Source: Bacteroidota bacterium (GTDB taxonomy: Bacteria > Bacteroidota > Bacteroidia > NS11-12g > UBA955). From it: a stretch of DNA of 64,000 nt. Both the position numbers and the translations under genes were made by a program. Each line of letters opens with the position of its first letter. Position 1 is the first letter of the stretch. Shown here piece by piece: positions 1-64,000 of the stretch. The notes beneath the pieces are model-generated. The model was given only the letters and a program-made list of their open reading frames with translations, did not search any database and had not been told where the DNA came from. Where the stretch lies: the NCBI GenBank assembly GCA_030834125.1, contig JAURFW010000005.1:1-64000 (forward strand). The letters are read 5' to 3'.

Positions 1-67
1 ACTCTCGATTGATTATAGTGTACGGTGCACAACACCTCTTATCACGGTTCGAGTCCGTGGATTGACA
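1..67 (+). pseudogene. Partial or degenerate tRNA-like segment (T-arm intact)
   Basis: Bases 43-59 form a perfect T-arm: a 5-bp stem CACGG/CCGTG closing a TTCGAGT loop. A possible 3' acceptor strand follows at 60-66. The 5' acceptor strand would lie left of the window edge. A weak D-stem can be drawn (CTCT with AGTG), but no anticodon loop with a U at position 33 can be placed in the middle. This looks like a decayed or highly divergent tRNA. An unusual but functional tRNA cut by the window edge is the alternative. Confidence 0.4.
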
Positions 68-113
68 GGGTGGTCAGAGGTGGGAGATTAAGGTTCAATT
101 CCTTTTTAGTCAG
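63..113 (+). pseudogene. Mini tRNA-like element (acceptor + T-arm only)
   Basis: Bases 63-69 (TGACAGG) pair with 106-112 (TTAGTCA) as an acceptor stem with two G-U pairs and one mismatch. Bases 89-105 form a T-arm with a TTCAATT loop and 4 of 5 pairs. Only 19 bases lie between the acceptor strand and the T-arm, far too few for both a D-arm and an anticodon arm. It is probably an internally deleted tRNA relic, directly between the previous tRNA-like segment and the intact tRNA-Met. Confidence 0.4.
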
Positions 114-119
114 CTATAT

Positions 120-192
120 TGCGGGATGTGGAAAATGGTTATCCGCTCGGTCTCATAAGCCGAGATTGCAGGTTCGAGTCCTGCTCCCGCTA
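120..192 (+). tRNA. tRNA-Met (CAT anticodon)
   Basis: The whole cloverleaf can be drawn. The acceptor is GCGGGA/TCCCGC, the D-stem TGGA/TCCG with a GG in the loop, and the anticodon stem TCGGT/GCCGA with loop CTCATAA giving anticodon CAT. The variable loop has four bases and the T-arm is GCAGG/CCTGC with TTCGAGT. Positions 1 and 72 are both T and do not pair. An unpaired 1-72 is typical of initiator tRNA, but the anticodon stem lacks the three G-C pairs usual for initiators, so elongator versus initiator is left open. CCA is not encoded. Confidence 0.85.
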
Positions 193-202
193 CTAAAACA
201 AT

Positions 203-239
203 AAAACGGTTATACTATTATATAGTGTGACCGTTTTTT
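203..239 (+). terminator. Rho-independent terminator after the tRNA
   Basis: The arms AAAACGGT...ACCGTTTT, extended by an imperfect TATACTA/TAGTGTG pairing, form a hairpin that ends in a run of T. It lies 11 bases past the tRNA-Met 3' end and closes the tRNA transcript. Confidence 0.7.
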
Positions 240-329
240 ATTTATAAAGATTTCGTTCAAACACTGTCAAAGATTAATATAAGAGCTTATCGAGATTATT
301 TTACCTCATTTTACACTCCACAAAAATCT

Positions 330-1565
330 ATGAAAAAAACAAAATTAATTATCACCATTTTGTTGTTGCTTACTACCATTTTAGGGAAAGCACAATCTAG
401 ATATAATGTAATTTATGAAAAACAATTAGGACAGAATTTTGCCGGAGAAAATATAAATGCAGGTTTTCATTTACTCGATTATGCAGACTCATTATTCATC
501 CCAAAAAAAATAATTAAAACTGAAAATAATTTCGCTAAAGTGATTAACCCTATTTTTCGCTTTAGTAAACTATTCTTAAGTAATTATCTAATAACTGATT
601 ATGCAATGACAATGAATCATGAAAGATTTGGTCATGGATATAGAATGCTAGAGGCAGGTGGTTCTATTAATAAAATTGTTTACAATATGCCTCCACCTTT
701 CACCAATGAATTCTCCTACATAAATTCCACTTACCCTCAAAATTTTACCATACAACAAGAATTAATGTATAGACTAGGTGGTTCTGAAACTAATCTTGTT
801 TTAACCGATGTAATGCGTAAGAACATATTGTTAGATGAACGATTCAATTACAATTTTGGCCTTACCTATCTATATGGAAGCAATGATATGCCAGGCTACA
901 CAGCCTTTGTTACTAATCCAGCTGCTGACCCGATACAATACAGACAAAATATAAATCAGCTATATGGTAATGAATTACTTACTCGGGAGAAAATGCGAAC
1001 TTATTCATTCATTGCTCTATTGACTGATCCCATAAATTTTTACGCCTTCAAGTCTGTCTTTTACGACTATATCATTAAAGGTAGACATAGCTCCAGAATA
1101 GGAATGATAAAACTGAGCAATAGACTTCAATATTTGCCGAGGTTTAGATTTGAATACACCCCTTATGGTCCAGAATTGGTATATCAAAATTACTTTAAGT
1201 TAAATTCTAAATTAATGCTGTTTAGTTTTAGTCATTCAGACCCAAATTTACCCAAATCATGGCGAGTCGTAGCAAATATTTGGAATCTAAAATCATCCGA
1301 TAATCTATCATTTAATTTATCAGGACAAATTTGGGATCAACCAAATATTGAGTTTTATCAAAATGACAAACTTATAGCATATGAGGGCTTTGGAGGTCAA
1401 TTTATATCTACTGTTAATTATGACATTAGCAAAGACAAAAACCTTTATGGATTTAAACTTCAAGTAGGATATAAATCAACAGGATACGCAATTGGAGAAC
1501 AATTAAATAAGGGATTAATAATTAGAGGAGGTTTGACTTTTAAATTAGGAAATAAAAGCCCGTAG
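330..1565 (+). CDS. Secreted/outer-membrane-like protein with HExxxH motif, unknown function
   Basis: This is a 411-residue orphan that I do not recognise. Residues 1-22 form a clear signal peptide (KK, hydrophobic core, ending near KAQ). The second half is rich in alternating aromatic and polar residues, and the C-terminus (GLIIRGGLTFKLG) resembles a closing strand of an outer-membrane beta-barrel. A motif H97-E98-R-F-G-H102 lies in a Tyr/Met-rich stretch and is reminiscent of a metal-binding or metalloprotease site, though not the standard HExxH. The gene stands alone between a tRNA terminator and an attC-like repeat that starts at its stop codon. Start ATG 330 fits the signal peptide; no Shine-Dalgarno is evident. 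Product class is inferred; function is unknown. Confidence 0.75.
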   Translation: MKKTKLIITILLLLTTILGKAQSRYNVIYEKQLGQNFAGENINAGFHLLDYADSLFIPKKIIKTENNFAKVINPIFRFSKLFLSNYLITDYAMTMNHERFGHGYRMLEAGGSINKIVYNMPPPFTNEFSYINSTYPQNFTIQQELMYRLGGSETNLVLTDVMRKNILLDERFNYNFGLTYLYGSNDMPGYTAFVTNPAADPIQYRQNINQLYGNELLTREKMRTYSFIALLTDPINFYAFKSVFYDYIIKGRHSSRIGMIKLSNRLQYLPRFRFEYTPYGPELVYQNYFKLNSKLMLFSFSHSDPNLPKSWRVVANIWNLKSSDNLSFNLSGQIWDQPNIEFYQNDKLIAYEGFGGQFISTVNYDISKDKNLYGFKLQVGYKSTGYAIGEQLNKGLIIRGGLTFKLGNKSP

Positions 1566-1633
1566 AGAACAATGTGTATAGAGCATAGCAACCTGTGGGA
1601 TACTACATAACCATACACGGAACGTTATAGTCA
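1563..1633 (+). repeat. attC-like imperfect inverted repeat
   Basis: The segment begins at the stop codon of the preceding gene. Inner arms GTGTAT (1574-1579) and ATACAC (1613-1618) are complementary, and outer arms AAC (1568-1570) and GTT (1624-1626) also pair. The spacers between inner and outer arms differ in length (3 versus 5 bases). This layout resembles the R''/L'' and L'/R' boxes of integron attC sites, and the right end GTTATAG is close to, but not identical with, the GTTRRRY core. No integrase is in the window. It could equally be a plain hairpin after a gene. Confidence 0.3.
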
Positions 1634-1749
1634 ATATCCGAAACAATTTTAGTTTAACTTTTCATAATAAGGTTCATTATGTGATGAGTATCAATTAAAT
1701 CTCTTGATGTTAGACTAATGTTCGATATTTCCAATGAGTTATCTACTAA

Positions 1750-2322
1750 ACAAGTAAAGTCGTCAATTATGGCGACTTTTTTCTTTTTACGCCTCTCCAC
1801 AACCCTTGTAAATATTGGGATTATACGAAAAAAGGGTTGACATTTTTGGATGAAAAGGGATTTGGATGTTATTACAATTGGTATGCAGTTAATGATTTTA
1901 GGAATATTGCACCTGCAGGTTTTCATGTAACATCTCAAGCCGATATGGATTCTATCAGCAGGATTCTAAAGCAAAATGGAGATACTGTGGGTATTACAAT
2001 TAAAACTTCATCGGGATGGGGTGATAATAGCAATAATTCAGCTGGGCTTAATATTATTCCTTCACAACATTTAAGGGCTTCCATTACTTGTTCTCCTTTG
2101 TGCACAATAGAAAAAGTGTATTGGACGTATTCTGAAAAACGCATGGAACTTCTTGGATCTGGGTATGGTCCTGGCGCACATTTTTGGACGACATACGGGT
2201 CAATAGAAAAGGCCCGAGCTTTGGGATGGCATGTATATGATTCACAATCAGGAGATCCTTTTCACCTCGGAGAATGGTCTCCTTGTGCAGATGCAAATTC
2301 AGTTCGGTTGATAAAAGATTAG
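1750..2322 (+). pseudogene. 5'-truncated FISUMP-domain protein
   Basis: The reading frame is open from 1750, after a stop at 1747, with no good start. A TTG at 1837 is the only initiation option near the left end. From about 1800 it matches the Fibrobacter succinogenes major paralogous (FISUMP) domain: NPCKYWDY, GCYYNWYAV, APAGFHVTS, a SGW stretch, and a C-terminal ANSVRLIKD close to the family's usual SVRCIKD ending. Normal family members carry a signal peptide and an upstream DGN.Y.TV.IG.Q.WM segment; both are missing here. The gene is therefore probably a 3' remnant of a secreted FISUMP protein. The lost 5' part may have gone in the event that placed the repeat at 1563-1633. Confidence 0.6.
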
Positions 2323-2701
2323 TTCGGTCCTCATTTTTAAATTACACGGGTCTTATTATTACTAGAGTTTTTTTAATGATATATTGTTTTATGCAATTTA
2401 AGACGTTGGAATACATTTAATCGAAATAAGCAGGTTATTAGACCTTACAATCAACAACCCTAACACCACCCATCATTTCTTTTTTATAATGTAGGCTCGA
2501 CATGTTGTTCTCTAAATGTTCATCGTCTTTCATTTACTCTTTTGCTTATTTTTTATTAGGTATATAAACTTATTTAAGCAAAAATTAAAATTTATAAACC
2601 ACCATTTATAGATAAATTTAAAAATAACCAGATTGTTTTCTACAATATTTATATTATTATTGAAAATAATTAACTTTATCTATCAATAAAAAATCAACAG
2701 T
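2323..2701. other. AT-rich intergenic region, no gene seen
   Basis: No open frame with family-like sequence and no strong hairpin was found. The last 60 bases contain a TAACTTTA element about 30 bases before the next start, one mismatch from the Bacteroidota -7 box TAnnTTTG, so the right end probably holds the promoter of the next gene. Confidence 0.4.
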
Positions 2702-3013
2702 ATGAAACTATTAATCTCACTTTTCGGTTGGGTACCTGTATTAGGAAATGCACTAAAAATGGCATACATTTCGCAACGAGTTAAAGAAGCTATTAGCAAT
2801 GTTCAAGTGTCTAACGACAAAGCCAATGAACAAGCCGAAGAATCTGCTAAATATTTTGAACAGTTGGCCAAAGAAACTTACGATGAGCATATTCAACCGC
2901 AAATTGATGAATTAGACATACCTGATATAGTTAGTGGCAAATTAAAGGAAAAATCTGTAAGTACTATTAGTAATGCTTTAAAAGATAAATACTTAAAAAA
3001 GACTAATGGTTAA
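2702..3013 (+). CDS. Small helical protein of unknown function
   Basis: The product has 103 residues. A short hydrophobic N-terminus (LLISLFGWVPVLGNAL) is followed by a charged, Ala/Glu/Lys-rich helix (residues 25-65) that looks like a coiled coil. No family is recognised. The N-terminus could be a membrane anchor or signal. The start at ATG 2702 follows a near-consensus promoter. It is probably not in the same operon as the next gene (64-base gap). Its AT-rich surroundings and lack of neighbours with known function suggest an accessory gene. Confidence 0.6.
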   Translation: MKLLISLFGWVPVLGNALKMAYISQRVKEAISNVQVSNDKANEQAEESAKYFEQLAKETYDEHIQPQIDELDIPDIVSGKLKEKSVSTISNALKDKYLKKTNG

Positions 3014-3077
3014 CATTAAAAATTTGAATAAATAAAAATAGTTTGGTTTCTTTGTAGAAAATTAATAATAAAGAGAT

Positions 3078-3737
3078 ATGAAAAAATTTATTATTTTATT
3101 ATATGTTATTGGTACTATTCTATCATTAACAGTTGTATGGCTAATATACAAAACATGGACTGTCTTTGGATTTTGGACTATTTTTTGGACTGGCGCGGTA
3201 ACTGGTTTAACAGGTCTAACTTTAGGACAGTTAGTAGGTTCTAGGGTTGAATCAAACGGGAAAATTACGTACAATCCTAAAGAATGGCCAAAACTTATTC
3301 ATATCATAGTTTGTGTTCTAGTTGGATATTATCTCTACACAATTATCTCCGGTCCAGAAGTTCAAGGTTTTGATTATTATTATGGTTTAACCTATTTAAT
3401 ACTTTTAACGGCCTTACCAATATTGTGGAGTACATACAAGCTTTTCCGTGATCGTAATGATTTTGTGGAAATTGATGAAAAGTTCATTTCATACAAAGAC
3501 AATAAAAAAATGGGGAAGTTTGAAATATCTAATATTAGTAAAATTGATGGTGTATTAACTCTTCACTTCAATGATGAAACAACTCACGAAATAGATCTAA
3601 AAAATATGAACTTTAACTCCGCAGATAGTGTTTCCTTAATAAAGGATATTAAATCCCGGTTGCCTAAAAAGGTTGAGAGCGAAAATACTCCTGATGATAA
3701 TGGGTTAGATTTATCCGACTCAGAGACAATAGAGTAA
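3078..3737 (+). CDS. Four-helix membrane protein with cytoplasmic tail, unknown function
   Basis: The product has 219 residues. Hydrophobic segments lie near residues 3-23, 29-50, 70-90 and 98-118. The second is Trp/Phe/Gly-rich (FGFWTIFWTGAVTG). A soluble domain follows from about 125, with alternating strands of the kind seen in membrane proteins with a small PH-like cytoplasmic domain (FVEIDEKFISYKDNKKMGKFEISNIS is only suggestive). The tail is acidic. No family is recognised with confidence. It has its own ATG after a Bacteroidota-like CTTTG box at about 3045. Confidence 0.6.
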   Translation: MKKFIILLYVIGTILSLTVVWLIYKTWTVFGFWTIFWTGAVTGLTGLTLGQLVGSRVESNGKITYNPKEWPKLIHIIVCVLVGYYLYTIISGPEVQGFDYYYGLTYLILLTALPILWSTYKLFRDRNDFVEIDEKFISYKDNKKMGKFEISNISKIDGVLTLHFNDETTHEIDLKNMNFNSADSVSLIKDIKSRLPKKVESENTPDDNGLDLSDSETIE

Positions 3738-4318
3738 CATAAAAATTATTGATCAATAGTTTTTCTAAACAGAAAAATTTCATTTATTCGAATATTTTGA
3801 AAACTATGTAAACTAGTTTTTTTGGATTGCAAATCATTTTTTAGAAAACAATAGATATTTATCTAATTTAACTTATTCTAATTTCTTATTGCTTTTAAGG
3901 AAGTATATCATTCTTTGCTCAAGTTAATGCAACCGTTTTACCTTTGAGAGGTAAAACTGGTGTTTTTATTAAAACCCTTAGAATTAGGGGTTAAGGGTTG
4001 ATTTTGCATATATTACTGTTGGTTATAAAAATATATATTTTATTGAACTTATTAATGCCGAGGTAACTATAAAAAGAGATGTGCTGCAATCAATTCAAAA
4101 ACTTTTACAAAAAGTAATAAAATTACTCCAATAAATAGGGGGTATACGGTATTTTTAAAGGATTACAAATCAGGAATTTGTTGAAGAGTTGACTCAGTTT
4201 TTTTACGTCATGTTGATTGTTTGCTTCAACAAAAAAAATAGTTTTATATTCGCTAATTGTACTTTATACAATAATATCGAAAAAGCACTACAATAAAGGG
4301 AGTAATATCTAGAGGAGA
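3738..4318. other. Long non-coding gap before the glucan cluster
   Basis: There are 581 bases without an intact gene. An 8-bp inverted repeat AACCCTTA/TAAGGGTT (3973-3980 and 3992-3999) has an 11-base loop but no T run. The middle holds a decayed reading frame (see 3988-4134). The right end carries the promoter region of the phosphorylase gene and an AGAGGAG Shine-Dalgarno-like sequence just before ATG 4319, which is unusual in this window. The unusual leader could be where the glucan cluster is controlled. Confidence 0.45.
3988..4134 (+). pseudogene. Possible LytTR-domain remnant
   Basis: A stop-free stretch without a start codon reads RVDFAYITV, GYKNIYFIELI, then TIKRDVLQSIQKLL and ends at TAA 4132-4134. 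The pattern of a hydrophobic strand followed by IYFIE and a conserved-looking VLQSIQKLL helix resembles the start of a LytTR DNA-binding domain (usually ILYIEA...SLK.LE..L). A second frame just upstream (about 3912-3985) reads QVNATVLPLRGKTGVFIKT, which could be the preceding part, now out of frame or broken by a stop. If so, a response regulator once stood here. Similarity was judged by eye only. Confidence 0.3.
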
Positions 4319-7300
4319 ATGCAAAAACTGAGCAATATTTTTCAAGGGAATCAACAACTCCAACAAAATTCAACTACACCAGAGGGAGTTGAGGTTGAGT
4401 TGAATGGAGAAGTCTTTTATAAAATTTCATATGTGGATGCGATGCGTCCATTTTTTATTAGTGTCGTTAGTAATTCGGATCACTGGTTGTTTGTTTCAAG
4501 CAATGGTGGAATTTCTGCCGGACGGAAAAACAGCGACTTTGCTTTATTTCCTTATTACACCGATGACAAAATCACTGAATCTAATGAAAATACCGGCTGT
4601 AAGTCTATCTTTTTAGTAAGCACAGACGGAAAGACATTTTTGTGGGAGCCTTTTTCCAATAGGCAAAAAGGTATCTATAGCATTTCTAGAAACATCTATA
4701 AAAATGCCTTTGGAAATAAAATAATTTTCGAAGAATTTAACCACGATTTAGAATTAGTTTTTACCTATGAATGGAATTCGAGTGAGAAATTTGGTTTTAT
4801 CCGTCATTCAAAAATTAAAAATCTATCAAACATTGTTTCTCAAGTCCGTGTCCTTGATGGTATTCAAAATATATTGCCTTATGGAGTAGAACAGGCACTT
4901 CAAAATAGCACAAGTAACTTAGTAGATGCTTACAAAAAATGTGAATTAGAGGAAGATTTTGGTTTAGGAATATATTCTCTCAGTGCCATAATAGTTGATA
5001 AAGCAGAACCGAGCGAGGCACTAAAAGCTAATACCGTTTATTCTGTTGGTCTAAATAGCCCAATTCGACTAATTTCTTCGTTACAATTGGAATCATTTAG
5101 ATTAGGAAATATTGTTAAAGAAGAGCGAGATATTCGTGCTGAGAAAGGTGCCTATTTCTTGGTAGATGAGATACAAATTGCTCCTAACTCCGAAGAAAAG
5201 TGGAGTATTGTTGCAAATGTCAATCAGTCAATGAAAGACATTGTAAACATAACGGAATCATTAAAAAACCCAGACAATCTTAAGCATCAGATTCATGAGT
5301 CAATCGAAAAAGGCACACAAGAATTGATAGCTTTGGTTGCAGGTGCTGATGGTATTCAGTTATCACAAGATAAAACACGCAATGTTAGACATTTTGCTAA
5401 TACCATGTTTAACATTATGCGAGGAGGTATTTTTGATAATAATTACGCTATTGAAAGAGATGACTTCAGTGAATATCTCAGAAAAGCCAATTTAAAATTG
5501 TATAAAGACGTTGAGTCTAAAATCAATGAATTACCGGTTAAGTTTGATTTAACATTTTTGAAAGATTGGGTTACAAAAATTGGAGACAAGGATCTTCAAA
5601 GACTCAGTTTAGAATACTTACCCCTAAAGTTCAGTCGTAGACATGGCGACCCGAGCCGGCCTTGGAATAAATTCTCTATAAATACAAGGAATGAATATGA
5701 TGGTTCTAAGATTTTAGATTTTCAAGGAAACTGGAGAGATATTTTTCAAAATTGGGAAGCTCTAGCTCACTCATATCCAGAATTTATTGAGGGTATGATG
5801 GTGAAATTTTTAAATGCTTCTACTTTCGAAGGATACAACCCTTACCGAGTTACTAAAGAAGGCTTCGATTGGGAAACTATTGAACCTGATAATCCCTGGT
5901 CTTACATCGGTTATTGGGGGGATCATCAAATAATCTACTTGTTAAAATTCCTAGAATTTATCGAAGATTATTATCCGCAAAAATTACAATCCTACTTCTC
6001 AAAAGATTTCTTTGTATATGCTAATGTTCCATACAAGATAAAATCATACAGCGATATATTGACCGACCCCAAAAATACCATTGAATTTGATCATGCTGCG
6101 GAAAAAAATATACTAGAAATTCGAGAGAAAATTGGTTTTGATGGCGCTTTATTAAGAGAGCAATCTGGTAATATATATACCGTTAATTTTATTGAGAAAA
6201 TCCTTGCAACCTTGCTAGCCAAGATGTCAAATTTTATTCCTGAAGGAGGAATTTGGATGAATACTCAACGACCGGAATGGAATGATGCAAATAATGCACT
6301 AGTAGGGAATGGGGTTTCAATGGTTACCCTCTATTATTTAAGAAGATTTGTTGGTTTTTTTAAGGAAATTTTAGAAGCTCATAAAAATATTACTGTATTA
6401 ATTTCTGAGGAATTAATTACCTTTTTTAATCAGGTGTTAAATACACTAAAGATTCATCAAAGTTTATTATTTGGTCGTTTTTCTGATAAGCAAAGAAAAG
6501 AAGTTTTGGATGGATTAGGTAAGTCAGGAAGCGATTACAGAAATAAAGTTTATCAAGAAGGATTTTCAGGTACGAAAAAAGAGTTTAACCTTAAGGATTT
6601 TCTTGAATTTTGCGATTTAACAATTTATTATCTTGAGCATTCTATTGCTGCAAATAAGCGGGATGATGGACTATACCATGCTTATAATCTTATGACACTT
6701 CAAAACTATGATGAAGTTTCCATTTCTTATTTATCAGAGATGTTAGAAGGACAAGTAGCAGTTTTAAGCTCTGGATTTCTTTCTACTAATGAGAGTTTAA
6801 AGGTACTTGAATCTCTGCGAGCAAGTGCTTTATACAGACCTGATCAAAATAGTTATTTGTTATATCCAAATAAAGAATTACCAAGATTTATTAATAAAAA
6901 TAATATTTCTAAAAAACATGTAGAATCTTGTGAATTACTGTTGCAATTATTGAAAGATGGCAATTCACAAATAATTGTAGAAGATGCTCTTGGTGGGATT
7001 CACTTTAATGGAAATTTTAAAAATGCCGATGACTTAAAAAAGGCATTGCTCAACTTGCCAAATAAATATTATTCTCTTGTTCAAAAAGAAAAAGGAATAA
7101 TCCTAGAAATATTTGAGTCAATATTCAATCATAAATCCTTCACTGGTCGTTCTGGTACATTCTTCGGATATGAAGGACTAGGTTCTATTTATTGGCACAT
7201 GGTTTCAAAGTTACTCCTTGCTACTTATGAAGTTACCAATAAGGTAATTGATGAAAATTCATTAGAAAATATTGCCGAATTTAAGTCTCACTTCCATGAG

Positions 7301-7783
7301 ATTAATAAAGGCATTGGTGCACATAAGGAGCCTACAGAATATGGAGCATTCCCAACGGATCCCTATTCTCATACCCCTGCAGGTAAGGGAGCACAGCAGC
7401 CCGGTATGACTGGTCAGGTGAAAGAAGATATTTTAAGCAGGTTTGGCGAACTTGGAGTTATTGTAAGAGAAGGAAAATTGATGTTTAATCCTGTAATATT
7501 GAATTCAAGTGAGTTCTTAAATAGCCCGAAAACATTTGTTTATTACAATATTCATCAGGAACGCTGTGAGGTATACCTGAATACTAATTCGTTGGCATTT
7601 ACTTACTGTCAAGTACCTGTAATTTATGAGCAATCTGACAAACAATCTATTACTGTAGAAATGGAAAATGGCAAATCTGTAGTTTTTAATGGGAGTGCTT
7701 TAGACTCAAAAATAACCACATCTATTTTTAATAGAAGCGGCTCAGTAAAAAGAATTTATGTTAAGATAGTTGAGAATTCTTAA
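4319..7783 (+). CDS. Beta-1,3-glucan phosphorylase-like protein (GH94/GH149 type)
   Basis: This is a very long (1154-residue) cytoplasmic protein with no signal peptide. The N-terminal part (SDHWLFVSSNGGISAGR, then ALFPYYTDDKI) has the beta-sandwich signature of the GH94-like phosphorylases. A (alpha/alpha)6-barrel part follows, with RPEWNDANN; its D656 aligns with the catalytic general acid Asp of the xWND motif in cellobiose and chitobiose phosphorylases. Length well above GH94 (about 800), and neighbours GH17, GH30 and a sugar symporter, point to family GH149, beta-1,3-oligoglucan phosphorylase, which makes alpha-glucose 1-phosphate. GH161 is the main alternative. It is the first gene of the cluster and has AGAGGAG just before the ATG. 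Family is inferred by motif and context; specificity is not shown by the sequence. Confidence 0.8.
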   Translation: MQKLSNIFQGNQQLQQNSTTPEGVEVELNGEVFYKISYVDAMRPFFISVVSNSDHWLFVSSNGGISAGRKNSDFALFPYYTDDKITESNENTGCKSIFLVSTDGKTFLWEPFSNRQKGIYSISRNIYKNAFGNKIIFEEFNHDLELVFTYEWNSSEKFGFIRHSKIKNLSNIVSQVRVLDGIQNILPYGVEQALQNSTSNLVDAYKKCELEEDFGLGIYSLSAIIVDKAEPSEALKANTVYSVGLNSPIRLISSLQLESFRLGNIVKEERDIRAEKGAYFLVDEIQIAPNSEEKWSIVANVNQSMKDIVNITESLKNPDNLKHQIHESIEKGTQELIALVAGADGIQLSQDKTRNVRHFANTMFNIMRGGIFDNNYAIERDDFSEYLRKANLKLYKDVESKINELPVKFDLTFLKDWVTKIGDKDLQRLSLEYLPLKFSRRHGDPSRPWNKFSINTRNEYDGSKILDFQGNWRDIFQNWEALAHSYPEFIEGMMVKFLNASTFEGYNPYRVTKEGFDWETIEPDNPWSYIGYWGDHQIIYLLKFLEFIEDYYPQKLQSYFSKDFFVYANVPYKIKSYSDILTDPKNTIEFDHAAEKNILEIREKIGFDGALLREQSGNIYTVNFIEKILATLLAKMSNFIPEGGIWMNTQRPEWNDANNALVGNGVSMVTLYYLRRFVGFFKEILEAHKNITVLISEELITFFNQVLNTLKIHQSLLFGRFSDKQRKEVLDGLGKSGSDYRNKVYQEGFSGTKKEFNLKDFLEFCDLTIYYLEHSIAANKRDDGLYHAYNLMTLQNYDEVSISYLSEMLEGQVAVLSSGFLSTNESLKVLESLRASALYRPDQNSYLLYPNKELPRFINKNNISKKHVESCELLLQLLKDGNSQIIVEDALGGIHFNGNFKNADDLKKALLNLPNKYYSLVQKEKGIILEIFESIFNHKSFTGRSGTFFGYEGLGSIYWHMVSKLLLATYEVTNKVIDENSLENIAEFKSHFHEINKGIGAHKEPTEYGAFPTDPYSHTPAGKGAQQPGMTGQVKEDILSRFGELGVIVREGKLMFNPVILNSSEFLNSPKTFVYYNIHQERCEVYLNTNSLAFTYCQVPVIYEQSDKQSITVEMENGKSVVFNGSALDSKITTSIFNRSGSVKRIYVKIVENS

Positions 7784-7790
7784 TTTACTC

Positions 7791-9059
7791 ATGAATAAAT
7801 TCAAAAAATCAACATATAGTAACCCATATTTATATTTAATCTTAGTCTGTTTATTTATCAGTTCATTTCAACTTAATAAACCAATTATTGTGAAGAAGAA
7901 AATTAGCGCTGCTCAATTGTTGAGCGATCCAAAAATGAAAGCCATGTGTTATGGTGGATATCGCGGTAATTCAAGAGAAATTCAACCTTCTATCTCAGAG
8001 CTCAAGGATGATATAAAAATCATGCATGCCATGGGAATTCGTATAATTAGAACGTATAATTTACAGTTCCCTCACGCCTCTAATGTGATTAAAGCTATTG
8101 ATGAATTGAAGAATGAAAATGAGGATTTTGAGATGTATGTGATGTTGGGAACATGGATTGACTGTAAAAATGCTTGGACAGGCATGGAGCCTGACCACAA
8201 TGATGAAAATGAGGAAAACAATTCATCGGAAATAGCAAAAGCGGTTACTCTAGCAAACGCCTACCCAGATATTGTTAAGATTATTGCTGTTGGAAATGAA
8301 GCAATGGTTCATTGGGCTTCAAGTTACTTCGTTCAACCACGTGTTATTTTAAAATACGTAAGATTTCTTCAAGAACAAAAGAAAAACGGAAAATTACCTG
8401 AGGAGACTTGGATTACTTCTTCTGATAATTTTGCCTCTTGGGGTGGAACTTCAGAGTATCATAATGATGATCTGAAGCAATTAATTGAAGAGGTAGATTA
8501 TATTTCACTTCATACTTATCCATTTCATGACACGCATTACAATCCTTCATTTTGGCATACCTCCTCTTCTGATTCAGCGTTAACTTCTACAGAAAAGGTG
8601 GAGAATGCGATGGACAGAGCTAGAGACTATGCTAGGAATCAATTTAATAGTGTAAAAAATTATATTGAAGAACTTGGCATAGAAAAGCCAATTCATATTG
8701 GAGAAACTGGATGGGCATCGGTTTCAAGAGGATTCTATGGTATGAAAGGATCACACGCTGCTGATGAATATAAACAAGCTTTGTATTATCAAAAAATGAG
8801 GGAATGGACTTTAGAGAATCATATTACTTGTTTCTTTTTTGAAATGTTTGATGAACCTTGGAAAGATGCAAATCATCCTCAAGGATCTGAAAATCACTTT
8901 GGACTTATTACTGTAGACGGAAGAGCTAAAAGGGCACTTTGGAATATGGTTGATGAAGGTGTTTTTAGTGATTTTACAAGAAATGGTGTAAAAATTCAAA
9001 AAACATACGGTGGTGATGATAAATCACTTTGGAATCATGTTCTACCACCTAACCAATAA
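7791..9059 (+). CDS. GH17-like glucan hydrolase with N-terminal membrane anchor/signal
   Basis: This is a (beta/alpha)8 glycosidase of clan A, family GH17 type. The predicted acid/base is E170 in VGNEAM and the nucleophile E305 in IGETGWAS. CYGGYRG near the start of the barrel and FFFEMFDEPWK near its end also fit GH17. Residues 13-30 (YLYLILVCLFISSF) form a signal or anchor, without a good lipobox, so the enzyme is in the envelope or outside. ATG 7791 was chosen, 7 bases after the phosphorylase stop; a TTG at 7770 would overlap that gene. Expected substrate is beta-1,3-glucan; transglycosylation is also known in the family. It overlaps the next gene by one base (TAATG), suggesting translational coupling. 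Confidence 0.82.
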   Translation: MNKFKKSTYSNPYLYLILVCLFISSFQLNKPIIVKKKISAAQLLSDPKMKAMCYGGYRGNSREIQPSISELKDDIKIMHAMGIRIIRTYNLQFPHASNVIKAIDELKNENEDFEMYVMLGTWIDCKNAWTGMEPDHNDENEENNSSEIAKAVTLANAYPDIVKIIAVGNEAMVHWASSYFVQPRVILKYVRFLQEQKKNGKLPEETWITSSDNFASWGGTSEYHNDDLKQLIEEVDYISLHTYPFHDTHYNPSFWHTSSSDSALTSTEKVENAMDRARDYARNQFNSVKNYIEELGIEKPIHIGETGWASVSRGFYGMKGSHAADEYKQALYYQKMREWTLENHITCFFFEMFDEPWKDANHPQGSENHFGLITVDGRAKRALWNMVDEGVFSDFTRNGVKIQKTYGGDDKSLWNHVLPPNQ

Positions 9060-10093
9060 TGATGATTAAAACAGCAATTGGAATATCGTTGAGTTTGATA
9101 ATTTGTGCAGGTTTTGCATGTAAGACTGTGAAGCAAAATTTTACTCAAAAGATTTCTATTGCTAATAAAAAAATATTTATCAATAAAACTCCATACTATA
9201 TTAAGGGCATTTGTTATCACCCGGTAGAAATTGGCGAGACTACTCGCAATTTTAAACAACTTGACAAGGATTTAACTCTGATGAGAGAGGCTGGAATTAA
9301 TACAATTCGAGTATATCAGCCTATCGATAATAAGGAGGTTCTCGATAAAATTCATAACGCTGGAATCAAATTAATTATAGGGATAGGATATAATCAAGAC
9401 GGAAACTTCGATATCCTGACAGGTACTTATTTAGATTATATTGAGAAGTATAAAAATCATCCGGCTATTTTGATATGGGAATTAGGAAATGAATACAACT
9501 ATCATCCCGAATGGTTTGGGGGAGATATTCAGAATTGGTACAACGCCATTAATTCGGCTTCAAAAGCAATTAAACAGATAGATTCCAATCATCTTGTTTC
9601 AACTGCGCATGGAGAGATGCCTTCTAGAGAATTAATTGCTGCATTAACCGATTTGGATATTTGGGGATTAAATATCTATCGTTGGGATCAACCGCAAACG
9701 GTATTTCAGGAATGGAAATCATTGACTGATAAACCGGTTTATTTGTCAGAGTCGGGTGCTGATAGTTATATGAAGATAAGTAAGGCTGGTTTTGAGGAAG
9801 GGGTAAATCAAAATGCTCAAGCAAAAGCAAATGCCACTATAATTGATTCAGTTTTCAAATATTCCCATCTTAATGCAGGAATGGTAATATTTTCGTTTAC
9901 AGATGGTTGGTGGAAGGCTGGAAATCCTAATAAACAGGATGTTGGTGGTTGGGCACCGAATAGCAGTGGGGTCCCATATGATGGTGCGCCAAACGAAGAA
10001 TATTGGGGAATCGTAGATATTTATCGCAACAAGAAACAGACTTTCGACACAATAAAAAAACGTTTTAATTCATTTCCTCTCAATCATAAATGA
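9059..10093 (+). CDS. TIM-barrel glycoside hydrolase lipoprotein (GH2/GH5-like)
   Basis: The product has 344 residues. The signal peptide ends at a Cys (AGFAC, residue 21), a weak but plausible lipobox, so it is probably lipid-anchored. The barrel starts with YYIKGICYHPV and continues with a GINTIRVYQP strand. The acid/base is probably E145 in WELGNEYN and the nucleophile E231 in LSESGADS. Such proteins are usually labelled GH2 TIM-barrel proteins; a remote likeness to GH72 glucanosyltransferases (KGVxYQP start) is worth noting given the glucan setting. There are no GH2 sandwich domains. Substrate is not readable from sequence. It overlaps the next gene by 4 bases (ATGA). Confidence 0.75.
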   Translation: MMIKTAIGISLSLIICAGFACKTVKQNFTQKISIANKKIFINKTPYYIKGICYHPVEIGETTRNFKQLDKDLTLMREAGINTIRVYQPIDNKEVLDKIHNAGIKLIIGIGYNQDGNFDILTGTYLDYIEKYKNHPAILIWELGNEYNYHPEWFGGDIQNWYNAINSASKAIKQIDSNHLVSTAHGEMPSRELIAALTDLDIWGLNIYRWDQPQTVFQEWKSLTDKPVYLSESGADSYMKISKAGFEEGVNQNAQAKANATIIDSVFKYSHLNAGMVIFSFTDGWWKAGNPNKQDVGGWAPNSSGVPYDGAPNEEYWGIVDIYRNKKQTFDTIKKRFNSFPLNHK

Positions 10094-11592
10094 TGAAGAA
10101 ATTTATAAATATTAGTATCTTAATTTTTATAATTAGCATGGGTATATTAGATATTCAGGGGTGTAAAGAATCTGATTTAAATATTGAGGTATTTGAAACT
10201 TCTGAAAGTGGTCATAAACTAACGAAGTTGAATATTTTTGAGCCAAACGACTATATTTCAGTAATTGAAATCAAACGAGAAGAAAAATTACAGGAAATAA
10301 TAGGTTTTGGAGGAGCGTTCACAGACGCTTCAGCCTGTAATTTATACCAATTAAGCCCTGCTAAAAGGGAAGAAATTTTAAAAGCGTATTTTAGTGAAAA
10401 TGGCGCGGCTTACTCCCTTAATCGTACGCACATGAATTCTTGCGATTTTTCAAGATTTCAATATTCATACGCTCCAATAGAGAACGATACCAACTTAAAT
10501 CATTTCAGTATTCAAGCCGATAGTGAATTTTTAATTCCTATGATTAAGGAGGCAAAAAAGTACTCTAAAAATGGATTCAAACTATTTGGATCACCTTGGA
10601 CTGCACCGCCATGGATGAAAGATAATAAGTCCTGGGTTGGAGGAAAATTACTTCCAGAATATTATGAAACCTGGGCTAAGTTTTTCTCAAAATATATTGA
10701 AGCTTACAAAAAAGAGGGAATTGATATTTGGGGACTAACGGTGGAGAATGAACCCATGGGAAATGGCAATAATTGGGAAAGTATGCACTTTACGCCTGAA
10801 GAGATGACTCATTTTGTAAAGGATTATTTAGGACCAATACTTGAGAATGATGGTAGAGATGATGTTGTAATTTTGGGTTATGATCAAAACAGAGCCGACT
10901 TAATAAATTGGGTAGATGTGATGTATGCCGATGAAGAAAATTCAAAATATTTTGATGGTACTGCCGTTCATTGGTATGAAAGTACGTATGATTATTTCCC
11001 TAAAGAGCTTCAATACGCACATTCAAAAGCTCCAAGTAAATTATTACTTCAAACTGAAGCATGTATTGATTCAGAGGTTCCGGTATGGAAAGATGATAAG
11101 TGGTATTGGAAAAAGGAAGCCACTGATTGGGGTTTTGATTGGAGGCCTGAGGAGTTGAAATATTTACATCCTAAATATGCTCCTGTAACTAGATACGCTA
11201 GAGATATAATTGGATGCTTAAACAATTGGGTTCAAGGCTGGGTTGACTGGAACATGATTTTGGACAAACAAGGAGGTCCGAATTGGTTTAATAACTGGTG
11301 TATCGCGCCTGTAATTGTAGATCCTAAAACCGATGAAATATATTACACTCCTTTGTATTATGTGATGGCTCATTTCAGTAAATTTATACGTCCTGGATCG
11401 CACATCATAAAGTCTACTCACACCGACGCCGATCTTATGGTAGTTGCTGCTGAAAATAAAGATGGTTCGAAGGTGGTTGTGGTTTTTAATGAGGGAGTTG
11501 AATCTAAGTCATTTAAATTGCAATCAACTAACTTAAATAAAATCATCACGATTGGCCCTCAGTCAATTCAAACGATTTATATAACTAATTAA
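10090..11592 (+). CDS. GH30-family glucanase lipoprotein (probable beta-1,6-glucanase)
   Basis: The product has 500 residues. The signal peptide ends in the lipobox IQGC (Cys 25). The GH30 signature is clear: GFGGAFTDASA, SPWTAPPWMK, the acid/base E221 in VENEP and the nucleophile E323 in LQTEACID, followed by the usual C-terminal beta domain (VVVVFNEGVESKSFKLQ). Members of this family include glucosylceramidases and beta-1,6-glucanases. In Bacteroidota laminarin loci the usual job is removal of beta-1,6-linked side chains, which fits the GH17 and phosphorylase neighbours. It starts within the stop codon of the previous gene and has 11 bases to the symporter. Confidence 0.88.
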   Translation: MMKKFINISILIFIISMGILDIQGCKESDLNIEVFETSESGHKLTKLNIFEPNDYISVIEIKREEKLQEIIGFGGAFTDASACNLYQLSPAKREEILKAYFSENGAAYSLNRTHMNSCDFSRFQYSYAPIENDTNLNHFSIQADSEFLIPMIKEAKKYSKNGFKLFGSPWTAPPWMKDNKSWVGGKLLPEYYETWAKFFSKYIEAYKKEGIDIWGLTVENEPMGNGNNWESMHFTPEEMTHFVKDYLGPILENDGRDDVVILGYDQNRADLINWVDVMYADEENSKYFDGTAVHWYESTYDYFPKELQYAHSKAPSKLLLQTEACIDSEVPVWKDDKWYWKKEATDWGFDWRPEELKYLHPKYAPVTRYARDIIGCLNNWVQGWVDWNMILDKQGGPNWFNNWCIAPVIVDPKTDEIYYTPLYYVMAHFSKFIRPGSHIIKSTHTDADLMVVAAENKDGSKVVVVFNEGVESKSFKLQSTNLNKIITIGPQSIQTIYITN

Positions 11593-11603
11593 AAACAGAA
11601 AAT

Positions 11604-13037
11604 ATGCAGGCAAATGAAAATCAACAACAAAGAAGTATATCATGGGGTGAGAAAATAGCTCTTGGTTTCGGAATGTTAGCCAATCAGATGTTTCCTGCCG
11701 CTTTAGGAGTTTTTATTATTGTTTTGGTTCAAGATTTAGGATTTGCCGCTATTTTATGGGGAATTATTCAGTTTGCACCTAGAGTTTTTGATGCGCTAAC
11801 AGACCCAATAATGGGATTCATCTCGGATAATACAAAATCAAAATGGGGTAGACGCCGTCAATATATTCTAATTGGTGGGATTATAATGGGTTTGTCTTAT
11901 GTGGCAATGTGGCAACTTCATAAGGAGAGTGGGGTTACCTACAATTTCATTTATTTTTTATCTTGGTCGCTTGTTTTTTATTTAGGTTACACAATTTTTA
12001 GTGTTCCTTATGTTGCATTAGGATATGAAATATCTGATAACTTCCATGAAAGAACTCAGGTAATGGCAATTGCTCAATTCATTGGTCAATGGGCATGGGT
12101 AATTGCACCGTGGTTTTGGGTTATCTTGTATGATCCCAAATGGTTTCCGGACGGCGCTGGTCAAGGGGTAAGAGACTTATCAATTTGGGTTGCTATTCCT
12201 TGCAGTTTGTTTGCAATTATTCCGGCACTCTTTATCAAACAGAAATCAACTTTAGATAGGAAAGATTTTCTTCCTATTACCGCGGGATATATTAATAAGA
12301 GTCTCGGGGGTATCTTTACATCGGCCTTTGAAGCATTTAAAATTAAACAATTCAGAAAGATCTCAGCAGCCACATTTTTAATTTTCAATTCATTTAATAT
12401 TATTGCCTCATTTACCTTTTTGATCATCGTGCACTACTTATTTAATGGTAGTCCAGCAGATGCCGGAAATTGGCCTGCTATGCATGGATCAGTGGGGGCG
12501 TTAATTACTTCTTTTTTGGTTATTCCAACAATAGCATTTATGTCTAAGAAATTAGGAAAGAAAAGGGCATTTATTATTTCCCAACTCATTTCTATTATCG
12601 GATATATACTTTTTTGGTTCCTATTTGTTCCGGGAAAACCCTACTTGTTTTTATATGCTTTACCATTCCATTCTTTTGGTATTGGTAGTTTGTTTACAAT
12701 TATGATGAGCATGACAGCAGACATTTGCGATTTAGATGAGTTAGAAACAGGAAAACGTCGTGAAGGGGTATTGGGAGCTGTGTATTGGTGGATGGTAAAA
12801 TTAGGTTTTGCAATTGCCGCTTTAATAGGTGGATTAATACTTACAGTAGTAGGCTTTGACGCAAATAATGTCACGGAATCAGCTATCAAAGGAATGCGAT
12901 TATTCTATACAATTCTACCTATAGCTGGTGTTCTAGGTGCCATTTGGGTGATGAGAGATTATAATATTACTGAAGAAAGATCACAAGAAATAAAAGAACA
13001 GTTAACTCTAAAACGAAAAGCTCAAAATAATAATTAG
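11604..13037 (+). CDS. GPH-family sugar:cation symporter (MFS)
   Basis: This 477-residue protein has about 12 membrane helices. The conserved loop between helices 2 and 3 reads ALTDPIMGFISD...KWGRRRQYI, the hallmark of the glycoside-pentoside-hexuronide:cation symporter family (MelB type), and DLDELETGKRREG is the matching motif in the second half. Placed between glycosidases and cytoplasmic GH17 enzymes, it is the likely importer of glucan oligosaccharides across the inner membrane. No SusC/SusD pair accompanies it, so outer-membrane uptake must use another route. Spacing to both neighbours is below 12 bases. Confidence 0.88.
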   Translation: MQANENQQQRSISWGEKIALGFGMLANQMFPAALGVFIIVLVQDLGFAAILWGIIQFAPRVFDALTDPIMGFISDNTKSKWGRRRQYILIGGIIMGLSYVAMWQLHKESGVTYNFIYFLSWSLVFYLGYTIFSVPYVALGYEISDNFHERTQVMAIAQFIGQWAWVIAPWFWVILYDPKWFPDGAGQGVRDLSIWVAIPCSLFAIIPALFIKQKSTLDRKDFLPITAGYINKSLGGIFTSAFEAFKIKQFRKISAATFLIFNSFNIIASFTFLIIVHYLFNGSPADAGNWPAMHGSVGALITSFLVIPTIAFMSKKLGKKRAFIISQLISIIGYILFWFLFVPGKPYLFLYALPFHSFGIGSLFTIMMSMTADICDLDELETGKRREGVLGAVYWWMVKLGFAIAALIGGLILTVVGFDANNVTESAIKGMRLFYTILPIAGVLGAIWVMRDYNITEERSQEIKEQLTLKRKAQNNN

Positions 13038-13042
13038 AAGTC

Positions 13043-13927
13043 ATGTCTTACAGGAAAGAAAAGTTTAAATCATTACTCGGGGTAGATACCAATCTATTAG
13101 ATACAGCGTCATTAAAAACAATGAGTCGGTCTATTTTGGATGCAGGAATGCATGGATTCTGTTTTAGTCCATATGAGGAAGGTCAAAAGCCGGGTGATCC
13201 AATATCCGAAGAGCAAATAAGGAGAAAATTAGATATTATTCGTCCTTACAGCAATTGGATTAGAATCTTTTCATGTACAGAAGGAAATGAACAGATTCCT
13301 GTGATTGCAAAAGAATATGGAATGAAAACCTTGGTTGGTGCTTGGTTAGGTGATGATCCTGAGGTTAATCAAAATGAAATCAAAGGATTAATTCAATTAG
13401 CAAAGTCTGGAGTTGTTGATATTGCTGCTGTTGGGAATGAAGTAATGTATCGCGGGGATTTGGAGGAGGATGAACTTATTAACTTCATTCTTCAGGTTAA
13501 AAGTGAAATTCCTGAAATCCCTGTTGGTTATGTAGACGCTTACTATGAGTTCACCGATAGGCCTAAAATAACAGAAGCTTGTGATGTCATTCTATCCAAT
13601 TGTTATCCATTTTGGGAGGGCTGTAGTATTGAATACTCATTAGTGTATATGAAGCAAATGTATTATCAAGCATGTGCTGCAGCTGCTGGTAAGAAGGTTA
13701 TAATCACTGAAACAGGATGGCCTAGTAAAGGAGGAAGTCTTGACGGGGCTCATCCTTCTTATGAAAATGCATTGAAATATTTTATCAATGCACAGATGTG
13801 GTCTAAGCAAGATAACATTGAAATGTTCTACTTTTCAGCATTTGATGAATCTTGGAAGGTTAGTGCTGAAGGTGATGTGGGAGCATATTGGGGACTTTGG
13901 GATAAGGATGAAAAATTGAAGTTTTAA
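13043..13927 (+). CDS. Cytoplasmic GH17-like enzyme
   Basis: The product has 294 residues and begins MSYRKEKFKS, with no signal peptide or membrane segment. GH17-type catalytic motifs are intact: acid/base E133 in AVGNEVM and nucleophile E223 in ITETGWPS. FSPYEEGQKPG near residues 38-48 fits the first barrel strand and MFYFSAFDESWK the last. Because it sits right after the importer and lacks a secretion signal, it probably acts on imported beta-1,3-linked oligosaccharides, by hydrolysis or chain transfer. It is divergent from the other two GH17-like proteins of the cluster. The following gene starts 7 bases downstream. Confidence 0.78.
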   Translation: MSYRKEKFKSLLGVDTNLLDTASLKTMSRSILDAGMHGFCFSPYEEGQKPGDPISEEQIRRKLDIIRPYSNWIRIFSCTEGNEQIPVIAKEYGMKTLVGAWLGDDPEVNQNEIKGLIQLAKSGVVDIAAVGNEVMYRGDLEEDELINFILQVKSEIPEIPVGYVDAYYEFTDRPKITEACDVILSNCYPFWEGCSIEYSLVYMKQMYYQACAAAAGKKVIITETGWPSKGGSLDGAHPSYENALKYFINAQMWSKQDNIEMFYFSAFDESWKVSAEGDVGAYWGLWDKDEKLKF

Positions 13928-13934
13928 AGTTCCA

Positions 13935-14864
13935 ATGAATTATCAGCATTGCTTGCAAATTGCGGTTGGTAATGCAGTTTGCTACTCTGGATTCAGAGAA
14001 GGCCAGCGACCTGGAGTGCTTTTTCCTGCTTACGAACAAGTAAAAGAAGATTTACTCATTATTCAAGAGCATTGGCAATATATTAGATTATACAGTTGTG
14101 ATAATCATGCATTAACTGTACTTGATGTAATTGAGAAGGAAAAACTTCCTATCAAGGTTATACTTGGGGCTTTTATTGAGGCTGAAATTAATAACCCAAA
14201 TTGTCCGTGGGGTGGAGTCTACTCACAAGAAAAACTATCTGAAAATCAAAATCAGAACCTTCAAGAGGTACAAAAGCTAATTCAATTAGCCAATACCTAT
14301 CCTGAAATTATTTTTGCTGTTTCGGTAGGAAATGAAGCCTGTGTGAGATGGACAGATCATTTAGTTCCAGTAGACAAAGTCATCAATTATATAGAAAAAG
14401 TCAAGTCTGGAGTTAAACAACCTGTTACTTTTTGTGAGAATTATGTTCCATGGTTAGATATATTGGAGCCATTAGCGGAGGTTGTTGATTTTATTTCAAT
14501 TCATACTTATCCAGTTTGGGAAAATAAATCTATCGAAGAAAGCATGGAATTTACTGAACAGAATTATCTATCTGTAGCTTATAAATATCCAAATAAATTA
14601 GTAGTTATAACTGAAGCAGGCTGGACGACCGAATCAAATGGGTTTGGTATTCCTAGAGAGAACGTTAATCAAGAAACACAACGCATTTATTATAAAGCGC
14701 TTACTAACTGGAGCAAGAAAAATAATATTCTAACATTTGTGTTTGAAGCATTTGATGAACCATGGAAAGGTTCAAACGATCCAGATGAACCAGAAAAACA
14801 CTGGGGACTCTTTACAGTAGATCGTAAACCCAAACTCACAATGATGGCAACTAGTTATAAATAG
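13935..14864 (+). CDS. Cytoplasmic GH17-like enzyme, second copy
   Basis: The product has 309 residues and no signal peptide. Motifs are VGNEAC (acid/base E134) and ITEAGWTT (nucleophile E227), with YSGFREGQRPG at the first strand, SIHTYPVW mid-barrel and FVFEAFDEPWKG at the end. These GFREGQRPG and FDEPWK patterns recur in the envelope GH17 of the same cluster (GGYRGNSRE, FDEPWKD), so the two may share descent. It is the last gene of the cluster; the next gene starts 139 bases later with its own promoter. A role in processing imported glucan fragments is inferred from context. Confidence 0.78.
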   Translation: MNYQHCLQIAVGNAVCYSGFREGQRPGVLFPAYEQVKEDLLIIQEHWQYIRLYSCDNHALTVLDVIEKEKLPIKVILGAFIEAEINNPNCPWGGVYSQEKLSENQNQNLQEVQKLIQLANTYPEIIFAVSVGNEACVRWTDHLVPVDKVINYIEKVKSGVKQPVTFCENYVPWLDILEPLAEVVDFISIHTYPVWENKSIEESMEFTEQNYLSVAYKYPNKLVVITEAGWTTESNGFGIPRENVNQETQRIYYKALTNWSKKNNILTFVFEAFDEPWKGSNDPDEPEKHWGLFTVDRKPKLTMMATSYK

Positions 14865-15003
14865 TGATTAATTGGTGTTGACTGGTCGCCTGAATCGTCT
14901 TCTTGATCTTGTCACAATAGCGTCAATTATTTCCTTGTCCAATAAAATTATTAAACACTTAATAAAAAGTAACGTCTAATAGTTTTAATTTGATTTGGAT
15001 ATT

Positions 15004-16686
15004 ATGTTCAGACGACAATTTTTACGCCCAAGGAATTTAACTCCTAAACTAGATTCTAAAAATCAAGAATCGAGTAATCATGTGGTTTCCAAGCGCACAA
15101 ATACGGGTTTAGCTGCTTATACCGGTTCATGGACTGATAAGCATCGCATGCATTTGTTACGCAGAACCACTTTTGGACCTAGTATGTCTGATTATAAATC
15201 TTTTAAATCTAAGTCAATGTCTGAATGTGTGGCGTCATTGTTAGACTTATCAAATGTTAATATTTCGCCGCCAGTAAATAATTATCATAATAGCATAAAA
15301 GATCCAAATGTAGATTATGGTAAAACCTGGGTTGATGCCCCATTCGATGGAAACCTTGAAGGCCGCCGCAAGAATAGTTTGAAATCTTGGCTTTGGTCAA
15401 CAGGAGCAGCTGGAACGGGCACAATTTTTGAAAAAATGTGGCTGTTTTGGCATAATCATTTTGCAACTGAAATGAACGTTGTGCCTTCAGCGTCGGCTAG
15501 TTATTACTACTTTAAAACTTTAAAAGATAACGCATTAGGTAATTTTAAAGAGTTAACAAGAGCAGTTACACTAGATCCAGCTATGCTCTATTATCTTAAT
15601 GGTAGATTAAATACAAAAAATGCGCCTGATGAAAATTATGCTCGTGAACTCCAAGAGTTATTTACATTAGGGAAAGGTGCAGATAGTAAATTTAATGAAG
15701 ATGACGTGAAGGCCGCTGCTCGTGTTTTAACAGGTTTTACAATCGATTTCAGAACTACTCCATTTACTACTTTGTTTTTACCGAATAAGCATGATACCGA
15801 CGATAAAGAATTTTCTGATTTTTTTGGAAATACCGTAATAAAAGGTCGTTCTGATTCCAATGGTGGATATGATGAACTTGACGACCTGTTAGACATGATT
15901 TTTTCGGTTGAAGAGGTTTCCAAATTCATTTGTCGTCGTTTGTACCGTTATTTTGTTTATTACGAAATAGACTCAAATGCAGAATCTAATGTAATTGAAC
16001 CTTTGGCAAAAGTTTTTAGAGATAATAATTTTGATATTAAGCCTGTTTTACAAACTTTATTAAGTAGCGAACATTTTTACGACTCATGGAATCAGGCATG
16101 TTTAATTAAAGATCCTTTCAGCCATACTGCAGGTTATATCAAACAATTTCAACCCGATTTCCCGCCATCTAATGATATAGAATCACTATACAAAGCATAC
16201 AGTTTTGGTTGGGCTTATACAACAATTTTACAAATGGATTTGGGGGATCCTCCGAGTGTTTCGGGGTGGGAGGCATGGTATCAAATTCCATTATACCATC
16301 GTATTTGGATAACATCAGACTCATTACCCAAGAGAAATGAATATCAGGATTATTTATTGTGGATTGGACATAAAATTAGCTTCTACACAATTATTGTGAA
16401 CCCTTGGACCTTAACCAAACAATTTGATAATCCATCAAACCCAGATAAACTAATTGAGGAAAGTACTCAATTTTTATTGCCATTTGATTTAAGTGCCGAT
16501 CAAATACAATCTTTGAAGGAAGTTATTTTACCCGGTGGAATTCCAGATTATAATTGGACCGATGATTATCAAGCAGCAACAGACACAACCAACTCAAATC
16601 ACACTACAGCACTCACTAATATAACCTTGAAATTGAAATTGCTTTACAAGGCTATTATGAATTTATCTGAATACCAACTTTCCTAA
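15004..16686 (+). CDS. DUF1800 family protein
   Basis: The product has about 560 residues. DUF1800 landmarks occur in order: HLLRRTTFGPS near the N-terminus, WLFWHNHFATE, a DENYARELQELFTLG block, ARVLTGFTI, FICRRLYRYFVY and GDPPSVSGWEAW. The protein lacks a classical signal peptide and starts FRRQFLRPRN; ATG 15004 is preferred over the TTG at 14995. DUF1800 genes are nearly always paired with a DUF1501 gene, as here 10 bases downstream. Function of the pair is not established; they are thought to be exported and are common in Bacteroidota and Planctomycetes. Confidence 0.85.
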   Translation: MFRRQFLRPRNLTPKLDSKNQESSNHVVSKRTNTGLAAYTGSWTDKHRMHLLRRTTFGPSMSDYKSFKSKSMSECVASLLDLSNVNISPPVNNYHNSIKDPNVDYGKTWVDAPFDGNLEGRRKNSLKSWLWSTGAAGTGTIFEKMWLFWHNHFATEMNVVPSASASYYYFKTLKDNALGNFKELTRAVTLDPAMLYYLNGRLNTKNAPDENYARELQELFTLGKGADSKFNEDDVKAAARVLTGFTIDFRTTPFTTLFLPNKHDTDDKEFSDFFGNTVIKGRSDSNGGYDELDDLLDMIFSVEEVSKFICRRLYRYFVYYEIDSNAESNVIEPLAKVFRDNNFDIKPVLQTLLSSEHFYDSWNQACLIKDPFSHTAGYIKQFQPDFPPSNDIESLYKAYSFGWAYTTILQMDLGDPPSVSGWEAWYQIPLYHRIWITSDSLPKRNEYQDYLLWIGHKISFYTIIVNPWTLTKQFDNPSNPDKLIEESTQFLLPFDLSADQIQSLKEVILPGGIPDYNWTDDYQAATDTTNSNHTTALTNITLKLKLLYKAIMNLSEYQLS

Positions 16687-16696
16687 TTACGTAAAC

Positions 16697-18286
16697 ATGA
16701 AAAGAAGATCATTTTTAAAGGCAGCATCTGCAACCACTGTTATTCCTGTTGCGTTGAATGGAATGCAATTGAGGTCTATTAATCAGAGTTCATTATTAAA
16801 AGCATTAGGTAAAAGAGGTGCAAGTGATAAGGTATTAGTAATTATACAACTTAATGGAGGAAATGACGGTTTGAATACTCTTCTTCCTTTAGATCAATAC
16901 AGCAACTTAAGTAAGGCGCGATCTAATGTGCTTATCCCTGAATCAAATGCTCTAAAGCTAAATGATCACTCTGAAATAGGTTTCCACCCGAAGATGTCAG
17001 GTATTAATAATGTATACAACAAAAAGAAGTTGAACATTATCCAATCTGTTGGCTATCCTCAACCCAATTTTTCACATTTTAGATCTACAGATATATGGAT
17101 GAGTGCTTCCGATAGCAATCAGGTTTTAACTACTGGATGGATGGGACGTTATTTAAATGGGCAATATCCAAACTACCCTGATAATTATCCAAATTCTACC
17201 TATCCAGATCCTTTGGCTATACAAATAGGACCATTAGTCTCTTTGTCGTTCATGGGGCCAAATACGAGTATGGGGATGGCCATTACAGATCCGAGTAAAT
17301 TTTACGAGTTATTAGATAATTCAAGCGGCTCTGTTCCATCTACTCCGGCGGGCGAGGAATTGGCATACATTAGAATGTTAGCACAACAAACTAATGAGTA
17401 CGCCGATGTTATTAAAGCGGCAGCAACATTGGGAAGTAATAAGTCTACAAAATATCCTGTTAATACGGGAAGAAACTCATTATCAGAACAGCTAAAAATA
17501 GTCGCTCAATTAATCTCTGGTGGTCTTTCTACACGAGTATATATGGTTAGCCTCGGTGGATTTGATACACACAGTGCACAAACTGATTCTACTGACACCT
17601 CAATGGGTACACACGCGGATTTGTTAGAGCATTTAAGTGCTTCTATAGAGGCGTTTCAAGATGATCTTGAGCTTTTAGGTGTAAGCGAAAAGGTTACCGG
17701 AATGACATTTAGTGAATTTGGTAGACGTATTCAGAGTAATGCCTCAGGCGGTACCGATCATGGTGCCGCGGCGCCAATGTTTGTCTTTGGAGATGCTATA
17801 CAGCCTGGTGTTATTGGTAATAACCCAAGTGTACCATCAACCACTACGGTTGAAGATAATGTCCCTATGCAGTTTGATTTTAGGCGAGTATATGCTTCAG
17901 TTTTAAAAGATTGGTTTGAGTTGACCGATGCAGAGGTAAAAGGGATCCTTGGTTCAGATTTCAACACTTTACCGATATTTAAAAATAATATTAGCGGTAT
18001 TGATGATTTGGCTGAATTTATGACCCAAATATCATTGAGAAATGTATATCCAAACCCTGCAAAAGAAAGAGCAACTGTCTCATTTACAACAGACGGTGGA
18101 GGCCACTTGAGTCTAGTGCTTTACGATGCCATGGGAAATCAAGTTCATACTTTTTTCAATAAGAGTTTTTCGGTGGGAACTTTTGAACACGAGTTAGATT
18201 TACACGGTTTAAGGCCGGGAAATTATATTCTACAACTGCATTCAGATATGAAAAGCTGTACGCAAACTTTGCAAATTTTGAATTAA
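16697..18286 (+). CDS. DUF1501 family protein with Tat-like signal and T9SS sorting domain
   Basis: The product has 529 residues. The N-terminus KRRSFLKAASATTVIPVAL is a twin-arginine type signal. The body is DUF1501 (sulfatase/alkaline phosphatase superfamily-like): VIIQLNGGNDGLNTLLP, a GFHPKM block, LGGFDTHSAQ, MTFSEFGRR and GTDHGAAAPMFV. From about residue 450 a type IX secretion sorting domain follows (NVYPNPAKERATVSF through LRPGNYILQL). It thus appears to cross the inner membrane by Tat and the outer membrane by T9SS. Co-transcribed with the DUF1800 gene. A metal-dependent hydrolase fold is inferred from the family. Confidence 0.88.
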   Translation: MKRRSFLKAASATTVIPVALNGMQLRSINQSSLLKALGKRGASDKVLVIIQLNGGNDGLNTLLPLDQYSNLSKARSNVLIPESNALKLNDHSEIGFHPKMSGINNVYNKKKLNIIQSVGYPQPNFSHFRSTDIWMSASDSNQVLTTGWMGRYLNGQYPNYPDNYPNSTYPDPLAIQIGPLVSLSFMGPNTSMGMAITDPSKFYELLDNSSGSVPSTPAGEELAYIRMLAQQTNEYADVIKAAATLGSNKSTKYPVNTGRNSLSEQLKIVAQLISGGLSTRVYMVSLGGFDTHSAQTDSTDTSMGTHADLLEHLSASIEAFQDDLELLGVSEKVTGMTFSEFGRRIQSNASGGTDHGAAAPMFVFGDAIQPGVIGNNPSVPSTTTVEDNVPMQFDFRRVYASVLKDWFELTDAEVKGILGSDFNTLPIFKNNISGIDDLAEFMTQISLRNVYPNPAKERATVSFTTDGGGHLSLVLYDAMGNQVHTFFNKSFSVGTFEHELDLHGLRPGNYILQLHSDMKSCTQTLQILN

Positions 18287-18309
18287 TTTCAAAAAAAATA
18301 TCTGGAGTG

Positions 18310-18340
18310 TTGGATTGATTGGTTTTACTTGTTATTTTTG
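18310..18340 (+). promoter_or_regulatory. Promoter of tRNA-Gln (TTG ... TATTTTTG)
   Basis: TATTTTTG at 18333-18340 matches the Bacteroidota -7 box TAnnTTTG exactly. A TTG at 18310-18312 lies 20 bases upstream. The tRNA 5' end is 12 bases after the box. Confidence 0.65.
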
Positions 18341-18352
18341 CACTCCCAAAAT

Positions 18353-18425
18353 TGTCCGATGGTGTAACTGGCAACACGTCTGATTTTGGTTCAGAAGAGT
18401 CTAGGTTCGAGCCCTAGTCGGACAA
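18353..18425 (+). tRNA. tRNA-Gln (TTG anticodon)
   Basis: The acceptor is TGTCCGA/TCGGACA, the anticodon stem TCTGA/TCAGA with loop TTTTGGT giving TTG, and the T-arm CTAGG/CCTAG with TTCGAGC. The D-loop has GG. CCA is not encoded. It sits just upstream of prs and may be transcribed with it. Confidence 0.95.
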
Positions 18426-18479
18426 CAAAAGTGATTTGATGATATCCGGTACAGTGCCGTGAGACAGTAGAATCTTATT

Positions 18480-19463
18480 ATGACATCTTTAATACATCCA
18501 GTAAAAATCTTTGGCGGATCTGCCTCAGTTGAATTAACAAAATCTATTTGTGACTATTACGGAACTATTCCTGGGGATCTCCTAGTGAGTCGTTTTAGCG
18601 ATGGTGAATTTCAACCTAACTTTCAAGAAAGTGTTCGTGGTTGTGATTTATTTATTGTGCAATCAACATTTCCCAGTAGTGATAACTTAATGGAGTTATT
18701 GATGGCAATCGATGCTGCCAAAAGAGCAAGTGCAAATTACATTACAGCAGTAATACCATATTATGGTTTTGCTCGTCAAGATAGAAAGGACAAACCAAGA
18801 GTTTCTATTGCTTCTAAGTTAGTTGCTGATTTGTTGAGTACTGCGGGTGCTGATCGCGTAATGACTATGGAATTGCACGCACCTCAAATTCAAGGATTCT
18901 TCAATGTTCCCGTAGATCACCTTGAAAGTTCAATCATATTTGTCCCGTATATTCAAACTTTAAGTCAAGAAAATTTAGTAATTGCAGCTCCAGACGTGGG
19001 AGCATCTAACCGAATTCGCGAGGTTGCAAAAGTTTTGAATCTTCCAATGGTAATATGTGACAAAGAGCGTAAAAAAGCTAATGAGATTGCTAACATGACT
19101 GTAATTGGTGATGTAGATGGTAAGGATGTTGTATTGATAGATGACATAATTGATACAGGTGGAACTTTATGCAAGGCGGCTCAAATGTTAACCGAGAAAG
19201 GCGCAAAAACTGTAAGAGCGCTATGTTGTCATCCTGTGTTAAGTGGAAAGGCATACGAAAACATTGAGAATTCTATTTTGACGGAATTAGTTGTTACAGA
19301 TTCCATTCCACTAAAAAAGCATACAGATAAAATTAAGGTCCTGTCGGTTGCTCCGTTATTTGCAAGAGCAATAAGAAATGTACATGAGCATGGTAGTATT
19401 AGTTCATTGTATAAGCAGGTTTTAAACTCACAAACGAGTTTAGATCTTCGTCAAATCAAGTAA
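18480..19463 (+). CDS. prs: Ribose-phosphate pyrophosphokinase
   Basis: Makes PRPP from ribose 5-phosphate and ATP in the cytoplasm, feeding nucleotide, His, Trp and NAD synthesis. The 327 residues have the family's usual length. Visible motifs are FSDGEFQPNF near the N-terminus, the ATP-binding ARQDRKDKPR loop, MELHAPQIQGFF and the PRPP loop VLIDDIIDTGGT. It follows tRNA-Gln by 54 bases and precedes rplY by 17, a prs-rplY order seen in many bacteria. Confidence 0.97.
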   Translation: MTSLIHPVKIFGGSASVELTKSICDYYGTIPGDLLVSRFSDGEFQPNFQESVRGCDLFIVQSTFPSSDNLMELLMAIDAAKRASANYITAVIPYYGFARQDRKDKPRVSIASKLVADLLSTAGADRVMTMELHAPQIQGFFNVPVDHLESSIIFVPYIQTLSQENLVIAAPDVGASNRIREVAKVLNLPMVICDKERKKANEIANMTVIGDVDGKDVVLIDDIIDTGGTLCKAAQMLTEKGAKTVRALCCHPVLSGKAYENIENSILTELVVTDSIPLKKHTDKIKVLSVAPLFARAIRNVHEHGSISSLYKQVLNSQTSLDLRQIK

Positions 19464-19480
19464 AAAATTATAAGTAGAAT

Positions 19481-20071
19481 ATGAAAACCATTTTATTAAA
19501 AGGAGAAAAGCGCGCGGAAGTAGGTACTCGCAGCTCCAAAGAAATTAGAAGAAAAGGACAAGTTCCTTGTGTGATGTACAGTGAAGGAAAGGAAGGTACA
19601 CACTTCGCAATTTATCAAGCAGATTTTAAAAAGTTAGTTTATACTCAAAACGCGTATAAAGTAAAATTGGATATCGAAGGTGAAATGCATGATGCTGTAT
19701 TACAAGATATTCAGTTTCACCCTGTATCTGAAATGATTATTCACGCTGATTTCTTATCAGTTTTTGACGACAAACCTGTTGTAATGGAAGTTCCAATCAA
19801 TGTGGTTGGAAATTCTCCAGGAGTACGTGCGGGTGGTAATTTAGTGAAGAAAATCAACCGCTTAAAGTTGAAAGGTTTATTGAAAGATATGCCTGATTAT
19901 GTGGATGTAGAGATCAGCAAACTTGAAATTGGCCAGAGTGCAAAAGTTCGTGATATCAATGTTGATAATATTGAGATTATGGATGCACCAGCAAACGCTA
20001 TTGTATCTGTTAAAACTACTCGTGCTCTTATGCAGGCAGCAGCAGCTGAAGCAAAAGAAGATAATAAGTAA
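19481..20071 (+). CDS. rplY: 50S ribosomal protein L25/general stress protein Ctc
   Basis: 5S rRNA-binding protein of the large subunit. The 196 residues include the L25 domain (about 1-92; KEIRRKGQVPCVMY is typical) and the longer C-terminal TL5-type beta domain (PINVVGNSPGVRAGG). The tail is Ala-rich and charged. It is co-transcribed with prs and ends 21 bases before a strong terminator. Confidence 0.96.
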   Translation: MKTILLKGEKRAEVGTRSSKEIRRKGQVPCVMYSEGKEGTHFAIYQADFKKLVYTQNAYKVKLDIEGEMHDAVLQDIQFHPVSEMIIHADFLSVFDDKPVVMEVPINVVGNSPGVRAGGNLVKKINRLKLKGLLKDMPDYVDVEISKLEIGQSAKVRDINVDNIEIMDAPANAIVSVKTTRALMQAAAAEAKEDNK

Positions 20072-20076
20072 TTTTA

Positions 20077-20676
20077 TCAATTATATTTTCCCAAAGGCTT
20101 CCTTCGGGAAGCCTTTTTTATTTCCTTTTTCCATTCCAACAGTCCAAAAATGGCGAGGAATATGAAAACTAAGTAAAGTACTGCAGTAATAGGCTGGTCT
20201 CCTAGAAAGAACATTGGAACGTAAATTACGTCAGCTAAAATCCATAGAAACCAACTCTCATACCATCTTTTTGCCTGCATAAAAAGCGCTGTTAAACTTA
20301 ATATAGTAAGAAATACATCAATAAGAGGATACCTGGCATCTAAGTAAATATTGGTGTAAATATTATACCAAACTGTGTAGCCTATTACAAAAGTTAGTGC
20401 TAGCCATATAATTGAAGAATAAGGTGTTTTTTGAATAGGGATTTCCTTTTTATCCGTTTGTGGCATCGACCAATACCACCATCCATAACTCTGAAAAATA
20501 AAGAATGCCGTTTGCAAAAAGGATTCGGAGTAAAATCGGTTTTGATAAAATACCCAACCATATAATACCGATGCAGTCATACTTATAGGCCAGTTTAAAA
20601 CTTTATTTTTGGCTGCCAGCCAAACGCACCACAATGATAGTAGGGCTGCGATTATTTCTTCAGGACTATAATTCAA
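20077..20676 (-). CDS. pnuC: Nicotinamide riboside transporter PnuC family
   Basis: An inner-membrane carrier of the PnuC family that brings in nicotinamide riboside or a related vitamin precursor. The 199 residues have about seven membrane helices, with NWPISMTASVLYGWVFYQ and YGWWYW typical of the family and WLWILADVIYVPMFF-like sequence (SWFLWILADVIYVP) in the C-terminal half. The start must be a TTG at 20676, as no upstream ATG fits; a TATTTTTG promoter box lies 18 bases before it. Its last codons contain the rplY terminator hairpin, a convergent arrangement. The exact substrate is uncertain. Confidence 0.88.
   Translation of the reverse strand: MNYSPEEIIAALLSLWCVWLAAKNKVLNWPISMTASVLYGWVFYQNRFYSESFLQTAFFIFQSYGWWYWSMPQTDKKEIPIQKTPYSSIIWLALTFVIGYTVWYNIYTNIYLDARYPLIDVFLTILSLTALFMQAKRWYESWFLWILADVIYVPMFFLGDQPITAVLYLVFIFLAIFGLLEWKKEIKKASRRKPLGKYN
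20093..20119. terminator. Terminator shared by rplY and pnuC
   Basis: The stem AAAGGCTTCC/GGAAGCCTTT with a TTCG tetraloop is followed by a T run on the plus strand. On the minus strand it lies inside the last codons of pnuC, so it is strictly the rplY terminator, possibly bidirectional. Confidence 0.85.
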
Positions 20677-20694
20677 AAGGATAAATTATCAGCA

Positions 20695-20702
20695 CAAAAA
20701 TA
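20695..20702 (-). promoter_or_regulatory. -7 box of pnuC (TATTTTTG)
   Basis: Exact match to TAnnTTTG on the minus strand, 18 bases before the TTG start of pnuC. Confidence 0.5.
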
Positions 20703-20723
20703 TATGCTTCTATAGAAATACCA

Positions 20724-20754
20724 TTGTTGAGCAAACGAAGTTTCTCTAAATTTG
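20724..20754 (+). promoter_or_regulatory. Superoxide dismutase promoter (TTG ... TAAATTTG)
   Basis: TAAATTTG at 20747-20754 matches TAnnTTTG. TTG at 20724-20726 is 20 bases upstream. The start codon is 21 bases after the box, which rules out the upstream TTG at 20752 as translation start. Confidence 0.6.
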
Positions 20755-20775
20755 TTATTATTAAAACCAAAAATT

Positions 20776-21381
20776 ATGTTTGAATTACCAAAATTATCCT
20801 ACGAATTGGGAGCGTTAGAGCCCCATATTGATGCAAAAACCATGGAAATACATCATGGTAAACACCATAATGCATATGTTACTAACCTAAATAAGGCCAT
20901 TGAAGGAACAGGTTTAGAAGGTAAATCTATTGAGGAATTGATGGGCTCTATTAGTTCACATACAGCAGCTATCAGAAATAATGGTGGTGGACATTTTAAT
21001 CACTCTTTATTTTGGTCAATTATGGGCCCAAATAAAGGAGGAGAACCAACAGGTAATTTAGCCGCTGCAATCAATCAAGCATTCGGTTCATTTGATGAAT
21101 TTAAAACTCAGTTTGCCCAAGCTGCGGCTACTCGTTTTGGAAGTGGTTGGGCTTGGTTAGTAGTCCATGATAATAACTTAGTTGTAACCTCTACACCAAA
21201 CCAAGATAATCCAATGATGGATATTGCGGAAGTTAAAGGAACTCCAATTCTTGGTTTGGATGTTTGGGAGCATGCATATTACCTAAATTACCAAAACCGT
21301 CGCCCCGACTATATTTCTTCTTTTTGGAATGTAGTTGATTGGGATGCTGTTTCTGCTAGATTTGCAGAAGCAACAAAATAA
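20776..21381 (+). CDS. Superoxide dismutase (Fe/Mn family)
   Basis: Converts superoxide to hydrogen peroxide and oxygen, in the cytoplasm as no signal peptide is present. The 201 residues start [19 protein letters not shown]. Metal ligands are visible as His27 in EIHHGKHH, the His in HFNHSLFW, and the Asp and His in [18 protein letters not shown] follows the usual pattern. Fe versus Mn use cannot be settled from these motifs. ATG 20776 fits both homolog length and the promoter. It is monocistronic with its own terminator. Confidence 0.96.
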
Positions 21382-21401
21382 ATTAAGATTACTTATAAGT
21401 T

Positions 21402-21433
21402 AAAAAGAGCAGATCAAACGGTCTGCTTTTTTT
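21402..21433 (+). terminator. Terminator after superoxide dismutase
   Basis: The stem AGCAGA/TCTGCT, flanked by A and T runs, forms an 8-base loop hairpin ending in seven Ts. It also ends 2 bases before the convergent minus-strand gene and can serve both directions. Confidence 0.8.
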
Positions 21434-21434
21434 A

Positions 21435-22058
21435 TTAATTAGAGGTATAAAATTCAGTCTTTTCAGTTGTGTGGCTTCTTACAGCATCAGCCCGCAACAA
21501 ATCAACTAAAATCCGAGAAACTCTTCTTCTTCCCAAGTTGAATTTTTTACAAATATCAAAAAGTGTTGTCTTTTCTCTATTCCCTATAAATTGAAGGATG
21601 TTTTGCTCAAGTTTACCTATAGTTAGTTTTACTTCTGCTTCTCGGCGTTTCATAAAATCTACTGTAGTTTTAGAAGCTAAAATACATTTGTCCTCTACTC
21701 TAACATAAACCCACCATTTATCATCTTCTCCATGCGAGTAATATGGCTTTTGGTCTCCTTCGGAAATTGTTACCTGAATTATAGATTTTCCTTCAAGTAT
21801 AAATTCTTCAACTGAAAAACTAACCTCCGGCCTGCAATGAAAACCCGCTGCAAGTTCAAGCATGTGAATTTCATCTTCATATTTGATTCCACATATACTT
21901 CCATTATCCCTCACTCCAATTAGCAAGATTCCACCCTTAGTATTGGCAAAACTTACCATGGATTTAGCAATTTTTCTCGGGTTTTGGATGGTTTGTTTAA
22001 AATCTAATGTTAATCCTTCTCCCTCAGCAATCAAGTTTTTGATGGGGTGGATTTTCAT
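21435..22058 (-). CDS. AlbA_2/Schlafen-domain putative nucleic-acid-binding protein
   Basis: The 207-residue product opens with the AlbA_2 (divergent AAA-4/Schlafen) pattern: LTLDFKQTI, SMVSFANTKGGILLIGVRDNG and CGI. A ligand-like KPYYSHGEDDKWWVYVRVEDK block follows. The C-terminal third (about 140-205) looks like a winged helix (KTTLFDICKKFNLGRRRVSRILVDLLRA). Family members are thought to bind RNA or DNA; no specific role is known. Its start overlaps the stop of the M16 protease gene by 4 bases, so the two are one operon. Confidence 0.85.
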   Translation of the reverse strand: MKIHPIKNLIAEGEGLTLDFKQTIQNPRKIAKSMVSFANTKGGILLIGVRDNGSICGIKYEDEIHMLELAAGFHCRPEVSFSVEEFILEGKSIIQVTISEGDQKPYYSHGEDDKWWVYVRVEDKCILASKTTVDFMKRREAEVKLTIGKLEQNILQFIGNREKTTLFDICKKFNLGRRRVSRILVDLLRADAVRSHTTEKTEFYTSN

Positions 22059-23296
22059 GGTTCAGGAAAATAAATAAGCTCACTAAAATTTTCAAAATGG
22101 AAAATTTCATTAGCAGCTTCTAATACTTGTTCAGCGGTAATATTTTCAATTTTTGAAATAGTTTCAACAATACTATTTGCATGACCATATTTAACTATTC
22201 CTTTGCCAATATGCAGTAATAGGCCAGTTCTAGATTCACTGCTGATTATTAAATTACCCGCTATTTGATTTTTTGCTTGCTGTAATTGAAGCTTACCAAG
22301 CTTATTAGTTTTTAATTTTTGAAGCTCTTTTCGTATTAGTTGAAAAGACCTTTTCAAATAACGTTCCTCACAACTTAAATAACAATGAAATAATCCAGTA
22401 TCTGAAAAAGCTGAATATCCGCTTTCAATGTGGTAGGTAAAACCATACTTTTCTCGAATTCCTAGGTTCAATCTGCTGTTCATACCGGGACCACCCAATA
22501 AGTTATTTAATAAAATCATCGGGTATCTCATTTCATGTGTATCTGTATAACATGGAATACCCATTATTCCATAAGATTGGGTAAAGTCCGATGGTTTCTC
22601 AACTCTTTTAGGTGAATATTTTATAGATTGGTAATTGTGGTTTTTTATTAATCCGGGAAGTTTGATATCAGACATGAATTTATTCAAAGCTTCAACTGTT
22701 CTATTGAGTGAAACATTCCCAACAACAACAAAAACAGTATTATCAGCGGTATAATTGTTTTGTACAAAATCTTTTAGGTTTCCCGCATTTATTTGAGATA
22801 TAGATTTTTCAGACCCAAGAATATTATGGGCCAAGGGGTGGTTCTCAAATACCATTTCTTGAAATTCATCGTAAATGTTTTCATCGGGATTATCAAGATA
22901 CATATTGATTTCATCCTTGATAACAGTTTTTTCTTTCTGAATTTCTGCTTCTGGAAATGAGGATCGAAATGTAATATCAACTAAAATATCAACGGCGCGT
23001 TGGAAGTGCTTCTTTTGAACCGTCGCATAAACAGATGTTAGCTCCTTGGTGGTAAAAGCATTTAATTCCCCACCAACATTTTCTAAGTGATTTAAAACAT
23101 GTACAGTTTTACGCTTGTGGGTCCCTTTGAATAACATGTGTTCAAGGAAATGTGCAATTCCCTCAATGGAGCCATCATCCCGACTTCCCGAGTTTACAAC
23201 AAATCCGCAATGAACGAGTAATGTAGAGCTAACCTTTAAGTGGGCAACACGTAAACCATTGTTTAAAGTAACCAAATGATAATCGTTGTTCCCCAT
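22055..23296 (-). CDS. M16 family zinc metallopeptidase
   Basis: Insulinase/pitrilysin-type peptidase of about 413 residues. The inverted zinc motif is intact as HFLEH (His, Glu and His at about residues 49-53), with the distal Glu expected in TVIKDEINMYLDNP. The C-terminal half is the inactive M16 domain (GGPGMNSRLNLGIREKYGFTYHIES). No signal peptide, so cytoplasmic or periplasmic by another route; single-domain pairs are usual in M16B enzymes. The ATG at 23302 lies one base after the promoter box, so the next ATG (23296) is the likelier start. It is co-transcribed with the AlbA_2 gene. Confidence 0.93.
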   Translation of the reverse strand: MGNNDYHLVTLNNGLRVAHLKVSSTLLVHCGFVVNSGSRDDGSIEGIAHFLEHMLFKGTHKRKTVHVLNHLENVGGELNAFTTKELTSVYATVQKKHFQRAVDILVDITFRSSFPEAEIQKEKTVIKDEINMYLDNPDENIYDEFQEMVFENHPLAHNILGSEKSISQINAGNLKDFVQNNYTADNTVFVVVGNVSLNRTVEALNKFMSDIKLPGLIKNHNYQSIKYSPKRVEKPSDFTQSYGIMGIPCYTDTHEMRYPMILLNNLLGGPGMNSRLNLGIREKYGFTYHIESGYSAFSDTGLFHCYLSCEERYLKRSFQLIRKELQKLKTNKLGKLQLQQAKNQIAGNLIISSESRTGLLLHIGKGIVKYGHANSIVETISKIENITAEQVLEAANEIFHFENFSELIYFPEP

Positions 23297-23303
23297 ATTC
23301 ATG

Positions 23304-23333
23304 CAAATTTACTTTAGGTATTCCGTATTTTTG
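23304..23333. promoter_or_regulatory. Back-to-back promoters in a 39-45 base divergent gap
   Basis: Minus strand: TAAATTTG at 23311-23304, directed at the M16 gene. Plus strand: TATTTTTG at 23326-23333, 8 bases before the ATG of the phosphatase gene. Both match TAnnTTTG. The two transcripts must start nearly at their start codons. Confidence 0.6.
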
Positions 23334-23341
23334 CATTAAAC

Positions 23342-24364
23342 ATGAGGATAGATAGTACAGATAATCTGATAACAAGGCTAAAATCAAAGGAGTTTTCGAA
23401 TATTTTTATTACCACTCATCATAAGCCTGATGGTGATGCAATGGGTTCTACCCTTGGTCTTTGGCACATTCTTAAAAATATGGGGTTTAATACTACAGTA
23501 ATTACACCTACGGATTATTCAGATAATTTGAGTTGGTTACCAGGTAATGATGGGGTGATTGACTTTACCATTAATCCCGAAAAAGTTAAACACCTTATTA
23601 AAGATTCTGACCTTATCTTTTGCTTGGATTTTAATAAGCTCTCTAGAATAAATGAACTCGGTGATTTGGTGTCTCAATCAAATACCCCAACTGTGTTAAT
23701 TGATCATCATCAGGACCCAGATGAATTTTACAATTATGCTTATTGGAACAATGAGTCGAGTAGCACTTGCGAGTTAGTTTATGAGTTTGGACTAAAGGCT
23801 TTTGGGAAGGATGTTTTCACAGTAGATGCTGTAAACTGTTTGTATACCGGGTTAATGACAGACACCGGTAATTTTCAATATGTTAATACAAAACCACAGA
23901 CACTCAGAATAGGAGCTGATTTAATAGAATTAGGAGCGCAGCATACGTTAATACACGAAAGAATTTACGATGTTTTTTCTATAAGTAGATCGAGGCTTTT
24001 TGGATATTGTTTGTATGAAAAACTAGAAGTTTTAGAAGATTGTCGGACAGCCTTAATTTATTTAAATGCTGAAGAATTGGAGAGATTCAATGTGGTTACC
24101 GGTGACACGGAAGGAATTGTGAATTTTGGATTAGGCTTGAAAGATATTGTTTTAAGTGTTCTTATAATTGACAGAACTGAGCGTGTAAAAATGAGTTTTA
24201 GAAGTAAGGGAAGTTTTGCGGTGAATAAGTATGCTGAAAAGTACTTCTCAGGGGGTGGGCATATTAATGCGGCTGGAGGAGCAAGTGAAGAACCATTAGA
24301 GGCCGTAGTTGCTAAGTTTAAATCGACAATAAAAGAGTATAAAGAAGAGTTACAAAGTGTATAA
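23342..24364 (+). CDS. DHH-family phosphoesterase, NrnA-like
   Basis: Probable oligoribonuclease/pAp phosphatase. The 340 residues include the DHH domain (HHKPDGDAMGS, then IDHHQDPDEF, and GLMTDTGNFQY) and a C-terminal DHHA1 domain (SFAVNKYAEKYFSGGGHINAAGG). All metal-binding Asp/His motifs are present. The family degrades short RNA oligos and recycles 3'-phosphoadenosine 5'-phosphate. It starts 8 bases after a promoter box and precedes the FKBP gene by 4 bases. Confidence 0.93.
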   Translation: MRIDSTDNLITRLKSKEFSNIFITTHHKPDGDAMGSTLGLWHILKNMGFNTTVITPTDYSDNLSWLPGNDGVIDFTINPEKVKHLIKDSDLIFCLDFNKLSRINELGDLVSQSNTPTVLIDHHQDPDEFYNYAYWNNESSSTCELVYEFGLKAFGKDVFTVDAVNCLYTGLMTDTGNFQYVNTKPQTLRIGADLIELGAQHTLIHERIYDVFSISRSRLFGYCLYEKLEVLEDCRTALIYLNAEELERFNVVTGDTEGIVNFGLGLKDIVLSVLIIDRTERVKMSFRSKGSFAVNKYAEKYFSGGGHINAAGGASEEPLEAVVAKFKSTIKEYKEELQSV

Positions 24365-24368
24365 TCTT

Positions 24369-25280
24369 ATGAAAAACAACAAGCTAAACATTTTTTTTGT
24401 AGTTGTAGTTATTGGTGTAGCCTTTGCCCTTATTTATAACAAATATTGGAATTATACGATTACTGAAAGTGGTTTAAAGTATAAGTTTATAAAAGGTAGG
24501 GCCCTTGATTCCACCCTTGATGATACCCACTATTGTTTGATTAATTATGTAATTATTGGTCCTGATGGTGATACAATCCAAAATTCTTATACTGCAGATA
24601 CTTCGGTAGAAGTTCCGTATCCCGCAAAACCAATTAATGAACTTACAGAGGCTTTGATGTTAGCATCAGAAGGAAGTAAGGTAGAAGTGGTTCTGTCTAC
24701 AGACAGTCTTAAGCAGAAAAATAGTGCAGATTATCGTGTTAAACTCTTGCCAGGTGGTAAAGAGGCGAAAATTATCTTTGAAGTAGAGAAGATCTATACT
24801 TTGCAGGATTATTATGAGTTTACTCAACAAAAGGTCAAAAAACGGAAGGAAATTGAAGATGCGGATATTAGAAAATACTGTGTTGCGCATAAAGAAAAAG
24901 GAGTGTGGTATTATGATTCATATTCAGGTATTTATTATAGATTAATTAGCGAAAATGCTCCTGATATATTAAATGATCATTACATGAATTATCCTCAAAT
25001 TGAAGAGGGAAAAAGTGTTTCGTTTGATATAGTGATTAATCGTTTAAATGGTGATTTAATAATAGACTCAAGACTTGAATCAAGAAAATATTTGGCTGAA
25101 TATGGCGGATTTATTAATCAAATCCCTGCAATGAATGAATTGCCATTTTTTGTTCCTAATGGTTCTGAGATGGAATGTATAATTCCTTCAAAATTTGGTT
25201 GGGGAGCAGAAGGTAGAATTGGTGTACCTTCGTATTCTCCGTTGTATGTTAAATTATTAAATGTTAAAGAAACAGAATGA
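24369..25280 (+). CDS. FKBP-type peptidyl-prolyl isomerase-like protein, membrane anchored
   Basis: About 303 residues. Residues 6-27 form a hydrophobic N-terminal anchor with no lipobox. The C-terminal half (from about 200) has the FKBP outline: FINQIPAMNELPFFVPNGSEM, then IPSKFGWGAEGRIGVPSYSPLYVKLLNV. An N-terminal, poorly preserved similar domain (residues 35-140) may be a second, degenerate FKBP unit. ATG 24369 was chosen over an in-frame GTG at 24357, which overlaps the phosphatase gene. Related Bacteroidota proteins include the gliding-associated GldI, but the assignment to that subgroup is not secure. Confidence 0.75.
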   Translation: MKNNKLNIFFVVVVIGVAFALIYNKYWNYTITESGLKYKFIKGRALDSTLDDTHYCLINYVIIGPDGDTIQNSYTADTSVEVPYPAKPINELTEALMLASEGSKVEVVLSTDSLKQKNSADYRVKLLPGGKEAKIIFEVEKIYTLQDYYEFTQQKVKKRKEIEDADIRKYCVAHKEKGVWYYDSYSGIYYRLISENAPDILNDHYMNYPQIEEGKSVSFDIVINRLNGDLIIDSRLESRKYLAEYGGFINQIPAMNELPFFVPNGSEMECIIPSKFGWGAEGRIGVPSYSPLYVKLLNVKETE

Positions 25281-26326
25281 AGAAAAATATAATAATCACG
25301 GGTGGTGCGGGATTTATTGGTTCTCATGTTGTACGAAGATTAGTAAACAACTATCCTGAATATCATATTATCAATGTTGATAGTTTAACATATGCTGGTA
25401 ATCTTGAAAACTTAAAAGATATTGAAGGTAAATCTAATTATGAATTTCTAAAGGCTGATATCACAGATATTATTGCTATGAATACACTTTTTGAATCACG
25501 TAACATTCATTCAGTAATACATCTTGCTGCGGAAAGTCATGTAGATAGAAGCATAACTAATCCATTAGATTTTGTTCAAACTAATGTTTTTGGGACAGTA
25601 ATTTTGTTAAATGCGTTTAAAGCTTTCGGAGATGTCGATAATGGAAGATTTTACCATGTAAGTACCGATGAAGTATATGGAGCACTCGGTGATGATGGAA
25701 AGTTTCTAGAGACAACCCCTTACTCTCCAAATTCTCCTTACAGCGCAAGTAAAGCTAGTTCAGATCATTTTGTGCGTGCCTACCATGAAACATACCAATT
25801 GCCTATTGTAATTAGTAATTGTTCGAATAACTACGGAAGTCATCAATTCCCTGAGAAGTTGATACCTTTGATGATTCATAACATAAAAAACAATAAACCA
25901 TTGCCGGTTTATGGCAAAGGAGAAAATGTTAGGGATTGGCTTTGGGTAAATGATCATGCTTCGGCTATTGATGCTGTATTTCACAAAGGTAGAAACGGAG
26001 AAACTTATAATATTGGAGGAAATAACGAATGGCGAAATATCGATTTAATTAAAAAACTATGTGAAATATTGGATATTAAATTAAATCGTGAAAATGGGAC
26101 GTCTGAAAAGTTAATAACCTATGTTAATGATAGAAAAGGACATGATTTTCGTTACGCTATAGATGCAACAAAAATTGAAAGTGAATTAGGTTGGTCGCCT
26201 TCTGTGAATTTTGCAGATGGGTTTGAAAAAACGATTGATTGGTATCTAGAAAATGATGAATGGTTAAACAATGTAACTTCTGGTAATTATCAATCATACT
26301 ACAAAGACATGTACGAAGTAAGATAG
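25277..26326 (+). CDS. rfbB: dTDP-glucose 4,6-dehydratase
   Basis: Converts dTDP-glucose to dTDP-4-keto-6-deoxyglucose, an early step to rhamnose and other deoxysugars of surface polysaccharide. The 349 residues have GGAGFIGSHVVRR for NAD, HLAAESHVDRS, STDEVYGAL with the catalytic region, and YSASK (Tyr and Lys of the extended SDR triad). VRDWLWVNDHASAID and the C-terminal WSPSVNFADG complete the family pattern. It overlaps the FKBP gene by 4 bases and precedes cysS by 1. No other rhamnose gene is nearby. Confidence 0.96.
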   Translation: MKKNIIITGGAGFIGSHVVRRLVNNYPEYHIINVDSLTYAGNLENLKDIEGKSNYEFLKADITDIIAMNTLFESRNIHSVIHLAAESHVDRSITNPLDFVQTNVFGTVILLNAFKAFGDVDNGRFYHVSTDEVYGALGDDGKFLETTPYSPNSPYSASKASSDHFVRAYHETYQLPIVISNCSNNYGSHQFPEKLIPLMIHNIKNNKPLPVYGKGENVRDWLWVNDHASAIDAVFHKGRNGETYNIGGNNEWRNIDLIKKLCEILDIKLNRENGTSEKLITYVNDRKGHDFRYAIDATKIESELGWSPSVNFADGFEKTIDWYLENDEWLNNVTSGNYQSYYKDMYEVR

Positions 26327-26327
26327 C

Positions 26328-27803
26328 ATGAGCGAGTTAAAACTATATAATACTTTAGGTAGAAATATACAGAATTTTCAAAGTCAAATACCTAAGAAAG
26401 TGGGTATGTATGTTTGCGGACCAACGGTTTACGGTCCTCCACATTTAGGTCATGTGCGCGGGCCAATTGTATTTGATGTATTGCGAAGATTTCTCAAATA
26501 CCAGGGATATAAAGTAAGATTTGTAAGAAATATAACAGATGTTGGGCATTTGGTTGGCGACGCGGATGAAGGAGAAGATAAGCTCCAAAAACAAGCAAAA
26601 ATTGAGCAATTAGAGCCTATGGAAGTGGCTCAATCATATACCGATCAATATAATTGGGCAATGGATCAGTTGAATGTTCAACGTCCAAGCATTGAGCCAA
26701 AAGCAAGTGGTCATATTATTGAACAAATTGAAATGATTCAGACAATCATGGATAAAGGTTTTGCCTATGAAGTTAATGGCTCAGTTTATTTTGATGTTAT
26801 GGCTTATTCTATAGAGCATAAATATGGAGAGTTGAGTGGACGAAATACAGATGATTTAATTGCAGGTGCTGGAAATGAAAGTAGAAGCCTAGAAGGTCAA
26901 GATGAAAAAAAATCTCCAAATGACTTCGCACTTTGGAAAAGAGCAACACCTGAACATATTATGCAATGGACTAGTCCTTGGGGAAAAGGGTATCCGGGAT
27001 GGCACATCGAATGTAGTGCTATGAGCGCGAAATATTTGGGTGAATCTTTCGATATTCATGGTGGTGGAATGGATTTGTTATTTCCACATCACGAGTGTGA
27101 GATTGCTCAAAGTAAAACTGCTCATAACCACCAACTTGCACGTTACTGGGTGCATCATAATATGATCACAATTAATGGTCAAAAGATGGCAAAAAGCCTT
27201 AATAACGGCATAAAGGTTACTGAGTTATTTGAGGGTAATCATTCTTTACTTTCACGTGGTTTTGGACCCAAAACATTGAGATTTTTTGTCCTTCAAGCAC
27301 ATTACCGAGGAACTTTAGACTTTTCGGAAGAAGCTTTGATTGCATCTGAAAAAGGTATGAAGCGTTTAGAATCGGCAATCGGTATAATCAAAAATTTAAA
27401 AGTGTCTGATGAATCTACAATTGAAATTGGTGATGTAAAATCTGCAATATTTGATGCTTTAAATGATGACTTAAATACACCGATTGTAATTGCTCAGTTA
27501 TTTGAATTAGCCAAAAGAATCCAGATTGTTAATGATGGCAAGGAAAAAATAAACTCGGTTATAAGAGATGAAATTGGTCAACTTATGAATGAGGTTTATA
27601 ATGATATTTTAGGAATGCCAATAACCTCAAATGAGTCTTCAAATAATAATTTGGATGAAATCATGAGTTTAGTTACTGATATTAGAACATCTGCAAAAAA
27701 TGAGAAGAATTATGCGCTAAGTGATTTGATAAGAGATCGTTTAAGAGCAGCGGGTATTACACTCATGGACTCAAAAGAAGGAACAACTTGGAAAATTGAT
27801 TAA
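26328..27803 (+). CDS. cysS: Cysteinyl-tRNA synthetase
   Basis: Charges tRNA-Cys. The class I signature HLGH (residues 39-42) and KMAKSLNN (KMSKS motif) are intact. The zinc site is visible: C30 in YVCGPTVYG, the Cys in GWHIECSAM, and His and Cys/Glu in FPHHECEIA. The length of 491 residues is normal. It lies in a run rfbB-cysS-rsmE with one-base or zero-base gaps. Confidence 0.98.
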   Translation: MSELKLYNTLGRNIQNFQSQIPKKVGMYVCGPTVYGPPHLGHVRGPIVFDVLRRFLKYQGYKVRFVRNITDVGHLVGDADEGEDKLQKQAKIEQLEPMEVAQSYTDQYNWAMDQLNVQRPSIEPKASGHIIEQIEMIQTIMDKGFAYEVNGSVYFDVMAYSIEHKYGELSGRNTDDLIAGAGNESRSLEGQDEKKSPNDFALWKRATPEHIMQWTSPWGKGYPGWHIECSAMSAKYLGESFDIHGGGMDLLFPHHECEIAQSKTAHNHQLARYWVHHNMITINGQKMAKSLNNGIKVTELFEGNHSLLSRGFGPKTLRFFVLQAHYRGTLDFSEEALIASEKGMKRLESAIGIIKNLKVSDESTIEIGDVKSAIFDALNDDLNTPIVIAQLFELAKRIQIVNDGKEKINSVIRDEIGQLMNEVYNDILGMPITSNESSNNNLDEIMSLVTDIRTSAKNEKNYALSDLIRDRLRAAGITLMDSKEGTTWKID

Positions 27804-28481
27804 GTGCCCGGACATTTTACCTTTTATAGCGAAACCATAGTTGATAATTTTGCTGTTTTCTCGGAATCAGAAAGTAAGCATATTAGTCAAGTTTTAAGAT
27901 ATCAGGTTGGCGATGAGATTGAATTTACGGATGGTAAAGGAAAAATGTTTTACGGAAATGTTCATTCCATTGAAAGTCGAGTTGTAAAAGTAAGGATCGA
28001 AAACAAAGACGAATTTTCAGTTCCTAAAATTACTATTGCCGTGGGAATTTTAAAAAACTCCGATAGAATGGAGTGGCTCGTAGAGAAAGCTACGGAGTTA
28101 GGAGTACATTCTATTTTTTGGATGACTACTGATAATACGGAACGAAGTAAATTAAATATTGATAAGCATAAAAAAACTGCAATTTCAGCTATGAAACAAT
28201 CACATTCTACGTGGTTGCCAATTATTGAAATGGTCAATTTTAAATCTATTATTGAATCCAATTTCTATAAGACTAAGCTTATTTCCCATTGTCAGCATAA
28301 CCTTGAGGAATTGAAATCTGATAATTTTAAGGGTAATACTTTGGTTTTGATTGGGCCTGAAGGGGACTTCAGCAGCCACGAAATTACAAATGCATTAAAT
28401 TTTGGTTTTGATTCTGTAGGATTAGGAACTCGGATTTTAAGAACAGAAACAGCTGTATTAAAAGTGCTTTCACTTCAATAA
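27804..28481 (+). CDS. rsmE: 16S rRNA (uracil-1498-N3)-methyltransferase
   Basis: SPOUT-class methyltransferase acting on 16S rRNA U1498. The 225 residues contain the N-terminal PUA-like domain (ISQVLRYQVGDEIEFTDGKG), EKATELGVHSIFW, and the SAM knot LIGPEGDFSSHEI and LGTRILRTETAVL. It begins with GTG directly after the cysS stop codon, which implies translational coupling. Confidence 0.96.
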   Translation: MPGHFTFYSETIVDNFAVFSESESKHISQVLRYQVGDEIEFTDGKGKMFYGNVHSIESRVVKVRIENKDEFSVPKITIAVGILKNSDRMEWLVEKATELGVHSIFWMTTDNTERSKLNIDKHKKTAISAMKQSHSTWLPIIEMVNFKSIIESNFYKTKLISHCQHNLEELKSDNFKGNTLVLIGPEGDFSSHEITNALNFGFDSVGLGTRILRTETAVLKVLSLQ

Positions 28482-28609
28482 CTTTATTATACGTTTTTAT
28501 ACGTTTACTTTTCGATTAACGCAATGCTTTTGTTGCAACTTTGTATTGTCAAACGAGACAAATGGCCATAAGTTGAGAGAGACAAAAAAGTTAAGAAAGG
28601 TAAAATAGT

Positions 28610-28987
28610 ATGAAAAATTTATTGAATTCCGTGAGATTATTCGGAAACGTAGGAAAAGATCCGGTTGTTACCAACTTTGACAATGGCAATAAGCTTGCAA
28701 AGTGGACAATGGCAACGAATGAGAGAATGAAAAGTGCTTCGGGAGATGTTGTAGAAGAGGTACAATGGCATCAGTTAATTGCCTGGGGTAATTTGGCTTC
28801 AATGGTGGAGAATTATGTGAAGAAAGGTATGAAGATATCCATTGAGGGTAAGTTAAATCATCGTCGGTTTGTGAACAAAGAAGGCCAGGAGCGCGAGGCG
28901 ACGGAAATTGTGGTAAAAGACATTTTGCTAGTAGAGAGAAAGAAGCGCGAAGTTGCGGAGGAGACGGACGATGAAGTTCCTTTCTGA
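28610..28987 (+). CDS. ssb: Single-stranded DNA-binding protein
   Basis: Binds ssDNA in replication and repair. The 125 residues form one OB fold (NSVRLFGNVGKDPVV, WHQLIAWGNLASMVENYVKKGMKISIEGKL) with a short linker and the acidic tip DDEVPF that recruits partner proteins. It is shorter than typical SSBs (about 150-180) because the linker is small. A near-consensus CAACTTTG box lies about 50 bases upstream. A terminator follows 28 bases after the stop. Confidence 0.95.
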   Translation: MKNLLNSVRLFGNVGKDPVVTNFDNGNKLAKWTMATNERMKSASGDVVEEVQWHQLIAWGNLASMVENYVKKGMKISIEGKLNHRRFVNKEGQEREATEIVVKDILLVERKKREVAEETDDEVPF

Positions 28988-29014
28988 GGATTGGTTTAAG
29001 TCGACATGTTAGTT

Positions 29015-29040
29015 AAAGTGGGCGGAAATGCCCACTTTTT
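29015..29040 (+). terminator. ssb terminator
   Basis: The stem AAAGTGGGC/GCCCACTTT with a GGAAAT loop region ends in a run of T. Confidence 0.85.
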
Positions 29041-29123
29041 GCGTTTTTTACAATTGTGAATGGGGATAAATAATTTTTCTTTTAGGTGCACATATTAATA
29101 CGACTGTTTATTAAAAAAAGCTT

Positions 29124-29504
29124 ATGGAAAAAAAGTACTGTTTAGAATGTGAAGAAATTTTAAGAGGCAGAACTGATAAGAAGTTCTGCGGCGATAGTTG
29201 TAGATCAGCATTTCACAATAGAATGAAAAATGCCAAGAACCCAATGATGCGTCTAATTGATTCCCGATTAAAAAAAAACCGACAAATTTTAGACTATTTT
29301 CTAAATAATGTAGCCGACGATAATGGGAGAGTGTCTCTCACCGCTATTCGGAGAGTTGGTTTTGCATTTGATTATTTTACGCATAAGGAAGACGATAGTG
29401 CTATTTATTATTGCTATGATCTTGGGTATTTAATTGATCCCGAACAAAAGATTATTGAAATTAAACAAACTTCCATTGACACGGGTGTTGATTTATTTCT
29501 GTAA
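29124..29504 (+). CDS. Small Zn-ribbon protein, unknown function
   Basis: The product has 126 residues. A zinc ribbon at the N-terminus is clear: C6xxC9 and C22xxxC26 (YCLECEEI, KKFCGDSCRS). The rest (residues 40-120) is unlike a known family to me, with a helix MMRLIDSRLKKNRQILDYF and a DYFTHKEDDSAIYYCYDLGYL segment. Proteins of this form with a CxxC...CxxxC ribbon are widespread in Bacteroidota as hypotheticals. It lies between the ssb terminator and the pseudouridine synthase and its 3' end carries that gene's promoter. Confidence 0.75.
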   Translation: MEKKYCLECEEILRGRTDKKFCGDSCRSAFHNRMKNAKNPMMRLIDSRLKKNRQILDYFLNNVADDNGRVSLTAIRRVGFAFDYFTHKEDDSAIYYCYDLGYLIDPEQKIIEIKQTSIDTGVDLFL

Positions 29505-29509
29505 TTTTG
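29502..29509 (+). promoter_or_regulatory. -7 box of pseudouridine synthase gene (TAATTTTG)
   Basis: Exact TAnnTTTG, 21 bases before ATG 29531 and overlapping the stop codon of the Zn-ribbon gene. Confidence 0.55.
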
Positions 29510-29530
29510 CGGGTTCATTGAAATAAGTCC

Positions 29531-31069
29531 ATGCAAGAAAAACGCGATTCAAAAAAACCAACAGGAAGAAATTCTGGAGGTAAGTCAGATTCATTTAAAG
29601 GTCGCGGAGATTCCAAGAAGTCCGATATTAAAGGGAGTAATCGAACAGTACGGGGTGGTTTTAAACCTCGTGGAAAAGATTCGGAAGGAGATAAACCATT
29701 TAAAAAATCCTTTGGTCCAAAAAGGACTGATTCAAGAGATAATTCGGATAGGCCTTACAAAAAAACTAATCGTAGAGACTTTGGAGGCAAAGACGGTGAG
29801 TTTTCACATCGAGATAAATCAAGCTTTAATAGAAATCGCGATAATGATGGTAGTTTTAAAAGAGATTTTAATGATAGACCAAAACGCAGGGATTTCCAGA
29901 ATAGAGACGATAATAAACAGTTTGGTGATAAAAAGCCTTTCAATCGAAACAGATCAGAAGATAGAGGAGAAAGAGAAGATAGAGGCCTTGCAAGAGGTAA
30001 CAACAGAAATTCAAACTTTAATCGTAATGATAGGCGTGATGGTGGAAGTTATGGCAGAGAATCTGGTAAGTTCAATAGACGTAGATATGATAAGGATGAG
30101 AATGCTTTCAGAAGAAATAACAATGAAAGTAAGCCAGTAGTAGAAAACAAGCCTCAATCACCAAAAAAGTTAAAACGCGAACGAATAGAAACAAAAGAAA
30201 CGCAGTCTAAATTTGGATATAAAGGTAGTCGATCCGAGTTTGAGCAATATGGGAAAATGCTTAATAAAGGTAGCGAGTTACTTTCAACAGAAGTTCGATT
30301 AAATAGATATATTTCAAACTCAGGAATTTGTAGCCGTCGTGAAGCAGATGATATGATTCTTAACGGCCGTGTAATGGTAAATGGTAATGTAGTGACTGAA
30401 TTAGGAACTAAAGTAGGTAAGAAAGACAAAATTAAGGTTGATGGTAAAGTGATTGTTCCAGAAAAGCCAGTTTATATTGTTCTAAATAAACCTAGAGGAT
30501 ATATTACCACAACGGATGATGAAAAAGACAGAAAAACGGTTCTTGATTTAATTGATTTACCCGGTAAAGAACGTATATATCCAGTGGGTAGATTAGATAG
30601 AAATACTTCGGGTGTTTTACTTCTTACCAATGATGGCGATTTAACTCAAAAATTAACACATCCTAGCTTCGAAATTAAGAAAATCTACAGGGCGAAACTT
30701 GATAGAAAACCAAGTAAAGATCATATGCTTGCCTGGGTAAATGGGGTTGAACTTGAAGATGGATGGATGTCTTTTGAGCAAATTGGTTTTGTAGATGAAA
30801 ATGACTCAACTGTATTGGGTTTAGAAATTCACTCAGGTAGAAATAGAATTGTTCGAAGAATGTTCGAACAATTTAAATATGAGGTAGAGGGTCTAGATCG
30901 TGTATTAATGGGTGAATTTGATAAGATCAAACTTGGAAGAGGAAAGTGGAGATTCTTAACTGATAAGGAGATTGGCTATATCGACAGGTTAAAAAGAATG
31001 GAGCCCAAAGATAGACCGGATGAGCCTCGTCCGGGAATTGCTAATTTCAATGATTCTGATTGGGAGTAA
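29531..31069 (+). CDS. Pseudouridine synthase, RsuA/RluB type, with long basic N-terminal tail
   Basis: The product has 512 residues. Residues 1 to about 235 are a low-complexity tail rich in Arg, Lys, Asp, Asn and Gly (DRGEREDRGLARGNN), expected to be disordered and RNA-binding. The enzyme follows: an S4 domain (LNRYISNSGICSRREADDMI) and the catalytic domain with D356 in GRLDRNTSG and the closing SGRNRIVRRMFEQF. The family modifies 23S or 16S rRNA (RluB, RluE, RsuA, RluF); the exact site cannot be read. Bacteroidota members often carry such tails, though this one is long. Preceded by its own promoter; the next gene begins 24 bases downstream with another. Confidence 0.9.
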   Translation: MQEKRDSKKPTGRNSGGKSDSFKGRGDSKKSDIKGSNRTVRGGFKPRGKDSEGDKPFKKSFGPKRTDSRDNSDRPYKKTNRRDFGGKDGEFSHRDKSSFNRNRDNDGSFKRDFNDRPKRRDFQNRDDNKQFGDKKPFNRNRSEDRGEREDRGLARGNNRNSNFNRNDRRDGGSYGRESGKFNRRRYDKDENAFRRNNNESKPVVENKPQSPKKLKRERIETKETQSKFGYKGSRSEFEQYGKMLNKGSELLSTEVRLNRYISNSGICSRREADDMILNGRVMVNGNVVTELGTKVGKKDKIKVDGKVIVPEKPVYIVLNKPRGYITTTDDEKDRKTVLDLIDLPGKERIYPVGRLDRNTSGVLLLTNDGDLTQKLTHPSFEIKKIYRAKLDRKPSKDHMLAWVNGVELEDGWMSFEQIGFVDENDSTVLGLEIHSGRNRIVRRMFEQFKYEVEGLDRVLMGEFDKIKLGRGKWRFLTDKEIGYIDRLKRMEPKDRPDEPRPGIANFNDSDWE

Positions 31070-31089
31070 AATGGATTTATTTACCTTTG
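31060..31089 (+). promoter_or_regulatory. purD promoter (TTG ... TACCTTTG)
   Basis: TACCTTTG at 31082-31089 matches TAnnTTTG and TTG at 31060-31062 lies 19 bases upstream. The GTG start of purD is 4 bases after the box, so transcription likely begins at or within a few bases of the start codon. Confidence 0.6.
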
Positions 31090-31093
31090 TAAG

Positions 31094-32392
31094 GTGAACG
31101 TTTTATTACTCGGCTCGGGTGGCCGCGAGCATGCTTTTGCTCACTTTATTGCCAATAGCAATCAACTAGATAAATTATTTATTGCACCTGGTAATGCAGG
31201 TACCTCGCAAGTAGGACAAAACGTGAGTTTAAATCCACTTGATTTTGATGCTGTTTGGGAGTTCTGTATTAAAAATTCAATTCAGTTATTAGTTCCGGGT
31301 AATGAAGACCCTCTCGTAAATGGTATTGTTGATTTTATCCAACAAAAGTGCGAGGGTTCGGATTATAAAATTTCAGTAGCAGGCCCGGATAAATACGCTT
31401 CGCAGTTAGAAGGAAGTAAAAGTTTTGCAAAAGAATTTATGATGCAGAATAATGTTCCAACCGCTGCTTATAAAAAGTTTGATTCAAATAATTTAAGCGA
31501 AATTGAAGGGTTTCTTAAAACATTATCTGCACCTTATGTATTGAAGGCAGATGGATTGGCCGCAGGTAAAGGAGTGATTATAACGGAAGACTTTGAAGAG
31601 GCTCTTAATATCTGTAAGAAAATGATTATTAATAAAACCTTTGGAGAGGCATCGAGTACAGTAGTAATCGAAGAGTTTCTTAAGGGGATTGAAATTTCGG
31701 TTTTTGTAGTTTCCGATGGTAAGGATTATCACATTCTCGGTTCCGCAAAAGATTATAAGAGAATTTTAGAAAACGATAAAGGCCCAAATACAGGTGGAAT
31801 GGGTTCGGTATCTCCAGTGCCTTTTGCGGATGAGGTATTTATGAATAAAGTAAAATCTCAAATCGTTGAACCCTCATTGAATGGATTAAACGCGGCAGGA
31901 CATCCATATAAAGGGTTTATGTTTTTAGGACTAATGAATGATAATGGAAATCCCAAGGTAATTGAGTATAATGTAAGGATGGGAGATCCTGAAACTGAAT
32001 CTATCTTCCCCCGATTAAAAACGGATATGCTTGCTTTGTTAAATGGAGTAGCTAATGGTAAACTTAAAGAAATTGATTTCAATTTAGATAAACGAACTGC
32101 AGTCTGTGTGTTCTTAGTTTCCGAGGGATATCCAGGATCAGTAGAAAAAGGTATCCCGATGACAATAGAATTAGATACCAATGATGATGACCAATTTGTT
32201 TTTCATGCAGGCACAAGGGAATTAGATGAGAAGGTCTTAACCAATGGAGGAAGGGTTGTTGCTGTAACTAAACTTGCTAATTCTTTGGAGGAAGCTAGAG
32301 AAAAAACCTACAAGGCCATCGAAAGAATTCAGTTTACAGGGAAAAATTATCGAAAAGACATTGGAAATGATTTAATTCGGTATATCAAATAA
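31094..32392 (+). CDS. purD: Phosphoribosylamine-glycine ligase
   Basis: Second step of purine synthesis: joins glycine to phosphoribosylamine with ATP. The 432 residues have LLLGSGGREHAFAH at the N-terminus, the ATP-grasp core (LKADGLAAGKGVII, PNTGGMGSVSPVPF) and the Mg-binding EYNVRMGDPETE. The start is GTG 31094. Ends at the first base of the DUF502 gene start, so the two are coupled. Confidence 0.97.
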   Translation: MNVLLLGSGGREHAFAHFIANSNQLDKLFIAPGNAGTSQVGQNVSLNPLDFDAVWEFCIKNSIQLLVPGNEDPLVNGIVDFIQQKCEGSDYKISVAGPDKYASQLEGSKSFAKEFMMQNNVPTAAYKKFDSNNLSEIEGFLKTLSAPYVLKADGLAAGKGVIITEDFEEALNICKKMIINKTFGEASSTVVIEEFLKGIEISVFVVSDGKDYHILGSAKDYKRILENDKGPNTGGMGSVSPVPFADEVFMNKVKSQIVEPSLNGLNAAGHPYKGFMFLGLMNDNGNPKVIEYNVRMGDPETESIFPRLKTDMLALLNGVANGKLKEIDFNLDKRTAVCVFLVSEGYPGSVEKGIPMTIELDTNDDDQFVFHAGTRELDEKVLTNGGRVVAVTKLANSLEEAREKTYKAIERIQFTGKNYRKDIGNDLIRYIK

Positions 32393-32967
32393 TGAAATTT
32401 AATAATACAACAACCAAAAAGGTAATAAGCCTATTTCTTAAAGGTTTATTAGTAGTGCTCCCGATTGTTTTAACAATTGCAATATTAATTTGGTTCTTGC
32501 GCCTGCTTATAGGGATGCTCCATCTTAATGAATTAGGATTTGGAGCAATGATATTATATGTTCTTGGGGGAATTGCATTAATTACTGGTATAGGTAAATT
32601 AGCGGAAGGAGTTGTGGCTCAACAAGTATTATCATTTATTGAGGGTATTATTGAAAAAGCACCTGGACTTAGTTGGATTTTTGGGACCACCAAAGATGTT
32701 ACCAAGGCTTTCGTGGGAGATGAGAAGAAGTTTACAAAACCGGTTAGGGTAAAAGTAACAGATTATATGTGGCGTATAGGATTTTTGACAGAAGAGGATC
32801 TAGATGAAATTGGTATGCCGGGATATGTTACTGTTTATTTGCCTATGAGTTATGCTATTACCGGCCAGGTAATAGTTGTAAAACGTGAGTCAATAGAGCC
32901 AATAGATGCAGATTCGGGTGATATTATGAAGTTTATTTTGAGTGGCGGTGTCACTGAAATTAAATAG
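32392..32967 (+). CDS. DUF502 family membrane protein
   Basis: The 191 residues have two membrane helices (about 15-38 and 48-70), the first with the family pattern FLKGLLVVLPIVLTIAIL. The soluble part contains PGLSWIFGTTKDV and PGYVTVYLPMSYAITGQVIVV, both typical. Role unknown; family members are widely kept. ATG overlaps the purD stop (TAATG). Confidence 0.88.
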   Translation: MKFNNTTTKKVISLFLKGLLVVLPIVLTIAILIWFLRLLIGMLHLNELGFGAMILYVLGGIALITGIGKLAEGVVAQQVLSFIEGIIEKAPGLSWIFGTTKDVTKAFVGDEKKFTKPVRVKVTDYMWRIGFLTEEDLDEIGMPGYVTVYLPMSYAITGQVIVVKRESIEPIDADSGDIMKFILSGGVTEIK

Positions 32968-33041
32968 TCCCAAGAGTTGGGGATAATTTTTCTCTCGTGT
33001 ATTCGTTATTTAATTAATTCCCACTTTAATTCGCATAATCT

Positions 33042-33749
33042 ATGAATTTGTTCAATCTTTTGTTACAGTCAGGTACAGTTGTAGCTGACACGGCGCAATC
33101 AGCATCTGGCGAGGCAACAACAGAACACGTTTCTGCACCTATTTTGGAAATTATGGTAAAGGGAGGATTTGTAATGGGTCTTCTCGCAGTTAGTTTGATT
33201 GTGGCGATTTACTTTATTGTAGAGCGTTGGATGTATTTAAAAAATCGTGCTAAACTAGACGAAAATCTAATTAATGTAGTTCGTGATAATTTAAAAGATA
33301 ATCGCCCAGATTCTGCCTTAGCTTATTGCGATCGAACTCCAACAGCCCAAGCTCAGGTTATAGCAACTGGTTTGCGTTTTTTAGGAAGTAATATGCGTGA
33401 AATTGAAAGTGCAATGGAAACAAAAGCCCAAGTTGAGTTAAGTGCTATGGAAAGTAACTTGAACTACCTAAGCCTTATTGCGAGGGTCGCTCCAATGTTG
33501 GGATTCGTAGGAACGATTTGGGGGGTTATTAATATATTTTACTCTATTTCTACAACAGGAGATTTAAGTATAGGAGCTATTTCTGGAGGTTTATATGTTA
33601 AAATGGTTGCCAGTTTTGCTGGTTTAGTAGTGGGTATAATTGCCTTTTTAGGATATCAATTATACATACGAAGAATTGATCGTTTTGCTGAAAGACTCCA
33701 GGAACAAAGCTTGAACTTGATGGAGATTTTCATTAAATCTAATATTTAA
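33042..33749 (+). CDS. exbB: MotA/TolQ/ExbB proton channel family protein
   Basis: Inner-membrane proton channel subunit energising the TonB or Tol system. The 235 residues have three membrane helices (near 43-66, 140-165 and 178-205). The family block is clear: IARVAPMLGFVGTIWGVINIF, with the conserved Thr and Gly. Paired with an ExbD-type gene 5 bases downstream. Symbol by pairing; TolQ is the alternative. Confidence 0.9.
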   Translation: MNLFNLLLQSGTVVADTAQSASGEATTEHVSAPILEIMVKGGFVMGLLAVSLIVAIYFIVERWMYLKNRAKLDENLINVVRDNLKDNRPDSALAYCDRTPTAQAQVIATGLRFLGSNMREIESAMETKAQVELSAMESNLNYLSLIARVAPMLGFVGTIWGVINIFYSISTTGDLSIGAISGGLYVKMVASFAGLVVGIIAFLGYQLYIRRIDRFAERLQEQSLNLMEIFIKSNI

Positions 33750-33754
33750 AGTCT

Positions 33755-34198
33755 ATGAATTTAAGGAGAAGGGCTAGAGAAGATGCCGAGGTAGAATCAT
33801 CCTCCCTCAATGACATCATGTTCTTTTTGTTGCTGTTTTTTTTAATCGCATCTACATTGGCTAATCCCAATGTAATTAAGATTATGTTACCAAAAGCCAA
33901 AACAACTTCTACTGTGCAAACAAAACCTCTTATTTTGACGGTTAAGTTTGCTGATGTGGAAAAAACTACTATAGAATACTATATAGATAATAATAAAACA
34001 CCAGTTACCGTTGAGGACCTTGAAGTTTTATTAATTCAAAAGAACGAGGAGTTCTTCGATCCTGAAAATCCAGATAATCGAATGAATGTTGTTTTGCGAT
34101 TGGATAGAGATTTAACCGTTCAACAGATGGTTAATGTAATGGAAATTGGTGCAAATTTGGGTATTCGGATGGTACTCGCTACCGATAAAAGTAGGTAG
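33755..34198 (+). CDS. exbD: ExbD/TolR family biopolymer transport protein
   Basis: The product has 147 residues. A short charged start (NLRRRAREDAEVESSSLNDIMF) leads to one membrane helix (about 22-38) containing the proton-carrying Asp in LNDIMF, followed by a periplasmic domain (MNVVLRLDRDLTVQQMVNVMEIGANLGI). It partners ExbB. No second exbD or TonB gene follows, unlike many Bacteroidota loci. The 3' end overlaps the convergent gene by 20 bases. Confidence 0.9.
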   Translation: MNLRRRAREDAEVESSSLNDIMFFLLLFFLIASTLANPNVIKIMLPKAKTTSTVQTKPLILTVKFADVEKTTIEYYIDNNKTPVTVEDLEVLLIQKNEEFFDPENPDNRMNVVLRLDRDLTVQQMVNVMEIGANLGIRMVLATDKSR

Positions 34199-35333
34199 AA
34201 GGATCTAATAAAAATCCATTCCCTAATTTTACTTTCAGAAAAAACGAAGCGCTCCATGCCCACTTATTATTTGAAATGTGATAAATAGGCTCCAGCCTAG
34301 TTTCTAAATATGCTTTTCCCTTGACCAAGGCCTTGCCGTATAAATATCTAAAGTGGATTAAGTTTCTGGTTCTACTTATATTATATGGTAGTTCAGGATT
34401 ATAATTACTATATAAAACAGATCCAAGCGGAGCAAAATAATCTTGGGAATAATAATGCGATATGGATAAAGTATGGTTCTTTTCATACCATTGAATAGAG
34501 CTAAAAATACCCAACCCATCTTTAAAGGCTTGCACTAATTTTGGTGAAGCATCATAGGATTGCAATGCATGTGCTTCAATCTGTAATTTTTGGTCAATTA
34601 AAATCCGTAATCCAAGGTTTCCATTTAATTGGTTTACAATTGGCTTGCCAATTTTAAGGTTTTCCCCTCCTTTGTGCAGGACTAATATTGAAATTGGAGA
34701 ACTAATAATGACCCCGCTGTTAATTGCTTCAAACCATTTTACAGATCCTGAATTGCCATATGAAATTATTTCCTGTTGCGAGATTTCAGTCCTAGAAAAT
34801 TGTCTCCAATCAAGCCATGATTCCCAACGAAATTTACCGTTATCGAAGAAGTATTGTAAGCCATATTCTACTGGTCTAGTTAATGCCGCCTCATAATTAT
34901 ATAAAGGTTCTATTAGATTATGATTTACATGGCTTTGAATACTACCTACATTAAAAATATAGTTTCTACCAATTCGATTATATCTAATCACTGGCCATGT
35001 TTTTATATCTGAATAATTTCCACCAAACGGAAAATTACTTATAACCCCAAGAGAAAGCTTGTCTTGGCCTGATAAATTGTTCTCGAAACCTAATTTAATT
35101 TGTTCACCCAATAATGAGTATCCTGGATTATGAGATTCGCTGTATTCATGGTTTCTTAGGTAAGTGTTAAATTCAGCTCCAAATCTTTCTGTACCTGTCC
35201 TAATTTGGTGTAACTCTAATTCTGTTGAATCCAGATTGAATAAATACGGCTCACGAAAAATATAATTTCGTAGTTGACCTTTCGCAACATTTATAGAAAG
35301 CAAACTTATAATTATGAGTCTAAAACGAAACAT
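34179..35333 (-). CDS. Outer-membrane beta-barrel protein, unknown role
   Basis: The product has 384 residues. A signal peptide (residues 1-19, ending AKGQ) leads to a body of alternating strands rich in Tyr, Trp and Asn (LRNYIFREPYLFNL and many YxWxSW-type stretches). The end KLGNGFLLDPSTYFYR fits a terminal barrel strand. No named family is seen. It follows the TPR gene by 13 bases and the two may act together. Its stop lies within the end of exbD. Confidence 0.75.
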   Translation of the reverse strand: MFRFRLIIISLLSINVAKGQLRNYIFREPYLFNLDSTELELHQIRTGTERFGAEFNTYLRNHEYSESHNPGYSLLGEQIKLGFENNLSGQDKLSLGVISNFPFGGNYSDIKTWPVIRYNRIGRNYIFNVGSIQSHVNHNLIEPLYNYEAALTRPVEYGLQYFFDNGKFRWESWLDWRQFSRTEISQQEIISYGNSGSVKWFEAINSGVIISSPISILVLHKGGENLKIGKPIVNQLNGNLGLRILIDQKLQIEAHALQSYDASPKLVQAFKDGLGIFSSIQWYEKNHTLSISHYYSQDYFAPLGSVLYSNYNPELPYNISRTRNLIHFRYLYGKALVKGKAYLETRLEPIYHISNNKWAWSASFFLKVKLGNGFLLDPSTYFYR

Positions 35334-35346
35334 TATAGCAAAGAAA

Positions 35347-37143
35347 TTAAAATCCTCTTAGTTTTCTATATTCAATCCTTGCCTCACCAATGAAAATACT
35401 ATTTGTATGGTCTTCAATTAACTTTTTATAGCTTTCTTGAGCTTTTTTCTTGTCATTTAATTTGTATTGAAGAATTTTTGCTAGCTTAAAAAGTGCATTA
35501 TCGGCAAGTATATCACTTGGGTAGGTTTCTGCTAAAGCTTGATACAAATTTGCCGCTTCGCTAAAGTTTTCAGTTTTTTCCTCAATTTGTCCTCTTAACA
35601 TTAAAACCTCATCACCTAAAGAGTGTCCGGGAAAATCTATATTTAACTGACGTGCGTAAAACATAGAACTATCATACCATTGCTGCCGGAAAAACAATCG
35701 TGCCTTGGAATACATTTCTAACGCTGCATAATTACTATCTATTCCTAAATTGTCCGTAATACAGAGTGATAACTCCATAGCATCGTTGGATATTAATTGA
35801 GTTGTGGCCCCTTTTAACACATCTAATTGCATATTGGCCCATTCATAATCACCGCGATAGAATGATAATTCCGCCCTTTTAAATTTTGCCTCTTGTCCTA
35901 AGGGGTCGTCTTGGAATTCTTTTTCCACTTTAGCCAATAATAACTCACTGGTATAAACATCTCCCGTAGTTATTAAAGCATCAGCAAGGGCAATTTTTGA
36001 TTGAGCTCGGATATTTTTGTTTAAGTATGGTGAATAGGCATGCAATTCTAATACTGCAATACCTGAATTAATTTTATTATCCCTGATGTATATTTCTGAT
36101 AATATTATTGTTGGTTGTAAGGTGTAATTTGAAGGCCCCTCACGGTGAACAAAACTGTCTAAAAGAGAGGTGTAATTTCTAAAATTTATTGATTTAATAG
36201 AATCAGACTTTAGCAATAGTTCATATTTGATTTCAAACCATTGGGATTGGGCAATTTGATAATTGTAAGCAGCAGATCCTTTTTCTAAAACATAGTCAAA
36301 ACACTTTAACGCTGTAGTTAAATCTAGATTGGTTTTACATAGGTATCCAAGTTCAAACATTCTATACCCATCTTCTTTCATTCTCTTATCTAACGAACGA
36401 GTAAAAACAAATGCTTTTTGCCAATCTTGAAGAGCAACAAACGTCCATTTTAACCATTCGCTTAGTGCTGATACATTTGGATGATTTTGTACTTGTTTAA
36501 GAAGGATTCCTTGAAGCTGAACAATATCTGAACTGTCAGTAACATAGGTGTCAATTATCTGTTTCAGTTGATTGTACTGTACATTGGATCGCACCATCAT
36601 CTCAATATATCGCTCTAAAGCTTTAAATCTTTCACCTACTTGAAGTTCAAGTAGCGCAATTTCATTTGTAATTTCATAAACATTGCCTAAACGAGTTTCC
36701 GCATCTTTCAAAATCCAAAGTGCTTCTCCTTTCAATATATGATTAGATAATCGGCGAGCTCCAAAAACAATACAATTTGGCTGTCCATTGCAGTCTTCAA
36801 AAAAAGATTCTTTTATTTTTTGAATTCTTCTATCATTTCCCCCCTCTTCACTTAAAACCCAAATTTCATCGGCACGAAACATGGGGTGATTATTTGACTT
36901 TTGATATTTTCGGATTAGTTTTTTTGCCTTTTTATAATCTTCAAGATAAACTAAACAGGCTAGGTAGTTTTCATAATATTCTGGATTATTAGGCTGGTCT
37001 TTTAATAAATCCTCATAAATAATTGCAGCACGTTCAAACTCTTCTTCTTGAAATAACTGTTGTGCTAATATTGGATTTTGAGCCCATAATTTAAGGGATG
37101 ATAAAGCAATTAATAATATAGCAAACAGTCTTAATTTTTGCAT
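35347..37143 (-). CDS. TPR-repeat secreted protein
   Basis: The product has 598 residues with a signal peptide (residues 1-21, ending LWAQ). At least several TPR-like units are visible, both in the N-terminus (LFQEEEFERAAIIYEDLLKDQPNNPEYYENYLACLV-like repeats, from residue 30) and near the C-terminus (FSEAANLYQALAETYPSDILADNALFKLAKILQ). It is probably periplasmic. Such TPR proteins act as scaffolds; the partner is not known. It begins 3 bases after the ABC exporter stop and precedes an OMP gene, suggesting an operon for export of an unknown substrate. Confidence 0.8.
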   Translation of the reverse strand: MQKLRLFAILLIALSSLKLWAQNPILAQQLFQEEEFERAAIIYEDLLKDQPNNPEYYENYLACLVYLEDYKKAKKLIRKYQKSNNHPMFRADEIWVLSEEGGNDRRIQKIKESFFEDCNGQPNCIVFGARRLSNHILKGEALWILKDAETRLGNVYEITNEIALLELQVGERFKALERYIEMMVRSNVQYNQLKQIIDTYVTDSSDIVQLQGILLKQVQNHPNVSALSEWLKWTFVALQDWQKAFVFTRSLDKRMKEDGYRMFELGYLCKTNLDLTTALKCFDYVLEKGSAAYNYQIAQSQWFEIKYELLLKSDSIKSINFRNYTSLLDSFVHREGPSNYTLQPTIILSEIYIRDNKINSGIAVLELHAYSPYLNKNIRAQSKIALADALITTGDVYTSELLLAKVEKEFQDDPLGQEAKFKRAELSFYRGDYEWANMQLDVLKGATTQLISNDAMELSLCITDNLGIDSNYAALEMYSKARLFFRQQWYDSSMFYARQLNIDFPGHSLGDEVLMLRGQIEEKTENFSEAANLYQALAETYPSDILADNALFKLAKILQYKLNDKKKAQESYKKLIEDHTNSIFIGEARIEYRKLRGF

Positions 37144-37145
37144 CT

Positions 37146-38969
37146 CTAATTAAAAAAGTCCGTTGGTTCAAGTTGTTTCTCAATCATTTGACGATAAACT
37201 CCTGAACTTAGTTGCATCAAACTTTCATGATTCCCTTCCTCCAAAACTAAACCATTCTTAAGAACTATAATTGAATCGGCGTTTTTAATAGTGCTTAATC
37301 TGTGTGCAATGATTAAGGAGGTTCTATCCTTCATTAAGGTTTGAAGTGCCTTTTGCACCTCAAATTCACTTTCAGAATCTAATGCAGAAGTAGCTTCATC
37401 CAAGATAAGAAACTTTGGATTTCTCAAAATGGCTCGTGCAATTGCAATTCTCTGCTTTTGTCCACCAGATAATTTCATTCCACGGTCTCCCACTAATGTG
37501 TTAAATCCTTCGGGAAACCCTTGAATAAAATCCCATGCATAAGCTTCTTTAGCTGCTTGATGAATTTCTTCTTCTCTAGCATCTGGACGACCATATTTAA
37601 TGTTATCGTAAATACTTCCACCAAATAAAATAACTTCTTGAGGAACAAGAGCAAATTGCTTTCTATATTGATTCAAATCATATTCACTCACCGGCTTATT
37701 ATCCATTATTATTTCCCCTGACGTAGGATGGTAAAATTGATAGATCAAGGATGCAATTGTAGATTTTCCTGATCCACTGGGACCAACAAGTGCGGTGGTT
37801 TTTCCTGGTTTTAATTCAAATGATATTTGTTTAAGAACCTCTGATTCTGGACGCGATGGGTACGAAAATGAAACATCTTTAAAGTGTAATCCTTTTAACG
37901 AGCTCAATTCATTGTTTGAATCGTTTGATTCGGTTGGCGAATCAATAATATCCAATACTCTTTCTACAGCCCCCAATGTCTTTTGAATTTGAACAAATTG
38001 TTCAGCCATTCCCCCAATACTTGTACCAACAAAAGTTGTTAATAGCATGAAGTTGAATAATTCACCAATTCCCATCTGACCATCCCTAACCATTCCCAGA
38101 CCCATGAAAGTGAGCCATACGATTGCCCCAAATAAACAGACAATTATGAATGAACTGAAAGCACCTCTCCAGTATCCTCTTTTTATACTTTCTTTTCTAA
38201 GATAATTCGAGTTTTCTGTGTATCTATCTAACTCAAACGCTTCGTTTGTGTATGCCTTAACATTGGTAATTCCAGTAATAGATTCCTCTACGATTGTATT
38301 GTTTTCCGCGGTAATATCTTGAACTTCCTTTGATAAAGAACGTATAAACTTTCCGAAAAACAAGGCAACTATTATCACTACAGGAATACTTGCAAGCATA
38401 TACAGAGCAAGTGTTGTAGAAGTGTTGAATATCAATACTACTCCTAGTAGCATAATTAAAATTTGGCGTATAAACATAGCCAAATTGGTGGTGAAAGTAT
38501 CTTGTATTTGTGCTATATCGGAACTAAATCGGCTAAGGATTTCACCGGTTCTCTGAGTTCCAAAAAAGTGCATATTCTGACCAATAACGGAACGAAAAAG
38601 GTCTTTTCTTAATCCAAAAGTCATTCCCTCAGTTACTCTCACATAAATTGAAATCCTCAGAAAAGAGAATACTGCTTGGACAACAAACAAGTAAACAAAA
38701 TATTGGGCAATTTCTTCTAATTTTGATTGGTCAGGTGCTTGGGAGACACCATCTTTACCATAGATAAAAATGCCATCCATCATGTCGCCTAATAATTTAG
38801 GAAATAAGATTGATGCACCAGCAGTGATACCTAAGAATAAGGTACCAAGTCCAAATAGCCATCTATCTTTTGAAGACATATAGCGGAAAAGACGCATTGA
38901 GCGTTTTAATGACTCTTTACTCAATTTGGCTTTTGGTAAATCTCGATCTTGTGATTTTCGCGAAGACAT
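37146..38969 (-). CDS. ABC exporter, MsbA-like half-transporter
   Basis: The product has about 607 residues: six membrane helices (ABC_membrane domain, about 30-310) fused to an ATPase. Motifs are complete: Walker A GPSGSGKST, the signature LSGGQKQR, Walker B LILDEATSALD, and IAHRLSTI. It probably works as a homodimer exporting lipids, peptides or drugs. ATG 38969 (MSSRKSQDRD) is preferred over TTG 38978. It heads an operon with the TPR and barrel genes. Confidence 0.92.
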   Translation of the reverse strand: MSSRKSQDRDLPKAKLSKESLKRSMRLFRYMSSKDRWLFGLGTLFLGITAGASILFPKLLGDMMDGIFIYGKDGVSQAPDQSKLEEIAQYFVYLFVVQAVFSFLRISIYVRVTEGMTFGLRKDLFRSVIGQNMHFFGTQRTGEILSRFSSDIAQIQDTFTTNLAMFIRQILIMLLGVVLIFNTSTTLALYMLASIPVVIIVALFFGKFIRSLSKEVQDITAENNTIVEESITGITNVKAYTNEAFELDRYTENSNYLRKESIKRGYWRGAFSSFIIVCLFGAIVWLTFMGLGMVRDGQMGIGELFNFMLLTTFVGTSIGGMAEQFVQIQKTLGAVERVLDIIDSPTESNDSNNELSSLKGLHFKDVSFSYPSRPESEVLKQISFELKPGKTTALVGPSGSGKSTIASLIYQFYHPTSGEIIMDNKPVSEYDLNQYRKQFALVPQEVILFGGSIYDNIKYGRPDAREEEIHQAAKEAYAWDFIQGFPEGFNTLVGDRGMKLSGGQKQRIAIARAILRNPKFLILDEATSALDSESEFEVQKALQTLMKDRTSLIIAHRLSTIKNADSIIVLKNGLVLEEGNHESLMQLSSGVYRQMIEKQLEPTDFFN

Positions 38970-39068
38970 TAAATACAAATTTCGTGTTTTTGTGCTTAGT
39001 TATTAGGGGCGAACTTATTTTTAATGGTTTATGATAAAAAGCTTTCGATAAAGTAGGAGTTACGAAGT

Positions 39069-39755
39069 ATGAGTATTATCGATATTTTAGTTCCCCGATA
39101 TTGTATTGTTTGCGATAGCGTATTGTATTCCAAGCATGAGAGATTTATTTGTTTGCATTGCTATTCAAATATGCCATTAAGCTGCATGGGCTATAACTCA
39201 AAAAACGTATTGGCTAAATCACTTTGGGGAAGGATTCCAGAATGTAAATGCGGTTCCTTGCTAACTTATAAGTCTACCTCTAAATATTCAAATCTTATTA
39301 AACAGTTTAAATATAAAAACAATAAAAAAGTGGGTTATTTTTTGGCTCGTCAATTAGGTTTAGAATTGCGTAATTTTTCAATGACCAACTTTAGCAAGGT
39401 TAAGGCAATTTTGCCTGTTCCATTGAGTCGAGCAAAAAGACTATTTCGCGGCTATAATCAGTCAGAAATATTAGCTCAAGGCGTCAGTAGAGTTTTAAAT
39501 ATTCCTGTTCGAACCGATATACTATATCGCAGAATAAGTAGAGTTTCACAAACAAAAAAGGGAAGATTTGATAGGTGGTTGAACCTTGAAAACATCTATT
39601 ATGCAGACAAGAGCAAATTGGAAGATTTAGAGGAAATTATATTAATTGATGACATTATAACAACAGGCTCCACTGTTGTTGCATGTGTTGAGTCTATTAC
39701 TCGATGTAAAAACATAAAGGTTAATGTGTTATCAATAGCCTATACGCAGTATTAG
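39069..39755 (+). CDS. ComF family phosphoribosyltransferase
   Basis: The product has 228 residues. An N-terminal four-Cys zinc site (C12xxC15 and C28xxC31) is followed by a PRTase fold with AILPVPLSRAKRLFRGYNQSE and the PRPP loop LIDDIITTGST. Homologs are called ComF or GntX and are linked to DNA uptake, although the reaction is unknown. All four zinc Cys and the PRPP loop are present. Monocistronic. Confidence 0.9.
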   Translation: MSIIDILVPRYCIVCDSVLYSKHERFICLHCYSNMPLSCMGYNSKNVLAKSLWGRIPECKCGSLLTYKSTSKYSNLIKQFKYKNNKKVGYFLARQLGLELRNFSMTNFSKVKAILPVPLSRAKRLFRGYNQSEILAQGVSRVLNIPVRTDILYRRISRVSQTKKGRFDRWLNLENIYYADKSKLEDLEEIILIDDIITTGSTVVACVESITRCKNIKVNVLSIAYTQY

Positions 39756-39823
39756 CTTGTCATTATAAATCCATAAATTTCACTGGTGATACTAATTGCA
39801 AAATTCTTGCGGATAAAAATGCC

Positions 39824-39831
39824 TATTTTTG
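39824..39831 (+). promoter_or_regulatory. -7 box before Calx-beta protein gene (TATTTTTG)
   Basis: Exact TAnnTTTG, 13 bases before ATG 39845. Confidence 0.5.
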
Positions 39832-39844
39832 TTTAATTATCGTT

Positions 39845-42800
39845 ATGAATATGAAGAAAAGTCTACTTTTTACTTTGTTGTTAGTAGGGACTGTTTTGAG
39901 CAGTTTTGCCCAACGCTCAACTCAAGGGTTGTCGGCGGTTTTAATTCCTCAATATGTTCCTGTGGGGTCCAACTCAAATATTGCGGTTTATTCAAGACTA
40001 CGCCTAAGTAGTTTGATGCCTAATACGGATTATAAATATACCGTTTCATTAATACCAACTTCATTAAAAGATACTGCCTTGCTTTTGGCTGGTGAGGGAA
40101 GACCAATTTTTGTTGATTCAAAGAATCATTTTAACTTTTCCAATGATAATCAATTTGATACTCTATCTACAAACATGATGGGTGAGTACGAAGGATGGTT
40201 TGGAATTTCTAGTCAGGGTACAACCGCATCAGCGGGTGATGCTCTTTATATTGGAGTATCGCTTATTAATATGATGACTTCCGATACAATGTTGTTTTAT
40301 TGCTTAGACTCATTAACAGCCATCGAATATGGTACATCAGCATCTGATATTACAGGTATTTACGGAAGTAGTTTTGCAGATACTTTGAATTTTGTGGCGT
40401 TGTATGACAACCAAAATTCTTATGGCCGTCCTTTGGCTGTAGCTTGTATTGAAGGAAATGACCAATCTGGTAATGCTCTTACTAACCCACCATCATATTA
40501 CTCAAATAATGTGTTGAATAAAAGTAAAATGTGGGGTGCATACATCCCAAATAGCCTAGACTCGGGTGTTAGGTCAATTGTGAATTATCAAGCTGATGGT
40601 AAACCGTTTTACACAAATACCGATGATGATGGTGTTTGGGGCCCAAACAAAGTGAACACAGTGAATCCTAGTGGTGGTTCAAGTGCCATTTCACTTTCAA
40701 GCGATGATGCTCCTTTAATTCAACCAGTAATTGACTTTGTTAGTGGAACTTCATCCACACGTGAAAATATCGCGATTAAAAATGTTGTAGTAGTTCGTAA
40801 ATATTCTAATTCCAAAGATCAAAAGGTAACATTAGTTGTTTCTGGTGGTAGTGCTGATAAAAACGACGATTACACATTAAACGACTCTTTCCAAATGGTA
40901 TTTACTCCGGGTAAAATGGGTTATGATACGGCTGTGATTTCTATAACCAATGATGCTTTAGATGAAGATGCTGAGGATATCACTTTACGCTTGATAAATG
41001 AAGTTAATTGTAAAATAGGAACAAATAGATTTCATACAATTAGCGTAACAGATGACGACACTGCAAAAATTGGCTTTTCAATGAGTGAAGTTGTTCTGAA
41101 TGAAGATGCAAAAGCATATAACATTCCAGTTACAATGAAGGGTACAATAGCAGAACCAATTCAAGTAAAATTGATTGTTAAATCAACAGGAGATTCCACC
41201 TACATTCCTTCAGAATTTAAATTGAGTCAAAAGTATTACGATACTACTTTTACCTTAGGAAGTACTTCCGGAAACGACTCATTGGCTATACCTGTTTCTG
41301 TATTTGATGACCTTCAGGCAGATCCTGACGATTCAATTGTTTTAGCCTTAAGAATTTCTAGTACACTTGGCATGGTTCAAGATTCTTTGTTCACCTTGAT
41401 TATTAAGGATAATGATGGCCCATCTACAATTACTATGATTGGAAATTCAATGACAGTAAACGAAGATGTTGGTGAAATTGAGGTTAAAGTGAGAGTAGTA
41501 AACAAGAAGGACGCAGGGGGTGATTTTGCATTACGTTATTTAACAGCCGAAAGTTCAGCTACTGAAGGGTTTGATTTAACATTTAATCCAATATCAAAAC
41601 TTACTTCTATCACAAATAGTACTCCTGATACAATAGTTTTTAAAGTTCCCATTAAAGACGATGATTTGTATGAGGGAATGGAGAATATGAAATTCGGTTT
41701 AATTTCTGTATCGAATGTAACCATTCAAAAGCCAGATACTTTCAATGTATGGGTAACCGATAATGATTTGCCTATTTACTCAATTGGAACAATTAATAAA
41801 CAAACAAAAAGTGATGGTACTGTGGATTCTTCAGGTGTGAAATGTCGTGTATTTGGTATTGTATACGGAATCAATACTAGAAGTACTGGTTTAGGGTTTA
41901 CCATTCGAGATAATACCGGAGGAATTAATGTTTATTCTGGTTCTAATACATACAACTATACCGTTAAAGAGGGTGATTCGGTTATGATCCAAGGTAGAGT
42001 TTCTCAATTCCAGGGTACGGCTCAAATGGATAATTTAGATACAATTCGCAGAATAATTTCCGGGAAGTCTATATCTAAACCTATAGTGGTTTCAAAAATA
42101 GATGAAACATCTGAGGCAAACCTAGTGCAATTAAATCGTGTAAAGCTAGTAAGTGAAGCTGAGTGGCCAGTAGATGCATTGAATGCAAATTCTTGGGCAT
42201 ATGTGAGAGTTGAAAATACTAATGGACGTATTGATACCTTGAATATAGACGCTGAAACAGATATTGATGGAACTCCTGCACCAACGGGTTACTTTAATGT
42301 AGTTGGACTTGGTGTTCAGTTTGATAGTAAAGCACCATATTTTGAGAAATATTATTTATCGCCAAGATCGATCAATGACTTCAGCGATGCTACATTGCCA
42401 GAAATTAAATTTAGTGTTACTTCTGATTTTGTAACTGAATTGGCGGATTCATTTATTATGACATTAAGAGTGAGTCCATCAGATGAGAATTTCACAGTAG
42501 ATGTAGTATGTTTAGGAGGTACCGCAGTTGAACCAACTGACTATGATTTTGCAACTAAAAAAATTAATGTAATAAAGAATTCTAATGTATACATTATTAA
42601 AGCAAATATTTCTGATGATACTGATGCGGATGGAGACAAAGAGTTGAAATTTGCATTAAGAAATATTAATGGTCCAGGGAAAATTGGCACAGATTCAATT
42701 ATCACTTTAACTATTCAAGATAATGAGTCAAGTGCGGTTAAATCTTTTGCCGATGGTGGTATTAGATTGGGTAATAACCCTTCATCGAATGGAGATTTTG

Positions 42801-42994
42801 CGTTATATCTAAATAATGGTGTTGATTATTCTAAGGTTGTTATTTTTGATTTAAAGGGAAGTATTGTTTTTGAAGAAAATCTAAATGGTCAACCGGTTCA
42901 AGTTTTAAATACTGGTTTAAATCAAGGGATTTACACCTTAACAGTAATAAACTCTGATGGACAGCAGTATTCAGAAAAAGTATCAGTTAAATAA
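39845..42994 (+). CDS. Large Calx-beta-domain protein with T9SS sorting domain
   Basis: The product has 1049 residues. Signal peptide 1-22 ends SFAQ; ATG 39845 or 39851 both fit. The middle holds repeated Calx-beta-type units with Asp/Asn-rich turns (TNDALDEDAEDITLRLIN, DDLQADPDDSIVLAL, DDDLYEGMENMKF, DTDADGDKELKFAL), which bind calcium in known homologs. Between them, residues about 650-780 form an OB-like domain (GLGFTIRDNTGGINVYSG, EGDSVMIQGRVSQFQGTAQM) of the type found in exported Bacteroidota nuclease-associated proteins. The last 80 residues are a T9SS type A sorting domain (GVDYSKVVIFDLKGSIVFEE, LNQGIYTLTVINSDGQQY). It is a surface or secreted protein; ligand unknown. Confidence 0.88.
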   Translation: MNMKKSLLFTLLLVGTVLSSFAQRSTQGLSAVLIPQYVPVGSNSNIAVYSRLRLSSLMPNTDYKYTVSLIPTSLKDTALLLAGEGRPIFVDSKNHFNFSNDNQFDTLSTNMMGEYEGWFGISSQGTTASAGDALYIGVSLINMMTSDTMLFYCLDSLTAIEYGTSASDITGIYGSSFADTLNFVALYDNQNSYGRPLAVACIEGNDQSGNALTNPPSYYSNNVLNKSKMWGAYIPNSLDSGVRSIVNYQADGKPFYTNTDDDGVWGPNKVNTVNPSGGSSAISLSSDDAPLIQPVIDFVSGTSSTRENIAIKNVVVVRKYSNSKDQKVTLVVSGGSADKNDDYTLNDSFQMVFTPGKMGYDTAVISITNDALDEDAEDITLRLINEVNCKIGTNRFHTISVTDDDTAKIGFSMSEVVLNEDAKAYNIPVTMKGTIAEPIQVKLIVKSTGDSTYIPSEFKLSQKYYDTTFTLGSTSGNDSLAIPVSVFDDLQADPDDSIVLALRISSTLGMVQDSLFTLIIKDNDGPSTITMIGNSMTVNEDVGEIEVKVRVVNKKDAGGDFALRYLTAESSATEGFDLTFNPISKLTSITNSTPDTIVFKVPIKDDDLYEGMENMKFGLISVSNVTIQKPDTFNVWVTDNDLPIYSIGTINKQTKSDGTVDSSGVKCRVFGIVYGINTRSTGLGFTIRDNTGGINVYSGSNTYNYTVKEGDSVMIQGRVSQFQGTAQMDNLDTIRRIISGKSISKPIVVSKIDETSEANLVQLNRVKLVSEAEWPVDALNANSWAYVRVENTNGRIDTLNIDAETDIDGTPAPTGYFNVVGLGVQFDSKAPYFEKYYLSPRSINDFSDATLPEIKFSVTSDFVTELADSFIMTLRVSPSDENFTVDVVCLGGTAVEPTDYDFATKKINVIKNSNVYIIKANISDDTDADGDKELKFALRNINGPGKIGTDSIITLTIQDNESSAVKSFADGGIRLGNNPSSNGDFALYLNNGVDYSKVVIFDLKGSIVFEENLNGQPVQVLNTGLNQGIYTLTVINSDGQQYSEKVSVK

Positions 42995-43015
42995 TTTTTA
43001 ATTGGAATATATATT

Positions 43016-43041
43016 AAGGGGGCTAGAAGCCCCCTTTTTAT
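43016..43041 (+). terminator. Terminator of Calx-beta protein gene
   Basis: The stem AAGGGGGCT/AGCCCCCTT with an AGA-type loop and T run. It ends 8 bases before the next promoter box. Confidence 0.85.
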
Positions 43042-43048
43042 TTTTCAT

Positions 43049-43056
43049 TACTTTTG
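43049..43056 (+). promoter_or_regulatory. -7 box of second ABC exporter (TACTTTTG)
   Basis: Exact TAnnTTTG, 7 bases before the TTG start at 43064. Confidence 0.5.
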
Positions 43057-43063
43057 TTGTGAA

Positions 43064-44893
43064 TTGAAAGCGGTATTTAAATTTCTCCGTTATGCAGCCG
43101 ACAATAGGGGTCTGATATTTGGTAATTTCCTATTTAATCTACTGTATGTTATTTTTCAACTGATATCATTGCTGTTGATTATGCCGGTGTTACGTGTTCT
43201 TTTTGGAAAAGGAGATTCAGCAAAGGAACTAAAATCTAATGGACACGATGTTGGTGAGTGGTTTTCTGGTATATATGAATCTTTCCTTACCTGGTTCACT
43301 GAACTAGCAAAGGGGGAGCCATTTACGGCTTTGGCTTATCTTAGTGTAGGATTAATAATTGTTACTCTGCTTAAGAATGTTTCGCGATTTGCCGCCATGA
43401 ATTTTATGGTGTTGATTCGGAATCGTAGTGTGAGAAAGATGAGGTTGAATATTTATGATAAGGTACTTAACCTCCCAATAGCTTTTTTTAATAATGAAAG
43501 AAAAGGAGACTTGATCTCTAGAATGTCAAATGACATTAAGGAGATAGAATTTGCTCTAATGGTATCATTAGAAGCGTTGTATTTTCAACCTCTTAATATC
43601 ATTATCTTTTTAGTAGCCCTTGTGGTTTTGTCACTAAAGTTGACACTTTACATTTTATTATTTCTCCCATTAACGGCATTAATTATTGGTGTAATTGGTC
43701 GTTCATTGAGGAAAAAATCAACGAGAAACCAGCAATTACTCGGAAAAGTAATGAGTTCGTTTGAAGAGACTCTTGGAGGTATTAGAATAATTAAAGCATT
43801 TAATGGATCGAAGTTTTTTTCTGATCGCTATAGCGACTTGGATTTAGAATACACTAAGAATAATATATCGGTTCAACGTAGATATGATATGTCATCACCT
43901 ATCTCTGAAACTATTGGTATAACAGTATCAGCAGTATTGTTATGGCTAGGTGGAAGTATGGTATTTAAGAATGAATTGGATCCGGAATTTTTCTTGACAT
44001 ATTTTGCAATATTCTCTCAACTCATTCCACCGTTTAAGGCGTTCTCAAATGCTCTTTATGCTGCGCAGAAGGGTATGGCTAGTTTGGAGAGAATACAAGA
44101 ACTTGTTACAGCACCTGTAACCGTAGAGGATCCAATTAAACCTGAAAAAGCTGTATTTGAAAGAAGTATTTCTTTCAAAGATGTTTCTTTTGAATATAAT
44201 GCAGGAAATTCAGTCCTCCAGGATATCAATATTGAGATAAATAAAGGTGAAACAATTGCTTTGGTAGGACCATCAGGTGCAGGTAAAACAACACTTACAG
44301 ATCTTTTAGCAAGATTTTACGATATTACCAGCGGATCAATAAAAATAGATGGGCTTGATATTAGACAATTAACCCAAGAAGATCTGCGTAGTTTAATCGG
44401 TATAGTTAGCCAAGAAAGTATTTTATTTAACGATACTGTTAGAAATAATATAGCATTAGGAGTGCCACACCTTAGTATGGATGAAGTTATTTCTGCTTCT
44501 AAAGCTGCCCATGCGCATGAGTTCATTGTGCAAATGGAAAAAGGTTATGAATCTGAAATTGGAGAGCGTGGTGGAAAATTATCAGGTGGTCAAAAACAAC
44601 GATTATCCATAGCTAGAGCTTTGCTCAAAAACCCTGAAATATTAATTCTTGATGAGGCGACATCTGCTTTAGATAGTAAAAGCGAAAAGGCAGTACAATT
44701 AGCCTTAGAAGAGTTAATGAAGAATAGAACAAGCATTGTTATTGCCCACCGATTGAGCACAATAATGCACGCTGATAAAATATTAGTTATGGAAAGTGGT
44801 AAAGTAGTAGAGGTTGGAAATCACCAGGAATTATTATCCAAAAAGGGATTGTATTACAACCTAATTCAACTTCAAGAGTTGGGTTCTAAATAA
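43064..44893 (+). CDS. ABC exporter, MsbA-like
   Basis: The product has 609 residues. An N-terminal transmembrane domain (about 18-325) has an unusual charged insert near residues 50-75 (GKGDSAKELKSNGHDVG). The ATPase has Walker A GPSGAGKTT, the signature LSGGQKQR, Walker B LILDEATSALD and the H-loop AHRLSTI. Homologs close in form are called lipid A flippase MsbA or LapB-type. Start is a TTG at 43064, chosen from the promoter position and the family-typical KFLRYA start; no ATG fits upstream. Confidence 0.9.
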   Translation: MKAVFKFLRYAADNRGLIFGNFLFNLLYVIFQLISLLLIMPVLRVLFGKGDSAKELKSNGHDVGEWFSGIYESFLTWFTELAKGEPFTALAYLSVGLIIVTLLKNVSRFAAMNFMVLIRNRSVRKMRLNIYDKVLNLPIAFFNNERKGDLISRMSNDIKEIEFALMVSLEALYFQPLNIIIFLVALVVLSLKLTLYILLFLPLTALIIGVIGRSLRKKSTRNQQLLGKVMSSFEETLGGIRIIKAFNGSKFFSDRYSDLDLEYTKNNISVQRRYDMSSPISETIGITVSAVLLWLGGSMVFKNELDPEFFLTYFAIFSQLIPPFKAFSNALYAAQKGMASLERIQELVTAPVTVEDPIKPEKAVFERSISFKDVSFEYNAGNSVLQDINIEINKGETIALVGPSGAGKTTLTDLLARFYDITSGSIKIDGLDIRQLTQEDLRSLIGIVSQESILFNDTVRNNIALGVPHLSMDEVISASKAAHAHEFIVQMEKGYESEIGERGGKLSGGQKQRLSIARALLKNPEILILDEATSALDSKSEKAVQLALEELMKNRTSIVIAHRLSTIMHADKILVMESGKVVEVGNHQELLSKKGLYYNLIQLQELGSK

Positions 44894-44900
44894 ATATTTT

Positions 44901-47033
44901 TTATTCGCTGTCTGGACTTTTAAAGTCGTCTTCAGAAACTTCTGTATCTCCGTTGTCACTGTTTATAGGACTCTCTAAATTATCAGTTGATTCCTCTGAA
45001 ATAGGAGAGTCGTTGTTATCTTCTGTATCTTCAACGGAGTTTAATGCGGCAGAAGTAGGAGTCGTTTCTATAATTCCACCATTTTGCATTTGGTTTACTT
45101 GCTTAGATACTTCATCCTCTTCGTATGGTCTTTCGCCTATTAAACGCTCGATATCAGACTTAAAGATTATCTCTTTAGTTAATAACTCTTGAGCAATAGC
45201 CTCTACTTCCGCTTTTTTCTCTGTCAATAACTTAATGGTTCTCTGATATGCATTATCTATCATTTCACGAACTTCCTGATCAATTAATTCGGCAGTTTTT
45301 TCTGAGTAAGGACGCTGATAACCATATTCTCCAGCTGGGTCGTTGAAGCTTACTTGACCAACTTTCTTGCTCATTCCATAATTAGTAATCATCCCGTAAG
45401 CAAGTTTGGTAATACGTTCCAAATCATTTTGTGCTCCAGTAGAAACCTTACTAAAGAAAATATCTTCTGCTGCACGACCACCAAGAGTCATACACATACT
45501 GTCAAGCAGTTGTTCTGTGCGATATAAATATTGCTCTTTCGGTAAATATTGAGCATATCCTAATGCCGCTACCCCTCTTGGTACGATAGATACTTTTAAC
45601 AAAGGATCTGCATATTCCAAGAACCAACCTGCCACAGCATGACCTGCCTCATGATAAGCCACAATCTTCTTTTCTTCAGGAGAAATGATTTTATTCTTTT
45701 TCTCAAGACCACCAATAACTCGATCAATAGCATCTTGGAAGTCTTTCATTTCCACTTTGTTCTTATTACGGCGTGCTGCTATTAATGCCGCCTCATTGCA
45801 CACATTGGCAATTTCAGCACCGGCAAATCCAGGTGTTTGAAGTGCAAGTTTGTGGGCATCAACATCAGATCCTAATTTTTCGAGTGGACGTAAGTGAACA
45901 CCAAATATTTGCTCACGCCCGATTATGTCTGGACGATCTACCGAAATTTGTCTATCAAAACGACCTGGTCGCATGAGGGCGCTATCTAAAATATCGGCGC
46001 GGTTTGTTGCCGCTAGAATAATAACTCCAGTATCTGTTCCAAAACCATCCATTTCTGCTAAAAGTTGGTTCAGGGTGTTTTCCCTTTCATCGTTAGAGCT
46101 TTGCATGAGATTCTTGCCCCTTGCTCTACCAATAGCATCAATTTCGTCAATAAATATAATTGCAGGCGCTTTTTCTTTGGCTTGCTTGAATAAATCTCTT
46201 ACTCTGCTCGCTCCAACACCTACAAACATCTCTACAAAATCAGAACCTGAAAGTGAGAAGAAAGGTACACCAGCTTCACCTGCAACTGCTTTAGCAAGTA
46301 AAGTTTTACCCGTACCTGGCGGTCCTACGAGTAGTGCTCCCTTCGGTATTTTACCTCCCAAATTTGTGTATTTTTTTGGATTCTTAAGGAAATCTACGAT
46401 CTCCATAACTTCTTCTTTAGCCTCTTCTAAGCCAGCCACATCTTTAAAATTGATGTTAACCTTTGTATCTTTATCAAAAATCTGCGCTCTGGCTCTTCCA
46501 ATCGAGAAAATATTTGGACCACCACCTCCAGATCCGCCTCCGCCCATTCTTCGGAATGCTAAGTTCCAGAATATTAAGAAAATTGCAATCAAGAAAATCC
46601 ATTGAAATATTTGACCAAAAATATCGCTTTGGCTTTCATATTTTATAACTAGTGAGTTAGGGTTTTCCAACTTTGGCTTTAATTCTTGAACTTCGTTATT
46701 AAAATACCCATTTTCTATTTCAAAACTGAAGTTAGGCTCTACTTGACCAAACATGTTTTGGTTATTACGGGTTTTCTTGTATTGATCTTGTTGAGAGGCT
46801 TCCTCAGTTAGGAAAACTTCTAAATAGCGATCGTTTATGTATTTCAGCTCTTGAACTTCTCCATTCAATACCATTTCGCGTACATCATTCCAAGTAGAGC
46901 TTTTACCTGCATTACGGGGTAAAAAGTTAAGTGCTAAAAACACTATAAAAAGGATTCCGTATATCCAATAATGATTGAATTTGAAGCCGTTAGGTGCCTT
47001 CTTGTTTTTTGGCTGTTTTGGAGTTTCGTTCAT
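44901..47033 (-). CDS. ftsH: ATP-dependent zinc metalloprotease FtsH
   Basis: Membrane-bound AAA+ protease that degrades damaged and regulatory membrane and soluble proteins. The 710 residues have membrane helices near 24-40 and 141-158, Walker A GPPGTGKT (237-244), Walker B FIDEIDA, SRH arginines, and the zinc site HEAGH (461-465) with the downstream Asp. A Gly-rich linker (GGGGSGGGG) follows helix 2. The acidic tail ([20 protein letters not shown]) is longer than in the E. coli protein. Convergent with the ABC exporter gene. Confidence 0.97.
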
Positions 47034-47162
47034 TCTTCTGTCTTTGTCCTAATTGTTGAAATTGTGTACACTAATCTTATGAAAAGCTAAACATACAAAT
47101 TTAATCCTTTGTTTGCTAGTATTGATCATTGTGCGACGGGAATTAAAATTTACTTGATAAAA

Positions 47163-48440
47163 CTATTTAAGCTTAAATTCAAGCATCATTTGACCTAATC
47201 TATACACATCTTCAAAAGAGTTATACATTGGTGTTGGAGCTATTCTAATTACATTTGATTCCCTCCAATCAGCAATAACACCCTTATTTGTTAGATGGTC
47301 GAATAATTGTTTTCCGTTTTTGTCTGTTAATAAGGATAATTGAGCGCCTCTTTCATCAGAGTTTCCAGGGGTAATTATTTGAAAAGAAATATCATTATTT
47401 TTTTCTATAACATCATTTAAAATAAATTCTAAATAATTAGTTAAATCAATGCTTTTTGCTCTTAAATTGTCAATACCTGCATTGTGAAATATTTCCAATG
47501 ATGAAAGATGTACCGCCATCCCAAAAACTGGGGCGTTTGACATTTGCCAACCTGCAGCCCCAGGCTCAGGAATATAACCTCTTTCCATTAAAAATCGTTT
47601 GTCTTCCTTATAACCCCACCAACCTGCAAGACGGAAAGTTTCAGGGTTAGTACAATGCTTCTCATGAATGAAAATCCCGGAAACATTTCCCGGTCCCGAA
47701 TTTAAATATTTATAAGAACACCAAGCAGCAAAGTCAACATTCCAATCGTGCAATTTTACATTGATATTTCCTGCAGCATGCGCTAAATCAAAACCTGCAA
47801 TAGCCCCAATTTTATGAGCCGCTTCGGTTATTAATTTGATGTCGAATAATTGTCCTGTATAATATTGTACTCCGCTAAAAAATACTAAAGCAATTTCATC
47901 TCTGTGCGATTCAATTAATTTTAAAATATCCTCTGTTCTTATGCAATGTTCACCATCTCTTGGCTTAACCTCAATAACAGCATCGTCGTAGTCATAACCA
48001 TGAAAATTTACTTGAGATTCAACTGCATACATGTCTGAAGGAAATGCACCAGCCTCCATAATGATTTTATAGCGATTCCCTTTGGGTTGGTAAAATGAGG
48101 CCATCAATAAGTGAAGATTAACCGTAAGTTGGTTCATTACTACTACTTCGATAGGGTTTGCACCAACTACTTCAGCTGCATAATCGGTTAAAAATTTATG
48201 ATAATGGAACCAAGGCTTTTTCCCTTGGAAATGTCCTTCTACGCCCCATTTAGACCAATCCTCAAGTTCATTTTTCAATGCGTTTTCGGCTGATTTTGGT
48301 TGTAGACCAAGCGAGTTTCCGCAAAAATATAAGACGGGGTTACCATCGGTGTGTTGTGGGAATAAAAATTCCTCCTTAAAGGACATTAATTCATCCTTAT
48401 AATCCTTTTCCCGGGCGAATTCTACTGAGTTAATAAACAT
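47163..48440 (-). CDS. kynU: Kynureninase
   Basis: Cleaves kynurenine or 3-hydroxykynurenine to anthranilate or its hydroxy form plus alanine, with PLP. The 425-residue protein starts MFINSVEFAREKDY at 48440, chosen because a TATTTTTG box lies 13 bases upstream and would sit inside any longer form from 48500. Motifs include YFCGNSLGLQPK, WFHYHKFL, DLAHAAGN and the PLP-Lys segment CSYKYLNSGPG. It could serve tryptophan breakdown or de novo NAD synthesis; no other pathway gene is adjacent. Confidence 0.93.
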   Translation of the reverse strand: MFINSVEFAREKDYKDELMSFKEEFLFPQHTDGNPVLYFCGNSLGLQPKSAENALKNELEDWSKWGVEGHFQGKKPWFHYHKFLTDYAAEVVGANPIEVVVMNQLTVNLHLLMASFYQPKGNRYKIIMEAGAFPSDMYAVESQVNFHGYDYDDAVIEVKPRDGEHCIRTEDILKLIESHRDEIALVFFSGVQYYTGQLFDIKLITEAAHKIGAIAGFDLAHAAGNINVKLHDWNVDFAAWCSYKYLNSGPGNVSGIFIHEKHCTNPETFRLAGWWGYKEDKRFLMERGYIPEPGAAGWQMSNAPVFGMAVHLSSLEIFHNAGIDNLRAKSIDLTNYLEFILNDVIEKNNDISFQIITPGNSDERGAQLSLLTDKNGKQLFDHLTNKGVIADWRESNVIRIAPTPMYNSFEDVYRLGQMMLEFKLK

Positions 48441-48452
48441 GAAATTGAGATT

Positions 48453-48460
48453 CAAAAATA
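48453..48460 (-). promoter_or_regulatory. -7 box of kynU (TATTTTTG)
   Basis: Exact TAnnTTTG on the minus strand, 12-13 bases before the chosen ATG at 48440. Confidence 0.55.
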
Positions 48461-48531
48461 CAATAATATGCCCGAAGGTTACTAATAGTTTTTGATTCAA
48501 TGTTTAGGTGAAAAAGTTGTAATTTGCGAGA

Positions 48532-48981
48532 GTGAAAATTGATGAGGAAATCCAACAAGGTTCTTTTCAATCTAGCCGTCAAAAAGCCATAATAAATATT
48601 ATGTTTACCAACGGTTGGATTAGTCATCAATTTAAAGAAATATTCAAGAATTTTTCTCTAACAAATCAGCAATATAATGTACTTCGTATTCTTCGAGGGG
48701 CCTATCCAAAATCATTAAATCCGGGTGAAATAAAAGAGGTAATGCTCGATAAAAATCCCGATTTAACAAGATTGTGTGACAGACTTTATAAGTTGGGTTA
48801 CATAGAGAGATGTATAGATGCTGCAAATAAAAGGAAGATGAATATTCGTATTAATGATGATGGAATGCAAATTTTAGATGAAATGGATCCTGTGGTAAAT
48901 GGAATGCATGAAAGTAAATTTTCGTTATCAGAAGAAGAAGCTCAAAAATTAAGCGATCTTCTAGATAAACTTCGTGGTTAA
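48532..48981 (+). CDS. MarR family transcriptional regulator
   Basis: The 149 residues form a winged helix: SLTNQQYNVLRILRGAYP, GEIKEVMLDKNPDLTRLCDRLYKLGYIER (recognition helix region) and the wing DAANKRKMNIRINDDG. The divergent kynU gene is about 90 bases away, so it may control kynU or the methyltransferase; that link is inference. The start is GTG 48532, after a TAATTTG box 6 bases upstream, so the leader is very short. Confidence 0.88.
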   Translation: MKIDEEIQQGSFQSSRQKAIINIMFTNGWISHQFKEIFKNFSLTNQQYNVLRILRGAYPKSLNPGEIKEVMLDKNPDLTRLCDRLYKLGYIERCIDAANKRKMNIRINDDGMQILDEMDPVVNGMHESKFSLSEEEAQKLSDLLDKLRG

Positions 48982-49625
48982 AGTTTTATACTCATGCTTA
49001 GCCCATCTCTAAGCGGAAGCAGAACTGTAGAAATGTCGTGTTTTGATGCCAAGTACTGATTAAACTCGTGCATGTTTTTAGTATCGACGTCGTCTTTTTG
49101 TTGATTTTCGTCGATGACCTTACCACTCCATAAAGTATTATCAAAAAGAATTATTCCATTTTTTTGCAAAATTGGAAGACATAAATCTAAGTAGTTCTTG
49201 TAATTCTTTTTATCAGCGTCAACAAAAATAAAATCAGGAGAAATATTAAGTTGGGGTATAACTTCCAATGCCGAACCAACCTGCCATTTTACACTATTCA
49301 TTAAAGGATAATCTTTCCAAAAATGTTGAGTTTTAAATGCAGTTTCCGCATCAGCCTCAATCGAGTAAATAAAGGCATCTTCATTGAGGTTTTCAGCTAA
49401 ACAAGCGGTGCTATATCCGGTAAAACTTCCAATTTCTAAAATGCATTTAGGGTTTTTTAAAGCTACCAAATTTGCTAATAATCTACCTTGTAAATGTCCA
49501 CTTAATTGTCTTGGATTAATCATTTTTTTCCAAGTGAATTCAGTAACTTTTTGTAAGTGAATGGGTTCAGTTGTACTGTGGTCTTCAGCGTATAAGTGAA
49601 TTTTATTTTGCCAGTCTGGATGCAT
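48978..49625 (-). CDS. O-methyltransferase (class I SAM, catechol O-MT-like)
   Basis: The 215 residues have the family layout: GRLLANLVALKNPKCILEIGSFTGYSTACLAENL (SAM motif I), YSIEADAETAFKT, and the metal-binding DFIFVDADKKNYKNYLDLCLP and ILFDNTLWSGKV. Homologs methylate catechols or CoA esters. The substrate here is unknown. It is convergent with the MarR gene, overlapping by 4 bases. Confidence 0.92.
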   Translation of the reverse strand: MHPDWQNKIHLYAEDHSTTEPIHLQKVTEFTWKKMINPRQLSGHLQGRLLANLVALKNPKCILEIGSFTGYSTACLAENLNEDAFIYSIEADAETAFKTQHFWKDYPLMNSVKWQVGSALEVIPQLNISPDFIFVDADKKNYKNYLDLCLPILQKNGIILFDNTLWSGKVIDENQQKDDVDTKNMHEFNQYLASKHDISTVLLPLRDGLSMSIKL

Positions 49626-49697
49626 GATTATTACAAAGGTGTCTTGAATTTTTCAAATAAAAACATATTTTCGCGAGAAATTAAATAGGTTTTACTT

Positions 49698-49919
49698 ATG
49701 TATTGGACATTAGAATTGGTTAGTTATTTGGACGATGCTCCATGGCCAGCAACAAAGGACGAATTGATTGATTACGGTATTCGCTCAGGTGCGCCACTAG
49801 AAGTTATTGAAAACTTGCAAGAGTTAGAAGATGACGGTGAACCTTACGAGAGTATTGAAGAAATCTGGTCTGATTATCCTACAGATGACGATTATTTCTT
49901 CAACGAAGACGAATTGTAA
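49698..49919 (+). CDS. DUF2795 family small acidic protein
   Basis: A 73-residue acidic protein: MYWTLELVSYLDDAPWPATKD, then a helix-rich GAPLEVIENLQELEDDGEPYESIEEIW and an Asp/Glu-rich tail. It fits DUF2795, a small helical family common in Bacteroidota. Function unknown. It is convergent with hflX with a 3-base gap. ATG 49698 lies 21 bases after a TATTTTCG box. Confidence 0.85.
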   Translation: MYWTLELVSYLDDAPWPATKDELIDYGIRSGAPLEVIENLQELEDDGEPYESIEEIWSDYPTDDDYFFNEDEL

Positions 49920-49922
49920 GAA

Positions 49923-51101
49923 TTACTCCTCAGGAGGGTAAATACCTTTTGTAGCCAACAGCTCGCGGACTATCGCATTACGGAGTCGGTCTATGTTGTG
50001 TTTTAGACTTGCCGAAATAAATACCGCAGGTGTATTTTCTTTCGCAAGCCAACTCTCTTCAAATTGACTCAAGGTCATCCCGGTATTACCTACATAAAAA
50101 TCATCTCCATCTCTAAAAGCATCGATCTTGTTGAATACCATTAATTGTGCTTTTGTTGACGCGCCTATACTGTGAAGTGTTTCTTTTACAGATTTTACTT
50201 GATCCTCAAACATTGGATTTGAAACATCTACTACGTGTATTAATAGGTCAGATTCTAATGTTTCCGAAAGAGTAGATTTAAAACTTTCAATTAAAAGTGT
50301 GGGAAGTTTACGAATAAATCCCACAGTATCACTCAATAAAAAAGGAACATTTTGAAATTCTTGGTAAGGATGAGGAAGTACAATTTTTCTTACTGTGGCA
50401 TCTAAGGTTGCAAATAACTTATTTTCAACTAAAACCTCTGAATTAGAAAGAGCATTCATGATTGTACTCTTTCCCACGTTCGTATAACCTACAAGTGCTG
50501 CTCTGAAGACGCCTTGTCGCGAAGATCTTTGAGTGGTTCCAATTTTTTCAATATGATTGAGCTTTTCCTTTAGTAAAGAAATTCTATTTCGAAGCGCACG
50601 TCTATCTGTTTCAATCTCTGTCTCCCCGGGCCCCTTCATTCCAATACCTCCCTTTTGTTTACTTAAGTGCGTCCATAATCCGGTTAGCCTGGGAAGCATA
50701 AACATAGCTTGTGCCAGTTCTACTTGAGTTTTTGCCTGTGATGTTCTTGCGTTTTTTGCAAAAATATCTAGGATTAGGTGGGTGCGACTAATTACTTTTA
50801 CATCGGATAATATATTTTCAATATTCTTTATTTGTGCCGGACTTAAATCATCATCAAAAATGGCAATGTCGATTTCACGAGATTTACAGAATTCAGCAAT
50901 TTCTTCCATTTTGCCCTTTCCTACGAAAGTTTTAGGGTTTGGATGTTCCAGTTTCTGAATAAAAGTAGAGTATGTTTCTGCACCTGAAGTTCGAGTAAGT
51001 TCTTCTAACTCTTCCATGCTATCTTCAATAGGAATTTCATCATTGTAGGTACTGATACCTATCAAAATAGCCTTTTCAATTTTATTTTCTGAGTTTACCA
51101 A
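49923..51101 (-). CDS. hflX: GTPase HflX
   Basis: Ribosome-associated GTPase that splits stalled or heat-damaged 70S ribosomes. The 392 residues have the HflX N-terminal domain (GKGKMEEIAEFCKSREIDIAIFDDDLSPAQIKNIENIL), the linker with GGIGMKGPGETEIETDRR and the G domain (LVGYTNVGKST, DTVGFIRKLP, NKIDAF). The start is a TTG at 51101, with a TAATTTTG box 15 bases upstream. Confidence 0.95.
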   Translation of the reverse strand: MVNSENKIEKAILIGISTYNDEIPIEDSMEELEELTRTSGAETYSTFIQKLEHPNPKTFVGKGKMEEIAEFCKSREIDIAIFDDDLSPAQIKNIENILSDVKVISRTHLILDIFAKNARTSQAKTQVELAQAMFMLPRLTGLWTHLSKQKGGIGMKGPGETEIETDRRALRNRISLLKEKLNHIEKIGTTQRSSRQGVFRAALVGYTNVGKSTIMNALSNSEVLVENKLFATLDATVRKIVLPHPYQEFQNVPFLLSDTVGFIRKLPTLLIESFKSTLSETLESDLLIHVVDVSNPMFEDQVKSVKETLHSIGASTKAQLMVFNKIDAFRDGDDFYVGNTGMTLSQFEESWLAKENTPAVFISASLKHNIDRLRNAIVRELLATKGIYPPEE

Positions 51102-51115
51102 GTGATATAATTGAA

Positions 51116-51123
51116 CAAAATTA
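51116..51123 (-). promoter_or_regulatory. -7 box of hflX (TAATTTTG)
   Basis: Exact TAnnTTTG on the minus strand, 14 bases before the TTG start of hflX. It lies in the 69-base divergent gap. Confidence 0.55.
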
Positions 51124-51170
51124 GATGTTATTTGGCATTCTTGTACAATCCAACGAATTTTGAGAATAAC

Positions 51171-52631
51171 ATGGGTCGTAAGCTGATTATATTGTTTTTT
51201 TTAATTTCTAGATTTATCAATCTTCAATCTCAGTTTTATGCTCTTTCAAATAAGCCTCAGTTGAGTCAGCAAAAGAGTATTTATCATATGCCTATTGGTG
51301 AAAGTGATTATGGTGTTTACACGCTAAATTATGCAAATGAGTTTTTGCAAGGTGGGTTTTCTATTGAACGTTATGATCATGAGTTAGGTTTTATTGATGA
51401 TAGATTTATTAAGGTTCCACGGAAGAATTTTATTTTACATGTTTTTGTTGCCGATTCAAGTATTTACTGGGTGAGCGTTATAAAAAAAAGAAGGGAAGGA
51501 TTACAACTGATTTTAAATAAATTAAACTTTTCCTTAGAAGGTAAAATAGAGACATTAATACTCCCAATGCTAGATATGGGAGACTTAATTTCCGACGAGA
51601 TTATTGTTCGAAATTCAAATAAACACCAATTGATAAATGTTTGTTGGATGAAGAAAAATGGTGAAAAAACTGAAATTTTTAACTTGGTTTCTAATAATTC
51701 AGGTCAAACTATTTCTCAACAAAAAATGATAATAAATTACCCTATTCAATATATTTCTTTCTCTGATTATTCAATTGCTGATTCCGCAGAGAGTTGTGCC
51801 TTATTGTTAGTTAAAAAGCCTCGTGAACTTTTTTCCATAGGCGGTAGACAAGAGTTTCCGTTTATCGTGAAGTTCAATTCAAAGAAAGTAAGCAGTTATG
51901 AGCCTTTAAGTGAACGTAACCAGCAGAATTCTGTTATGGCATTTATTCCTTCCCAGAAATCTTGGATAATTAGTGGCACATATGGCGATGATAAAAAGGA
52001 ATCTGAGGGTATATATCAAATAATAGTTCCCATTTATGATTCTGCTTTTACTTTTTGGGAAACCCCATTTTCAGAAATACAGGCAAAAACTTTAGATGGA
52101 AATTTGAAGAGTAAGCGTTTCAGGAATCCACAGAATTATACTTCAAGAAGAATCATTGGCATGGATGATTCTACAAGTATTTTACTTTTGGAGCGATTTG
52201 TAGAAATGCGTCAACTAGAAACGTACTACATCAATGGTATTCCGCAAACGGCCACCAAAATTTTATTTAATTTTAATGAGATAGGTATTGTAGTTTTAAA
52301 TAATTCTGGGGGTATTGATACGGTCGTTAGAATAAATAAAGAACAAATAGCATCGCCTAATACTAGCTACCTCTTAGGTTATGGTTCTTTTGTCTGTGAG
52401 AAAGGAATTCATCTAGTTTACAACGCTGATATTTCAAAAAATAATGAAGTAATTGATATCGTAATCCGACCGGATTTGGAAATAGAAAAGCATGTTTTAG
52501 TGAATAGTGATAATTTCTACAATGTGGTTATTCCTTTTGACGGTAAAGAAACAGATTATTGTACTTTTACAGTGCCCTTATTGCGAGATAAACAATGGTT
52601 TTGGATGCAAGTGAACAACCCAAATGATTAA
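51171..52631 (+). CDS. Secreted protein of unknown function
   Basis: About 486 residues. The signal peptide MGRKLIILFFLISRFINLQSQ starts at ATG 51171; a TTG start at 51111 would put translation through the hflX promoter and was rejected. The body has repeated strand-turn units (WVSVIKKRREGLQLILNKL, SWIISGTYGDDKKESEGIYQIIVPIYD) suggesting a beta-propeller-like fold. No family recognised. It overlaps the next gene by 8 bases and both are probably one operon. Confidence 0.7.
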   Translation: MGRKLIILFFLISRFINLQSQFYALSNKPQLSQQKSIYHMPIGESDYGVYTLNYANEFLQGGFSIERYDHELGFIDDRFIKVPRKNFILHVFVADSSIYWVSVIKKRREGLQLILNKLNFSLEGKIETLILPMLDMGDLISDEIIVRNSNKHQLINVCWMKKNGEKTEIFNLVSNNSGQTISQQKMIINYPIQYISFSDYSIADSAESCALLLVKKPRELFSIGGRQEFPFIVKFNSKKVSSYEPLSERNQQNSVMAFIPSQKSWIISGTYGDDKKESEGIYQIIVPIYDSAFTFWETPFSEIQAKTLDGNLKSKRFRNPQNYTSRRIIGMDDSTSILLLERFVEMRQLETYYINGIPQTATKILFNFNEIGIVVLNNSGGIDTVVRINKEQIASPNTSYLLGYGSFVCEKGIHLVYNADISKNNEVIDIVIRPDLEIEKHVLVNSDNFYNVVIPFDGKETDYCTFTVPLLRDKQWFWMQVNNPND

Positions 52632-53625
52632 GAAGGTTTTTGAAGAAAAAATAAGTGTTTCTATTGCTGTAATTATTGGGATAATAGTATACAGATTAAG
52701 CATTTTTTATATTATTCAACCCAAGTTCGATGCATCTTTAGTGCATGGAATATTTACTAATATCATTTTTACTCTTAATCAATCTCCCCTGATATCAGTT
52801 TTAGTTTCAACTTTATTTATTCTTATACAGGGACTTATTATTTTGCGTTTAGTAGACTATTATGATATATTAGGCAAACCCGGTTCTTCTGTCTTATTAT
52901 CATTAGGAATATTTTCAAGTATATATCCTGAAACCTTATTTATTAATCAAATTTATTTAGCTAATACTTTCTTTCTAATCGCAACCTATTCGGTGTTTCA
53001 GTTCTTAGAAAAGAATTATAAAAAATCTCTTCTGTTAAAAGCGTCTTTTTTGTTTGGATTATCAGCATTAACCCTATCAGAATTTTATTGGTCATTTGTA
53101 TTGATGATTTCCTTAATTATTATTTTCAAATCCGTAAAGTTATCGGATATTTTGATAGTAGTTTTTGGAATGGTAATACCATTTTATATTGTGGCATCGC
53201 TTGGATATTTATTTTCCTGGGATTGGAGTATAAGTAATAATTGGAGATCTTGGTTATTGGATATTAGATCAACGGGTTTAGATTGGACTAAAAGTAGTTT
53301 GGAAATAATAACTCTGATATTATTAGTGATGATCGCATTGTTTGGTGTAATAAGACAAGTAAGAACGTATTTTAGATTTAATGTAGAAATAAGAAGAAGT
53401 TTATTGGCAATGATGGTAATTGCTTTATTTCTATTCTTGGTACTTATTACTCGTTGGTATGTTTATAGAGATTATTTTTTGGTGTTAAGCATACCATTAT
53501 CAATTTATCATTCAATCTTTTTTAAGAGGGAGCGAAAAAATTGGTGGATTACTGGTGTTTGGTATTTGACCTTTTTTGTGGCAATTAGTCCCACATGGTG
53601 GGATTTATTATGGTTCTTGAAGTAA
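52624..53625 (+). CDS. Multi-pass membrane protein (DUF6427-like)
   Basis: The 333 residues have about nine or ten membrane helices. NQIYLANTFFLIATYSVFQF and the loop SIYPETLFINQ match a Bacteroidota-only family of membrane proteins of unknown function (I believe DUF6427, from memory). Its partner gene upstream is a secreted protein. The stop lies 18 bases inside the convergent gene. Confidence 0.75.
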   Translation: MIKKVFEEKISVSIAVIIGIIVYRLSIFYIIQPKFDASLVHGIFTNIIFTLNQSPLISVLVSTLFILIQGLIILRLVDYYDILGKPGSSVLLSLGIFSSIYPETLFINQIYLANTFFLIATYSVFQFLEKNYKKSLLLKASFLFGLSALTLSEFYWSFVLMISLIIIFKSVKLSDILIVVFGMVIPFYIVASLGYLFSWDWSISNNWRSWLLDIRSTGLDWTKSSLEIITLILLVMIALFGVIRQVRTYFRFNVEIRRSLLAMMVIALFLFLVLITRWYVYRDYFLVLSIPLSIYHSIFFKRERKNWWITGVWYLTFFVAISPTWWDLLWFLK

Positions 53626-54258
53626 ATAATAATTGCTAGAAACTTCCACGTAAATAATATTTTCTAGTTTTAGAAGTTCTGCCCAAAGGTTTGTATTTTC
53701 AGTCCAATCAGAACCATTTGCTTTAACAAATTGATAAATTTTATTCAGACCAATCATGGTTCCACCGGCTTCAGTGTATTTATTCAGAAATCTGAACTCA
53801 CAGAACCTTTTCATGCTATTTATAAATGTTTGTGGATCATTATGTTCAATGATTTTCAACCAGTTTAAATCTGTTGTAATGGCATATTCAATATCTTTGT
53901 AAAATTTATCTAAAAAAATTAAATTATTATATATTAAATATTTATCAAGTATTAATTCAATAATCACATGAATACCAAACCAATATCTTTGAATATTGTA
54001 TTTTTCAAAGGTTGACTTTACTGATTTGTAAATATTTTGCTGTATTCGTTCAAAGAATATGTGCTGGTGGAATAGTTTATCTCTAAGAAAATGTTGCTGC
54101 GCTCCTCTAAAAATTTCTGAGGAATTTTCGTAGTGTAGAATTCGTTTGTTGTATGTGTTTTTTGAGTAGTTTCTAAGTAAATCAGGAAGAAGTAATCCAA
54201 AATTATACAAGGGTTTTTGATCTTTTTGATCAAAGTAATAGTGCGCAAAGTAATTCAC
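53608..54258 (-). CDS. Hypothetical helical protein, distantly like ACP phosphodiesterases
   Basis: The product has 216 residues, starting GTG 54258. NYFAHYYFDQK and NFGLLLPDLLRNYSK followed by QQHFLRDKLFHQHIFF recall the start of acyl carrier protein phosphodiesterase (AcpH: NFLAH, GNLLxD, HRxxDxxTD), including a Phe/His-Asp arrangement, but it is too divergent to claim that activity. Mostly helical, with no signal peptide. Overlaps the upstream membrane gene tail to tail by 18 bases. Confidence 0.6.
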   Translation of the reverse strand: MNYFAHYYFDQKDQKPLYNFGLLLPDLLRNYSKNTYNKRILHYENSSEIFRGAQQHFLRDKLFHQHIFFERIQQNIYKSVKSTFEKYNIQRYWFGIHVIIELILDKYLIYNNLIFLDKFYKDIEYAITTDLNWLKIIEHNDPQTFINSMKRFCEFRFLNKYTEAGGTMIGLNKIYQFVKANGSDWTENTNLWAELLKLENIIYVEVSSNYYLLQEP

Positions 54259-54295
54259 TCAACAAAAATCAATTTTGTATCAAACAAATACAAAA

Positions 54296-54832
54296 GTGAA
54301 TCGTTTTATTTATGTGATTAGACTCTTAAAATTAATAGTTTTTTACTCATTGATAATATTATCACTGCCCAATGTTTCTTGTCAGTCCACCCAACCAAAT
54401 ATTAATAGCATGGAAATGAATAATAAAGATAGTTTCGAGATTCAAAAGACCGAAGAGGAATGGATGGCTCAATTAAGTAATTTCGAATATGAAGTTCTTC
54501 GAAATAAGGGAACGGAGAGACCATATAGTAGTGAATACGAGACCTTATGGGATGAAGGGATTTATGTTTGCAAAGGATGTGGAGCCAGATTGTTTGAGTC
54601 TAAAACCAAGTTTGATGCTGGTTGTGGATGGCCTAGTTTTTATCAGTCTATAGATAAAAAAGCAATAAAGGAAATTTTAGATACCAGTCATGGCATGGTT
54701 AGAACCGAGGTAGTATGTGCCAAATGTGGCGGTCATTTAGGACATGTTTTTAATGATGGATACAATCAACCTACTGGATTAAGATATTGTATTAATGGAA
54801 TATCTTTAGGCTTTAAAAAGAAGGAAAAGTAA
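54296..54832 (+). CDS. msrB: Peptide-methionine (R)-S-oxide reductase MsrB, lipoprotein
   Basis: Reduces the R form of methionine sulfoxide in proteins. N-terminus MNRFIYVIRLLKLIVFYSLIIL with lipobox NVSC (GTG 54296) marks it as an envelope lipoprotein, so it repairs exported proteins. The MsrB domain is complete: zinc Cys pairs (CKGC, CAKC), CGWPSF and the catalytic Cys165 in GLRYCINGISL. TTG 54275 is the alternative start. Confidence 0.93.
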   Translation: MNRFIYVIRLLKLIVFYSLIILSLPNVSCQSTQPNINSMEMNNKDSFEIQKTEEEWMAQLSNFEYEVLRNKGTERPYSSEYETLWDEGIYVCKGCGARLFESKTKFDAGCGWPSFYQSIDKKAIKEILDTSHGMVRTEVVCAKCGGHLGHVFNDGYNQPTGLRYCINGISLGFKKKEK

Positions 54833-54862
54833 GCATTCTTCACTAACTTGCTTCGTTGAAAA

Positions 54863-57655
54863 ATGAAGGAAGGAAAGTTATTTTTATTAGACGGAATGGC
54901 TCTTATTTACAGAGCTTTCTTTGCATTCAGTAAAAATCCTAGAATAACCTCCACTGGCTTGAATGCCAGTGCAATGTTCGGATTTACCAATACTTTATTA
55001 GACATAATTAGAAGGCAAAATCCTACACATTTAGGTGTGGTATTTGATACAGATAAACCAACCAAACGTCACGAGGAATTTACGGAATATAAAGGCCAGC
55101 GTGAAGCAATGCCCGAAGATTTAAAGAAGAGTATTCCTTATATATTTCGCATTATTGAGGGGTTCAATATCCCAGTAATAACAATGGATGGATATGAGGC
55201 CGATGATATCATTGGAACCCTAGCTTGGAAGGTCGAAAATTTGGATGTATATATGATGACTCCGGACAAGGATTTTGGTCAATTGGTCAAAGACGGAGTT
55301 TATATATACAAACCAGGAAGAATGGGGAACCCTGATGAAATATTAGGTGTTCCAGAAATTTTAGCCAAATGGGAAATTGAAAATGTTGAGCAGGTTATTG
55401 ACATTTTAGGACTATGGGGTGATGCAGTTGATAATATTCCAGGAGTACCTGGAGTGGGTGAGAAAACTGCAAAGAAGCTAATTCAGCAGTATGGTTCAAT
55501 GGAAAATGTGCTTGAACATATCGATGAAATGAAAGGTAAATTGAAAGAAAAGTTTGAGGAAAATAAAGAACAAGCTCTTCTTTCTAAGCGTTTGGCAACT
55601 ATTGATACTGCAGTTCCCATAGAATTAGACCTAGACGGTTTAAAATTAGTTGATCCCAATAAAGAATTATTAAGTGAGGTATTTAAGGAGTTAGAATTCA
55701 GGACATTGGCAAATCGAGTTTTTGGAACCCAGCAAGCAACAGCTAGTTCAAACACGGTAAGGGCCAGCGCTTTAAAAATGCCTTCTACCCAAACATCTTT
55801 ATTTGATAATATTGAAGTAGTGGGGACTGCAGAAGCTGTAGAATTAAAAAATATTGATAATACCGAGCATGAATACACATGTATTGAAACCGAAATTCAA
55901 TGGGAACAGTTTCAAAAAGAGGTTCTTTCAGCTAAAGAAATATGTTTTGATACAGAAACTAGTGAGTTAGATGTTTTTGATGCTCATATTGTAGGTGTAT
56001 CTGTAAGTTGGAAAAATCATCAAGGCGTTTACATCCCTATTCCTGCTAAATATGATGAAGCCAAGAAAATTCTAAATAGACTCGAATTTATTTGGAGCTC
56101 ATCTCAATTAAAGATTGCTCAGAACTTAAAATACGACCTTGGAATCCTTTCTAAATATGGCATTAAAGTACAAGGGCCATTTTTTGATACGATGTTGGCG
56201 CATTATTTAATAGAGCCTGATCAAAGGCATAATATGACTGTTCTTAGTGAGTCATACTTAGGATATACGCCAATTTCAATTGAAACATTGATAGGTAAGA
56301 AGGGTAAAAATCAAGGATCAATGGCAGATGTGCCATTAGAGAAGATTGCAATTTATGCTGCTGAGGATACCGATGTAACATATCAACTAAAGCAGCATCT
56401 TCAAAAACAATTAGAAGAGAAAAACTTGTTAACTGTATTTAACGATATAGAAATTCCCTTAGTATCTGTTTTGTTAGAAATGGAGCAAGAAGGAGTTAAG
56501 TTGGATATTGACTTTTTATCGCAATACAGCAGTGAATTGCAACAACAAGCAATTGATATTCAGAATAAGATTTTTGCTATAGCTGGTTTTGAGTTTAATA
56601 TAGCTTCGCCACAACAAGTTGGAAATGTATTGTTCGAACATCTAAAACTTTTAGAAAAGCCCAAAAAGACAAAAACTGGGCAATATCAAACCGATGAAGA
56701 GACGCTGCAATTTTTGAAAGGTAAGCATAATATTGTTGAAAATATATTGAACTTCCGAGCGCTGCAAAAATTGCGCAGCACATATGTAGATGCTCTTCCT
56801 ACTATGGTCAGAAAAGATACTAATAAGGTCCACACTAACTTTAATCAGGCTGTCGCTGCAACCGGTCGTTTGAGTTCTCAAAATCCAAATCTTCAGAATA
56901 TTCCAATTCGTACAGACTTAGGTCGTGAGATTAGAAAGTCTTTTATTGCTAATGATGAAGATTCAGTTTTGTTAAGTGCGGATTATTCTCAAATAGAATT
57001 AAGAATAATTGCACATATTTCTAAAGATCAAGGCATGATAGACGCCTTTAATTCAGGTTTGGATATTCATACTGCAACAGCCTCAAAAGTCTATGGTATT
57101 CCGGTTGAAGAAGTCGATTCGGATATGAGGAGGAAAGCAAAGACGGTAAATTTTGGAATAATTTATGGTATTTCGGCATTTGGTTTAAGCCAACGGGTTC
57201 AAATCAGTAGAGCGGAAGCAAAAGAAATCATTGATAATTACTTTATTCAGTTTCCAGGTATTAAGCAATACATGGATAAAACGGTAAATTCAGCTCGTGA
57301 GCTAGGTTATGTAGAAACTATTACCGGTAGAAAAAGAAACTTACGAGATATTAATAGCAGAAATGCTACGGTGCGCGGTTTTGCAGAGCGAAATTCTATT
57401 AATGCACCAATACAGGGTAGTGCTGCTGATATGATTAAAATAGCTATGATTCAGTTGCAAGATTGGTTAAGAAAATCAGACTTAAATACTAAAATGATTT
57501 TGCAAGTGCATGATGAATTATTGTTTAATGTTCCAAAGAACGAAATTGGAATAGTACAACAAAAAGTAAAAGAAATAATGGAAGGTGCAATGAAATTAGA
57601 TGTTCCAGTGCTTGTAGAGTCAGGAACTGGTTCTAACTGGTTAGAGGCACATTAA
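54863..57655 (+). CDS. polA: DNA polymerase I
   Basis: Repair and primer-removal polymerase. The 930 residues include the 5'-3' exonuclease (MTPDKDFGQLVKD, GVPGVGEKTAKKLIQQYG), a proofreading 3'-5' exonuclease with an intact D363-T-E365 and YAAEDTD, and the polymerase domain (SADYSQIELRIIAHIS, RRKAKTVNFGIIYG, QVHDELLF with D884). Proofreading residues are intact, unlike Taq-type enzymes. It follows msrB after 30 bases and converges with a porin gene, overlapping it by 4 bases. Confidence 0.97.
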   Translation: MKEGKLFLLDGMALIYRAFFAFSKNPRITSTGLNASAMFGFTNTLLDIIRRQNPTHLGVVFDTDKPTKRHEEFTEYKGQREAMPEDLKKSIPYIFRIIEGFNIPVITMDGYEADDIIGTLAWKVENLDVYMMTPDKDFGQLVKDGVYIYKPGRMGNPDEILGVPEILAKWEIENVEQVIDILGLWGDAVDNIPGVPGVGEKTAKKLIQQYGSMENVLEHIDEMKGKLKEKFEENKEQALLSKRLATIDTAVPIELDLDGLKLVDPNKELLSEVFKELEFRTLANRVFGTQQATASSNTVRASALKMPSTQTSLFDNIEVVGTAEAVELKNIDNTEHEYTCIETEIQWEQFQKEVLSAKEICFDTETSELDVFDAHIVGVSVSWKNHQGVYIPIPAKYDEAKKILNRLEFIWSSSQLKIAQNLKYDLGILSKYGIKVQGPFFDTMLAHYLIEPDQRHNMTVLSESYLGYTPISIETLIGKKGKNQGSMADVPLEKIAIYAAEDTDVTYQLKQHLQKQLEEKNLLTVFNDIEIPLVSVLLEMEQEGVKLDIDFLSQYSSELQQQAIDIQNKIFAIAGFEFNIASPQQVGNVLFEHLKLLEKPKKTKTGQYQTDEETLQFLKGKHNIVENILNFRALQKLRSTYVDALPTMVRKDTNKVHTNFNQAVAATGRLSSQNPNLQNIPIRTDLGREIRKSFIANDEDSVLLSADYSQIELRIIAHISKDQGMIDAFNSGLDIHTATASKVYGIPVEEVDSDMRRKAKTVNFGIIYGISAFGLSQRVQISRAEAKEIIDNYFIQFPGIKQYMDKTVNSARELGYVETITGRKRNLRDINSRNATVRGFAERNSINAPIQGSAADMIKIAMIQLQDWLRKSDLNTKMILQVHDELLFNVPKNEIGIVQQKVKEIMEGAMKLDVPVLVESGTGSNWLEAH

Positions 57656-59622
57656 TTCCAAAACTTCCACTGAAACCCAAAACGAAAACGTCCGGGTTGA
57701 ATGGGGTATTGTAAAATTGTTTCGTATCGTTTATTTACATTAGGAAGAATAATCCATTCATTCCAATGCTCGTATTTGAAAAATATATCTATTGTTTGTA
57801 TTCGAGAAATTGCATAAAAAGATATTATCGGGTAATTTCCAAGTACTAAATTTGATGTTTGATTAAATTGGAAGTTGTGATATATCGGATTGTAATTTAA
57901 GGAGTTATATTTAGAATAATAGGTAAAATCAACTCCTAATCTGTAGAACAGTGCTTTTTTGAATGCATCGTTCTGATAATTAAATCCAAATCTTCCAAAC
58001 CAATTCGGAAACCACTGATTTTGTTGTTCGTTTATACTGTTAAACTGGTAAAATGAGGAAATATAAACACCCCAATTATCACCTTGGAATTGAGTGGTAA
58101 TTTGATTTTTTAAGTAGTTCCAATTATTTATTTGCGCAGGAACATTTGCAGTGAAAAATAGTGGTGTATTGTTGCTGGATCCAAAAGTTAAAGATGTGAG
58201 AAGTTGAAGTCGACTTTGTTTTCTTTGCCAATGAAGTTTTACTAATCGGTTTGATGTAAAATCGTTTATTTCTGGTCCTGATTTAAAGTCTGAAAATGCG
58301 TTTTGGAAGTATTTAAAATAAATAGAAAAAGGTTGATTTTGATTGAGTAATCTTACTCCAAACTCTGATAAACTATCTTTGTATGTAGATTGAACTTCAA
58401 AATAATGAGCACTCTTCCCATATCCACTTAAGGTGTATGACCCATCTAATGTGAATAGTATTTTATTAAATCGAAAAATCGAATTTAACCCTATATTATT
58501 TTGATTATAGGAGTTTACCCATCGTTGTGAATCGTTGGCTTGATATAGATATTTTAATGTGTTGTATTCATGGAAGATTTGTGTACTTATAGGAATAAAG
58601 TTTGACTTCCAATTTATACCTAGCTTATGATTCCATTGACGCCAAGCGCTGCTATCTTGTAAGCTACTACCACCAAATCTTAATGGTTGTAAATAGACTG
58701 AAGAATCATAACTTCTATCTGTGTATTCAAATCTATCTCTTGTGAAAACTATTGATTGTTCTAATGACCAATTTAGGGTTGTATCTAAGAAATATTTGTG
58801 TTTAAATAGATGTTTGGTATTGCTAAGAAAAGAACTAGCGGTTTGGTTTGTAGGGTAATAAATTCCAAATTTCCTCAATGACCAATCTGTTTGTGATGAG
58901 TCAACACCATAAAACAAAGTATCATTCAATAATCCAAAGTTCTCATTTCTTCTATTTCTATTCCAAGTAAGAATAATTTGCTGCCGGTACCTCGTATTGA
59001 GGCTAGTGAAGTCACTTCCAAAGGCAATATTTCTAATTAAATTATCCTGATTGTCACCAACATAATGATTGTCGTTAATTAAGCTTCTGTAGTTGAGTGA
59101 AACATTCCAAGTGGGTGAGAAATTTTGAGAATGTAAAGCGTTCATTCCTATTAAACCTCCATCTCCTTGTGAATAATCAAACTGTGTAAAAGCTTGACCT
59201 ACACGGTGAAAATTGAAATTTTCAGGTGAAAACATGTACGTATAAGCAGTATTTAAACCAGTGTAAATATGTTTTTGAGGGTCTGAAAAATAAAGAGGAA
59301 GTTCTGGACTCCCAGGGCTGCCAATATTACCAATAGGTTTCCAAGATTGTTGCATTGGAGTATACCATTGCACATTAGTTAAACTTGAATCTGCTGGAAT
59401 GAAGGTGTCTAGTTCATTCCATAATTTACAGGCATTTTGTGTGTAAGGTAGTATTTGTGGTCTTGTGTCAACAATAGAATCCCTTAAAGATTTTAAAGAA
59501 TCTAAAGTCTTCGCTTCGGCTTCCGTATTATTTGAACGTGGCATTCCAAAGGGAATTTGTGCCCATAAATCAGATATAAAAAGGGCTGATAGAACCAACA
59601 GAAGAGCTTTTAGGGTTTTCAA
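57652..59622 (-). CDS. Putative beta-barrel porin
   Basis: The product has 656 residues with a signal peptide (1-22, ending WAQ). Dense alternating aromatic strands (NYRSLINDNHYVGDNQDN, NHKLGINWKSNFIPI) run to the end GRFRFGFQWKFWN, whose aromatic final residues fit a barrel closing strand. It matches the large putative-porin group of Bacteroidota. The start is TTG 59622, since no ATG fits the signal peptide. Substrate unknown. Confidence 0.82.
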   Translation of the reverse strand: MKTLKALLLVLSALFISDLWAQIPFGMPRSNNTEAEAKTLDSLKSLRDSIVDTRPQILPYTQNACKLWNELDTFIPADSSLTNVQWYTPMQQSWKPIGNIGSPGSPELPLYFSDPQKHIYTGLNTAYTYMFSPENFNFHRVGQAFTQFDYSQGDGGLIGMNALHSQNFSPTWNVSLNYRSLINDNHYVGDNQDNLIRNIAFGSDFTSLNTRYRQQIILTWNRNRRNENFGLLNDTLFYGVDSSQTDWSLRKFGIYYPTNQTASSFLSNTKHLFKHKYFLDTTLNWSLEQSIVFTRDRFEYTDRSYDSSVYLQPLRFGGSSLQDSSAWRQWNHKLGINWKSNFIPISTQIFHEYNTLKYLYQANDSQRWVNSYNQNNIGLNSIFRFNKILFTLDGSYTLSGYGKSAHYFEVQSTYKDSLSEFGVRLLNQNQPFSIYFKYFQNAFSDFKSGPEINDFTSNRLVKLHWQRKQSRLQLLTSLTFGSSNNTPLFFTANVPAQINNWNYLKNQITTQFQGDNWGVYISSFYQFNSINEQQNQWFPNWFGRFGFNYQNDAFKKALFYRLGVDFTYYSKYNSLNYNPIYHNFQFNQTSNLVLGNYPIISFYAISRIQTIDIFFKYEHWNEWIILPNVNKRYETILQYPIQPGRFRFGFQWKFWN

Positions 59623-59631
59623 AATGCTCTA

Positions 59632-59639
59632 CAAATTTG
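59632..59639. promoter_or_regulatory. Palindromic CAAATTTG shared by divergent starts
   Basis: The 8-base sequence reads the same on both strands and is one mismatch from TAnnTTTG each way. It lies 9 bases from the porin start and 13 from ATG 59653 in a 30-base gap. Confidence 0.35.
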
Positions 59640-59652
59640 CGGATAAAATTTG

Positions 59653-60168
59653 ATGCCTAAAAGGGAAAGTATATATGAGACGGTTTTTTGTAAAAAAGTG
59701 ATAAATTTGGGTATGGGGGAATGGACTCTTTTTTTATTACTCAGTCAAGTGATTGTTTGGAGTTCAATAAAGTATCTAGTGGGTGTTGGATTAGCATTAA
59801 TTTATTTGCCTCTAATTCAGGGTTGGCTTTATTCTACCATTGGGGGATTATTAGGCATAATAATTTTTGTATTTGTTGGTGAGAATATCCAAAAAACTCT
59901 GTTAAAACGATGGCCTGTATTTTTTTCGAATAAACGTTTTAGTAGAAAAAATAGGAATCTTGTAAGAATTAGACAAAAAGGAGGACTTTTAGTGGTTTCC
60001 TTACTAACACCATTCGTTCTGAGTATTCCCGTTGGGTGTATCTTGGCTACCACTTTTGTCCATAATCATTGGAAAATAATAACCTACCAATCATTATCAC
60101 TTTTACTTTGGAGTATTCTTATTTTCGGGGGTAGGTATTATTTGGGTGAGGCATTTCCTTTCTTGTAA
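59653..60168 (+). CDS. Small membrane protein, unknown function
   Basis: The product has about 171 residues with four hydrophobic segments (near 25-60, 62-80, 115-135 and 142-160). LLVVSLLTPFVLSIPVGCILAT resembles the re-entrant Pro/Gly-rich loop of DedA/SNARE-associated or small multidrug export proteins, but no family is certain. ATG 59653 is preferred to the adjacent TTG 59650. Confidence 0.65.
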   Translation: MPKRESIYETVFCKKVINLGMGEWTLFLLLSQVIVWSSIKYLVGVGLALIYLPLIQGWLYSTIGGLLGIIIFVFVGENIQKTLLKRWPVFFSNKRFSRKNRNLVRIRQKGGLLVVSLLTPFVLSIPVGCILATTFVHNHWKIITYQSLSLLLWSILIFGGRYYLGEAFPFL

Positions 60169-60223
60169 GGTTGGGTAATTGCGAGTTTATGACATTCTGT
60201 TAATTTGGAAATATTTATCTTGC

Positions 60224-62275
60224 ATGAGAATTATGAAATTCAATAAATTAAGATTTGTACTATTTGGTTTAATGACTCTCGGAGGCTGTCAGAAACGACC
60301 TTTGAGTTGGGATGTAGATAATACAATTCCATTATTCAAAACCACTTTTAGTATGGATAATTTAGATACTAGATATATTACAAATTCATCAGCTGATTCA
60401 AGTTATATTCTTAATTATTCCAATACTATTTATAGTTATAAAATAAATGATTTACAAGCCTCTGATACTGGAATTCAAGCGGCATTTTCATTGAGTAAAT
60501 TGCGGTTAAACGATCAGGTCATAACCAACGTTATTTCTTTAGGGGATATCAATCCATTATTCAAAGCATTGGATGGTCAAACAATTATTATCCCGGCACA
60601 GGATCAACAGAATCTAGATCCCACAGAAATTGATGCTAGTGCCTTTTTTGAGACAGCAACACTTGATACTGGATATTTAGATATTACTATCACTAATGAG
60701 CTACCAGTGAATATTTCTCTTATTGAGTTTGAACTTAGAAATAAGGATGATAACTCGGTAGTGGCAAGTGATCAGTTTACAAACATTGCTCCAAATGGCG
60801 GAAGTGATAAAAAGACTATAGATCTTGGCGGTAAAACCGTGAACAAAACACTAATAGGTGTAATAAAAAGGTTGATTACAGATCAAAGTCCGTCTGCAGT
60901 AACCATTGATGTTAGCAAAGGCATCAGGGTTGACCTGGGTGTTCGGCAACTTCGACCAAGTTCCGCAATAGCAGCATTCCCAACTCAAGATGTAATTGAT
61001 CAAGATGAAGGATTAACCTTGTACATGGGTGGCGCTGAAGTTAAATATTTCAAAGTAGCCAGTGGAAGGCTAAAAATTGATGTTTTTAGTACAGTTCGGG
61101 AAGATTTAGATATGTATATAGAACTTCCTGGAGCAATTAAAGACGGAAAGAAATTTGTAGATATTGTTCATCTCGATGCTGCCGAACCAGGCGGTTCATC
61201 TCAAACCAATACCATTTACGAAATGGAAGGTTATTTAATTGACTTTAGAGGTAAAAATCCTACCGTTACCGATACTGTAAACACTTTCCATCAGATTTTA
61301 AAAGTTACCTTAGACTCTAGCGGAAGAAAAATTCCCGTGAATCTCAGCGATAGCATCCGACTTGATTATAAAATTGAGGGATTAAAACCCGAATATGCTA
61401 TTGGTTACTTGGGAAATTCAATTGATACTACAGGTTTGGATACAGTAGGTATTGATTTATTTAAGGGCTTAACGGGAGATGTAGATTTTCAAGATTTTGA
61501 GGTGAATTTTTTACTAAGAAATAGCATTGGTACTGATGGTAGAATTAACCTAAAACAGTTATCGAGTATAAATGCATTTTCAGGTAGTAGAGTTGACTTG
61601 AATGCTCCAGCACTAACCGGTGATTTATTTGTAACAAAACCTCCATTTCAAAGAGGTCAATTTTCAGAAACTAGTATTACTTTAAATCCTCAAAATAGCA
61701 ATGTGAAAACCTTTTTTGAAAACCTTCCCCAGTTATTGGAATATGATTTAGAAACCGAGATTTCGCCTAATGGAAACGTTAATAATTACACTGATTTTGT
61801 TTTCGATGATTCACGAATGGATGTAATTCTTAACGTTAATATGCCATTTGCCTTTTCATTTGGAGGTTTAACATTGAGAGACACACAAGGGGTTAATTTC
61901 TCTGAGTTTGGCGATATTACTAGATTGAAATCGGCAAAATTGTTTCTTGAAATGGAGAACTACTTCCCATTGGATTTGAAACTTAATGTAAATATGTTGG
62001 ATAAGAATTATCGGAAGTTAGGTTCATTTAATAGCACTCCAACAGATGGAATTCCTTCGGCTGCCGTTGATGCAAATGGATATCCAATTAATTCAAGCTC
62101 TCAAACGCTAATAGTAGAATTAGATCGTGAGAGGGCTCAGAATCTAGTAAATACCCATTATTTTGAAATAATATTAGAGGCTAAAGGAAGTCAAAAAATG
62201 CAAAAGTTGTATAACAACAGTAAGTTAATCATGGAGTCGAGAATGCAGTTTGAGTATGAATTACAGAATGATTAA
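60224..62275 (+). CDS. Large lipoprotein of unknown function
   Basis: About 683 residues. The signal is MRIMKFNKLRFVLFGLMTLGGC with lipobox LGGC; ATG 60224 or 60233 is preferred over the upstream TTA-rich TTG 60179. Beta-rich domains follow (LDITITNELPVNISLIEFELRNKDDN repeats once at SAKLFLEMENYFPLDLKLNVN). The two segments suggest two related immunoglobulin-like LEA-type domains. No known family. It is followed directly by an OMP gene and may form a complex with it. Confidence 0.7.
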   Translation: MRIMKFNKLRFVLFGLMTLGGCQKRPLSWDVDNTIPLFKTTFSMDNLDTRYITNSSADSSYILNYSNTIYSYKINDLQASDTGIQAAFSLSKLRLNDQVITNVISLGDINPLFKALDGQTIIIPAQDQQNLDPTEIDASAFFETATLDTGYLDITITNELPVNISLIEFELRNKDDNSVVASDQFTNIAPNGGSDKKTIDLGGKTVNKTLIGVIKRLITDQSPSAVTIDVSKGIRVDLGVRQLRPSSAIAAFPTQDVIDQDEGLTLYMGGAEVKYFKVASGRLKIDVFSTVREDLDMYIELPGAIKDGKKFVDIVHLDAAEPGGSSQTNTIYEMEGYLIDFRGKNPTVTDTVNTFHQILKVTLDSSGRKIPVNLSDSIRLDYKIEGLKPEYAIGYLGNSIDTTGLDTVGIDLFKGLTGDVDFQDFEVNFLLRNSIGTDGRINLKQLSSINAFSGSRVDLNAPALTGDLFVTKPPFQRGQFSETSITLNPQNSNVKTFFENLPQLLEYDLETEISPNGNVNNYTDFVFDDSRMDVILNVNMPFAFSFGGLTLRDTQGVNFSEFGDITRLKSAKLFLEMENYFPLDLKLNVNMLDKNYRKLGSFNSTPTDGIPSAAVDANGYPINSSSQTLIVELDRERAQNLVNTHYFEIILEAKGSQKMQKLYNNSKLIMESRMQFEYELQND

Positions 62276-63590
62276 ACCTATTTTTTTTGTAGCAGGATTC
62301 TTGACTTTTCCTGTTTGGGGCAGCGACTCAACGAGCCTAAATCAAGAGGTTCAATTAATACCCGATCACGAGTTAAGTATTGAGGTAAAAACTATTAGAC
62401 CTATCGCAAATTATGTAATTGAAACGGGATCTAATTCTATACCTTTTGAAATGATGAGCAGGATGGTTTTGGGCGGATATATTTCAACTGATAGGATGGA
62501 ATCTATTACAAATTCATTATCTGAAAATAATAGATTGGGATTTTATCAAAGTTGGCACATTGGCTTATATCCTATTCCAAAAATATTTGAAACTCAGAGT
62601 GAAAATAAATTAGCCTTAAAACAAGTTAGATTTATTTCAGAGTCATTTGGTGGGGCAACCTTTACTGAAGATGCGTTTGGATTAATTTTTAGGGGAAATA
62701 CTCCTTACTTAGGAAAGGAATTAAATACAGGAAGTAACAGATTTATGACTTTTTCTCAAAAAGGATTAAGATTTGATTTTGAAAAAAAATCATTTTCATG
62801 GGCCGTTCAATTACATCAAATTTCCAATTATAACAATTTACAAACTGAAAACTTATCGGTTTATTCTTCAAGTATAGGGGATTCTATAGCTATGAAGGGT
62901 TCTATGTTTTCTCAAACTTCAGATCCGAACGAATCTGCAGGCTGGGGGGCACAATTAAACTTTTCTTATTTTAAGAAAATTGGTAAAGGAGTAGCTTTTT
63001 TCGGATTTGAAAATTTAGGAATAAATCAATTGAGCAATGTTAAGACTATATACCGTGGAGTGCAATTTGAGAATTCATCTATAGATCCCATAAAATGGGT
63101 TGACGAAGAAAAAATCACCATAGTTCCCCTGAATTTGGCCATAAGCGATTTGGTTGGGTCAAAATGGTTTAGAAATACTCGTGATACCCTAATACAGGAC
63201 TTGAATTTTGATACAATAACTCAGCGTGGTACATTTTACACTCCGATTCACTTATTTGCTCAATACCACAGAAATTTAAATAATAATTCTAGCAGTGGTT
63301 TGATGTGGTATAATGTCAGAGTAGACTACCGTTATCTGTTGGGATATTTCCCCAAATTAAGTACAACGTTCAATTTTAAGCCTTTTGCAAAAGGTAAACT
63401 TAGGAATTTGAATGTTCACGGTGGGGTTTCACTTGGTGGCTTTGATACTTGGGATATAAATGCTGGAGTAGAATGGTATACAAATCCTTTATATATAAAA
63501 CTTCATTTTACTGGAATTGAATCTTTCATTGCGCCTTCATCACAACATGGTGGAGGAATGCAACTCACGCTATTTTATCCGTTCTATTGA
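62268..63590 (+). CDS. Outer-membrane beta-barrel protein (DUF5723-like)
   Basis: About 440 residues with a signal peptide MIKPIFFVAGFLTFPVWGSD from ATG 62268, which overlaps the previous gene (62256 is an alternative). The barrel-like body with Gly and aromatic alternation ends MQLTLFYPFY. DUF5723 is a tentative match (from memory). It forms an operon with the lipoprotein upstream and overlaps the convergent gene by 21 bases. Confidence 0.7.
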   Translation: MIKPIFFVAGFLTFPVWGSDSTSLNQEVQLIPDHELSIEVKTIRPIANYVIETGSNSIPFEMMSRMVLGGYISTDRMESITNSLSENNRLGFYQSWHIGLYPIPKIFETQSENKLALKQVRFISESFGGATFTEDAFGLIFRGNTPYLGKELNTGSNRFMTFSQKGLRFDFEKKSFSWAVQLHQISNYNNLQTENLSVYSSSIGDSIAMKGSMFSQTSDPNESAGWGAQLNFSYFKKIGKGVAFFGFENLGINQLSNVKTIYRGVQFENSSIDPIKWVDEEKITIVPLNLAISDLVGSKWFRNTRDTLIQDLNFDTITQRGTFYTPIHLFAQYHRNLNNNSSSGLMWYNVRVDYRYLLGYFPKLSTTFNFKPFAKGKLRNLNVHGGVSLGGFDTWDINAGVEWYTNPLYIKLHFTGIESFIAPSSQHGGGMQLTLFYPFY

Positions 63591-64000
63591 GTCGAGATTA
63601 ACCAATTTAATGATGCGAACATCTCCAATCCTAACCAACGGAGTTGCTTCAAGTAGCGGAGAAACATTATTTTTATTTTCACCTAACAGCACACAAATTG
63701 GTAGTGTGTTTGGTGTATTTTTAAGTTTTTCTAAAACAATATTTTTTGTGATATTTAGGTCAAAATCTGGGGCTATTCTTATACCTTGTTCTTTAAGAAA
63801 GTATAGGTTGGTATTTGGACTTGCATCCTCGGCTGTAATTAATTCATAGTTTTTATTTGGGTATTTGGTATCAAGCCATGATTTAGCTTTTTGAAGATCG
63901 CTAATCTGTGATTTAGATATCAATGATTGATTAAAGTAATCACCTTCTGTAAATGTTCGACGTAATTGATTTTTGGCATGAAAAAAATTGATGAATGGTG
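63570..64000 (-). CDS. C-terminal end of an unknown protein, runs off the window
   Basis: The minus-strand frame is open from the right edge of the window to the stop at 63570-63572, so the gene starts beyond 64000. At least 142 residues are seen, beginning ...NFFHAKNQLRRTFTEGDYFNQ. The visible part (NYELITAEDASPNTNLYFLKEQGIRI and LDSIERIK at the end) resembles the soluble tail of integral membrane glycosyltransferases, but this is only a loose likeness. No family is claimed. Confidence 0.65.
   Translation of the reverse strand, partial: PFINFFHAKNQLRRTFTEGDYFNQSLISKSQISDLQKAKSWLDTKYPNKNYELITAEDASPNTNLYFLKEQGIRIAPDFDLNITKNIVLEKLKNTPNTLPICVLLGENKNNVSPLLEATPLVRIGDVRIIKLVNLDSIERIK

Follow-up and report, generated by a model that had tools for sequence, protein, structure and literature searches.

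Gene content and layout of the cluster

The window, i.e. the whole analysed stretch of 64,000 nucleotides from an uncultured Bacteroidota bacterium, carries seven tightly packed ORFs between positions 4319 and 14864, all on the forward strand (Table 1). The gaps between them are, in order, 10, -1, -4, 11, 5 and 7 bases, and with such short spacing a single transcript is likely. Promoter and terminator matches from a scan were no better than chance level. A preliminary description of this DNA had listed seven packed genes with a GH149-like phosphorylase, three GH17-like enzymes, a GH30 lipoprotein and a GPH symporter, which was confirmed by the ORFs and their family matches, including profile matches to PF00332 (GH17) in three ORFs. 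For the GH17A-type ORF an alternative start codon, TTG, is located at position 7770.

Table 1. Genes of the cluster, with positions in the window.
Product	Position	Strand	Remarks
GH149 beta-1,3-glucan phosphorylase (predicted), 1154 aa	4319..7783	+	Without signal peptide, cytoplasmic; phmmer match to 6hq6
GH17A-type endo-beta-1,3-glucanase	7794..9059	+	N-terminal signal, periplasmic; match to 6fcg, catalytic Glu motifs
Clan GH-A (beta/alpha)8 glycosidase, likely lipoprotein	9059..10093	+	N-terminal signal and Cys; PF02836/PF03198
GH30 (GH30_1-like) exo-beta-1,6-glucosidase, probable lipoprotein	10090..11592	+	PF02055, PF17189
MFS_2/GPH-type oligosaccharide symporter, 477 aa	11604..13037	+	PF13347; no GH17 fusion
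Cytoplasmic GH17 (GH17b), MlGH17B / Rhizomucor glucanosyltransferase type	13043..13927	+	No signal; match to 4wtp
Second cytoplasmic GH17 (GH17c), separate subclade	13935..14864	+	No signal; PF00332

The co-localised GH149, GH17, GH30_1 and MFS genes by which a variant-1 laminarin PUL is recognised are all present. On the other hand, a strict definition of a PUL demands a physically adjacent susCD pair, which the cluster does not have, and in published usage it would be named a CAZyme cluster.

Phosphorylase

The sole PDB match of the phosphorylase was 6hq6 (Pro_7066), with 1488 bits over residues 26-1153. The active-site motifs described for GH149, i.e. the catalytic WND and the RD and His motifs of the phosphate site (PMC6771811), are all intact in the protein, and the corresponding residues (W654-N655-D656, R473-D474 and H960) are invariant across 16 homologues. 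The 6hq6 match and the motifs place the enzyme in GH149; judged by its sequence it is a beta-1,3-glucan phosphorylase, with phosphorolysis of laminari-oligosaccharides as the predicted reaction. The genome contains one gene of the PGM (phosphoglucomutase) family.

Accompanying glycosidases and symporter

The GH17A-type protein matched FbGH17A (6fcg) over its full length with 540 bits and contains both motifs with the catalytic glutamates, GNE and GETGW. In profile searches the GH30 protein matched PF02055 (8e-88) together with the PF17189 domain, and the solved structures nearest to it are those of human GBA and related glucosylceramidases. The symporter matched the MFS_2 family at 3.5e-60.

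GH17b gave 136 bits against 4wtp and is 69% identical to a homologue from Flagellimonas (Muricauda) algicola. In MlGH17B of Muricauda the residues Tyr136, Trp191 and Glu192 have been tied to transglycosylation (PMC13188888). All three are conserved at equivalent positions in GH17b, which may therefore be a beta-1,3-glucanosyltransglycosylase rather than a plain glucosidase. Tyr136 is absent from the GH17 domain of the MFS-GH17 fusion protein of Formosa, and it is not conserved in GH17c either. The latter belongs to an eight-member clade of the GH17 tree (support 99/95) and is present in a minority of such loci.

The third gene had been described as encoding a GH2/GH5-like lipoprotein. The barrel of clan GH-A, with GH2 among the nearest folds, was borne out, but assignment to a single CAZy family was not. 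The Pfam matches point to GH2_C and GH72-like TIM barrels, the GH72 match being weak, and the profile search gave 5.9e-12 against 9oro (GH158). The AlphaFold model (pLDDT 79.6) has a (beta/alpha)8 fold that most resembles the barrels of GH2 glucuronidases and of two families of beta-1,3-glucanases, GH157 and GH158, with Z scores of 27.7 to 6ncw (GH2), 27.2 to 9g4n (GH157) and 25.8 to 9p2f (GH158). Identity to any of the GH2, GH157 and GH158 structures is at most 24%, and sequence and structure searches thus gave clan-level kin only. Two glutamates, E145 and E231, are invariant in 13 orthologues.

SusC and SusD elsewhere in the genome

The genome (G000) is a MAG of 2.3 Mb in 94 contigs, 98% complete and with an estimated contamination of 3.3%. 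When it was searched for SusD (PF07980), no match was found on the contig of the cluster (C14, 108,435 bp), neither just beyond the seven genes nor farther away, whereas five other contigs (C36, C15, C7, C91 and C89) did contain matches. The preliminary statement that the cluster lacks SusC/SusD accordingly holds locally but not genome-wide.

One SusC-SusD pair is located at the end of C15 (L040, 14467-18944). Its SusC is 66-70% and its SusD 73-74% identical to pairs directly beside GH149 in two relatives (G035, locus L026; G051, locus L038), in contrast to only 20-34% identity to the other SusCD pairs of the same genome. The gene following the pair, encoding a PKD lipoprotein, is broken by the contig end and resumes at the start of C39. 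The two contig ends are identical over exactly 141 bp, and the ORF reads through the join. The operon across C15 and C39 thus comprises SusC (996 aa), SusD (495 aa), the PKD lipoprotein (456 aa) and a GH16 (379 aa), followed by a secreted GH13. The order SusC-SusD-PKD-GH16 recurs in many relatives, and in two congeners (G001 and G011) the downstream genes also match.

Tetranucleotide correlation to the window was 0.98 for C15 and 0.99 for C39, compared with 0.85-0.97 for the loci of relatives. Given this agreement in composition, and the synteny within the genus, a contaminant origin of the SusCD contigs or a chance overlap is unlikely; the contamination estimate of the MAG leaves a small and improbable chance that one of them is foreign. 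By orthology to the GH149-adjacent pairs, the operon is of the laminarin SusCD type, laminarin being its predicted substrate.

Occurrence of the cluster in other genomes

A survey of 80 named GTDB loci and relatives covered 65 GH149 loci that are flanked on either side by 7.4 kb or more. A SusD homologue was found near GH149 in 24 loci, and in the other 41 there was none within about 7.4-10 kb. The earlier claim that typical Bacteroidota laminarin loci use SusCD is therefore too strong, the more so as CAZyme clusters have been published (PMC5827456, PMC10108472).

The gene order of the cluster recurs elsewhere. It follows immediately on SusC-SusD-lipoprotein-GH16, giving a contiguous SusC-SusD-lipoprotein-GH16-GH149-GH17A-GH-A-GH30-MFS, in four Flavobacteriales records: Winogradskyella vidalii (L056), Algibacter luteus (L090), L054 and L127. 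The order GH149-GH17A-GH-A-GH30-MFS-GH17 was found in a Schleiferiaceae MAG (L057), with no SusCD within the stretch examined, and in a Cryomorphaceae MAG (L067), likewise with no SusCD in a stretch that has only 0.6 kb upstream. The split arrangement was also observed in G045, G053 and the congener G009, where GH149 and the laminarin SusD (beside PKD and GH16) are on different contigs.

Among 57 relatives, nine had both GH149 and the laminarin SusD, eight GH149 only and 13 SusD only, a co-occurrence that was not significant (Fisher p = 0.23). This suggests that other enzymes, too, are served by the SusCD-GH16 module; the pairing of the module with the present cluster is based on orthology.

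PF07980 gave no match in seven of 15 relatives with GH149, and a second SusD Pfam model added a marginal match in one of these, G044. In four of them (G023, G025, G046 and G055) neither of the two SusD families nor a SusC homologue at 1e-10 was detected. The genomes of the GH149 relatives without detected SusCD are 90-100% complete. In G025 and G055 the neighbours of GH149 are GH17A, GH30 and an MFS transporter; these three are broken up in G023, and G046 has a different set. We consider it rather unlikely that these four run a truly SusCD-free laminarin pathway, with oligosaccharides crossing the outer membrane by another route; alternatively, the missing SusCD could reflect the limits of a fast first-pass search. 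The question of a SusCD-free pathway concerns these relatives and not the genome of the window.

Proposed function and alternative explanations

Very probably the cluster encodes those parts of a conserved variant-1 (GH149/GH17/GH30/MFS) laminarin system that work in the periplasm and the cytoplasm, with the outer-membrane half, SusC-SusD-PKD-GH16, encoded at the second locus on C15 and C39. The gene content, the intact motifs, the orthology, the conserved order and the second locus are observed. The route, the substrate and the protein locations are drawn from relatives, and the co-regulation of the two loci and the fluxes are presumed.

Laminarin, which algae store as a reserve sugar, would first be cut at the surface by GH16 and the resulting oligosaccharides imported by SusCD. 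In the periplasm the backbone would be cut by GH17A, perhaps also by the GH-A enzyme, and the beta-1,6 glucose branches would be removed by GH30. Short oligosaccharides would pass into the cytoplasm via the GPH symporter, and phosphorolysis by GH149 would yield glucose-1-phosphate, to enter glycolysis via phosphoglucomutase. The cytoplasmic GH17s may recast chain length or branching by transglycosylation, or trim the chains.

The preliminary description had raised the possibility of an energy-saving phosphorolysis scheme without SusC/SusD. Small oligosaccharides would then enter through porins, and the SusCD of C15/C39 would serve other glucans. The 108-kb contig without SusCD, the four GH149 relatives without detected SusD or SusC, and the weak co-occurrence of GH149 and laminarin SusD across the wider family are in line with such a scheme. 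It is nevertheless very unlikely, since the genome does possess SusCD and GH16, orthologous to the GH149-adjacent pair in L026 and L038, and several Flavobacteriaceae carry the identical cluster order contiguous with SusCD. That contiguity also speaks against remodelling of a cell-envelope or storage beta-glucan, in which GH17 and GH72-like transferases and GH149 in reverse would act on a self-made glucan. The resemblance of GH17b to glucanosyltransferases, the weak GH72 match of the GH-A enzyme, and the storage role floated for MlGH17B products (PMC13188888) would fit remodelling. However, a secreted endo-glucanase, a debranching GH30 and a sugar importer indicate uptake and degradation, and MdoG/OpgG was searched for in the genome and not found; the suggestion of envelope glucan remodelling is thus unsupported, and we regard it as extremely unlikely.

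The sequences by themselves are compatible with more than one substrate, and the GH-A enzyme is assignable to clan level only; instead of laminarin, the target might be a different glucan with beta-1,3 linkages (from fungal or plant walls, mixed-linkage or paramylon). We give this little likelihood, as the nearest counterparts that have been characterised act on laminarin and the combination of GH30, GH17 and GH149 is the published laminarin signature (PMC6246565, PMC10108472). The use of a beta-1,3/1,6-glucan (laminarin) by phosphorolysis, as originally proposed, is supported by the GH149 motifs, the Formosa homologues and the conserved gene order.

The proposed split-locus laminarin system illustrates that a "SusCD-less" verdict reached from the neighbourhood can mislead, as the uptake half may sit elsewhere, hidden by a contig break. 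It also exemplifies how uptake and processing modules for laminarin separate and rejoin from one lineage to another, and it draws attention to relatives in which passage across the outer membrane during laminarin use calls for an explanation.

Comparison with known systems

Five proteins of the cluster have counterparts in the Formosa sp. Hel1_33_131 locus, with identities of 61% (GH149), 56% (GH17A), 62% (GH30), 58% (symporter, compared with the MFS portion of an MFS-GH17 fusion) and 66% (GH17b). This strain is the source of FbGH17A, FbGH17B and FbGH30, and from the species name and the position of the genes we infer that the proteins of the locus are the characterised ones. All three are active on laminarin, FbGH30 as a debranching enzyme, FbGH17A in endo and FbGH17B in exo mode, and the laminarin PULs of the strain are expressed on this glucan (PMC6246565). 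The order GH149, GH17A, GH30, MFS_2, GH17b is shared with the laminarin PUL of Formosa Hel1_33_131 and Polaribacter that is classed as variant-1 (Kappelmann variant B) (PMC6246565, PMC6298971, PMC10108472). In contrast to that PUL, SusCD and GH16 are here at another locus, the MFS is unfused to GH17, and the cluster has an extra GH17 (GH17c) and the short GH-A lipoprotein.

In the laminarin PUL of Muricauda/Flagellimonas (PMC13188888) GH149 likewise lies upstream of GH17A-GH30_1-MFS-GH17B, whereas in our cluster the GH-A lipoprotein is inside the block, GH16 is elsewhere and GH17c is added. Dispersed laminarin genes are known from Maribacter (PMC11345257), where, as in this genome, the genes for uptake and for digestion are spread over more than a single locus; those strains differ in being without GH17 and GH30 and in relying on GH16_3, GH3 and other enzymes.

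In Bacteroidetes, GH149 genes have been described from PULs and also from CAZyme clusters without susCD-like pairs, accompanied by GH17, GH16 and GH30_1 (Kuhaudomlarp et al. 2018, PMC5827456), and among the variant-1 laminarin PULs described in 2023 the one of the NS4 clade is without susCD (PMC10108472). Like the present cluster, these combine GH149 with GH17, GH30 and MFS genes in the absence of local susCD, and we found no essential difference from them. The cluster is therefore a further member of a kind that was known before, rather than a novel scheme without outer-membrane uptake genes.

Relatives carrying a GH149 cluster with no SusCD detected

Four relatives (G023, G025, G046 and G055) each carry a GH149 cluster (loci L027, L031, L037 and L025, respectively) with no SusD (two Pfam families) or SusC (1e-10) homologue detected. 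In L027 the GH30, MFS and GH17b genes are seemingly split into several ORFs, which appear to reflect frameshifts or assembly errors.

Neighbouring genes and other glycan loci

An NrtR/NUDIX-type regulator and a BadF/GlcNAc-kinase-like gene adjoin GH149 clusters in several relatives (L025, L027, L034-L038); in the window neither adjoins the cluster. There, a putative gene pair, named from sequence, starts 130 bp downstream on the same strand, and its second member apparently has a T9SS-type sorting tail.

In the window's genome (G000), the laminarin SusCD-GH16 operon is immediately followed by a GH13 gene in L049, and in the congeners G001 and G011 GH16 is also trailed by genes similar to this one in size and start. 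A stretch of another locus, L039, looks like a beta-1,2-glucan utilisation locus; PF10091 corresponds to the GH144-type 'glycoamylase' family.

Coordinates of the loci and genes described
Feature	Location	Content
GH13 gene	L049 (G000:C39) 2578-5436	alpha-amylase of family GH13, secreted, bearing a T9SS sorting domain
L039	L039 (G000:C36) 5946-18517	SusC-SusD-LamG lipoprotein-PF10091-GH3-PF10091-NrtR regulator, in this order
L027, split genes	L027 (G023) 13410-17334	GH30, MFS, GH17b
Downstream pair	window 14995-18286	DUF1800-like, DUF1501-like
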